The position numbers and the translations under genes are program-made. Below, in pieces: positions 1 to 30,377 of a DNA stretch of 30,377 bases. Under the pieces are notes generated by a model. The model searched no databases and was not told where the DNA came from. It saw only the letters and a program-made list of their open reading frames with translations. The DNA is taken from positions 1 to 30,377 of the IMG/VR virus record IMGVR_UViG_3300050125_000005; one strand, given 5' to 3'. Every line of letters begins with the position of its first letter. The stretch's first letter is position 1. This DNA is from a virus.

Positions 1-65
1 TCATGGCCGCAACATCACCCGAGCTTTCACGGCCGCAACATCGCACGGTCTGGCGCGCCCGTCAA
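1..65. repeat. 16-bp near-identical direct repeat at left edge
   Basis: Positions 1-16 and 27-42 share the string tca-y-ggccgcaacatc with one mismatch, a 26-bp period. On the minus strand both copies end in the codons for MLRP followed by a stop, and the leftmost copy also contains an ATG overlapping a TGA (complement 2-4), so a leftward gene may start here and leave the window. No gene can be supported inside this short stretch. Confidence 0.35.
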
Positions 66-173
66 CTAATAATCGTCGCCGTCCTCGCTGCCCTCACGGG
101 AGTATTCGCCGTCGGACTCGTATTCGTACCAGTCGGCGTCCGGGGCACACGTCACGGGAGGGGGGCGGCTCAT
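66..173 (-). CDS. small acidic hypothetical protein (35 aa)
   Basis: A 35-residue leftward ORF with an acidic, tyrosine-rich second half (about 14 Asp/Glu after residue 11; it ends EDGDDY). A GGAGG lies just upstream of the ATG, although only one base separates them, which is closer than usual. It follows the leftward zinc-knuckle gene by 30 bp and would be its operon partner. The composition is that of a small DNA-mimic-like or disordered phage protein, but nothing identifies a function. The opposite strand is open because GAC/GAG codons read as hydrophobic codons in antisense; I take the acidic reading as the real one because of strand and RBS. Confidence 0.4.
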   Translation of the reverse strand: MSRPPPVTCAPDADWYEYESDGEYSREGSEDGDDY

Positions 174-203
174 GCCTCCGATTATCGCCTATGGTGCGGT
201 GCG

Positions 204-509
204 TCAGGGGGCGAGTTTTCCTTGAGCTTTAAGCCACGCGGGAATACATTGAAATTCCAGCCATTCCAATAATACCGCAATCTCGGATTCGGTCATTGAC
301 CACGGAACGGCCAATTCAAGCTCAAGTATTGATTTTTTATTAGACGCTGGCCGCTTTGCTGCGTGCGCGTCTAGCAAAATGCACCGTTGGCAGCGCCCCG
401 TTCGGGTGAAATGCCAAGCCATATGTCCTCTCGCGCACGGCGTGCCCGGATAGTACCGGTAATATCCGGACGCCTGCGCTTGTTCTCGTGTCAGTGTTTC
501 AATTTCCAT
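204..509 (-). CDS. zinc-knuckle protein, HNH-associated type
   Basis: A 101-residue protein with one clear metal-binding pattern, C25-x3-H29-x10-C40-x2-C43, in the context PCARGH...GRCQRC. This knuckle is common at the N-terminus of phage HNH-type nucleases and related small phage proteins, but no HNH motif follows: the remaining residues 60-101 are a charged and then amphipathic segment. It may be a truncated homing-nuclease relative or a free-standing zinc protein. The start is well supported by AGGAG eight bases upstream of the ATG. It is transcribed leftward, away from the terminase genes, from the shared control region 510-744. Role inferred only as nucleic-acid binding. Confidence 0.7.
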   Translation of the reverse strand: MEIETLTREQAQASGYYRYYPGTPCARGHMAWHFTRTGRCQRCILLDAHAAKRPASNKKSILELELAVPWSMTESEIAVLLEWLEFQCIPAWLKAQGKLAP

Positions 510-535
510 GTCAAAATCTCCTACCTATGTAATGG

Positions 536-668
536 TGAGAACCGTGCGTAACCGTTCCGTCCTATGTTGTACAGGAGATAGGGTAATATAGCTATTCTAA
601 TGGGTTAATATTCCTTAATAGGGTATTTTAGGATGCACAATGTAAATGAGGATACCACACGGTTCTCA
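536..668. repeat. 11-bp inverted repeat bracketing the divergent control region
   Basis: The 11-mer tgagaaccgtg at 536-546 is exactly reverse-complemented at 658-668. The two arms are symmetric about position 602, with the leftward gene starting just left of one arm and the rightward promoter starting in the other. The right arm contains the TTCTCA that I read as the -35 box of the rightward promoter. Spacing of 111 bp between arms fits two operators bound by one regulator better than a simple hairpin. Confidence 0.6.
575..633 (+). repeat. three imperfect direct repeats around GGGT, ~20 bp apart
   Basis: Three related boxes, agataGGGTaatat, ctaatGGGTtaatat and taataGGGTatttt, have their GGGT cores at 581, 602 and 621. 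Spacings of 21 and 19 bp are close to two helical turns, so the boxes lie on one DNA face. They fill the AT-rich centre of the divergent region between the inverted-repeat arms. This arrangement is typical of repeated regulator or replication-initiator sites; which one cannot be told. Confidence 0.45.
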
Positions 669-690
669 GGGTTAACAGGTCGGCTATAAA
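663..690 (+). promoter_or_regulatory. candidate sigma70 promoter of the packaging operon
   Basis: TTCTCA (663-668), a 16-bp spacer and TATAAA (685-690) match four and five of six consensus positions. Transcription would begin near 697, which excludes the GTG at 694 as a translation start and favours the ATG at 745 for the small terminase. The -35 box lies inside the right arm of the 11-bp inverted repeat. Confidence 0.5.
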
Positions 691-744
691 TCCGTGTGGA
701 CGTGCGGCTTGCTATTCGGGTCGCTGAATAGCGATACTGCGGAT

Positions 745-1491
745 ATGGACGCATTGCCCGCCCCCACCGTGGCCGCGCCCCCGACCGTGGAGCCGCTGCC
801 GTTGATGCCCCGCCCGTTATCGCGGCGGCAGGAAAACTACGCCCGCTGCGTGGCCGCCGGCATGTCGTACGCCGAAGCGTTCCGCCAGGCCGGCTGCGTG
901 GCTGGTAGCGCCGGCTCGCAGTCGGGACAGATTGCCGTCATGAACCGCGAGCCGCGCATCAGGGCACGCATCGCTCAGTTACGCCCCGCCGCGGACGCCG
1001 AGGCTGTGAGCACCATAGCCGAGCGCATGGCGTGGCTGCGGATGATAGTCAACGCCGACCCCGAGGAACTAACTCGGGTCGTTCGCAGCCCCTGCGACTT
1101 GTGCTGGACCGACAGCAGCATCGCTGCGGCATACTCGGCACACTTCGCGCCGTGCGAGTTCCTCGAGGCGCGGCCCGCGCTGCCCGACCCGACCAAGCCC
1201 GCCGAGAACTGCCCGCACTGCAGGGGGCGAGGCATAATGCACGTTGAGATAACGCCTACGGACGAACTGTCGACCGCGGGGCGCGCGCTGTACAAATCGG
1301 CTAGCCAGGACAAGGACGGCGTGATTAAGGTCGAAATGCAGAGTAAGGCCGACGCGGCTGAGATGCTGAACAAGCTGCAGTCGGCTTATGTCACACGCTC
1401 GCTAAACCTTAACGCGAACGTGGCTATTCATGCCGCGCGGGACGCCGACCCCGCTGCAGCGCTCAAGCTATTCGAGGCGTTTGGCTCATGA
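745..1491 (+). CDS. terminase small subunit with zinc ribbon
   Basis: A 248-residue DNA-recognition subunit of the packaging motor. Residues 25-52 (LSRRQENYARC...SYAEAFRQAGC) form the helix-turn-helix typical of small terminases. Two CxxC pairs, C117-x2-C120 and C156-x2-C159 (CPHCRGRG), make a zinc ribbon found in a recognisable branch of phage small terminases, followed by the usual segment with Leu-Tyr and a Lys-Asp-Gly turn near residues 180-195 and a helical oligomerisation tail. The frame is open back to a GTG at 694, but the promoter runs through that codon and the extra N-terminus is atypical, so I prefer ATG 745. No strong Shine-Dalgarno precedes either. It overlaps the next gene by ATGA. 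Confidence 0.85.
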   Translation: MDALPAPTVAAPPTVEPLPLMPRPLSRRQENYARCVAAGMSYAEAFRQAGCVAGSAGSQSGQIAVMNREPRIRARIAQLRPAADAEAVSTIAERMAWLRMIVNADPEELTRVVRSPCDLCWTDSSIAAAYSAHFAPCEFLEARPALPDPTKPAENCPHCRGRGIMHVEITPTDELSTAGRALYKSASQDKDGVIKVEMQSKADAAEMLNKLQSAYVTRSLNLNANVAIHAARDADPAAALKLFEAFGS

Positions 1492-1658
1492 GGCGCGGCG
1501 CCACACGAATACCGGCGCTTACCGTGGCGGCCATCCTCGAATGGGATGCGCAACGGCGCGCCATAGGCAACCAGAAGGCGCTGGCGCGGCGATTAGGCGT
1601 CGAGCCTGCCACGGTGCGCTATGTGCTCGAGCGCGCCCGTGAGCGGAGCTCCACGTGA
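1488..1658 (+). CDS. small helix-turn-helix protein between terminase genes
   Basis: A 56-residue basic protein coupled at both ends: its ATG overlaps the stop of the small terminase (ATGA) and its stop overlaps the GTG of the large terminase (GTGA). Residues 30-50 (NQKALARRLGVEPATVRYVL) read as a clean helix-turn-helix of the replication-origin or repressor type. Its place suggests a DNA-binding accessory of packaging or a local regulator; both are inference. The short length is why it is easily missed. A ribosome can reach it by translational coupling, and no separate RBS is needed. Confidence 0.75.
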   Translation: MRRGATRIPALTVAAILEWDAQRRAIGNQKALARRLGVEPATVRYVLERARERSST

Positions 1659-3526
1659 ACGCCGAGGCCGTGCCGACGTCTGATGCCATAGCCGCCCGCG
1701 CCTACGTGGCTATGCGCCGCCCGCCGCGCGCACGGGAACACTTCGATGCACTGCTTGCGACTGAACAGAACGCACGTGCTGCGTTATGGCAAACTCTCAG
1801 CCGTGACGAACGCGACGCGGCCGCGGCTTACGCGTCTCGCCGGCTAGAACTGCGCGAAATATACGGCGACGCAGCGCCCACGATGCAGGCGCGCGAGGAT
1901 TGCCTCGCATGGCTGCGCCGGCCCGACGCTGCCACCGTCGCCGACAAAATCGCATGGGTGAAACGCTACTACGCGCGCGACGGCGATACGCTCGCCGATT
2001 TCATAAACGATTGGGGCTATACCATCGACCCGCGATTGATTAGCGAAGGTCGCAATCCCGTCGTCGCGTTCGCGCTGTTCCCTAGGCAGCGCGAGATGAT
2101 TCGATGGATGATTGGTTGCTGGATAGACAGCACGCCCGGCGTTGTCGTCAAGTCACGAGATGTGGGCGCGTCATGGGTCGCGATGGCGTTGCTAGCTACG
2201 TTATGTATATTCCGCAACGGGTTCGCGGCTGGCGTGGGCAGCGCTGTTGAAATCAAGATTGACCGCAGCGGCGACCCGGACTCGCTGTTCTACAAGCTAC
2301 GTTCGTTCCTCGAGCACCTACCGATAGAATTTAATGCAGGGTTCGATGTGGCGCACTGCTCAGCCGATAAACGCGTCACGTTTCCGCTGACCGGCTCGAG
2401 CATCACGGGCGAGGCCGGCGACCAGGCGGGACGCGGCGGCCGTAAAGCAATATTCATCGTGGACGAGAGCGCCCATTTTGAGCATCCTAATATCATCGAC
2501 AAAAACTTAAGCGCGAATACTAGATGCCGTATCGACATGTCCTCTGTGAACGGGAGCGCTAACTCGTTCTTTCGGCGCGCCCACAAACAACCGGCTATAC
2601 GCCGATTTGATTACACGTGGCGGGACGATCCGCGACGTGACGATGCATGGGCCGCAAAGACGCAAGAGGAATTGGACGAAGTCACGTGGAAACAGGAGTA
2701 CATGTGCGACTTTAAAGCGACGCTCGAGGGCGCCGTTATTCCGCGCGAATGGGCTGATGCCACGGTAGATATTGATAAGTTCCTAGGTATTGAGATGACT
2801 GGCGGCTTGCGTGCCGCGCTTGACATTGCCGATCGCGGGCTAGATTTGAATGCGTTCGCCGTGCTGAAAGGTCGGCGCGTAATCCACGCATCGCAGTGGA
2901 GCGGTAAAGGCAGCGATACAGGTTACAGCGTGCAGCGCGCAATGAAGCTCGCCGAGGAACACGGCTTAACGGCGTTCGATTATGACGCTGACGGTATGGG
3001 CGGCGCTGCCGTTCACAGTGACGCGCGGCTCATAAACGAGGCGCGGACCGAGGCGCAAGCGAAGCTCGTTAAACCGACGCCCGCGGAATATTTTACGCAC
3101 GGCACGATTGGCACGCATCCGTACCGCGGTTCCGAGGCAGTCGTCCGGCCCGAACAGATTGTCCCGGGCACGAAGCGAAAAGCCGTAGATTTATTCGCGA
3201 ACCGCAAAGCGCAATCCTGGTACGAAGCGCGGCTCGCCTGCTATAACGCGTGGCAAGCGCGCCGCGGCAAGCCGTACGTGCTCGAGCGCATACTATGCAT
3301 CCCGTCGGATTTGCCCCTGCGTGAATTGCTGTTAGAGCAGCTGTCGCAAGCTACGATTAAAGAAACTATGACGGGCAAGATTCAGATTGACAAGAACCCA
3401 GACGAGGAAGCTAGCCCCGACATGGCCGACGCCGTAGTGATGGCGCTCGCCCCGCGTAAATCGTCGCTGAATAACATGGGCGCGCTGTTGACTGCGGTCA
3501 GCGCGGCGAGTAATGTGAGGCGATGA
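1655..3526 (+). CDS. terminase large subunit
   Basis: A 623-residue packaging ATPase and nuclease. The ATPase domain has a Walker A-like loop VVVKSRDVGASW (163-174) and a Walker B IFIVDESA (266-273, with D270-E271). The C-terminal RNase H-like nuclease shows its acidic ligands in ALDIADRG (D390), DYDADGMG (442-449) and SPDMADA (D589/D592). Residues 1-140 are an alanine/arginine-rich N-terminal extension before the motor. The GTG start overlaps the preceding stop and has GGAG eight bases upstream. Length and motif order match a full-length large terminase with no sign of damage. It pumps DNA into the prohead through the portal encoded at 5213. Confidence 0.95.
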   Translation: MNAEAVPTSDAIAARAYVAMRRPPRAREHFDALLATEQNARAALWQTLSRDERDAAAAYASRRLELREIYGDAAPTMQAREDCLAWLRRPDAATVADKIAWVKRYYARDGDTLADFINDWGYTIDPRLISEGRNPVVAFALFPRQREMIRWMIGCWIDSTPGVVVKSRDVGASWVAMALLATLCIFRNGFAAGVGSAVEIKIDRSGDPDSLFYKLRSFLEHLPIEFNAGFDVAHCSADKRVTFPLTGSSITGEAGDQAGRGGRKAIFIVDESAHFEHPNIIDKNLSANTRCRIDMSSVNGSANSFFRRAHKQPAIRRFDYTWRDDPRRDDAWAAKTQEELDEVTWKQEYMCDFKATLEGAVIPREWADATVDIDKFLGIEMTGGLRAALDIADRGLDLNAFAVLKGRRVIHASQWSGKGSDTGYSVQRAMKLAEEHGLTAFDYDADGMGGAAVHSDARLINEARTEAQAKLVKPTPAEYFTHGTIGTHPYRGSEAVVRPEQIVPGTKRKAVDLFANRKAQSWYEARLACYNAWQARRGKPYVLERILCIPSDLPLRELLLEQLSQATIKETMTGKIQIDKNPDEEASPDMADAVVMALAPRKSSLNNMGALLTAVSAASNVRR

Positions 3527-3612
3527 TATATTTAATTATTGGAGGCGCCGTAGTTATCGTACTTATCGGCGTCGTTGTTTGGGCGTTCTTAACGAACGAT
3601 TACAGTAAATGA
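3523..3612 (+). CDS. single-span membrane microprotein (29 aa)
   Basis: Twenty-nine residues with one hydrophobic helix (residues 2-23, LIIGGAVVIVLIGVVVW) and a short polar tail ending NDYSK. It is coupled on both sides: ATGA with the large terminase stop and ATGA with the next gene. Its pattern IxG...IGxVVW...ND recurs in the 35-residue protein at 3949, suggesting the two are paralogues. No function can be assigned; holin-like or membrane-regulatory roles are possible but not shown. Confidence 0.6.
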   Translation: MIYLIIGGAVVIVLIGVVVWAFLTNDYSK

Positions 3613-3803
3613 AACGATACCAAATCACGTACGTCCAGGAAGTCACGCAGACTGTCGACGCCGAGTGCACGGACGACGCTGGCGTGTTCGCCAAGCGCTA
3701 CGCTGCTAAGAATCGTTTAGTAGTGCTGCAGGTTATCGCCGAGCGCCTTGTTGACGCGCCGGGTATGGGAGTAAGAAACAACGACACGAGCGGGTCGCGC
3801 TGA
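3609..3803 (+). CDS. small hypothetical protein (64 aa)
   Basis: A soluble 64-residue protein, start overlapping the previous stop as ATGA. The first 45 residues (KRYQITYVQEVTQTVDAEC...) look like a small alternating beta-strand fold, and the last 15 are polar and glycine-rich. I do not recognise a family. An overlapping frame at 3764-3830 reads as a credible C-terminus (ending LIDGKPSIV before a stop) without its own start, so the 3' end of this gene may have suffered a frameshift, or this may be chance. Confidence 0.55.
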   Translation: MKRYQITYVQEVTQTVDAECTDDAGVFAKRYAAKNRLVVLQVIAERLVDAPGMGVRNNDTSGSR

Positions 3804-3948
3804 TTGACGGCAAGCCGTCGATTGTGTAGTGTCGATAGCGGTCACCGGCATTCCCTCAAGCCCTCGCGCGTCTTGGGGCGGCCGTTGGCGATACTCCCGC
3901 CGTGGTGGCGGTCCGTCCCAGGACACGCGTTAATCGAGTACTCCGGTT
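3804..3948. other. gap with hairpins and a weak 34-codon ORF
   Basis: No well-supported gene. The stretch holds two short perfect hairpins, GACGGC-aa-GCCGTC at about 3806-3819 and CCGCC-gtggt-GGCGG near 3899-3913, neither followed by a run of T. A GTG-initiated ORF at 3829-3933 would encode 34 residues rich in Arg, Gly and Ser with no RBS; I do not call it. Confidence 0.4.
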
Positions 3949-4056
3949 ATGCATAGTATCGTTATTGGGCTATTACTGGCATTTATTGGCCTGGTTGTTT
4001 GGGTTGTATATCATGCTCCAGTGAACGACAACTGCCGGTATGATGACCAGGATTAG
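3949..4056 (+). CDS. single-span membrane microprotein (35 aa)
   Basis: Thirty-five residues: a hydrophobic helix over residues 4-22 (IVIGLLLAFIGLVVWVV), then a polar, acidic tail with one Cys (NDNCRYDDQD). It resembles the 29-residue protein at 3523 in the placement of IG, VVW and ND. No clear Shine-Dalgarno. It is the last rightward gene before the opposing cassette: its stop (4054-4056) abuts the stop of the leftward lipoprotein gene (4057), with no terminator between them. Confidence 0.5.
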   Translation: MHSIVIGLLLAFIGLVVWVVYHAPVNDNCRYDDQD

Positions 4057-4401
4057 TTATTCCATTAATTCGAATGACTGATTATTGATAGATTGGTAAT
4101 TATTGTGTCGCTGTACGCGATCCGGAGGCGTCCCGTAGCTGGTGTCTAGCCAAAGACACGTAACAAAATACCAATGGCGTTCCGGATATGCGATCCAACC
4201 TTCGACGTTCATGCACGGCAGGCCGCTATCGTTTACGAGCTTAGCGAGCACGCGACCGGCTGTTATGCACATGTTGCCCTTCGCGTTCTGCGCATCGGTT
4301 AGCGCCGAGCCTGTGCGCATATCATCGGGCGTGCAGATTTCCGAGGCGTGTACATGATGGCATGAGGCGAGCAGCAGGATAAACAGCGTTGCGCGAATCA
4401 T
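4057..4401 (-). CDS. predicted secreted lipoprotein (114 aa)
   Basis: The N-terminus MIRATLFILLLASC is a short lipoprotein signal: positive residue at 3, hydrophobic core 5-12, and lipobox L11-A12-S13-C14. An alternative signal-peptidase I site is HVHA at 16-19. The mature part has further Cys at 23, 44, 63 and 82 that could form disulfides in the periplasm, and an aromatic, Trp-rich centre (EGWIAYPERHWYF). AAGGAG lies nine bases before the ATG, immediately after the stop of the upstream microprotein gene. It is the last gene of the leftward cassette. No family recognised; candidates are superinfection exclusion or host-envelope modification, by analogy with other phage lipoprotein genes. Confidence 0.75.
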   Translation of the reverse strand: MIRATLFILLLASCHHVHASEICTPDDMRTGSALTDAQNAKGNMCITAGRVLAKLVNDSGLPCMNVEGWIAYPERHWYFVTCLWLDTSYGTPPDRVQRHNNYQSINNQSFELME

Positions 4402-4414
4402 TGTGATTAACTCC

Positions 4415-4534
4415 TTAAAAAATCGCCAGTATCAGAATGAACCCGGCGGCGAAGGCCGCTAGATTAAGTGCGAGGCGTACCACGCGGATTTCGAATTGAA
4501 TGTCGGTAATCTGTTTTGCGGTAGTGGTTTTCAT
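4415..4534 (-). CDS. single-span membrane microprotein (39 aa)
   Basis: Thirty-nine residues: a polar N-terminus (MKTTTAKQITDIQFEIRVV) followed by a hydrophobic segment to the C-terminus (LALNLAAFAAGFILILAIF), so a likely N-in tail-anchored protein. It overlaps the 3' end of the 71-aa gene upstream in another frame by 71 bp, and its stop sits inside the ribosome-binding region of the lipoprotein gene, which implies coupled translation. No strong Shine-Dalgarno of its own. Function unknown. Confidence 0.6.
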   Translation of the reverse strand: MKTTTAKQITDIQFEIRVVRLALNLAAFAAGFILILAIF

Positions 4535-4679
4535 AGGTCGTAGTATCGACCCGTTCGCGGCGCTCTGTAGTGTCGCAGTTCACAGACGCGGGAATTAAAT
4601 AGGACGTCAGATATTCAAGCTCGCCCGGCTTGGGCTGTGTTTGCCAGTCCCATCGAAAATGGCGGGCTAGCCCGCTCAT
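4464..4679 (-). CDS. hypothetical soluble protein (71 aa)
   Basis: The ATG at complement 4677-4679 overlaps the stop of the 25-aa microprotein gene (ATGA), which decides the start over an upstream ATG at 4703. The first 30 residues are aromatic and ordered (FRWDWQTQPKPGELEYL); the second half is polar and charged, and is where the next gene overlaps it in another frame. No family recognised. The coupling on both sides marks it as a genuine member of the leftward cassette. Confidence 0.55.
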   Translation of the reverse strand: MSGLARHFRWDWQTQPKPGELEYLTSYLIPASVNCDTTERRERVDTTTYENHYRKTDYRHSIRNPRGTPRT

Positions 4680-4753
4680 GAGAACGTGACCCACAACCAG
4701 CACACGAACATAACAGCCGTTGCGAACAGCAGCGCGCGGTCTAGGCTACTCAT
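4676..4753 (-). CDS. single-span membrane microprotein (25 aa)
   Basis: Twenty-five residues, mostly one transmembrane helix (LLFATAVMFVCWLWVTF) after a short polar start MSSLDR. Its ATG overlaps the last codons of the gene upstream by eight bases and its TGA overlaps the ATG of the next. Too short for homology by eye; the evidence is the hydrophobic helix plus coupling at both ends. Confidence 0.55.
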   Translation of the reverse strand: MSSLDRALLFATAVMFVCWLWVTFS

Positions 4754-5012
4754 TGCCGAACCCGTCCCGCTGGTTGTGAGCGCGGTAGTCCGCCTCAGTT
4801 CGTGGCCGCCCGTCGCGGAAGTCTGGCCAGCATTGGCGTTCGACGGCGAGCGCGAGGCCCTCCGTGCCGTTCTCGCACATACCGCGCGCCTCAGCCTGCC
4901 GCCCGCGCCGCACCATAACGGGCAGCGGCTGCGTTACTTCGAACGGGTCGGACGGCAGCGTGCGCAGGTTTGCCATGTCGACCATGGCGCGATTAGCGTC
5001 TGATTCGTTCAT
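4746..5012 (-). CDS. hypothetical protein, first gene of leftward cassette (88 aa)
   Basis: An 88-residue soluble, charged protein that begins MNESDANRAMVDMANLRTL. AGGAG lies nine bases before the ATG, the best ribosome-binding site of the cassette, and a promoter candidate lies directly upstream. Contains two Cys (46 and 61) and several Arg-rich patches (VRRGRQAEAR). I do not recognise the family. As promoter-proximal gene it should be the best expressed of the five. Confidence 0.65.
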   Translation of the reverse strand: MNESDANRAMVDMANLRTLPSDPFEVTQPLPVMVRRGRQAEARGMCENGTEGLALAVERQCWPDFRDGRPRTEADYRAHNQRDGFGNE

Positions 5013-5030
5013 GCTTATTTACTCCTAATG

Positions 5031-5074
5031 TTGACAACGCTGTCAGTTATACGCTATTCGGTAAAGCCTTGCCA
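5031..5074 (-). promoter_or_regulatory. promoter and operator-like palindrome of the leftward cassette
   Basis: On the minus strand TGGCAA (5069-5074), a 17-bp spacer and TATAAC (5046-5051) form a sigma70-like promoter with a good -10. Directly downstream, over the expected start of transcription, lies the palindrome TGACA-acgc-TGTCA (5032-5045), suited to a repressor site. On the plus strand the same palindrome contains a perfect TTGACA (5031-5036), but no convincing -10 follows it at 16-18 bp. Confidence 0.45.
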
Positions 5075-5175
5075 GTCGCACGAGGCGCGATTCGCGTCCG
5101 CCCGGAACCCTACGGCGCCGAACTGAGCGCATTGCACCCATCCGGAATCCATACCCGTGCCCCGCAGCGGCCCGG

Positions 5176-5205
5176 AGTGACGCGCCTCACAGTTTCCGCT
5201 AGACT
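5176..5205 (+). promoter_or_regulatory. candidate promoter and GTGA-N6-TCAC palindrome before the portal gene
   Basis: GTGACG (5177-5182), 17 bp, TAGACT (5200-5205) match four of six positions each. The start of transcription would fall at or beside the portal ATG at 5213, giving a leaderless or nearly leaderless message, consistent with the lack of a Shine-Dalgarno there. The -35 lies in the palindrome a-GTGA-cgcgcc-TCAC-a (5176-5191), related to the one before the sheath gene. Confidence 0.35.
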
Positions 5206-5212
5206 CCTGATT

Positions 5213-7393
5213 ATGCTCACCACGTTTCGCCGATGGCTAGCGGCTAAGCTCGCCCCGAATCCCGGTCCGCCCGCCCCCGTGGCCGCAAAACCACGCAAAC
5301 AGCTTGCCATGCGTAAGCTGCTCGCCGAGGCGCTATCCCTGCCGGCGGTCGATAACCCCTATCAGCGAACGCGTGCGAGCGCTGAATACCGCGCGTTCCC
5401 CGAGCTCCCGCCGGGCGTGCTGCCCTCCCCGACCACGTTCGCCATGGACACCGTCTGCCCGGGCGAGGCGAAACGGCCAGCGCTCGCGCTCGATAATGCC
5501 GCTTGGGGTTTCGGCGGGGTCGGGCTGAACAGCGGGTATGGCGGGGGTCTATGGTTCCCGGGGTATCCGTATCTCGCCGAGCTAACCCAAATCAGCGAAT
5601 ACCGCGAACCGTGCGAGACGATCGCCACGGAAATGACGCGTAAATGGTTCGAACTGCAGTCGAAGTCCGGCGGCGACAAGTCCGAGGAAATCGCGCAAAT
5701 TATGGCGGAATGCGAGCGACTGAACGTACGGGCACACTTCTATCGCTGTTTTCTGCTCGACAGCGAATTCGGGCGCGGTCAGATATACCTGAATATCGCC
5801 GACGCGGACGAACAGAAACGACAGCTGCCGCTCGAGATTACCCCCGAGGGAATACCCGTCGGCAGCCTGAAATCGATTCAGTCAATTGAGCCGTACTGGT
5901 CCACGCCCTATTCGTGGAATTCACAGTACCCCGAGCGCGATGATTTCTACCGGCCTACGTCCTGGTACATCATGGGGCGCAAGACGCACGCTACGCGGCT
6001 GCTTACGTTCATAGGGCGCGAAGTCCCGGACTTGCTCAAGCCGGCATACAACTTTGGCGGCATCTCGCTAATCCAGCTTGGCGAAATGTCCGTTAATATG
6101 TGGCTACGCACGCGCAAGGCTGTCAACGACCTAATCAATAACTTCTCGGTTCCCGTGCTGGCGACGAATCTGAATGCCACATTGGAAGACGGTTCGCCCG
6201 AGCCCGGCGGGCTGCTCGCGCGACTGCAGGTATTTACGCTGACGCGCAATAACCAGGCAATCGCCGCGATTCAGAAGGACGACGAGGAAATCAGTTTCGC
6301 CGAAGCGACGCTAGCGGGCCTCGATAAGTTGCAGGCGCAGTCACAAGAGCACATGGCGGCCGTGTGGGGTATCCCCCTTGTGAAACTCACGGGTATCACG
6401 CCGAGCGGATTGAACGCCTCGAGCGAGGGAGAAATCACGGTATGGTACGACCGAATCGGCTCGATGCAAGTGAGACTCAGCGAGCCTAACCTAAAAATGC
6501 TGCTCAACGCCGTACAGTGCTCGCTGTTCGGCAAAATCGACGATGATCTAGTAATCCATTGGGTCACGCTGGACGAACCGACACAGAAGGAACTGAGCGA
6601 AATCCGTAAGTCTGACGCCGACATGGACGCGGGATATATCAATGCGAGCGTCATATCGCCTGACGAGGCGCGCGTGCGGCTGCAGTCCGACCCGGATAGC
6701 GGATACTCGAACCTGACCGGACCGGCACCTGAGCCTGAGCAAGAGTTAGATGAAAATGGCAATCCCGTGACGGGCATCACAGGAAATCCGCCTGAATCCG
6801 ACGATAATGCTGACGCCGACCAAGACGGCGGCGAGCTAGCAGGATTCAGTATGGACGCAGCGCAGTTTGAGGAAAACAAGCATCCGCGCGGGCAGGGCGG
6901 CCAGTTTGGCAGCGGCGGCCACGCGGCGACAGGCAATAACAAAGCTGACCGCGCCGAGACGCAAGTCACGGTCCATAAGGAGTATAAATTTGCCGGGCAG
7001 CCCGACGACGAAGGCCACAAAGACCCCGTCAGCAAGCTGGACCCGGCGAAGATTAAGGCCGCGCAGGCGCACAGCGAAAAAGTTGCAGGCATGATGGGGA
7101 AGGGCGCCGAGGGCGAGAAACCGACGCCTAAATCGCATCATGAACCGCAGAAGGCGAAAGCAGCTAGCGAGCAGTCCCCGCGTGCCGCGCAGGGCGGCGT
7201 ATCTAAAGCGCCGTTCGTCAACCAGTTCATGAGCGGCCACAAAAACCGCGAGGACGACATGAATCGATTGTCCGCGCTGCCTGTCGAAAAGCTACAAAAA
7301 GCGCTCCAATTGCTTACCGCGAATAAGGTAAACGACGAGGACGCGAAGTACATGAAAGAACTAATCCGCGACCTTTTGAAGGCTAGCAAATGA
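5213..7393 (+). CDS. portal protein, DUF1073 type, with long C-terminal extension
   Basis: About 726 residues from ATG 5213; the frame is open to a TTG at 5069 but the extra N-terminus is low-quality and overlaps the regulatory region. The portal is the dodecameric ring at one capsid vertex through which the terminase drives DNA. Family signature: an N-terminal segment with PGYPYLAELTQISEYR, and near residues 395-415 the strongly conserved GITPSGLNASSEGE. Portals of this type usually end around 450-500 residues. Here a further ~200 follow, with an acidic linker, the motif HPRGQGGQFGSGG near 557, and lysine- and alanine-rich helices to the end. The HPR-GQF-type motif is seen in phage portal/MuF/protease proteins, so the tail probably serves in prohead assembly. 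Confidence 0.88.
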   Translation: MLTTFRRWLAAKLAPNPGPPAPVAAKPRKQLAMRKLLAEALSLPAVDNPYQRTRASAEYRAFPELPPGVLPSPTTFAMDTVCPGEAKRPALALDNAAWGFGGVGLNSGYGGGLWFPGYPYLAELTQISEYREPCETIATEMTRKWFELQSKSGGDKSEEIAQIMAECERLNVRAHFYRCFLLDSEFGRGQIYLNIADADEQKRQLPLEITPEGIPVGSLKSIQSIEPYWSTPYSWNSQYPERDDFYRPTSWYIMGRKTHATRLLTFIGREVPDLLKPAYNFGGISLIQLGEMSVNMWLRTRKAVNDLINNFSVPVLATNLNATLEDGSPEPGGLLARLQVFTLTRNNQAIAAIQKDDEEISFAEATLAGLDKLQAQSQEHMAAVWGIPLVKLTGITPSGLNASSEGEITVWYDRIGSMQVRLSEPNLKMLLNAVQCSLFGKIDDDLVIHWVTLDEPTQKELSEIRKSDADMDAGYINASVISPDEARVRLQSDPDSGYSNLTGPAPEPEQELDENGNPVTGITGNPPESDDNADADQDGGELAGFSMDAAQFEENKHPRGQGGQFGSGGHAATGNNKADRAETQVTVHKEYKFAGQPDDEGHKDPVSKLDPAKIKAAQAHSEKVAGMMGKGAEGEKPTPKSHHEPQKAKAASEQSPRAAQGGVSKAPFVNQFMSGHKNREDDMNRLSALPVEKLQKALQLLTANKVNDEDAKYMKELIRDLLKASK

Positions 7394-7536
7394 ACATAAC
7401 ACCTAAAATTCAAGCATATGCGCGCGGGTACGCCGACGGCGTGAACGGCAAGGATTCGCCGCCGTATCACCAGATTGACGAGGCCGCGTTGTGCGCAGCA
7501 TACGAGCAAGGCCGGCAGGATGGCGCCGCGGCGTGA
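7390..7536 (+). CDS. small hypothetical protein (48 aa)
   Basis: Forty-eight residues, ATGA-coupled to the portal stop and GTGA-coupled to the next gene. Sequence features: two GxxDG turns (GYADGVNGKD and EQGRQDGAAA) around a PPYHQIDEAAL segment, a style common in small phage proteins that repeat a Y-x-x-G-x-x-D-G unit. No function assigned. Confidence 0.6.
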   Translation: MNITPKIQAYARGYADGVNGKDSPPYHQIDEAALCAAYEQGRQDGAAA

Positions 7537-7640
7537 CGCGCCCTGATGCGTTGCAAGCCGGATGGTTTATCGCGGCGTATCTGTTCGGCGCGCTAAGCGG
7601 CGTCGCGCTGCTTGTGGCGTGGGCTAAACACCGCAGTTGA
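7533..7640 (+). CDS. single-span membrane microprotein (35 aa)
   Basis: GTG start overlapping the previous stop as GTGA. A hydrophobic helix at residues 10-29 (AGWFIAAYLFGALSGVALLV) is followed by a short basic tail (AWAKHRS), so the C-terminus should be cytoplasmic. Function unknown; another of the single-span microproteins clustered between 3.5 and 7.7 kb. Confidence 0.5.
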   Translation: MTRPDALQAGWFIAAYLFGALSGVALLVAWAKHRS

Positions 7641-7661
7641 CAGCGACGTGAGACGTATCGG

Positions 7662-7823
7662 ATGCGATTGAAAAAGCAGTCTATGCGCGAAGTCCGCGAC
7701 GCGGGCATGCGCGACCGAGAGCCGACGGGGCCTGCCGCGCCTACGAACGCGGAGAGCAAGAACGCCGTCGCGGGACACGGTAACCCGCGCTATTACCGCG
7801 GCGCATTAATTAAACCAAAGTAG
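7662..7823 (+). CDS. small basic hypothetical protein (53 aa)
   Basis: Fifty-three residues, Arg/Lys-rich (MRLKKQSMREVRDAGMRDRE) with a C-terminus GNPRYYRGALIKPK. No strong RBS and no coupling (21-bp gap upstream). The stop codon TAG is part of the AGGAG that serves the next gene. The type resembles small virion-associated basic proteins but nothing identifies it. Confidence 0.45.
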   Translation: MRLKKQSMREVRDAGMRDREPTGPAAPTNAESKNAVAGHGNPRYYRGALIKPK

Positions 7824-7834
7824 GAGAATTGAAC

Positions 7835-8143
7835 TTGACTAAAGCGAAAGGTAAGACGATTGCAGATTTGCGCGCGGTTCACGACAAAACCGTAGTTGTC
7901 CCGAACCGTATTCGGGCCGCGCTTGCCGCGCTCGCCGCATCGTCCGACACTTGGGCGTACGAGCAAGATTTTATCAGACTGTCAAAACCTCCGATTGCCT
8001 GCATGGACATATCGCGATATCGTGATCAGTTTACGGATTTTTGGGCTGATACTCCCGGCACGAATGGTAAATCTAGCGCCCGTCGTGTATGGTTTGCTTC
8101 CAAGAAACTCGCGGACGAATGGAAGGAAACTATCGGTGGCTAA
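7835..8143 (+). CDS. conserved-looking hypothetical protein before metallophosphoesterase (102 aa)
   Basis: I choose the TTG at 7835 because AGGAG (7822-7826) is eight bases away; the TTG at 7829 would leave only two. Residues 1-50 hold KGKTIADLRAVHDKTVVVPNRI, a short helix-loop reminiscent of DNA-binding proteins, and the C-terminal third (SARRVWFASKKLADEWKETIGG) reads as an Arg/Lys-rich helical end. The stop overlaps the start of the metallophosphoesterase gene, so the two are co-translated. Function unknown. Confidence 0.6.
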   Translation: MTKAKGKTIADLRAVHDKTVVVPNRIRAALAALAASSDTWAYEQDFIRLSKPPIACMDISRYRDQFTDFWADTPGTNGKSSARRVWFASKKLADEWKETIGG

Positions 8144-9209
8144 ATCACTTTCGGACCTTAAGCGGGCGCACGACCCCGCGACAATCATCGCCGACCTACG
8201 CTGTCAACTCGAGGAAGCGCGTACAGAGAGGGACAGCGCCGCGCTGTTGCGCGAATACGTGGGTACGGCCAAATTAGCAGTCAACGAACTGCAATTGCCG
8301 AAATGGGTTTTTATGCCGAAAAAGGCTAAGGCGCCCGGCGCGCCGAAGCTTATGCTAAGCGACCTGCATTGGGGCGAGCAAGTTCGCGCCTCGCAGATTG
8401 GCGGCGTGAATTCGTACAATCTTGCGATTGCGCACCGTCGTTTCCGCCAAGTAATCGAGACGACCATCGCGCTTTGCAAGATTCTCGACCCGTCAATGTC
8501 GTATCCCGGCATCTGTATGCCGCTTGGCGGAGACATGGTTTCGGGCAATATACACGACGAACTTGCGGCGACGAACGAACTAAACACAATGCCCACGCTC
8601 ATGGACTTGTACCGCGTGCTCGTGCCGGCAATCTCCCTCATGGCCGACACGTTCAGCCATGTATTTCTCCCCTGCGTGAGCGGAAACCATGACCGCGATA
8701 CTAAAAAGATTTGGAGCAAAGACCGCAATCACACTTCGTTCGGATGGTTGCTCTATCAGTTTCTTGCGGCGCATTTCGAGGCAGACAAGCGTGTTACGTT
8801 CTATATTCCCGACGGTTCTGACGCGTTGTATCGAATCTATGGTACGCGCTACTTACTTACTCACGGCGACCAGTTCCGTGGCGGCGATGGTATTATTGGT
8901 CCGCTTGGACCCGTGACGCGCGGCGAGCAGAAGAAAAATACGCGTAACGCCGCGGTCGGACAAGATTATGACGTGATGGAATTTGGACACTTTCATAAGC
9001 GCATGCTGACGGCACGACTACGCGGGAACGGATCGCTCAAGGGATACGACGAGTATGCCGCCGATAATAATTTTGGGTTTGAGCCGCCGTCTCAAAATTT
9101 TTGGATGACTCATCCTGACCACGGGATTACATTCGACGCCCCTGTATATGCCGATATCGTGACGAAACAAGCGAAATCCACGGCGTGGGTGTCGGTGCCG
9201 GGTAAATGA
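8136..9209 (+). CDS. calcineurin-like metallophosphoesterase
   Basis: 357 residues from GTG 8136 (GGAAGG ten bases upstream). The five metal-binding blocks of the calcineurin-like superfamily are all present and in order: D76-x-H78 (DLHWGE), G-D133 (GGDMVSG), G-N184-H185-D186, H243 (LTHGD) and G-H285-x-H287. The protein is therefore likely an active di-metal phosphoesterase. The substrate is not indicated; phage relatives include nucleases, phosphodiesterases and nucleotide phosphatases. It sits with a dNTP diphosphohydrolase-like gene, with which it is coupled (ATGA), so a joint role in nucleotide or DNA processing is plausible inference. Confidence 0.9.
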   Translation: MAKSLSDLKRAHDPATIIADLRCQLEEARTERDSAALLREYVGTAKLAVNELQLPKWVFMPKKAKAPGAPKLMLSDLHWGEQVRASQIGGVNSYNLAIAHRRFRQVIETTIALCKILDPSMSYPGICMPLGGDMVSGNIHDELAATNELNTMPTLMDLYRVLVPAISLMADTFSHVFLPCVSGNHDRDTKKIWSKDRNHTSFGWLLYQFLAAHFEADKRVTFYIPDGSDALYRIYGTRYLLTHGDQFRGGDGIIGPLGPVTRGEQKKNTRNAAVGQDYDVMEFGHFHKRMLTARLRGNGSLKGYDEYAADNNFGFEPPSQNFWMTHPDHGITFDAPVYADIVTKQAKSTAWVSVPGK

Positions 9210-9595
9210 AATTAACTCTACCGACCGATAGCAACGACCGTAAAGACGTTCCGCTGCATAGCGGCTGCTACGCTTACTTTCCGGCGGCGCTCGCGGGCGT
9301 CGCGTGCCATTCAAAGCGCGGCAATGACAAGTACAATCCGGGCGAGCCGCTGCACCACGCGCGCGGTAAATCGATGGACCACGCGGACTGTATCGCGCGC
9401 CACAACATGGATATTGCTGACACGCTTGCAGCGCTAGACCGCGCCAAGACACCGTACCCGCCGTTACGGATTGAGGAATTGCTCGCCGAGGCTGACGCGC
9501 TGTGCTGGCGCTCGCTCGCGCTGTCGCAAGAAATTTACGAACGATTCGGAGGGGCGCCGCTCGCGCCCGCTGCCCGTGCCGCTCCTACGCGCTGA
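9206..9595 (+). CDS. dATP/dGTP diphosphohydrolase-like protein
   Basis: 129 residues. Residues 10-100 match by eye the phage family annotated as dATP/dGTP diphosphohydrolase domain: RKDVPLHSGCYAYFPAALA, then VACHSKRGNDKYNPGEPLHH, ARGKSMDHADCIARHNMD, and a last helix ending RSLALSQEIYERFG. Proteins of this kind hydrolyse purine dNTPs and are known from phages with altered nucleotide pools such as those replacing adenine with 2-aminoadenine. No purZ- or DatZ-like partner is visible in this window, so pool sanitation is the conservative reading. The C-terminal 12 residues are Ala/Pro-rich and overlap the MuF start. Confidence 0.7.
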   Translation: MKLTLPTDSNDRKDVPLHSGCYAYFPAALAGVACHSKRGNDKYNPGEPLHHARGKSMDHADCIARHNMDIADTLAALDRAKTPYPPLRIEELLAEADALCWRSLALSQEIYERFGGAPLAPAARAAPTR

Positions 9596-10478
9596 CCCGC
9601 CCGAGGGTTCGCGCAAGCCCGTAACGGTTCGCGCGATACATCCGAGCGCCGCGGTCCATGATTGGTATTACGCGGAGTTATACGCGCACGTCGCGCAGAT
9701 GCACGAGGAACTCGTACGCGGCGTGCTGTCGGTCTATGGCGCGCTCGAGCCGCAAGAGTTCGCCGTGGACGCACCCACGCGTAACCCGTCGCTCCTACTG
9801 CGCGCCGCGCTGCGAAAATGGGGCGGGCTGTGGGTGTCGAAATTCGACAAACTGAGTCTAGACCTAGGTAAGCGGTTCGCTAAAAAGTCATTCGGTATCA
9901 CGCAAACGCAGATGCGTGCCGCGTTCAAGGACGCCGGGTTCACTGTGAAATTCCAGCCGACGCCAGCCACGGCCGCCGCGTTTCAAGCCACGGTCGCTGA
10001 ACAGGTAAACCTTATCAAAAGCATTCCGGCTGAATACCTAAAGGCTGTCGAAACCAAGGTTTGGAATTCGGTAATGCACGGGCAGGACATGCACGCGCTA
10101 TCGCGAGATTTGCGTGAGACGTACGGCATTACCCGTGACCGTGCCGCGCTGATTGCCCGCGACCAGACGAACAAAGCGAAAGCCACGATTGAGCGCGCGC
10201 GCCGGCAGGAACTCGGGATTACTCACGCGATTTGGCAGCACAGCGCGGGCGGCAAGACGCCGCGCGCGACGCACGTCGCTATGAGCGGCAAAGCGTATTT
10301 AATCGCGCAGGGGTCGTGGGATAGCGCGGAGGGCGCGTACGTGTTGCCTGGTCAGCTGATAAATTGCCGCTGCAGTTCTAAGGCGATCATTCCGGCATTT
10401 GAAACGATTGAGCAAGCTACTGCAAAATCCCCGCGGAACACTCCGCTACTAAACGCGGCCCGTAATCGTGCCCGCTAA
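9576..10478 (+). CDS. MuF-like minor head protein (head morphogenesis)
   Basis: About 300 residues. The C-terminal half has the MuF/SPP1 gp7 signature: IARDQTNKAKATIERARRQE, a Trp near W-Q-H-S, R-x-x-H (RATHVAMSG), an acidic turn, and LPGQLINCRC near residue 265. Such proteins enter the prohead with the portal and act early in ejection or head maturation. The start is uncertain: GTG 9576 is the first plausible codon after the overlap with the preceding gene, with GGAGG far upstream at 9547. The last ~31 residues (AIIPAFETIEQ...) are duplicated, in different codons, beyond the downstream nuclease gene; the stop overlaps that gene's GTG. Confidence 0.88.
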   Translation: MPLLRADPPEGSRKPVTVRAIHPSAAVHDWYYAELYAHVAQMHEELVRGVLSVYGALEPQEFAVDAPTRNPSLLLRAALRKWGGLWVSKFDKLSLDLGKRFAKKSFGITQTQMRAAFKDAGFTVKFQPTPATAAAFQATVAEQVNLIKSIPAEYLKAVETKVWNSVMHGQDMHALSRDLRETYGITRDRAALIARDQTNKAKATIERARRQELGITHAIWQHSAGGKTPRATHVAMSGKAYLIAQGSWDSAEGAYVLPGQLINCRCSSKAIIPAFETIEQATAKSPRNTPLLNAARNRAR

Positions 10479-10920
10479 AACCCCGCCCGCGCGCCGTGCC
10501 GCGGTTGACAGGTTCAAAGCTAAATACCCTGAACGCGTCGCTGCGTCCCAAAAGAAAAGCCGTGCCGCGTGGAAATTACGTGACCCGGCCGGGTACGCGC
10601 GGTACCGCAAGGAAATGGACTTAAAGCGCAAAGGGCTGACCGTTGAGCAGTTCGACGCGATCATAGCCACGCAGGGCGGACGTTGCGCCATATGTAGCGA
10701 CCTATTCACCGACAGCGGTAAGGGCGTCCCGCACATCGACCACGACCACGAATGTTGTCCGGTCAATCGGGCATGCGAGAAATGTTTGCGCGGGCTGCTT
10801 TGCCATCACTGCAACATGGGGTTAGGCCGTTTTCGTGACAACCCCGTACTGTTGCGAGGCGCCGCGTTTTACCTTCTGAACCCGCCTCCGCACGTCGCGC
10901 GCCGTGATTCCAGCGTTTGA
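10468..10920 (+). CDS. endonuclease VII-like homing endonuclease
   Basis: 150 residues with the recombination endonuclease VII zinc/HNH fold: C73-x2-C76, the catalytic HIDHDH (89-94), a second cysteine pair in C112-x2-C115 preceded by RGLLC, and NxGLGRFRDNP. Free-standing proteins of this type are frequent homing nucleases in phages. The N-terminal 55 residues are basic and helical, likely DNA binding. Its GTG start lies within the last codons of the MuF gene and its stop lies inside a second, out-of-frame copy of the MuF C-terminus. That placement shows the gene was inserted into the MuF 3' end. Confidence 0.88.
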   Translation: MPAKTPPARRAAVDRFKAKYPERVAASQKKSRAAWKLRDPAGYARYRKEMDLKRKGLTVEQFDAIIATQGGRCAICSDLFTDSGKGVPHIDHDHECCPVNRACEKCLRGLLCHHCNMGLGRFRDNPVLLRGAAFYLLNPPPHVARRDSSV

Positions 10921-10996
10921 GACAATCGAACAGGCGCGGGCGAAATCGCCGCGCAATACTGAGTATTTAAACCAATCTAGGAGTAGAGCGAAATGA
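10898..10996 (+). pseudogene. displaced remnant of the MuF C-terminus
   Basis: Read in the frame ending at TGA 10994-10996 this stretch gives RAVIPAFETIEQ followed by A-R-AKSPRNT and ...SRSRAK. It aligns without gaps to the final 31 residues of MuF, 23 identical, yet 17 of those 23 residues use a different codon. There is no start codon with an RBS and no full gene. The stop overlaps the ATG of a following 14-codon ORF as ATGA, the coupling style of native genes here, so this is probably the original MuF end. Confidence 0.8.
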
Positions 10997-11037
10997 ACGA
11001 ACAGACGTATGATGAATTGTTGCGCCAGCAGGCATAA
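10993..11037 (+). CDS. 14-aa peptide ORF, possible truncated gene
   Basis: ATG overlaps the stop of the MuF remnant (ATGA) and the frame gives MNEQTYDELLRQQA then TAA. Too short to support as a functional gene. It may be the start of a gene truncated by the nuclease insertion or a leftover coupled start. Noted because it marks the ancestral gene boundary. Confidence 0.2.
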   Translation: MNEQTYDELLRQQA

Positions 11038-11062
11038 AGGTGTACTGTCTGTGAGGTAAACC

Positions 11063-11079
11063 CCTACCAGGGAGGTAGG
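11063..11079 (+). promoter_or_regulatory. hairpin overlapping the Shine-Dalgarno of the next gene
   Basis: CCTACC (11063-11068), loop aggga, GGTAGG (11074-11079): a perfect 6-bp stem. The Shine-Dalgarno GGAGG (11071-11075), nine bases before the GTG at 11085, lies half in the loop and half in the stem, so folding could limit initiation. Confidence 0.4.
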
Positions 11080-11084
11080 CCCTC

Positions 11085-11462
11085 GTGGCTAGCTCTATTA
11101 GTCTAGTAACCTCGTTAACGTCCCGCAACTTCGCGCGGTCCGGCCCGACTATCGGTTTCCAGACGTCGACGGCATCTGTACGTGCGTTGCTCCCTGTCGC
11201 CACTATCCCGTGGCTATTCACGACACAGCTTCGTATCATTAATTTCTCGGACGAATTCGCCTACATCGAATTCGGCGACGCATCCGTTGTCGCTACGCCA
11301 TGGACCGGCCCGCCTCCGCTGACGTGCAGTTACCCAATGCTGCCTAACTCAGTGACTGTCGTGAACGCTCCCGTTAGCACCAGCCTGTATATCGCGTGCG
11401 TGCTGTGGCAAGGGAACGGCGGCCTGTATGTGACGCCGGGGCTTGGCGATTTGATGGGATAG
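11085..11462 (+). CDS. hypothetical virion-type protein (125 aa)
   Basis: GTG start with GGAGG at nine bases. A soluble, beta-rich protein: ASSISLVTSLTSRNF, then strands such as QLRIINFSDEFAYIEFGD and SLYIACVLWQGNGGLYVTPG near the end. Ser/Thr- and aromatic-rich strands separated by Pro/Gly turns look like a small head or head-surface protein. It lies between MuF and the prohead protease, where phages often code small capsid accessories. I do not recognise the family. Confidence 0.65.
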   Translation: MASSISLVTSLTSRNFARSGPTIGFQTSTASVRALLPVATIPWLFTTQLRIINFSDEFAYIEFGDASVVATPWTGPPPLTCSYPMLPNSVTVVNAPVSTSLYIACVLWQGNGGLYVTPGLGDLMG

Positions 11463-11480
11463 GGTCGGTTCGGGCATAAT
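11451..11480 (+). promoter_or_regulatory. candidate promoter for the protease gene, possibly leaderless
   Basis: TTGATG (11451-11456), 18 bp, CATAAT (11475-11480) match four and five of six consensus bases. Only six bases separate the -10 from the ATG at 11487, which would place transcription start on or next to the start codon. No Shine-Dalgarno is present, consistent with a leaderless message. Confidence 0.4.
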
Positions 11481-11486
11481 CACGGG

Positions 11487-12224
11487 ATGCCCCTAGAATC
11501 TGGTAAATCAAAGTCCGCGTTTTCCCATAACGTAGCGGCTGAGAAAAACGCCGGCAAGCCGACCAAGCAAGCCGTTGCTATCGCGTATGCGAAGAAACGC
11601 GGCGACGCCGAGCTCGAGGCTGACGACGAGGACTGCGCGCTCGAGGCTGACGACGAAGACTGCTCGCTCGGGCCGGACGATCCGGTAGCCGCCAAGGATT
11701 TCGCGTTAGACCGCGCCATGCATCGTATGGATGTGGACGGCCATTTACATATCGAGGGCGCGAACATCTCGAAAGCGATGGTCTGCCCTTACCTCGGCTC
11801 TGAAATACCGAACTCGGCGGAATTACGGCTCGACCCGTCAAAAATTTACATGCTTTACCGCGACGCCGCGGAGCTCGAGGCGGCGGCCGCCACGTACGAA
11901 AATAAGCCGCTCATGGCGGACCATATCGCCGTGAGCGCGGAGCAGCCGTACAAGCACTACGTCGCGGGCAGCGTGTCAAATATCCGGTTCCAATTCCCGT
12001 ATCTCAAAGCGGATATTGCCGTGTGGAACGCCGAGGATATACAGAAAATTCAGTCGGGAATACGCGAGGAAATATCTTGCGGGTACCGCTACCGCGCGGA
12101 CATGTCGCCAGGAGAATTCGAGGGGCAAAAATACGACGGCGTCATGCGTGAACTTGCGTGCAATCACATAGCGCTAGTTGAGGCGGGTCGCTGCGGCTCG
12201 GACGTGACGGCGGCGGCTACATGA
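11487..12224 (+). CDS. prohead protease, DUF2213 type
   Basis: 245 residues. After a basic N-terminal motif AFSHNVAAEKNAGKPTKQAVA (the K-AFS..GKP.KQAVAIAY type of phage proteins), the protease domain runs from about 75: DGHLHIEGANISKAMVCPYLG, ENKPLMADHIAVSA, VAGSVSN, then SCGYRYRADMSPGEFEG and CNHIALVEAGR. The family processes the scaffold and head proteins during capsid maturation; the conserved His in NHIALVE is a likely active-site residue. In related phages this domain is usually followed in the same polypeptide by a scaffold segment; here it stops and the scaffold is a separate gene 83 bp downstream. Residues 43-60 are a 9-residue tandem repeat. Confidence 0.85.
   Translation: MPLESGKSKSAFSHNVAAEKNAGKPTKQAVAIAYAKKRGDAELEADDEDCALEADDEDCSLGPDDPVAAKDFALDRAMHRMDVDGHLHIEGANISKAMVCPYLGSEIPNSAELRLDPSKIYMLYRDAAELEAAAATYENKPLMADHIAVSAEQPYKHYVAGSVSNIRFQFPYLKADIAVWNAEDIQKIQSGIREEISCGYRYRADMSPGEFEGQKYDGVMRELACNHIALVEAGRCGSDVTAAAT
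11613..11666 (+). repeat. 27-bp tandem duplication in the protease gene
   Basis: Two in-frame copies (11613-11639 and 11640-11666) encode LEADDEDC plus Ala or Ser. They differ at two bases only, so the duplication is recent relative to the rest. It lengthens an acidic, Cys-containing linker between the basic N-terminus and the protease domain. Confidence 0.85.
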
Positions 12225-12307
12225 GCGGCGTGTTGCAAACCGTTCCGTGCTTGACGTAATATGTCCAGCATTGAGACTTCCGTCACATTCTCTCAGGACA
12301 ACGAACC
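12225..12307. promoter_or_regulatory. intergenic between protease and scaffold
   Basis: Contains TTGACG (12251-12256) but no good -10 at 16-18 bp (GAGACT or AGACTT). A related half-palindrome tgaga-N6-TCACA (12272-12287) lies here, weaker than the sites before the portal and sheath genes. A 12-codon ORF from ATG 12222 to TAA 12260 is not called. AGGA nine bases before ATG 12308 serves the scaffold gene. Confidence 0.25.
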
Positions 12308-13006
12308 ATGAAAGTTTCCGCTCTAGCCGTCGCCGTCGCATCCGCGCTCGGGCTCGATTCTGCCGCTTCGCTCAAGGTGAAGAACGCAATTGACCTAGTC
12401 CTTGCCTCCGACAAGAAAGCGAAAGACGAGGGCGGATTGGGCCCTGTCGACAACCTCAAGGATAAGGCGAAGGACGAAAAGGACGATCCGGAGGGCACGA
12501 ACGCCGAAGACGCGATGGAAGATATCGACGCCGAGGACGAGGACGAAACCGAATCGGACAAAGCGCGCGGCAAAGACAAGAAGGCAAAGGACAAGAAAGC
12601 GAAGGACAAATTCCCGGAGGAAGCCGAGGACGACGTTCAGCCCTCCAAGTCGGTGACAGGCGGCGGCTCGCCAGCCGGCAATGCCGGCAAAGAACCCGCT
12701 AAGGACGCGAAGGCAATGGACGCGAAAATCAACGCGGCGCTCGCCGCGCGCGATGCGCTCCACGCTGCCCGCCGGGCCGTAGAGCCTGTGCTCGGCGTGG
12801 TCACGTACGACAGCGCCGCAGAGGTTTACAAGGCCGCGCTGACCAAACTCGGCGTTACTGTCGACGGTATTGACGCTTCCGCGTTCCCCGCTCTCTACAA
12901 GATGGCATGCGAGCGCACCGAGGCGCGCGCGCCGTCGATGGCGAGCGACGCCGCCACGGTCAAAGGCATGGCGGCGTTGCTGCCCGGCTACGACCGGCTC
13001 AAGTAA
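12308..13006 (+). CDS. separate scaffold protein (C-terminal part of the usual protease-scaffold fusion)
   Basis: 232 residues. The N-terminal 30 are alanine-rich and helical; residues 33-115 are highly charged and low-complexity (repeated KAKDKK, EDEDE); the C-terminal part has ARRAVEPVLGVVTYDSAAEVYKAAL and LGVTVDGIDASAFPAL. This last block is what I recognise from the C-termini of full-length DUF2213 proteins, so the gene is the split-off scaffold half. The charged centre is typical of a scaffold core that is cleaved and expelled. RBS AGGA, nine bases from the ATG. Confidence 0.75.
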   Translation: MKVSALAVAVASALGLDSAASLKVKNAIDLVLASDKKAKDEGGLGPVDNLKDKAKDEKDDPEGTNAEDAMEDIDAEDEDETESDKARGKDKKAKDKKAKDKFPEEAEDDVQPSKSVTGGGSPAGNAGKEPAKDAKAMDAKINAALAARDALHAARRAVEPVLGVVTYDSAAEVYKAALTKLGVTVDGIDASAFPALYKMACERTEARAPSMASDAATVKGMAALLPGYDRLK

Positions 13007-13036
13007 AATCGAATCACGTAAATAGGACGCACGAAC

Positions 13037-13972
13037 ATGCCCTTTCAGTCAAAGATTAACATCGCGCAAGCCCCTGGCGTTAACGGCGATTTCGCTTCGA
13101 CGAACCCGTTTAGCTCCGTCCTGACCGCTCAAGGCGGGCTTGTGGCGCCAGTCGGCGGGCTTACCGTCGGCAATTTCTTTTGGGTCGGACCCGCCGGACA
13201 GACTTCGCAGTCCTACGTGAGCGGCTGGCAAATCGCGTTCTTGGGCCGCAACGAGCAAGCGCTAATCGTTCAGTTCCTCGGCGAATACACGATGTTGGTC
13301 CCCGAGGGCTTCATGGTCACTGGCTTCACGGGCGGCGACTTTTGGGCTTACTTCGCGAACGGCGCAACCGCTGGCGCGACTGTGTACGCCGACGAAACCA
13401 CGGGCGCCCCGCAGATGCAGGCGACGAACAGCTTTACCGGCGCCGTGGGCATGTCGGCAACGTCCGCCCTCGCGACCGTTGTCGCGCTAAGCAACGTCCT
13501 GACCGTGACCGCCGTCACCGCGGCTGAAGTCATCTCAATCGGCGATACGCTCGCGGGTACGCTCCCGGCGGCGGACTTGCCGGCCAATACGACAATTGTC
13601 GCGCAGCTGACCGGAACGACCGGCGGAATCGGCACCTACCAAATGAGCGCGGCGGCAACGACCACGCAAGCAACGCCTACCGCGTTCTCGACAACCTCGA
13701 GCGTGCTGTACATCTCGGCGATTGCGGACGGCGGACTGTCGGTCGGCGACGTAGTCTCGGGCTCCGGCATCACGAGCGGCTCGAGCATCGGCAGTTTCGG
13801 CACGGGAACCGGCGGGACCGGCACGTACAACTTGATTATCCCGGGCGGCGTGCCGTTCACGGCGGCCTCGACCACGGTAAGCGGTCCCTCGAATACCTCG
13901 AGCGGCTGGACCGTCGGACCGATTACGCTGTCCGGCGCTGGAATCGCCAAGATCAGCCATTCAGTAGTCTAA
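13037..13972 (+). CDS. capsid decoration (cement-like) protein with two inserted modules
   Basis: 311 residues. The core, residues 1-140, has the structural-cement pattern: VGNFFWVGPAGQT, RNEQALIVQFLGEYTMLVPEGFMVTGFTGGDFWAYFANGATAGATVYAD. It lies immediately upstream of the capsid gene as usual in this phage type. Residues 153-205 and 221-270 are two copies of a Gly/Thr-rich module (xSIGDTLAGT...GTTGGIGTYQMS and LSVGDVVSGSGI...GTGTGGTGTYNL) also found in the adaptor, sheath and baseplate J proteins. A paralogue of the core lies on the other side of the capsid gene (15046). AGGA precedes the ATG by ten bases. Confidence 0.75.
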   Translation: MPFQSKINIAQAPGVNGDFASTNPFSSVLTAQGGLVAPVGGLTVGNFFWVGPAGQTSQSYVSGWQIAFLGRNEQALIVQFLGEYTMLVPEGFMVTGFTGGDFWAYFANGATAGATVYADETTGAPQMQATNSFTGAVGMSATSALATVVALSNVLTVTAVTAAEVISIGDTLAGTLPAADLPANTTIVAQLTGTTGGIGTYQMSAAATTTQATPTAFSTTSSVLYISAIADGGLSVGDVVSGSGITSGSSIGSFGTGTGGTGTYNLIIPGGVPFTAASTTVSGPSNTSSGWTVGPITLSGAGIAKISHSVV

Positions 13973-13997
13973 TTTTCGGACGAAATAGGAAACGAAC

Positions 13998-15035
13998 ATG
14001 ACCCGCATTGCTCTCGACCACGCTGACCTTGCACGCCGCTACGGAATCCATTTCATGGCCGGGCTCGCGCAGGAAGCCCGCGGTATGCAATTGATTGACC
14101 GCAGCGTAGCGCTCGACGCGCAGCCGGCATTGATTACTGCAGCCAACGCGGGTATCCCGTCGCTGTTCACAACCTACGTGGACCCGACGAACATCATGAC
14201 CCTCGTCGCGCCGGTCAAGGCCGTCGAGATGTACGGCGAGACGAAGAAAGGAACATGGGTTAGCGATACCGCAATGTTCATCGTTGCGGAGCGTACCGGA
14301 GAGGTGTCGAGCTACGGCGATTTCAGTCAAGACGGAATGGCGAACGCGAACGTCAATTTCCCGCAGCGCCAGTCGTACCACTACCAGACGAACACCCGAT
14401 GGGGCGAGCGCGAGCTCGCGCGCATGTCCGAGGCGAAAGTTGATTGGGCTAGCAAGGTGAACGAGGGTTCAATCCTCGCGCTGCTCAAGTACCAGAATCT
14501 CACGTACCTGTACGGCATCACTGGCTTGCAGCTTTACGGCGGAACGAACGACCCGTCGCTGTTGCCGTCGCTTACTCCGACGGCCACATGGTTCGGCGGC
14601 GACCCGTTGACCGTGGTCTACGCGGACATTCAGCGGCTCGTGCAGCAGCTGATTATCCAAGGCGAGGGGTTGGTTGACACGTCGACCGTCATGACGCTCG
14701 GTTTGTCACCCGGCAACGCAGTGAATCTCACGAACGCGAACACGTACAACGTGAACGTGATGACGTACATCAAGACGAATTTCCCGAACCTCAAAATCGT
14801 GACGATTCCCGAATTCGCGATTAATGGCGGCGGGAACGCAGGCGGCACAGAGTTTGTGCAGCTAATCGCCGACACTGTCGAAGGGCAGCGCACCGTGGAA
14901 TGCGCGTTCACTGAGAAGATGCGCGCGCACGCGATTGTGACCAAAACCAGTTCGTGGGAGCAGAAGAAGTCGCAAGGAACTTGGGGCACGATTTACTACC
15001 GTCCCGTGTTCGTAACCTCGATGCTCGGCGTCTAA
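13998..15035 (+). CDS. major capsid protein, DUF2184 type
   Basis: 345 residues with the expected features of the HK97-fold DUF2184 capsid family: an N-terminal arm with GIHFMAGLAQEARGMQLIDR, IPSLFTTYVDPTNI, a beta-hinge with NFPQRQSYHYQTNTRWGERELARM, then NLTYLYGITGLQLYGGTNDPSLL, and a C-terminal block ...IVTKTSSWEQKKSQGTWG with RPVFVTSMLG at the end. Length is right for a full subunit. AGGAAACGAAC before the ATG is a good RBS. No inserted modules, unlike its neighbours. A strong terminator hairpin follows 45 bp after the stop. Confidence 0.93.
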   Translation: MTRIALDHADLARRYGIHFMAGLAQEARGMQLIDRSVALDAQPALITAANAGIPSLFTTYVDPTNIMTLVAPVKAVEMYGETKKGTWVSDTAMFIVAERTGEVSSYGDFSQDGMANANVNFPQRQSYHYQTNTRWGERELARMSEAKVDWASKVNEGSILALLKYQNLTYLYGITGLQLYGGTNDPSLLPSLTPTATWFGGDPLTVVYADIQRLVQQLIIQGEGLVDTSTVMTLGLSPGNAVNLTNANTYNVNVMTYIKTNFPNLKIVTIPEFAINGGGNAGGTEFVQLIADTVEGQRTVECAFTEKMRAHAIVTKTSSWEQKKSQGTWGTIYYRPVFVTSMLGV

Positions 15036-15045
15036 GCGAGTCGAT

Positions 15046-15657
15046 ATGATGCCCGGCTGCTGTGGGCCGGGCGCCCCACAAAGCGCCCTCGTTGGCTCCT
15101 ATGGAGTTTACGAGGGCGCTTTTGCGTCCGTTCCCGTCGCGTGGAATCTTGAAACGCGCGCGCCGTTCCGCTCCGTTACCGCCGGGCCGACAGCGTGGCG
15201 TTCGAACAGCCCGGGGACTGCGCAGGGCCGGTTTGGGTGGGGGAACTCCGCCACGGGGCTAGTCAACAATACGCGCCTCGCCGCGTCCGACGCTATCGGC
15301 GTCGTCATACCGTTCCGTTCGCTGAATGGCGCCAATGGCGGCGTTGTGGGCGGCCCTCGCGGTATCGCAGGCGGCCAAGCGTCCTGGACTTGGGAGTTTT
15401 GGGACCCGACCGTTACACCGTGCGGCGGGCTCCGGGTGCGCCCGGGGCTCGTCGTGACGCTACACGCGCGCGGCAATTTCTGGTTGCGCTTCGCGGGCGG
15501 GGCTATCTACGGCGACCCCGTTTATGCTTCACTAGTGGACGGTTCAGCCGTTTCGGGCAGCGCAGCGAATTGCGAGCTAACACCATGGCTCGTGTGCAGC
15601 ACAACGCCGCCCGGCCAGTTGTGCCCAGTTTCAACAGCAGCGATTTTTACACCATAG
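15046..15657 (+). CDS. second decoration-type virion protein
   Basis: 203 residues from ATG 15046 (ATG 15049 also possible). From about residue 60 it follows the same pattern as the protein upstream of the capsid: GRFGWGNSATG, IGVVIPF, RPGLVVTLHARGNFWLRFAGGAIYGDPVYASLVDGSA. It is thus likely a paralogous capsid-surface protein, and the pair bracket the capsid gene. The N-terminal 26 residues (MMPGCCGPG...) are encoded by the terminator hairpin region, with no alternative in-frame start until residue ~103. Seven Cys in all is unusual for the group. No strong RBS, so low expression relative to capsid is plausible. Confidence 0.7.
   Translation: MMPGCCGPGAPQSALVGSYGVYEGAFASVPVAWNLETRAPFRSVTAGPTAWRSNSPGTAQGRFGWGNSATGLVNNTRLAASDAIGVVIPFRSLNGANGGVVGGPRGIAGGQASWTWEFWDPTVTPCGGLRVRPGLVVTLHARGNFWLRFAGGAIYGDPVYASLVDGSAVSGSAANCELTPWLVCSTTPPGQLCPVSTAAIFTP
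15080..15122 (+). terminator. strong intrinsic-type hairpin inside the start of the 15046 gene
   Basis: Thirteen perfect base pairs, AAAGCGCCCTCGT (15080-15092) with ACGAGGGCGCTTT (15110-15122), and an inner stem CTCC-tat-GGAG in the loop. It is followed by TTTT then GCG, a short T run. Position 45-87 bp after the capsid stop suits a (partial) terminator that lowers expression downstream of the capsid gene, but it lies within codons 12-26 of the next ORF. Confidence 0.75.
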
Positions 15658-15672
15658 ACAGGAGTTAGGACC

Positions 15673-16122
15673 ATGGCAGCAGAAACAGTGACGATCGGAT
15701 GCAAGTCTCCCGCGGGGTTTATCCTCGAGATTGGATATACGATCGGACCGGCAGGCGGGCAGGTATTAGGAGATAATTATCAGCGGGTTGTCATTTATGG
15801 ATGGAACCGCCACACACAGCCGCAGCGCATAGCGTTGAAGGAAGCGGGCAGCACGGGAGACGTACCGCACGGCACGAACACCTCGCCGTATCTCAACCGC
15901 AACGTACCGAAAGCGTTTTGGGAGCAATGGGTTAAAGAGCATCCGAAATCATGGCTGCTCAAGAATGAAATTTTGTTTGCCGTGGCGTCGGGTGACCACG
16001 CTGGCGCGGCGCTCCGTCAAAAAGAGGGCGAGAAGACTCCGAAAATTCTCACGCCGCTAGACCGCAATAAATCAACCATTCCCGGCGTAACGCCCGTCCC
16101 GAAAGACGATCAGGCAGCCTAA
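15673..16122 (+). CDS. hypothetical head protein (149 aa)
   Basis: 149 residues, AGGAG well placed before the ATG. N-terminal 60 residues form strands (TVTIGCKSPAGFILEIGY, YQRVVIYGWNRH), followed by a helical, basic middle (VPKAFWEQWVKEHPKSWLLKNEILF) and a polar Pro/Asp-rich tail. I know similar proteins only as hypothetical in myoviruses with this gene order; they lie between capsid and head-tail joining genes. Function not assigned. Confidence 0.65.
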   Translation: MAAETVTIGCKSPAGFILEIGYTIGPAGGQVLGDNYQRVVIYGWNRHTQPQRIALKEAGSTGDVPHGTNTSPYLNRNVPKAFWEQWVKEHPKSWLLKNEILFAVASGDHAGAALRQKEGEKTPKILTPLDRNKSTIPGVTPVPKDDQAA

Positions 16123-16125
16123 GCC

Positions 16126-16902
16126 ATGCCCGTAATCCCGTGTGCGCCGGTAACACCAGTCTACGGAATCGTCCAGTATTCCGCGGCTGAGTTTTTAGCG
16201 TCGTACCCGGAATTCACGGGAATTAATAACGTGGCGCCGGCATCGCTTGCGAACGATTTCGTCGGCGCCACGTTTCTATTAAATAACACGTGCTGCTCGC
16301 GCGTGCAGGACGCAAATCTGCGCCTGTATCTGCTGTATCTGCTCACGGCGCACATTGCCGCCATCTTCCAAGGTACGAACGATGCCGGCATCGGTGCGCC
16401 GTATTTCTCCGGTACCGTGGCGATTGCCGGCACGGCGGCGACGGTTTCAGCCGTCACATCGGGCGTGCTCGCGGTCGGCGCGACGCTGTACGACGGTCCC
16501 GCGGTCGGCGGGTCGCTTATCGTCCCTGGTACGACCGTGACGGGATTCGTATCAGGCGTGCAGGGCGGTATCGGGGTCTACACCGTGGCGCCCACGCAGA
16601 CGGTGATTGCCGAGGCAATGATTGTTCCGGGCGTGCCGAACGTGCAGCAGCCGCTAGGCATCGTCGGGCGCATCAATAGCGCGTCGGAAGGCGATGTATC
16701 CGTCACCTCCGAATGGAGTGCGCCGCCGAGCGCTAGCGCGGCATATTTCCTGCAAACCAAATATGGCGCGCAGTACTGGACGGATACCGCGCGTTTCAGG
16801 ACGGCTATATTTGTGCCGGCGCCGCCCGGCGCGTATAACCCGTTGCGGGGATTCGGTGTCGGGCCGTGGGGACCGGGCGGCGGGTTCAATGGCCCAGGTT
16901 AA
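16126..16902 (+). CDS. head-tail adaptor, DUF4054 type, with inserted module
   Basis: 258 residues. The family's two halves are clear: YSAAEFLASYPEFTGINN with LYLLYLLTAHIAAIFQG near 67-83, and QPLGIVGRINSASEGDVSV, then FLQTKYGAQYWTDTARFRTAIFVP from 208. DUF4054 proteins lie on the connector at the head-tail junction. Between the halves, residues ~105-160 are an insertion (VTSGVLAVGATL...GGIGVYTV) of the same Gly/Thr-rich module seen in other virion proteins here. The last 20 residues are Gly/Pro-rich. Its stop overlaps the start of the next gene by 14 bp. Confidence 0.8.
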   Translation: MPVIPCAPVTPVYGIVQYSAAEFLASYPEFTGINNVAPASLANDFVGATFLLNNTCCSRVQDANLRLYLLYLLTAHIAAIFQGTNDAGIGAPYFSGTVAIAGTAATVSAVTSGVLAVGATLYDGPAVGGSLIVPGTTVTGFVSGVQGGIGVYTVAPTQTVIAEAMIVPGVPNVQQPLGIVGRINSASEGDVSVTSEWSAPPSASAAYFLQTKYGAQYWTDTARFRTAIFVPAPPGAYNPLRGFGVGPWGPGGGFNGPG

Positions 16903-17401
16903 TCACGTCGTCGGCGGCAAGAAAATGACGCTGGCGCTCGCCGCGCTCGAGAAGAAAATTACGGACGGCGGCGTGCTGAAAATGGGATTCCTAGAGGGGG
17001 CGAAGTACCCCGAACGCACGAATGCGCGGTTCCTTAAAGCTGTAGGCAGCAAAGCGACGCCGACCGTGCAACCCGTCATATCGATTGCGCAGGCGGCATT
17101 TTGGAATGAATACGGCACGACGACGGCGCCCGCGCGCCCCGCGTTCCGGACCACGATTCAGCGGCACTCAAAGGAATGGGGCGGCAAGCTCGCGCTCGCG
17201 CTGAAAGCCACGAACTACGACGGACAGAAAGCGCTTGCGCTGCTCGGGCAGAGCATGCGCGATGATTTAGAGAACATGATTGCGCAATGGTCCGACCCGG
17301 CAAACGCGCCGCTGACAATCAAAATCAAGGGATTCGATAAACCGTTGGTGGACTCGGGCGACATGCAGCGCGCGCCTGATTTCGTGGTATCCGGCAAATG
17401 A
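16889..17401 (+). CDS. HK97 gp10-like head-tail/minor tail protein
   Basis: 170 residues from ATG 16889; the frame extends upstream but only the part after this ATG has native-looking sequence. Key block: AAFWNEYGTTTAPARPAFRTT, the F-N-E-(F/Y)-G...P-x-R-P-(F)-R signature of gp10-like and phage virion morphogenesis proteins, followed by a long helix. These join the tail completion complex to the head. The 3' end overlaps the next gene (ATGA). No good Shine-Dalgarno; coupled to the preceding gene. Confidence 0.75.
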   Translation: MAQVNHVVGGKKMTLALAALEKKITDGGVLKMGFLEGAKYPERTNARFLKAVGSKATPTVQPVISIAQAAFWNEYGTTTAPARPAFRTTIQRHSKEWGGKLALALKATNYDGQKALALLGQSMRDDLENMIAQWSDPANAPLTIKIKGFDKPLVDSGDMQRAPDFVVSGK

Positions 17402-17829
17402 ATCTGCATGGAATCGTAAGAGGGGCTATCAACAGCGTGAACGCCGACAAGCCCGCGTTGTTCCTCGCGTCCCTCGGGGCGACGAGTAATGCAGATTATT
17501 CGCAGACGCCGGCCTACGCGCCAGGCGTCGCCGTTGTCGTGCAGATTCAGCCGTTAGGCAAAGACGAACTCAAGCACGTGGACCGACTGAATCTGCAGGG
17601 CACTTTCCGCACGTGCTATCTGTTCAGCAACCCGCAACAGATTGTCCGCGTGAACAGTCAGGGCGGCGACTTGCTGCAGTTCGCGCCGTTCCAAGGGCAG
17701 GCTGTGCAAAACTGGAAAGTCGTCGGTCCGGTTGAGGGTCCGTGGGACGTAAATAACGGCGGCTGGACCAAGCTGATAATTTGCCTGCAGACCGACACGC
17801 CGACCGTAATTCCGGGTACCGGACCGTGA
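17398..17829 (+). CDS. neck/tail-completion hypothetical protein (143 aa)
   Basis: 143 residues, coupled by ATGA upstream and GTGA downstream. Beta-rich: VAVVVQIQPLGKDELKHVDRLN, TFRTCYLFSNPQQIVRVNSQGGD, WTKLIICLQ. Position between the gp10-like and LIC_12616-like genes is that of small head-tail joining or tail-terminator-type proteins in comparable phages. Family not certain. Confidence 0.65.
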   Translation: MNLHGIVRGAINSVNADKPALFLASLGATSNADYSQTPAYAPGVAVVVQIQPLGKDELKHVDRLNLQGTFRTCYLFSNPQQIVRVNSQGGDLLQFAPFQGQAVQNWKVVGPVEGPWDVNNGGWTKLIICLQTDTPTVIPGTGP

Positions 17830-18416
17830 GCGCGCCCGCCCCGCAAGCGACCGTCACGCCGACTATTGCGCAGGTTTACACGGCGCTCGGAAATTTCATC
17901 GCGACTCAACTTGGGTTGGCGGCTGCGCAGATTGTCCAAGGTTACCCGAACCGCGTCGCGATGCCGCCGACAATCCCGCCCACGGGGTACCCTGTCGGAT
18001 TCGTGGTCATGACCGGAATCACCAAGAAACGACTGCGGACGAACATCGACAACTACGCCGGCACGTCCGAGATTGCCCCCGCGCCTGGTCCGGTTACCGC
18101 AGAGCAAGGGCAGCAGCTTGACGTGCAACTTGATTGCTACGGGCCGAACGCGTCGGAATGGTCCGATATCCTCACAACGCTGCTGCGCGATAATGTCGGC
18201 TGCGTCGCGCTCGCGCCATACTGCCAACCGCTCTACGCGGACGATCCGACCCGCGCGCCGCTTACGAACGCCGAACTACAGTATGAGGACCGATGGATCG
18301 TGACCGCTCGCATTCAATACAACCCAGTGACGACGACCGCCCAAACGTACGCAACGGTGCTTGGGCCGGTCGATATCACTGACGTTACGCCAACGGGGTT
18401 CGCCCCGCCGCCGTAA
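17826..18416 (+). CDS. LIC_12616-like neck protein
   Basis: 196 residues from GTG 17826, overlapping the preceding stop as GTGA. Features: TIAQVYTALGNFIATQLG near the start, IVQGYPNRVAMP, FVVMTGITKKRLRTN, an EQGQQLDVQLDCYGPNASEW block, and ELQYEDRWIVTARIQYNP with a C-terminal strand. This pattern is that of the phage neck terminator-like family located directly before the sheath. Likely caps the tail end and binds the head-tail connector. A promoter region follows. Confidence 0.75.
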   Translation: MSAPAPQATVTPTIAQVYTALGNFIATQLGLAAAQIVQGYPNRVAMPPTIPPTGYPVGFVVMTGITKKRLRTNIDNYAGTSEIAPAPGPVTAEQGQQLDVQLDCYGPNASEWSDILTTLLRDNVGCVALAPYCQPLYADDPTRAPLTNAELQYEDRWIVTARIQYNPVTTTAQTYATVLGPVDITDVTPTGFAPPP

Positions 18417-18418
18417 GG

Positions 18419-18448
18419 TTGCATATTCTGGCGTCGGACGGGTATTAT
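18419..18448 (+). promoter_or_regulatory. candidate promoter of the sheath/tail operon
   Basis: TTGCAT (18419-18424), an 18-bp spacer and TATTAT (18443-18448; five of six -10 bases). It lies in the only sizeable gap between neck and tail genes and would give a leader of about 50 bases with AGGAAA before the sheath ATG at 18509. Confidence 0.5.
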
Positions 18449-18463
18449 GTGACTTGAATCACA
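18448..18463 (+). promoter_or_regulatory. perfect TGTGA-N6-TCACA palindrome
   Basis: TGTGA (18448-18452), cttgaa, TCACA (18459-18463): an exact match to the core of the CRP-type consensus. It starts at the last base of the -10 and covers the predicted start of transcription, a position at which a bound protein would repress. A close variant, a-GTGA-N6-TCAC-a, lies before the portal gene (5176-5191). Confidence 0.55.
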
Positions 18464-18467
18464 CTCT

Positions 18468-18483
18468 ACAGGGTGCCCCCTGT
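18468..18483 (+). promoter_or_regulatory. hairpin in the sheath leader
   Basis: ACAGGG-tgcc-CCCTGT, a perfect 6-bp stem with a tetraloop, between the palindrome and the ribosome-binding site. No T run follows, so it is not an intrinsic terminator; it may stabilise the 5' end of the tail mRNA or be a protein site. Confidence 0.45.
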
Positions 18484-18508
18484 GACGTACGTCTAGGAAA
18501 ATCAAGAC

Positions 18509-20284
18509 ATGACAGCATCAATTCCGGCCTCTGCCCTTGCGAATGTCATCCCGGGCGTGCTCGGCGCGGGCGGAAATCCGCTCAGTTTAAACGCGGTTTT
18601 TGCGACGGGTGATCCGTCGATTCCTGTTGGCGTTGCGCAGGCGTTTGCGAGCGCCGCGAACGTGTCGTCTTGGTTCGGTCCGAACGCGCCCGAGACTGCG
18701 CTCGCCAACATCTATTTTGCCGGGTACAACAACTGCACGGCTCTGCCGAGCGCGCTCTATTTCGTTCAATTCAATTCTGCGCCCGTCGCCGCATACTTGC
18801 GTGGTGGCTCGGTTGCGGCACTCACACTAACGCAACTGAACGCACTGTCCGGTACGATTACCGTGACCGTTAACGGGCAAGTGAACGTCTCCGCGGCAAT
18901 CAATCTTTCGGGTGCTACGTCGTTTACGAACGCCGCGACACTTCTACAGACCGGCCTGCAATCGGCGACGGCGGTATTTAGCGGCACGGGTTCGCAGGCG
19001 GCTGGCGTCGTCACGATCGCATCAACCGTAACGGGTTCGCTCGCCATCGGCGACGTGCTGAGCGGTGCTGGCGTCGACGGTCCGGCGACGATCACGTCAT
19101 TTGGAACATATACCGTACTCGCCGGCACGGGCACCGTGAACGTTAGCACTAGCGGTACCGTGTCGCTTGGCGCGATTGACGTTGCGGGAACCGCGACAGT
19201 CACATACGACACGCTGCGTGATTCGTTCGTTATCACGAGCCCAACCACGGGGGCGGCGTCTACGATTGGATTCGGCGATAGCGGCACGCTCTCAAGCGGG
19301 TTGAATCTGACGGCTGCGCTCGGTGCTGTTACTTCGCAGGGCGCCGCGCCAATCGCGCCTGCTGCTTTAGTGGCGTCCATTGTGGGTCAAACCCAAAACT
19401 GGGCAACGTTCGTAACCGTCGCCGAACAAACGCTGTCGGTCAAGGAAGCGTTTGCGCTGGCGTTTCAAGCACCCTCATATCTCAACCGCTATCTGTACGT
19501 GTGCCAAGATTCAAGTATTGTGCCGACTGAAGGACCGAATGAAACCGGCTGTTTCGGCAACATCGTGAACGCAGCCGGCGACACGGGCGTTATGCCTGTG
19601 TACGACACGACGGGCGGCTCGCTCGCGGCGTTTCAGTGCGCGATTGCCGCATCGATTAATTTCAATCAGCAGAACGGCCGTACAACCTTCGCGTTTCGCG
19701 GGCAATCGGGGCTCGCCGCGCAAGTCACGAATCAGACTGCGGCAAGTAATCTAATCGCGAACGGATATAATTTTTACGGCTCGTACGCGACAGCCAACCA
19801 GCAATTTACACAGAATCAGCCCGGTCAGATTTCCGGCCCGTTCGAGTGGGCAGATACGTACATCAATCAGATTGCACTGAACGCCGCGTTCCAATTAGCC
19901 TTGATGGAACTGCTGCAGACCGTGCCGGCCGTACCGTACGTCTCGCGCGGCTACAACCTAATCCGATCGGCCCTCGTGGGCTCAACCGTGTCGGCCGGCG
20001 TAGGCAGCACGTCGACAGCGAACAGCGGCCCTATCAGCCAGTTCCTGAACTTCGGCGCCATCGTGAAGGGCGTGACGCTTTCCGGCACACAGTCGGCCGC
20101 GCTCAACAGCGCGACGGGCGACCCGGGCGCGACGGCCACGATTCAGAACACCGGATGGTACTTGCAGATTCTTGACCCGGGCGCGATCGTCCGCGGCCAG
20201 CGCGGAACCCCGGTCATTAATTTCTGGTACACGGACGGCGGCAGCGTGCAGAAAATTAGCATGTCGTCCATTGACGTTATCTAA
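18509..20284 (+). CDS. tail sheath protein, DUF3383 type, with inserted module
   Basis: 591 residues. The contractile sheath polymerises around the tail tube and drives it through the cell envelope on contraction. Family features: an N-terminal LNAVFATGDPSIP with FASAANVSSWFGPNAPE, IYFAGYNN, TGAASTIGFGDSGTLSSGLNLTAALGA, then the C-terminal polymerisation half (FNQQNGRTTFAFRGQSGLAA; ANGYNFYGSYA; GPFEWADTYINQIAL). Residues ~155-222 are a foreign-looking insertion (SLAIGDVLSGAGVDGPATITSFGTYT...GTGTVNVSTSG), after TLLQTGLQSA and before AIDVAGTATVTYD, and its neighbours join naturally in relatives. Leader RBS AGGAAA, 11 bases away. Confidence 0.88.
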   Translation: MTASIPASALANVIPGVLGAGGNPLSLNAVFATGDPSIPVGVAQAFASAANVSSWFGPNAPETALANIYFAGYNNCTALPSALYFVQFNSAPVAAYLRGGSVAALTLTQLNALSGTITVTVNGQVNVSAAINLSGATSFTNAATLLQTGLQSATAVFSGTGSQAAGVVTIASTVTGSLAIGDVLSGAGVDGPATITSFGTYTVLAGTGTVNVSTSGTVSLGAIDVAGTATVTYDTLRDSFVITSPTTGAASTIGFGDSGTLSSGLNLTAALGAVTSQGAAPIAPAALVASIVGQTQNWATFVTVAEQTLSVKEAFALAFQAPSYLNRYLYVCQDSSIVPTEGPNETGCFGNIVNAAGDTGVMPVYDTTGGSLAAFQCAIAASINFNQQNGRTTFAFRGQSGLAAQVTNQTAASNLIANGYNFYGSYATANQQFTQNQPGQISGPFEWADTYINQIALNAAFQLALMELLQTVPAVPYVSRGYNLIRSALVGSTVSAGVGSTSTANSGPISQFLNFGAIVKGVTLSGTQSAALNSATGDPGATATIQNTGWYLQILDPGAIVRGQRGTPVINFWYTDGGSVQKISMSSIDVI

Positions 20285-20292
20285 GGAAAATC

Positions 20293-20724
20293 ATGGCCAC
20301 GCTTACCAGTGCAAACAGCGAATTCGTCCTAGAAGTTCCGGACGTATTCGACGGTCCCGTTATCCTGCAAGGATACGCGACGGACGATGCGTTCGGCTCC
20401 GAGGACGTGAACCCGGTAGAAGCAAAGATCGGTGTCGACGGTCGCAAATCGAGCGGGTTTACCCCTTATTTAGTGAAAATGCTAATTCATCTGCAGGCGG
20501 ACAGCCCGGCGAATGCCATATTCGACCAATGGAACGGCGCGCTAATTGCCGCTCAAGACGATTTGACCGCTAGCGGGTCGATAATGTCGCCGTCGCTCGG
20601 GCAAGCGTGGACGCTGAATAACGGGTCCCTCACGCGGTTCAAGCCGATTCCTGACGCTAAAAAGATATTTGAGGCGCGAACCTTTGAGATAACCTGGGAA
20701 TCGACGCCCGTAACGAACATCTAG
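20293..20724 (+). CDS. tail tube protein
   Basis: 143 residues directly after the sheath gene (8-bp gap, AAGGAAA RBS). The beta-sandwich pattern fits phage tail tubes: EFVLEVPDVFDGPVILQGYA, VNPVEAKIGVDGRKSSGF, LIHLQADSPANAIFDQWN, and FEARTFEITWESTPVTN at the end. It forms the hexameric inner tube enclosed by the sheath. The family name is uncertain (DUF3277-like) but position and strand pattern support the role. Confidence 0.8.
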   Translation: MATLTSANSEFVLEVPDVFDGPVILQGYATDDAFGSEDVNPVEAKIGVDGRKSSGFTPYLVKMLIHLQADSPANAIFDQWNGALIAAQDDLTASGSIMSPSLGQAWTLNNGSLTRFKPIPDAKKIFEARTFEITWESTPVTNI

Positions 20725-20765
20725 TTTTCTGACTTAATCGGCGCCACCACGCCGCGGAGTAATTC

Positions 20766-21212
20766 ATGCGTCGCACTGAAAAGCTGACGATACCGGGCGT
20801 GCGCTCGGAAGCCCACGGCGAACGGGATAACGGCAAAACTTTCATCTTGACGGAAATGGACGCATACCGCGGGCAGGACTGGGCCCTGCGGGCGCTGCTC
20901 GCGCTCGCCGCCAGCGGCGCCACGCTGCCCGATGGCGCTATGACGGGCGGATGGGCGGGGTTAGCCGGGTTCGGCGTTACAGCCCTCCTGCGAGCTCCGT
21001 ATGCGGAGTTACGACCGCTCCTAGACGAGATGCTTGACCAGGCGAAGTACGAACACAAGCCGGGTCAGCCGCCGCAAGGGCTACGCCCGGATGCCGCCGG
21101 TAATTGCCCCGTACAGGAAATCAAGACGTTCCTGACAATCCAAGTTGCGCTGTTCAAGCTCCACACGGGTTTTTCTCCGGCCGACGCGCCCCCGAATACG
21201 GAGCAGCCGTAG
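20766..21212 (+). CDS. tail assembly chaperone, short (zero-frame) form
   Basis: 148 residues. N-terminal strands (RRTEKLTIPGV...KTFILTEM) followed by helices (YRGQDWALRALLALAA; YAELRPLLDEMLDQ). Located between tube and tape measure, where phages encode the G-type chaperone that coats the tape measure. GGAG seven bases before the ATG. Near the 3' end (21167-21173) is a slippery heptamer; a -1 shift joins it to the frame that continues to 21418, giving a longer GT-type form. Confidence 0.78.
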   Translation: MRRTEKLTIPGVRSEAHGERDNGKTFILTEMDAYRGQDWALRALLALAASGATLPDGAMTGGWAGLAGFGVTALLRAPYAELRPLLDEMLDQAKYEHKPGQPPQGLRPDAAGNCPVQEIKTFLTIQVALFKLHTGFSPADAPPNTEQP

Positions 21213-21418
21213 CCGCGCGAGCGGGCGGACGCGGCGCGAGCGGCCTGATTGACTACGTGAATGTCCCACCCTTTATAGGCCGCGTCGTCAGCAGCGGTCT
21301 AGCCACGCTGGCGGAATTGCAGTCGGTCTACGGCGTGCGCGATTTATTCAATTTGATTGAGATTATTGGCGTTGACTCTTATAATAGGCGGAATGGGACG
21401 ACGGAAAAAATACGCTAG
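20766..21418 (+). CDS. tail assembly chaperone, -1 frameshift long form (GT-like)
   Basis: If ribosomes slip at 21167-21173 the first 136 residues continue for 81 more in the -1 frame to TAG 21416-21418: FSGRRAPEYGAAVAARAG...GLIDYVNVPP...GLATLAELQSVYGVRDLFNLIEIIGVDSYNRR. The part GLATLAEL...Y..RDLF.LIEI is the conserved C-terminal block of tail chaperone extensions and has no good start codon of its own. The long form links the chaperone-coated tape measure to tube subunits and is usually a few percent of the product. The last ~8 codons overlap the HNH gene. Confidence 0.75.
21167..21173 (+). promoter_or_regulatory. -1 ribosomal frameshift site GGGTTTT
   Basis: Zero frame reads ACG GGT TTT, so the heptamer is G-GGT-TTT, exactly X-XXY-YYZ. 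A five-pair stem CTCCG (21175-21179) with CGGAG (21199-21203) lies only one base downstream, closer than usual stimulators. Confidence 0.75.
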
Positions 21419-21857
21419 TGAAGAAGATCGCCTGTCGGCCCGTCGCGCATGTTCTGGGGCTAGTAATAAACGGCACGAAGATAGAGTTAAGGCATACGCT
21501 CGAGAATATAAACAACGGCCTGAAGTGAAAGCCCGAGAATCCGAGCGAGCCAATGCTCGATATCACGCCGAACCTAAGCGCAAATATACCGCCAACCGTA
21601 AATGGCGAATTAAAAACCCTGGCGGGCACATACTAGGGCGCGCTGTGCCGCGATGGGCGGACGCTAACACCATAGCCGAGCTATATAAAGCGCGGGATGC
21701 CGCATGTGATTTATTCGGCGTCCCAATAGAAGTTGACCATATCGTGCCGTTGCGTTCTAATAAGGTCTGCGGGTTGCATTGCGAAGGCAATTTGCAATTG
21801 CTGCCGGCCGTGGTTAACGCCGCCAAATCTAATCGGAAATGGCCCGATATGTGGTGA
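21393..21857 (+). CDS. HNH homing endonuclease
   Basis: 154 residues. N-terminal basic, repetitive DNA-binding segment (KAYAREYKQRPEVKARESERANARYHAEPKRKY) and a C-terminal HNH: V-D115-H116-IVPL, LHCEGNLQLLP with N133, and NAAKSN. Such HNH genes are mobile and typically cut intron-less or gene-lacking alleles of neighbouring phage. The ATG at 21393 with GGCGGA upstream is preferred to the earlier start at 21357 whose leader peptide overlaps the chaperone coding. It is inserted between the tail chaperone extension and the tape measure gene; the tape measure has no good RBS of its own, perhaps as a result. Confidence 0.88.
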   Translation: MGRRKKYASEEDRLSARRACSGASNKRHEDRVKAYAREYKQRPEVKARESERANARYHAEPKRKYTANRKWRIKNPGGHILGRAVPRWADANTIAELYKARDAACDLFGVPIEVDHIVPLRSNKVCGLHCEGNLQLLPAVVNAAKSNRKWPDMW

Positions 21858-21869
21858 GCAGTTAAAACC

Positions 21870-23444
21870 ATGGCAACGGTAATAGATAGCCTAGTAGTCC
21901 TACTCGGACTTGACGCATCCAATTACAAAAAAGGACGCGAAACTGCCGAGAAGGAAACCAAAGAAACCGCACGCGTTACGAAGTCCTCGGCCGATGACAT
22001 CACTAAATCGCTCGTCGAGGTCGGTAAGACTGTTGCCGGGCTGTTCCTTGGGTTTGAGACGGTCACGGGATTTGCAAAGTTTCTCGGCGGGCTGAACGCC
22101 AGCGAGGCGGCGCTAGGTCGCACCGCGCAACGCCTAGATATGGGCGTCCACGAACTGAACCGATGGGGACAGGCGGCGGCGCTGCTTGGCGGGTCGGCGG
22201 AAGGCACGCAGGCCGCGTTTGAAGTACTGACGGCGGGCGTCAATAGATTCCTGTCCGGGCAAGGCTCCAGCCCTATCCTAGATTTAATGCGGCAGGCGGG
22301 CGTCGCCACCGTGACCGCGGCCGGCAAACTCCGCAATCAAGGGGAAGTGTTCGAAGAATTCGCGCGCAAAACCGCCCATTGGACGGACTCAATGCGGGCG
22401 CAGCGGCTCAAGGACGCCGGCATCAATCAGGACGAAATCGCGTATCTTTTGCGCAGCAACGCAGAGCGCCAGGACGCGCTACGTATTGCCGAAAGCCACA
22501 ATAACGTCACGGACGAATCGGTAAAAAAAGCTCAGGAACTGCAAGAGTATTGGCGGGACATAGGGCAACGAATCGAGGCGGCCGGCCAGATAATTCTCGA
22601 GGCGATCACGCCGGCACTCGAAAGCGTGCTCAGCGTGTTCAGCGATATCAACGTGCAGGGCGATGAATTTCAAACCGGGCTCAAGCTCATTGGGTCGGCC
22701 GCGGTCGTTATCAAAAACCTTTTCGTCGGCATGGGTGATGCGATCGGCGGCGCAGCGGCGGCTATTGGCGCGGCGTTGCATGGCGATTTCAAAGGCGCCG
22801 CGGCCATCCTCAAGGACCAATCGGCGCGCAGCACGGAACGCAACGAAAAAGAGGCGCCTGACTTGCTCGACCTTTGGGAAACGAAAGACAACACAGCCGC
22901 GAAACAAGCGAACATCGTTGCACGCTCGGGCGAGAATGCCGGCGGCTACCAGCCGCCCCCCGGCAGCAAAGCCGCACGCTTCAATAATCCCGGGAACATC
23001 CTAGATAGACAGGGTAACGAGCGCCGCTACGCGAGTCCGGCCGAAGGGCAGGCGGCACTTGAGCGCGACTTAGCCATCAAGATGCGCCGCGGTCTGCGCA
23101 CCGTGGACGCGATCATCACGGCGTATGAGGGCGGCGACACCGTTCACAACAATATCCCGGCCTACATTGCGGATGTACGCAAACGTCTTGGCAAGAACGA
23201 ACTGACGCCCGATGATATCAAATCGCTCGCGCAGGCTATCGCGATTCACGAGTCAGGCCCGACTCCGGGCATTGCCGGCAAGGTAAGCGGCGCGTCGACG
23301 GGCGGAAATTGTTGTACGACGGTCACGATCGGCACGATTCAAGTTAACGCGCCGAACGCCGATCCGCGCGCCGTAGCCGACCACATCGCGGGCGCCATTC
23401 AGCGCAAGCAAGACGTGTCGCAGGCTATGCAGGGGCAGTCATGA
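21870..23444 (+). CDS. tape measure protein with lytic (muramidase-like) domain
   Basis: 524 residues. Begins MATVIDSLVVLLGLDASNYKKG, the classical tape measure opening, followed by long helical segments, and a hydrophobic Ala/Gly segment (AAVVIKNLFVGMGDAIGGAAAAIGAALHG, about 283-310). Residues ~367-466 hold ARFNNPGNI...GQAALERDLAIKMRRG...ITAYEGGDTVHNNIPAYIADVRKRLG, which I recognise from phage virion peptidoglycan-degrading domains. The short length predicts a short tail (of order 80 nm if the usual 0.15 nm per residue holds). C-terminal residues are the usual degraded tail-tip segment with a Cys pair GNCCTT. Confidence 0.82.
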   Translation: MATVIDSLVVLLGLDASNYKKGRETAEKETKETARVTKSSADDITKSLVEVGKTVAGLFLGFETVTGFAKFLGGLNASEAALGRTAQRLDMGVHELNRWGQAAALLGGSAEGTQAAFEVLTAGVNRFLSGQGSSPILDLMRQAGVATVTAAGKLRNQGEVFEEFARKTAHWTDSMRAQRLKDAGINQDEIAYLLRSNAERQDALRIAESHNNVTDESVKKAQELQEYWRDIGQRIEAAGQIILEAITPALESVLSVFSDINVQGDEFQTGLKLIGSAAVVIKNLFVGMGDAIGGAAAAIGAALHGDFKGAAAILKDQSARSTERNEKEAPDLLDLWETKDNTAAKQANIVARSGENAGGYQPPPGSKAARFNNPGNILDRQGNERRYASPAEGQAALERDLAIKMRRGLRTVDAIITAYEGGDTVHNNIPAYIADVRKRLGKNELTPDDIKSLAQAIAIHESGPTPGIAGKVSGASTGGNCCTTVTIGTIQVNAPNADPRAVADHIAGAIQRKQDVSQAMQGQS

Positions 23445-24178
23445 GCGCCGGAATAATTACGCAAGGATGGGGCGCCGGGCTAGGTATCGCGATAACCGTG
23501 GCGACGCCACCATTTCCAAACGTGCCGGCGCTGCCGGGGGTTCCGCAGCTAGCCCGCTCGCTTCTCGCCCCTGTGGCGTTCTTGCTTACGATCGGCACGC
23601 AGGCTACATCAGGCGCCCTATGGCAGTCCACGCAGGCCGCGCCCGTATGGGGCGTTTTCGATTCGACTGGCGCGCAGGTAGTCGTACCGGATTCGGTCAT
23701 GGATTTCGGCTGGCGGCAAGAGAATCGCGTGCCGAATTTCCCGATACAGGCCGGACAGTTCGCTACCTACAACCGCGTCGGGCTGCCGTTCGAATCGTCG
23801 GTGACTTTGGTCAAGGGCGGCGACTTGACTGCACGAACACAATTCCTGCAGCAAATCGACGCCGTTATCGCGCAATCAAACGTGAGCCTATATACGATTC
23901 GTTCGCCGGAGAAATCATATCAAGACGTTACCTGCACGCGCGCGGAGCTCTCGCGGCGAGGCAAGGACGGCGCGTTTTGGTTCGACGTGGAATTGTACTT
24001 CACGCAGGTTAACCAGGTGACGGCGCAGTACAGTAACACGCCGGGCGCGACGCCGGACGCCAGCGAGCCGAGCGCGATTCCCACGCAGAATACCGGACTC
24101 ACGCAGCCGACGACACCGACGACGGCTGTACAGACTCAGGCATTGCAAGCGGTTACGCCGCCAGTGCCGACAGGCTAG
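23441..24178 (+). CDS. baseplate/tail protein (245 aa)
   Basis: 245 residues, ATGA-coupled to the tape measure. Core 60-190: WGVFDSTGAQVVVPDSVMDFGWRQENRVPNFPIQAGQFATYNRVGLPF, TARTQFLQQIDAVIAQSNVSLYTI, and a strand-rich end. This layout, including D-S-V-x-D-F, is that of the tail protein immediately after the tape measure in comparable contractile phages, probably a tube-initiator or LysM-like baseplate hub partner. The last 45 residues are Thr/Pro/Gln-rich and disordered. Exact role not settled. Confidence 0.65.
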   Translation: MSAGIITQGWGAGLGIAITVATPPFPNVPALPGVPQLARSLLAPVAFLLTIGTQATSGALWQSTQAAPVWGVFDSTGAQVVVPDSVMDFGWRQENRVPNFPIQAGQFATYNRVGLPFESSVTLVKGGDLTARTQFLQQIDAVIAQSNVSLYTIRSPEKSYQDVTCTRAELSRRGKDGAFWFDVELYFTQVNQVTAQYSNTPGATPDASEPSAIPTQNTGLTQPTTPTTAVQTQALQAVTPPVPTG

Positions 24179-24182
24179 CCTC

Positions 24183-24584
24183 ATGTTGCAAATACCCTTG
24201 AGCGCGGTTCCTTCGCAAACTCTAAGCATCGTCTTGGACGGGCAGAACTGCCAATTAGCGATATACCAAAAGCAGCCGATTACCGACCAGTACGGGGTTG
24301 CGGCGGGGCTATTTTTTGATTTGATTGTGAACGGTACGCCGATTATAAACACGGCACGTTGCCTAGACCGTACGCCGATTCTGCAGGATAAATTGTATCT
24401 GTCGGTGCCGGAAGGGCTGACCGGACAGCCTATGTTTCTGGACACGCTCGCGACGCAGGGCGGTCCGCCTACATTCAACGGGCAACCGCCGTACTACACG
24501 GGTCTCGGCGCACAGTTCGTTCTGCTCTACCTGACGGGCGCTGACTTAGCGTCCGTCGGATTCGTGGACGATGAACACGTATAG
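24183..24584 (+). CDS. baseplate plug protein
   Basis: 133 residues with the pattern of the small baseplate plug family (Pam3 gp18 type): IPLSAVPSQTLSIVLDGQNCQLAIYQK, GLFFDLIVNGTPIINTARCLDRTPIL, PMFLDTLATQG, and YYTGLGAQFVLLYLTG. These pack inside the baseplate hub. The start ATG 24183 has no strong RBS, only four bases after the previous stop. The 3' end overlaps the hub gene by 14 bp. Confidence 0.8.
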   Translation: MLQIPLSAVPSQTLSIVLDGQNCQLAIYQKQPITDQYGVAAGLFFDLIVNGTPIINTARCLDRTPILQDKLYLSVPEGLTGQPMFLDTLATQGGPPTFNGQPPYYTGLGAQFVLLYLTGADLASVGFVDDEHV

Positions 24585-25509
24585 CGTCAAGGCGCTGCGG
24601 GCAACGTTCACGCTGACCGGCAGTAATGCCGTGTTCCCGGGAACATCGGCGAACGTGTTGCAGGTAACGGGGCTGCGCATGAGCATGCACATGCAAGCGG
24701 CCGGCGCTGCCATATCGACGCAAGCTTCGCTTCGCGTTTACGGTATGGCTCAAGCAGATATGAATGCGCTTGCCGTAACCAGCATTTTGAACGGCACAGG
24801 CACGCCGGGATTTATTAACAACACTGTACTGATTGAAGCGTCAAGCGACGGCGGCCAATCGTGGCAAGCCGTGTTCGCTGGCGCGATTGTGCAGGCCGGC
24901 CCGGACTACAGCGAGCCGCCCGCCGCGTACCTGTCTGTACAAGCGCAAACAGGGTTTTTCGAAGCCATTGCGCCCGCGCTGCCCACGTCGTTCCCGGTAT
25001 CGACCAGTGTCGCGCAGATGGTCAGCGTAGTCGCCGCTAAAATGGGCGTTCCGTTTATAAACAACGGCGTCAATCAGACGTTGCCCGGCGGCACATATTA
25101 CCCACAGCCGCTGCTTGGACAACTCAAGGCTATCTGTGCGGCGGCGCATATCGCATGGGTTCAGGACCATGCAGGCATTACTATCTCCCCGTGGGGCACT
25201 CCGCGCGCCGCCGCTGTGCCGTTCATTCTATCCCCGTCGTCAGGACTCGTGGGATACCCCAAGGTGCGCGGCGACGGATTCGTTGAAGTCCGCTCGCTTT
25301 ATAACCCGGCGTTTTTGCTGCTCGGACCGATTACGATTCAAGGCAGCGATACGGTTATAGGGTCAAATACGCCCACGACGTATAACTCGAAAGCGGATGG
25401 AAATTGGCAAATAAGCACCATGTCCCACGCGCTAGAGTCGCAGAAACCGGGCGGCGCGTGGTTCACTGATATGCTTCTGCTGCCGCAAAACTCGCCGGCT
25501 GCCGTATGA
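24571..25509 (+). CDS. baseplate hub protein
   Basis: 312 residues. N-terminal region similar to a tube fold (ALRATFTLTG...VTGLRMSMHMQ), then VLIEASSDGGQSWQAVFAGAIV, and a central domain that reads like hub proteins (MVSVVAAKMGVPFINNGVN, YYPQPLLGQLKAICAAAHIAWVQDHAGITISPWG) with C-terminal KADGNWQISTMSHALESQKPGGAW, characteristic of gpD-like hubs. Acts as ring between the tube and the spike. Overlaps the plug and spike genes (ATGA). Confidence 0.78.
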   Translation: MNTYSVKALRATFTLTGSNAVFPGTSANVLQVTGLRMSMHMQAAGAAISTQASLRVYGMAQADMNALAVTSILNGTGTPGFINNTVLIEASSDGGQSWQAVFAGAIVQAGPDYSEPPAAYLSVQAQTGFFEAIAPALPTSFPVSTSVAQMVSVVAAKMGVPFINNGVNQTLPGGTYYPQPLLGQLKAICAAAHIAWVQDHAGITISPWGTPRAAAVPFILSPSSGLVGYPKVRGDGFVEVRSLYNPAFLLLGPITIQGSDTVIGSNTPTTYNSKADGNWQISTMSHALESQKPGGAWFTDMLLLPQNSPAAV

Positions 25510-27188
25510 CAACCGCGTCAGGCCAGTTACTCCCGGGCAGCGACGCCACCGACTACACGAAAATTAATTTTATCGTGCAGGCGGCGCTCGCAAACATGCA
25601 GACGGTCACCGTGTGTGAAGTCGTGGCCGTCCACGCGGCTACACTGACCGTTGACGTTCAAGTCCTCGTGAATCTCATGACGGCCACGGGGCAGCCAATC
25701 CCGCACGGTACGATTTACGGCCGCCCGTATTTCCGGTTACAAGGCGGGCGCTACGGTGCTGTGATTTGCGACCCGGGGGCCGGCGATATCGGCGTGCTTG
25801 TATTCGGTTCGCGTGATTTGTCTGGGGTTATCGCGAACGCGACAGCGACGCCCGGCAGCCCGAAACCGGCAAACCCGGGCAGCGCGCGTCAATTCGATTG
25901 GGCTGACGGTCTCTACTTCGGCGGCGTCCTGAACGCTACGCCGACGCAATACCTGCAGATGAATTCGGCGGGTATGTATCTCGTAGCGCCCACGCTGTTC
26001 ACGATTACATCGCCGGATATCCAGATTGACGGCCCGTCGACGTTCAACGGCGCGGCCGTGTTCGAAGATGCCGTAACGATGGAAATGACGCTTGAGGTTA
26101 TTGGCGTATCGACGCTGGCGGCCGTGCTGGCGACAGCCGTAACGACGCCCTCGCTAACCGTTCCGTCGGGCGGCACCGTGTCGTTTCCTTCCGGCTCGCT
26201 GCCGTCGACTGTGCTGACCACGTCGGGTGTTACGGCTAGCAGCTACACGAACGCCAATATCACCGTGAACGCCGAGGGCATTATCACGGCGGCGTCCAAC
26301 GGCAGCGGGGGCGGCGGGACGCTCAGCGTGACCGACGGTACGCATACAGTGAGCCCCGTTACGGCGCTTACGTTCTCAGGCGCGACGGTCAGCGGTACGA
26401 CGCCAAACGCCACCGTAACCATCCCCGCGCCCGGCTCGGGCACCGTCACGAGCGTAAACATATCGACGCCAGGGGTCGGCGTGGTAGTTGGGGGCGGCCC
26501 GGTTACAACGACCGGAACGCTGACTGTCGACTTGTCTGCGGCGACGTACGCGGCTCTCGTGCTCGCGACCACGGCCGTACAGAGTGTGGGCGCGGGTTCG
26601 TCGGATATCGTCATAGGCGGCACGTCGACGGCGCCCACGGTCGATTTATCGTCAGCCATTAAATCGGCCATTGCCGCGGCGGGTTCCGGTACCGTAACTA
26701 GCGTCGCGACAGGCACGGGCCTTACGGGCGGGCCGATCACGACAACAGGAACCGTGGCGCTTAATAGCGCATCGATTGCGGACCTTGCACTTGCCGCTAC
26801 GGCCGTTCAGCCCGGCACAATCAACTTTATCGAAGCGGCAGGCTGGAACGCGACAGGCGGCGCGATATTGCTATCGTTGACTGTCCCGCAAGATATAATC
26901 ATCCCGTACGGTTGCACGCTGCAGCAAGTGTATATCACGACGCAGGGCGCTAACGGCACAACGATAACGGGCAGTTGCACCGTAACGATAGGCACGGCCG
27001 CATTTCCTGGTAGTTCGTTTGTCGACATTACGGGCGGGGTGCCGCCGGTCATTTCGGGCGCGTCGTCCTACTCGAATACGGCGCTAACGGGTTGGACTAC
27101 GGCATTCGCGCAGAACGCGCAATTACGAGTGGCATTGACGGCAGTGTCTAATTTCTATTCGGTAAAAATTCACTTTAGGTTTAAATGA
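25506..27188 (+). CDS. membrane-puncturing spike (gp138-like) with fibre-like C-terminus
   Basis: 560 residues. Residues 35-130 resemble the OB-fold start of gp138-type spikes: VTVCEVVAVHAATLTVDVQVLVN, IYGRPYFRLQGGRYGAVICDPGAGDIGVLVFGSRDLSGVI. Typical spikes end at ~200 residues after a beta-helix. Here ~360 more follow with repeats common in tail fibres: SGVTASSYTNANITV...GIITAA near 240, and GSGTVTSV at ~311 and ~392, the second with TGTGLTGGPITTTGTVAL. A final ~130-residue domain with GWTTAFAQNAQLRVALTAVSN. A spike-fibre fusion, perhaps bearing host-binding parts at the tip. Confidence 0.75.
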   Translation: MTTASGQLLPGSDATDYTKINFIVQAALANMQTVTVCEVVAVHAATLTVDVQVLVNLMTATGQPIPHGTIYGRPYFRLQGGRYGAVICDPGAGDIGVLVFGSRDLSGVIANATATPGSPKPANPGSARQFDWADGLYFGGVLNATPTQYLQMNSAGMYLVAPTLFTITSPDIQIDGPSTFNGAAVFEDAVTMEMTLEVIGVSTLAAVLATAVTTPSLTVPSGGTVSFPSGSLPSTVLTTSGVTASSYTNANITVNAEGIITAASNGSGGGGTLSVTDGTHTVSPVTALTFSGATVSGTTPNATVTIPAPGSGTVTSVNISTPGVGVVVGGGPVTTTGTLTVDLSAATYAALVLATTAVQSVGAGSSDIVIGGTSTAPTVDLSSAIKSAIAAAGSGTVTSVATGTGLTGGPITTTGTVALNSASIADLALAATAVQPGTINFIEAAGWNATGGAILLSLTVPQDIIIPYGCTLQQVYITTQGANGTTITGSCTVTIGTAAFPGSSFVDITGGVPPVISGASSYSNTALTGWTTAFAQNAQLRVALTAVSNFYSVKIHFRFK

Positions 27189-27189
27189 T

Positions 27190-28422
27190 ATGACAACTGC
27201 ATCAACCAGCGCCGTACTCGCACAAACTACGCAAGCTCAATTTGATGCGTGGGTCCAAGAGGTATACACGAACCTCGTGACAAATTGCGGGCTCACGCAG
27301 GCGAATGACACGGGACAGGCCGCCGTGCCGTTCGCTGGCGCGCTGCCGACGGGTACGGGCGTTGCAAACGCCACGGGCTACTACGTATTCACGTTCAATG
27401 ACTCCCTAGCCGAAGGATCACTGTCGACTACCGCGCTAACTTCCGGCGGCAGCGGGTATACGAGCACGAGCTATACAGGCATTACCGTGACAGGCGTCAC
27501 GAGCGGCGCCACGAGCGCGCGCGCTTCGCTGACAGTCACGGGGGGTGTCGCAGGTAATCTAACGATTACGACGGCCGGTAGCGGATACGTCGTCGGCGAG
27601 AAATTGACAGTGACCGGTATAGGCGCGGGCACCGGTGCAAACTGGACGGCAGCCGCGTTATCGAGCGGCGCTCCTGTAATTTTTCGTTTGGACTTCGGCG
27701 CGGGAAGCGCCACTACCAGCCCTCAAGTATGGATAACGTTAGGCGCGGGCACGAACGGCGCCGGCACAATCGCAGGTACTGCGGGAACTAGCCGTATGAC
27801 GCAGGTTGCCGCGTTTAACGGTTCGGCGCCTAACAGCACCTCGGCCGCGTATAACTCACGCTACGTTTACAACAGCACGTACGGGTATCTCGGAATAGCG
27901 TTCAAATTGGGCGCACAAGGCTCTGCTGCGGGCGCCGCTGGCGGGTTAATTATATTCCGCACGTGCGATACAAATGGAAACGCGACTAGCAACGCCGTGT
28001 GTATGATATGCAATAGCACGACTACGACGGCAGTTAATACGGCGTCGGCCGGTGCTATGCAGTGTATGTCGTATAACAGCGGAGCGGGAAGCACGGTTTA
28101 TCCGACGCTAAGCGCTGCGGCGTCGATTGCTTGGACTGCTAACGGCGCCACAACACAATTTATGTTCGGGCTCACGGCAACTATCGAAAATTCAATCGCA
28201 TTTATACAGCCGATTTACACTATCGACCCTTCAATACGTTTCAGTGCGTTTAATGGCTTGGGGCTACAGAACGACTTTCCGATAGGCAACACGGCATCTT
28301 ACGCAATGATAGGGTCTACGGCGTTGACGTTTATTTCGGTAGGCGGCCCGTTTGGCAATTCCATAGGAGAATTCGCGGCGCAGGCTTATACGGGTAACAC
28401 ATTCTGCATGTTGTGGCAGTAA
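27190..28422 (+). CDS. tail-tip/fibre-like virion protein (410 aa)
   Basis: 410 residues, two bases after the spike stop. N-terminal helix TSAVLAQTTQAQFDAWVQEVYTN is a typical attachment segment. Residues ~80-160 have GGSGYTS...ITVTG and AGSGYVVGEKLTV repeats of the widely seen GSGY type in tail and adhesion proteins, then a Ser/Ala/Gly-rich beta domain with several Cys (CDTNGN, CMICN) and a hydrophobic end. Presumed virion surface or receptor-binding component; it repeats the opening MTTAS of the spike, perhaps by chance. Function not certain. Confidence 0.6.
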   Translation: MTTASTSAVLAQTTQAQFDAWVQEVYTNLVTNCGLTQANDTGQAAVPFAGALPTGTGVANATGYYVFTFNDSLAEGSLSTTALTSGGSGYTSTSYTGITVTGVTSGATSARASLTVTGGVAGNLTITTAGSGYVVGEKLTVTGIGAGTGANWTAAALSSGAPVIFRLDFGAGSATTSPQVWITLGAGTNGAGTIAGTAGTSRMTQVAAFNGSAPNSTSAAYNSRYVYNSTYGYLGIAFKLGAQGSAAGAAGGLIIFRTCDTNGNATSNAVCMICNSTTTTAVNTASAGAMQCMSYNSGAGSTVYPTLSAAASIAWTANGATTQFMFGLTATIENSIAFIQPIYTIDPSIRFSAFNGLGLQNDFPIGNTASYAMIGSTALTFISVGGPFGNSIGEFAAQAYTGNTFCMLWQ

Positions 28423-28425
28423 TTT

Positions 28426-28605
28426 ATGGCTACTACTTATCAATCACCGACGGGAACGGGAAGGGTCACATCGGTAGTGCCGAGCCTGCCTTTGTCGTCA
28501 CAAACTGCCGCCACATATAACATGACCGGCATCACGCTTGAGCCGCCCGTGCCGCTCCCGCAAACCACGTACGGTTCGACCACGCAAACGAGTTACAGCA
28601 CGTGA
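28426..28605 (+). CDS. small hypothetical protein (59 aa)
   Basis: Fifty-nine residues, polar, Thr/Pro-rich: SPTGTGRVTSVVPSLPL and TGITLEPPVPLPQTT. It lies three bases past the previous stop and overlaps the wedge gene by GTGA. Resembles a short virion tail peptide and contains GTGRVTSV, echoing GSGTVTSV of the spike. No function assigned. Too short for routine ORF calling. Confidence 0.55.
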   Translation: MATTYQSPTGTGRVTSVVPSLPLSSQTAATYNMTGITLEPPVPLPQTTYGSTTQTSYST

Positions 28606-28958
28606 ACACTATCTTACTTGACGTTGGAACTTGGGACTTGACGCTTGATGCGTTCGGCAACATCGCACTAGCCGCCGCACCGTACGCCATCGCGCAGGAC
28701 GTGGCGAGCGCGTGCCGAACCGTGCTTGCCGAGGTTTACTATGATGTAACGCTCGGCGTCGACTATTTCGGTAAGTTTTTCGGCAAGACTCCGACGGCGG
28801 CCGTGTTTCAGGAGCAATTCGTGTCGCAGGCCGAACTAGTCCCCGATGTGGTGTCAGCAATATGTATAATCGAATCCTATTCGGCTGCGTCGCGCGAAAC
28901 CGTCGGGCAGATTCTTTTTGTGGATTCGAGCGGCAATCAGCAAACAGTGAGCATCTGA
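28602..28958 (+). CDS. baseplate wedge protein, gp25-like
   Basis: 118 residues: DVGTWDLTLDAFGNIALAAAPYAIAQDVASACRTVLAEVYYDVTLGVDYF, the standard opening of T4 gp25/P2 W-like wedge proteins in which this block forms strand-helix and includes the conserved x-F-G-N-I and A-Q-D-V. Forms the inner wedge together with the J-like protein. GTG start, coupled. Confidence 0.85.
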   Translation: MNTILLDVGTWDLTLDAFGNIALAAAPYAIAQDVASACRTVLAEVYYDVTLGVDYFGKFFGKTPTAAVFQEQFVSQAELVPDVVSAICIIESYSAASRETVGQILFVDSSGNQQTVSI

Positions 28959-28959
28959 C

Positions 28960-30377
28960 ATGACGACAAACGTACCCGCCCCGACATTCACGCCTACCGG
29001 GCTTGTCATACCGACCGAGGCTGCGATTCTCGCGGGCGTGCAGCAAGATTATAACGCTGCGTTTGGCGGCAATCTTAATCCGCAGTTAACTTCCCCGCAG
29101 GGGCAGTTATGCTCGAGTACGTCGGCAATCGTCGCAAACGCAAATACCGTTTTCGCTACGTTCGTCAATCAAGTCGACCCCGACACGGCCACGGGCTTCA
29201 TGCAGGACGCCGTTGGCCGAATATATTTCTTAAATCGCAATCCGGCCGTACCAACCACGGTGAATCTGCAATGTGGCGGCGCGTTCGGGACGCCGATCCC
29301 CCTTGGCGCGCTCGCGCAAGACACGAGCGGCAATGTGTATTCGTGTACGGAGGCGGGATCAATCCCCGTAGGCGGCTCGGTCACGTTGCCGTTTGCGAAC
29401 GTGGTCCCCGGGCCAACAGCGTGCCCGGCGAACAGCGTCACGACAATTTATAACGCAATTACCGGATGGGAGTCGGTGAACAATTCCTCGCCCGGCACAA
29501 TTGGCGCGAACGTCGAATCTCCTGCCGCGTTCGAATATCGCCGCGAGCAGTCAGTAGGGTTGAACGCGCAGGGATCGATACCGGCGATTTACGCCGCGTG
29601 TTTTGTCGTGCCGAACGTCATCGACGTGTTCGTCACGCAGAATAACACGGGCAGCACCATATCCGGCGCGATCAATGGCAATCCGAATTCGACGTCGTTC
29701 CCAGTCGCGCCGCATTCGGTTTACGTGGCCGTCACTGGCGGCGCGGCGCAGGCTGTCGCTAATGCCATATGGGCGGCAACGAATATTGGCGCGGGTTATC
29801 AACCGGTATTCTCCGGCACGGGCTCTCAGTCCGGCAGCGTGGTCACGATCAGCGCAAACCCGGGCGGGGCGTCCGTCAGTAGAATAGAAGTCGGCATGAC
29901 GTTAGCGGGCGCGGTTCATGGCGTGCCTACGGTCACGTCGTTCGGCACATATACGAATAGTGCCGGCACGGGCACATTGAACGTGAGCACGTCAGGCACG
30001 GCTAGTTCAGGCGCAATCACCGGGCAGCAAATAGGCTCGGCAGGAGCAACGCTTGTTTCGGAAACTGTCGCCGACCCTAGCGGCTACAATCCGCCGTATC
30101 CGGAATATCAAGTTAATTATATCAATCCGGCAAGCACGCCGATTTATTTCGCCGTTACGTTAGCTTCAAGCGCTCTCCTACCGTCCAATATTGTAACGTT
30201 AGTTCAGCAAGCGATAATTGCGCAGTTCACGGGGCAGACGCAGGGAAGTATCCGCGAGCGAATCGGCGCGCAGATTCTCGCGTCGCGATATTTCGGTCCC
30301 GTGCAGGCACTCGGCAATGAAGTGTCAATCCTCACAATCACGATAGGGTTTAATTCGAGCGTCGGCGACGCCGCGTT
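28960..30377 (+). CDS. baseplate J-like protein with inserted module (partial, runs off the end)
   Basis: The frame is open to the window end (472 codons). ATG 28960, one base past the wedge stop. J-like signature: TEAAILAGVQQDYNAAFGG, QGQLCSSTSAIVAN, QVDPDTATGFMQDAVGRIYFLNR, INAxxN-like VNNSSPGTIGANVESPAAFEYRREQSV, and SIPAIYAACFVVPNV. Builds the wedge that triggers sheath contraction. Residues ~283-350 (VFSGTGSQSGSVVTI...GTYTNSAGTGTLNVSTSG) are a copy of the module inserted in the sheath, placed between GAGY-type and PSGYNPPYPEYQV segments. Confidence 0.85.
   Translation, partial: MTTNVPAPTFTPTGLVIPTEAAILAGVQQDYNAAFGGNLNPQLTSPQGQLCSSTSAIVANANTVFATFVNQVDPDTATGFMQDAVGRIYFLNRNPAVPTTVNLQCGGAFGTPIPLGALAQDTSGNVYSCTEAGSIPVGGSVTLPFANVVPGPTACPANSVTTIYNAITGWESVNNSSPGTIGANVESPAAFEYRREQSVGLNAQGSIPAIYAACFVVPNVIDVFVTQNNTGSTISGAINGNPNSTSFPVAPHSVYVAVTGGAAQAVANAIWAATNIGAGYQPVFSGTGSQSGSVVTISANPGGASVSRIEVGMTLAGAVHGVPTVTSFGTYTNSAGTGTLNVSTSGTASSGAITGQQIGSAGATLVSETVADPSGYNPPYPEYQVNYINPASTPIYFAVTLASSALLPSNIVTLVQQAIIAQFTGQTQGSIRERIGAQILASRYFGPVQALGNEVSILTITIGFNSSVGDAA

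Follow-up and report, generated by a model that had tools for sequence, protein, structure and literature searches.

Endonuclease VII-type nuclease inserted with a replacement C-terminus in a phage MuF-like gene: a probable end-replacing homing element with similar arrangements in other genes

Introduction

Homing genes that reside inside essential genes must avoid killing them, and splicing, by introns or inteins, is the textbook answer to this problem. A second answer, in which a substitute gene end is carried along with the nuclease, is to our knowledge known only from fungal mitochondria.

The mobile ORFs (mORFs) of these organelles, found in atp6 of Allomyces macrogynus and in atp6, atp9, cox2 and nad3 of Glomus sp., are the closest described systems; there, the displaced native end shares 91-98% nt identity with a close relative and the carried end 64-81% (PMC3630166). 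In phages, the seg and mob genes of T4 are free-standing homing endonucleases with intronless homing, which spread by double-strand-break repair with co-conversion (PMC2988022). Another group is formed by the DHHRN enzymes, in which a C-terminal Endonuclease VII (Endo VII) motif typifies the endonuclease clade including the homing enzyme F-CphI (PMC6083498).

Here we describe a locus in the window (the whole stretch of viral DNA analysed, 30,377 nucleotides), in which an Endo VII-type gene and a new C-terminus are inserted precisely after the codons for the NCRC motif of a MuF-like head gene, with the native MuF end displaced downstream.

Anatomy of the MuF locus

The locus consists of the following features, all on the + strand.

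9576..10478 (+), hybrid MuF-like head gene, GTG start at 9576 and TAA at 10476-10478 (PF04233, E 8.7e-13)
9576..10374 (+), native part of the MuF-like gene, through the first base past the NCRC codons; 761/798 nt identical to the relative L003
10375..10478 (+), inserted replacement C-terminus (cargo, copy 1), in frame with MuF, with the new stop TAA; absent from L003
10375..10892 (+), whole inserted unit of 518 bp, equivalently 10372-10889, with GCA at both junctions
10468..10920 (+), Endo VII-type (DHHRN) nuclease of 150 aa, GTG start, TGA at 10918-10920 (PF02945, E 2.7e-18)
10893..10996 (+), displaced native MuF C-terminus (copy 2), its TGA at 10994-10996 sharing bases with the ATG of the short ORF that follows
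10993..11037 (+), 14-codon ORF MNEQTYDELLRQQA, with an ATGA overlap with the native MuF stop

Joining the flanks at 10374/10893 gave an uninterrupted, in-frame MuF gene ending NCRCTSRAVIPAFETIEQARAKSPRNTEYLNQSRSRAK, identical to L003 at 854/906 nt. Because the joined flanks restore a MuF frame matching this relative, the insert can be defined as the 518 bp immediately past the NCRC codons, made up of the new MuF C-terminus and the nuclease; once 10375-10892 is taken out, MuF reads in frame through NCRC and on into TSRAVIPAFE, with no target base lost on insertion. Copy 2 is open from around 10892 to its TGA, in a frame that differs from that of the nuclease. The two C-termini align without gaps over 34 codons with 24 identical residues, 18 of which use different codons, and their DNA is identical at 62/108 nt (34 codons, the stop and one further codon). 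This alignment scores 123, compared to a maximum of 35-36 reached by shuffled ends in our duplicated-end screen, so that chance is excluded as the source of the similarity. The pair was also the top direct repeat of the window in a self-repeat search, in which the other listed direct repeats score at most 69.

L003 (IMGVR 3300037219_000018) lacks the nuclease and, along the 5,840 bp that lead up to the MuF end, is 97.4% identical to the window. Its single MuF end is identical to copy 2 at 92/108 nt versus 59/108 to copy 1, and the ATGA overlap with the next ORF is present as in the window, that ORF having 67 codons (5903-6106) in L003 versus 14 in the window. Since the only MuF end of this nuclease-free relative matches copy 2, the downstream copy is the native, ancestral end. 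The same MuF/nuclease arrangement occurs in L002 (IMGVR 3300047576_000014), whose insert is identical at 518/518 nt, so that the arrangement is not an assembly error of a single contig; the window and L002 represent one species, and the MuF unit is thus known as one distinct sequence only. The close relatives therefore display a presence/absence polymorphism at one MuF site (window and L002 with, L003 without), with a diverged carried end in frame with the host gene and, downstream, a displaced native end matching an element-free relative, as in a C-terminus-carrying mobile ORF.

A preliminary description of this DNA, made from the sequence alone, had given the nuclease the same coordinates, starting in the last MuF codons and ending in a second MuF C-terminus, and these hold. 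Its count of 23 identical residues among 31, 17 of the 23 with different codons, is the same comparison over a shorter stretch. The flank joining bore out its placement of the insertion just after the NCRC codons, and its proposal that the downstream copy is ancestral agrees with L003: in the alignment with a nuclease-free relative that it had named beforehand as a check, L003 carries one end and not both, namely the native downstream copy including the ATGA overlap.

Two side observations concern MuF itself. Differences between the window and L003 fall in two tight, mostly synonymous clusters (9993-10046 and 9765-9797 of the window) with the remainder nearly identical, as from short gene-conversion patches. 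In L015 (5001-6128), the MuF match is broken into two segments that overlap in the query (residues 2-75 and 64-301) and are separated by additional DNA, as if another insertion or an internal duplication had occurred within the gene.

The nuclease gene

The GTG start of the nuclease overlaps the last MuF codons by 11 nt in a frame different from that of MuF, and the nuclease is probably translated by coupling to MuF. No stop codon for it lies inside the insert; its final few codons are read, out of frame, from the displaced native MuF DNA. T4 endonuclease VII in the PDB matches the protein (E 9.3e-5). All residues that define the DHHRN family, with roles taken from PMC6083498, are kept: the catalytic D91, H92, H94, R108 and N116 and the zinc cysteines C73/C76 and C112/C115. 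The Endo VII domain occupies residues 55-137 of 150 and is thus C-terminal, placing the enzyme with the endonuclease clade and not with the resolvases. The insertion at a conserved motif is at most suggestive of sequence-specific cutting of element-free alleles.

A second nuclease-like ORF, HNH-like (VDHIVPL ... NLQLL), is present at 21393-21857 (+) of the window, directly before a gene at 21870 that is probably the tape measure. The ORF, open from 21357, has no Pfam match, no DNA match in the loci compared and no duplicated gene end beside it. Also ahead of this gene, a pair of ORFs that overlap in different frames (20766-21418, +) looks like tail assembly chaperones made by programmed frameshift.

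Origin of the carried MuF end

The preliminary description had further proposed a mobile unit carrying its own, synonymously diverged end of the target gene. A mobile-looking unit with its own MuF end, which keeps the host gene open, is indeed what the locus presents; the part of the proposal that was not borne out at this locus is a codon change beyond ordinary divergence. Codons differ at 18/24 (0.75) of the residues shared by copies 1 and 2, and among 152 MuF family pairs considered, those with 65-75% residue identity gave a changed-codon fraction of 0.63 +/- 0.10 with a maximum of 0.86. The observed value falls within this family range, and excess synonymous change was not demonstrated at MuF.

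The DNA of copy 1 is only 51-60% identical to most MuF ends of the family, as distant from them as from copy 2, and its third-position GC (0.47) compares to 0.72 in the MuF body and 0.56 in the native end. No source of the cargo was found among 43 MuF loci, and a degenerate-codon scan of IMG/VR returned only the L002 contig, with no donor phage whose own MuF has the copy 1 end. The cargo resembles the terminal part of a MuF gene from another, unsampled lineage. Such a xenologous end explains the divergence, and selection on codons is therefore not needed at MuF.

The same architecture in other genes

We looked for duplicated ends of neighbouring genes at 241 distinct Endo VII-like ORFs, drawn from IMG/VR, GTDB and phage records. 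Because the screen alone is not specific (400 control ORFs gave 21 hits at a margin of at least 4, the strongest recognised ones belonging to repetitive structural genes), acceptance of a case rested on its anatomy and, where possible, on relatives. A whole-locus self-repeat search was rejected as a screen, being noisy and dominated by paralogous structural genes. Judged in this way, five further genes show the architecture, built around different Endo VII genes and affecting sometimes the N-terminal and sometimes the C-terminal end of the invaded gene. The insertions coincide with or adjoin conserved motifs (NCRC, Walker A and polymerase Exo I) and always lie close to a gene end, so the cargo stays short.

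The C-terminal case is a PF09979 (DUF2213) gene in L004 and L030, which belong to the same phage family and both hold GPDVCVADS in the carried end. The native DUF2213 end forms the final residues of the L004 nuclease ORF, in frame, and the two end copies of L004 both align with one and the same 30-nt stretch of L012. L012 has an Endo VII gene of its own (5932-6600), situated between the MuF and DUF2213 genes and overlapping the DUF2213 start with its end, at which no duplicated end was recognised.

Mirror-image, N-terminal cases were found in the remaining genes. In L023 and L384, a family A DNA polymerase gene is interrupted inside the LDIETN (Exo I) codons or immediately past them. Where relatives retain the upstream gene (20 of them), nothing separates it from the polymerase start, which it adjoins or overlaps, and the polymerase start of L357 is nearly the same in DNA as the native remnant of L023. 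The L023 and L384 cargos have codons in common that differ from both native remnants, so the cargo travels with the nuclease. Two further cases, both with no empty-site relative, concern an amidase of an Actinomadura alba prophage (L239) and a gene of no known kind in a Nitrosomonas MAG (L229). The nuclease ORF of the latter (1596-2318) has the invaded gene's native N-terminus as its own in-frame beginning, and may thus use that gene's start and ribosome site.

The strongest case of natural recoding here is a terminase gene (PF04466) in L083 (2601-3360), cut at the Walker A codons. Its native start is kept upstream of the nuclease, and the terminase now begins with the carried N-terminus downstream of the nuclease. 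Between the carried and native N-termini, 30/31 residues are kept while 25/30 codons are changed (0.83), leaving 63/93 nt identical. Two relatives that have no nuclease, L148 and L149, agree with the displaced copy at 85-86/93 nt versus 59-61/93 for the new one. In the terminase family, 57 pairs with at least 90% residue identity gave changed-codon fractions of 0.17 +/- 0.14 with a maximum of 0.46, far below the 0.83 of L083, and pairs with a fraction of at least 0.8 have residue identities of at most 58%. The terminase cargo is thus truly recoded: ordinary divergence is insufficient, and what is needed is either selection that altered the DNA while preserving the protein, or an unusual history of codon shifts, the third-position GC being 0.45 versus 0.81.

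Several candidates were rejected on inspection: L349 (tandem nuclease paralogs), L306/L331 (two different genes with a brief chance similarity), L230 (a match probably due to a common zinc-finger segment), and L068 and L128 (weak). In L233 (Streptomyces sp. DH12, 2680-3600), similar DNA flanks the Endo VII gene only in frames with no obvious genes, perhaps from an antisense host gene; L236 likewise matches only in other frames. No duplicated end was recognisable in Crewmate, Kumotta, Shawty, Nitro, LazerLemon, PSTNGR1, Vetrix and Bradyrhizobium phage ppBeUSDA76-2. In Klebsiella phage RAD13 (L441, 1399-2050) and relatives, an Endo VII gene stands in place of gene 4.7, and about the first 60 codons of the adjacent DNA polymerase are swapped (72-75% nt identity), with a sharp return to 97-99% after the HN..KYD codons. 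RAD13 was rejected as an end-carrying case, as it is an allelic replacement with no clear remnant, that is, a replacement with co-conversion in the known intronless style.

Alternative explanations and proposed mechanism

We consider it quite probable that the MuF unit is an end-replacing homing element. A one-off illegitimate or mosaic recombination, in which a foreign MuF end and an adjacent nuclease were joined by short homology with the nuclease as a passive passenger and no design involved, appears improbable. Phages are indeed mosaic, the identity at the junctions amounts to just 3 bp (GCA), and the region just past MuF is variable: about 1.7 kb of L003 (5907-7595), including a 286-codon ORF resembling DNA adenine methylase, is missing from the window, and the MuF-end boundary seems to be an insertion hot spot. 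However, the insertion cost the target not a single base, the arrangement recurs at Endo VII genes in the five other genes and at either end, and the two phages with the polymerase element have their cargo in common.

It is very unlikely that the nuclease is a phage Holliday-junction resolvase or a restriction or defence enzyme, with the C-terminus swap as a recombination scar at a favoured insertion site. This family does include T4 endonuclease VII and Hpy99I, but the C-terminal position of the motif is that of the homing and endonuclease clade, the gene is missing from a relative as close as L003 (97% identical), and its family is found at many different genes, some of them with swapped ends.

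The two remaining explanations are scarcely credible. Duplication of the MuF end in cis, followed by drift and by insertion of the nuclease between the copies, would yield two alignable ends in tandem order, but a displaced copy still at 92/108 nt to L003 leaves no time for the upstream copy to drift to 59/108 beside a gene body at 761/798. If the insert were a degenerate group I intron or intein and copy 2 the true 3' exon, this would account for a precise insertion at a conserved motif beside an Endo VII-type nuclease, and introns of phage polymerase genes do contain such nucleases (PMC6083498), but no Rfam match of any kind was obtained at E up to 1 over 9500-11500 and hence no sign of an intron, no structured RNA or splicing domain was recognised, the upstream MuF already closes with a stop of its own, and the nuclease does not share the MuF frame.

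For the end-replacing homing element, the following route can be proposed. The nuclease probably cuts nuclease-free MuF at the conserved NCRC-coding DNA close to the 3' end, and repair of the break from an element-bearing phage would copy the unit into the cut. The MuF body would serve as the left homology arm, and the native MuF end with the downstream DNA as the right arm, which is why the native end would survive, displaced to the right of the nuclease. No splicing would be required, as the unit supplies its own diverged gene end, by which the hybrid MuF stays open, and presumably functional, and the target is split. The divergence of the cargo would limit recombination between the two copies and, presumably, re-cleavage. 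The unit would thus act like an intron that does without splicing by bringing its own distal exon.

Taking all loci together, we lean slightly towards a wider reading: that homing elements of a general, hitherto undescribed class are carried by tailed phages, enter essential genes close to one end or the other, and bring with them an N- or C-terminus to replace the one they displace. Escape from self-cleavage and self-recombination would then select for synonymous recoding, making such elements natural recoded-rescue gene drives. The phage units point to a carried substitute end as a second answer to host-gene damage, and the finding of both C- and N-terminal forms, spread over several phage genes, suggests that the design has been overlooked, because annotation displays merely a normal gene beside an endonuclease VII. 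End-replacing units would also explain some of the swapped ends in phage mosaics. As far as we know, the terminase case is a natural version of a recoded-rescue gene drive, and it provides a testable system for the evolution of resistance to self-cleavage.

Comparison with known systems

No phage precedent for end-carrying nuclease units was found in the open-access literature searched. The MuF unit works like the fungal mORFs, in which an endonuclease ORF near the 3' end of an essential gene is preceded by a foreign in-frame C-terminus and followed by the displaced native end (PMC3630166). It is not a member of that group: the mORFs encode LAGLIDADG or GIY-YIG enzymes in mitochondrial hosts, whereas the unit described here encodes an Endo VII (DHHRN) enzyme (PF02945, Endonuclease_7) on the contig of a tailed phage, and the mORF cases described in that account are C-terminal, whereas the phage units also occur in the N-terminal mirror form (PMC3630166).

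The T4 seg and mob enzymes resemble the MuF nuclease in lying beside the presumed target gene and in start codons that overlap the upstream gene, mobA likewise starting with GUG, and their mode of spread resembles that proposed for the MuF unit (PMC2988022). However, the T4-type insertions in coding regions (mobE/nrdA and mobA/gene 60) split genes whose parts reassemble, with no carried replacement end (PMC2988022). F-CphI of cyanophage S-PM2 has the same DHHRN catalytic motif, with its domain at the C-terminus, but is protected by a separate group I intron in collaborative homing, unlike the MuF nuclease, which together with the carried end interrupts its presumed target (PMC6083498). In design, the unit is similar to the HomeR home-and-rescue drive, in which an essential gene receives, within its 3' part, a nuclease together with a re-coded 3' end, and homology arms flank the cut; HomeR was engineered in Drosophila with Cas9, and the likeness is an analogy of design and no relationship (PMC7968924).

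Compared to these systems, the architecture itself is known from fungal mitochondria, and the new features are the phage hosts, the Endo VII enzyme, the N-terminal forms and one demonstrable case of recoding.
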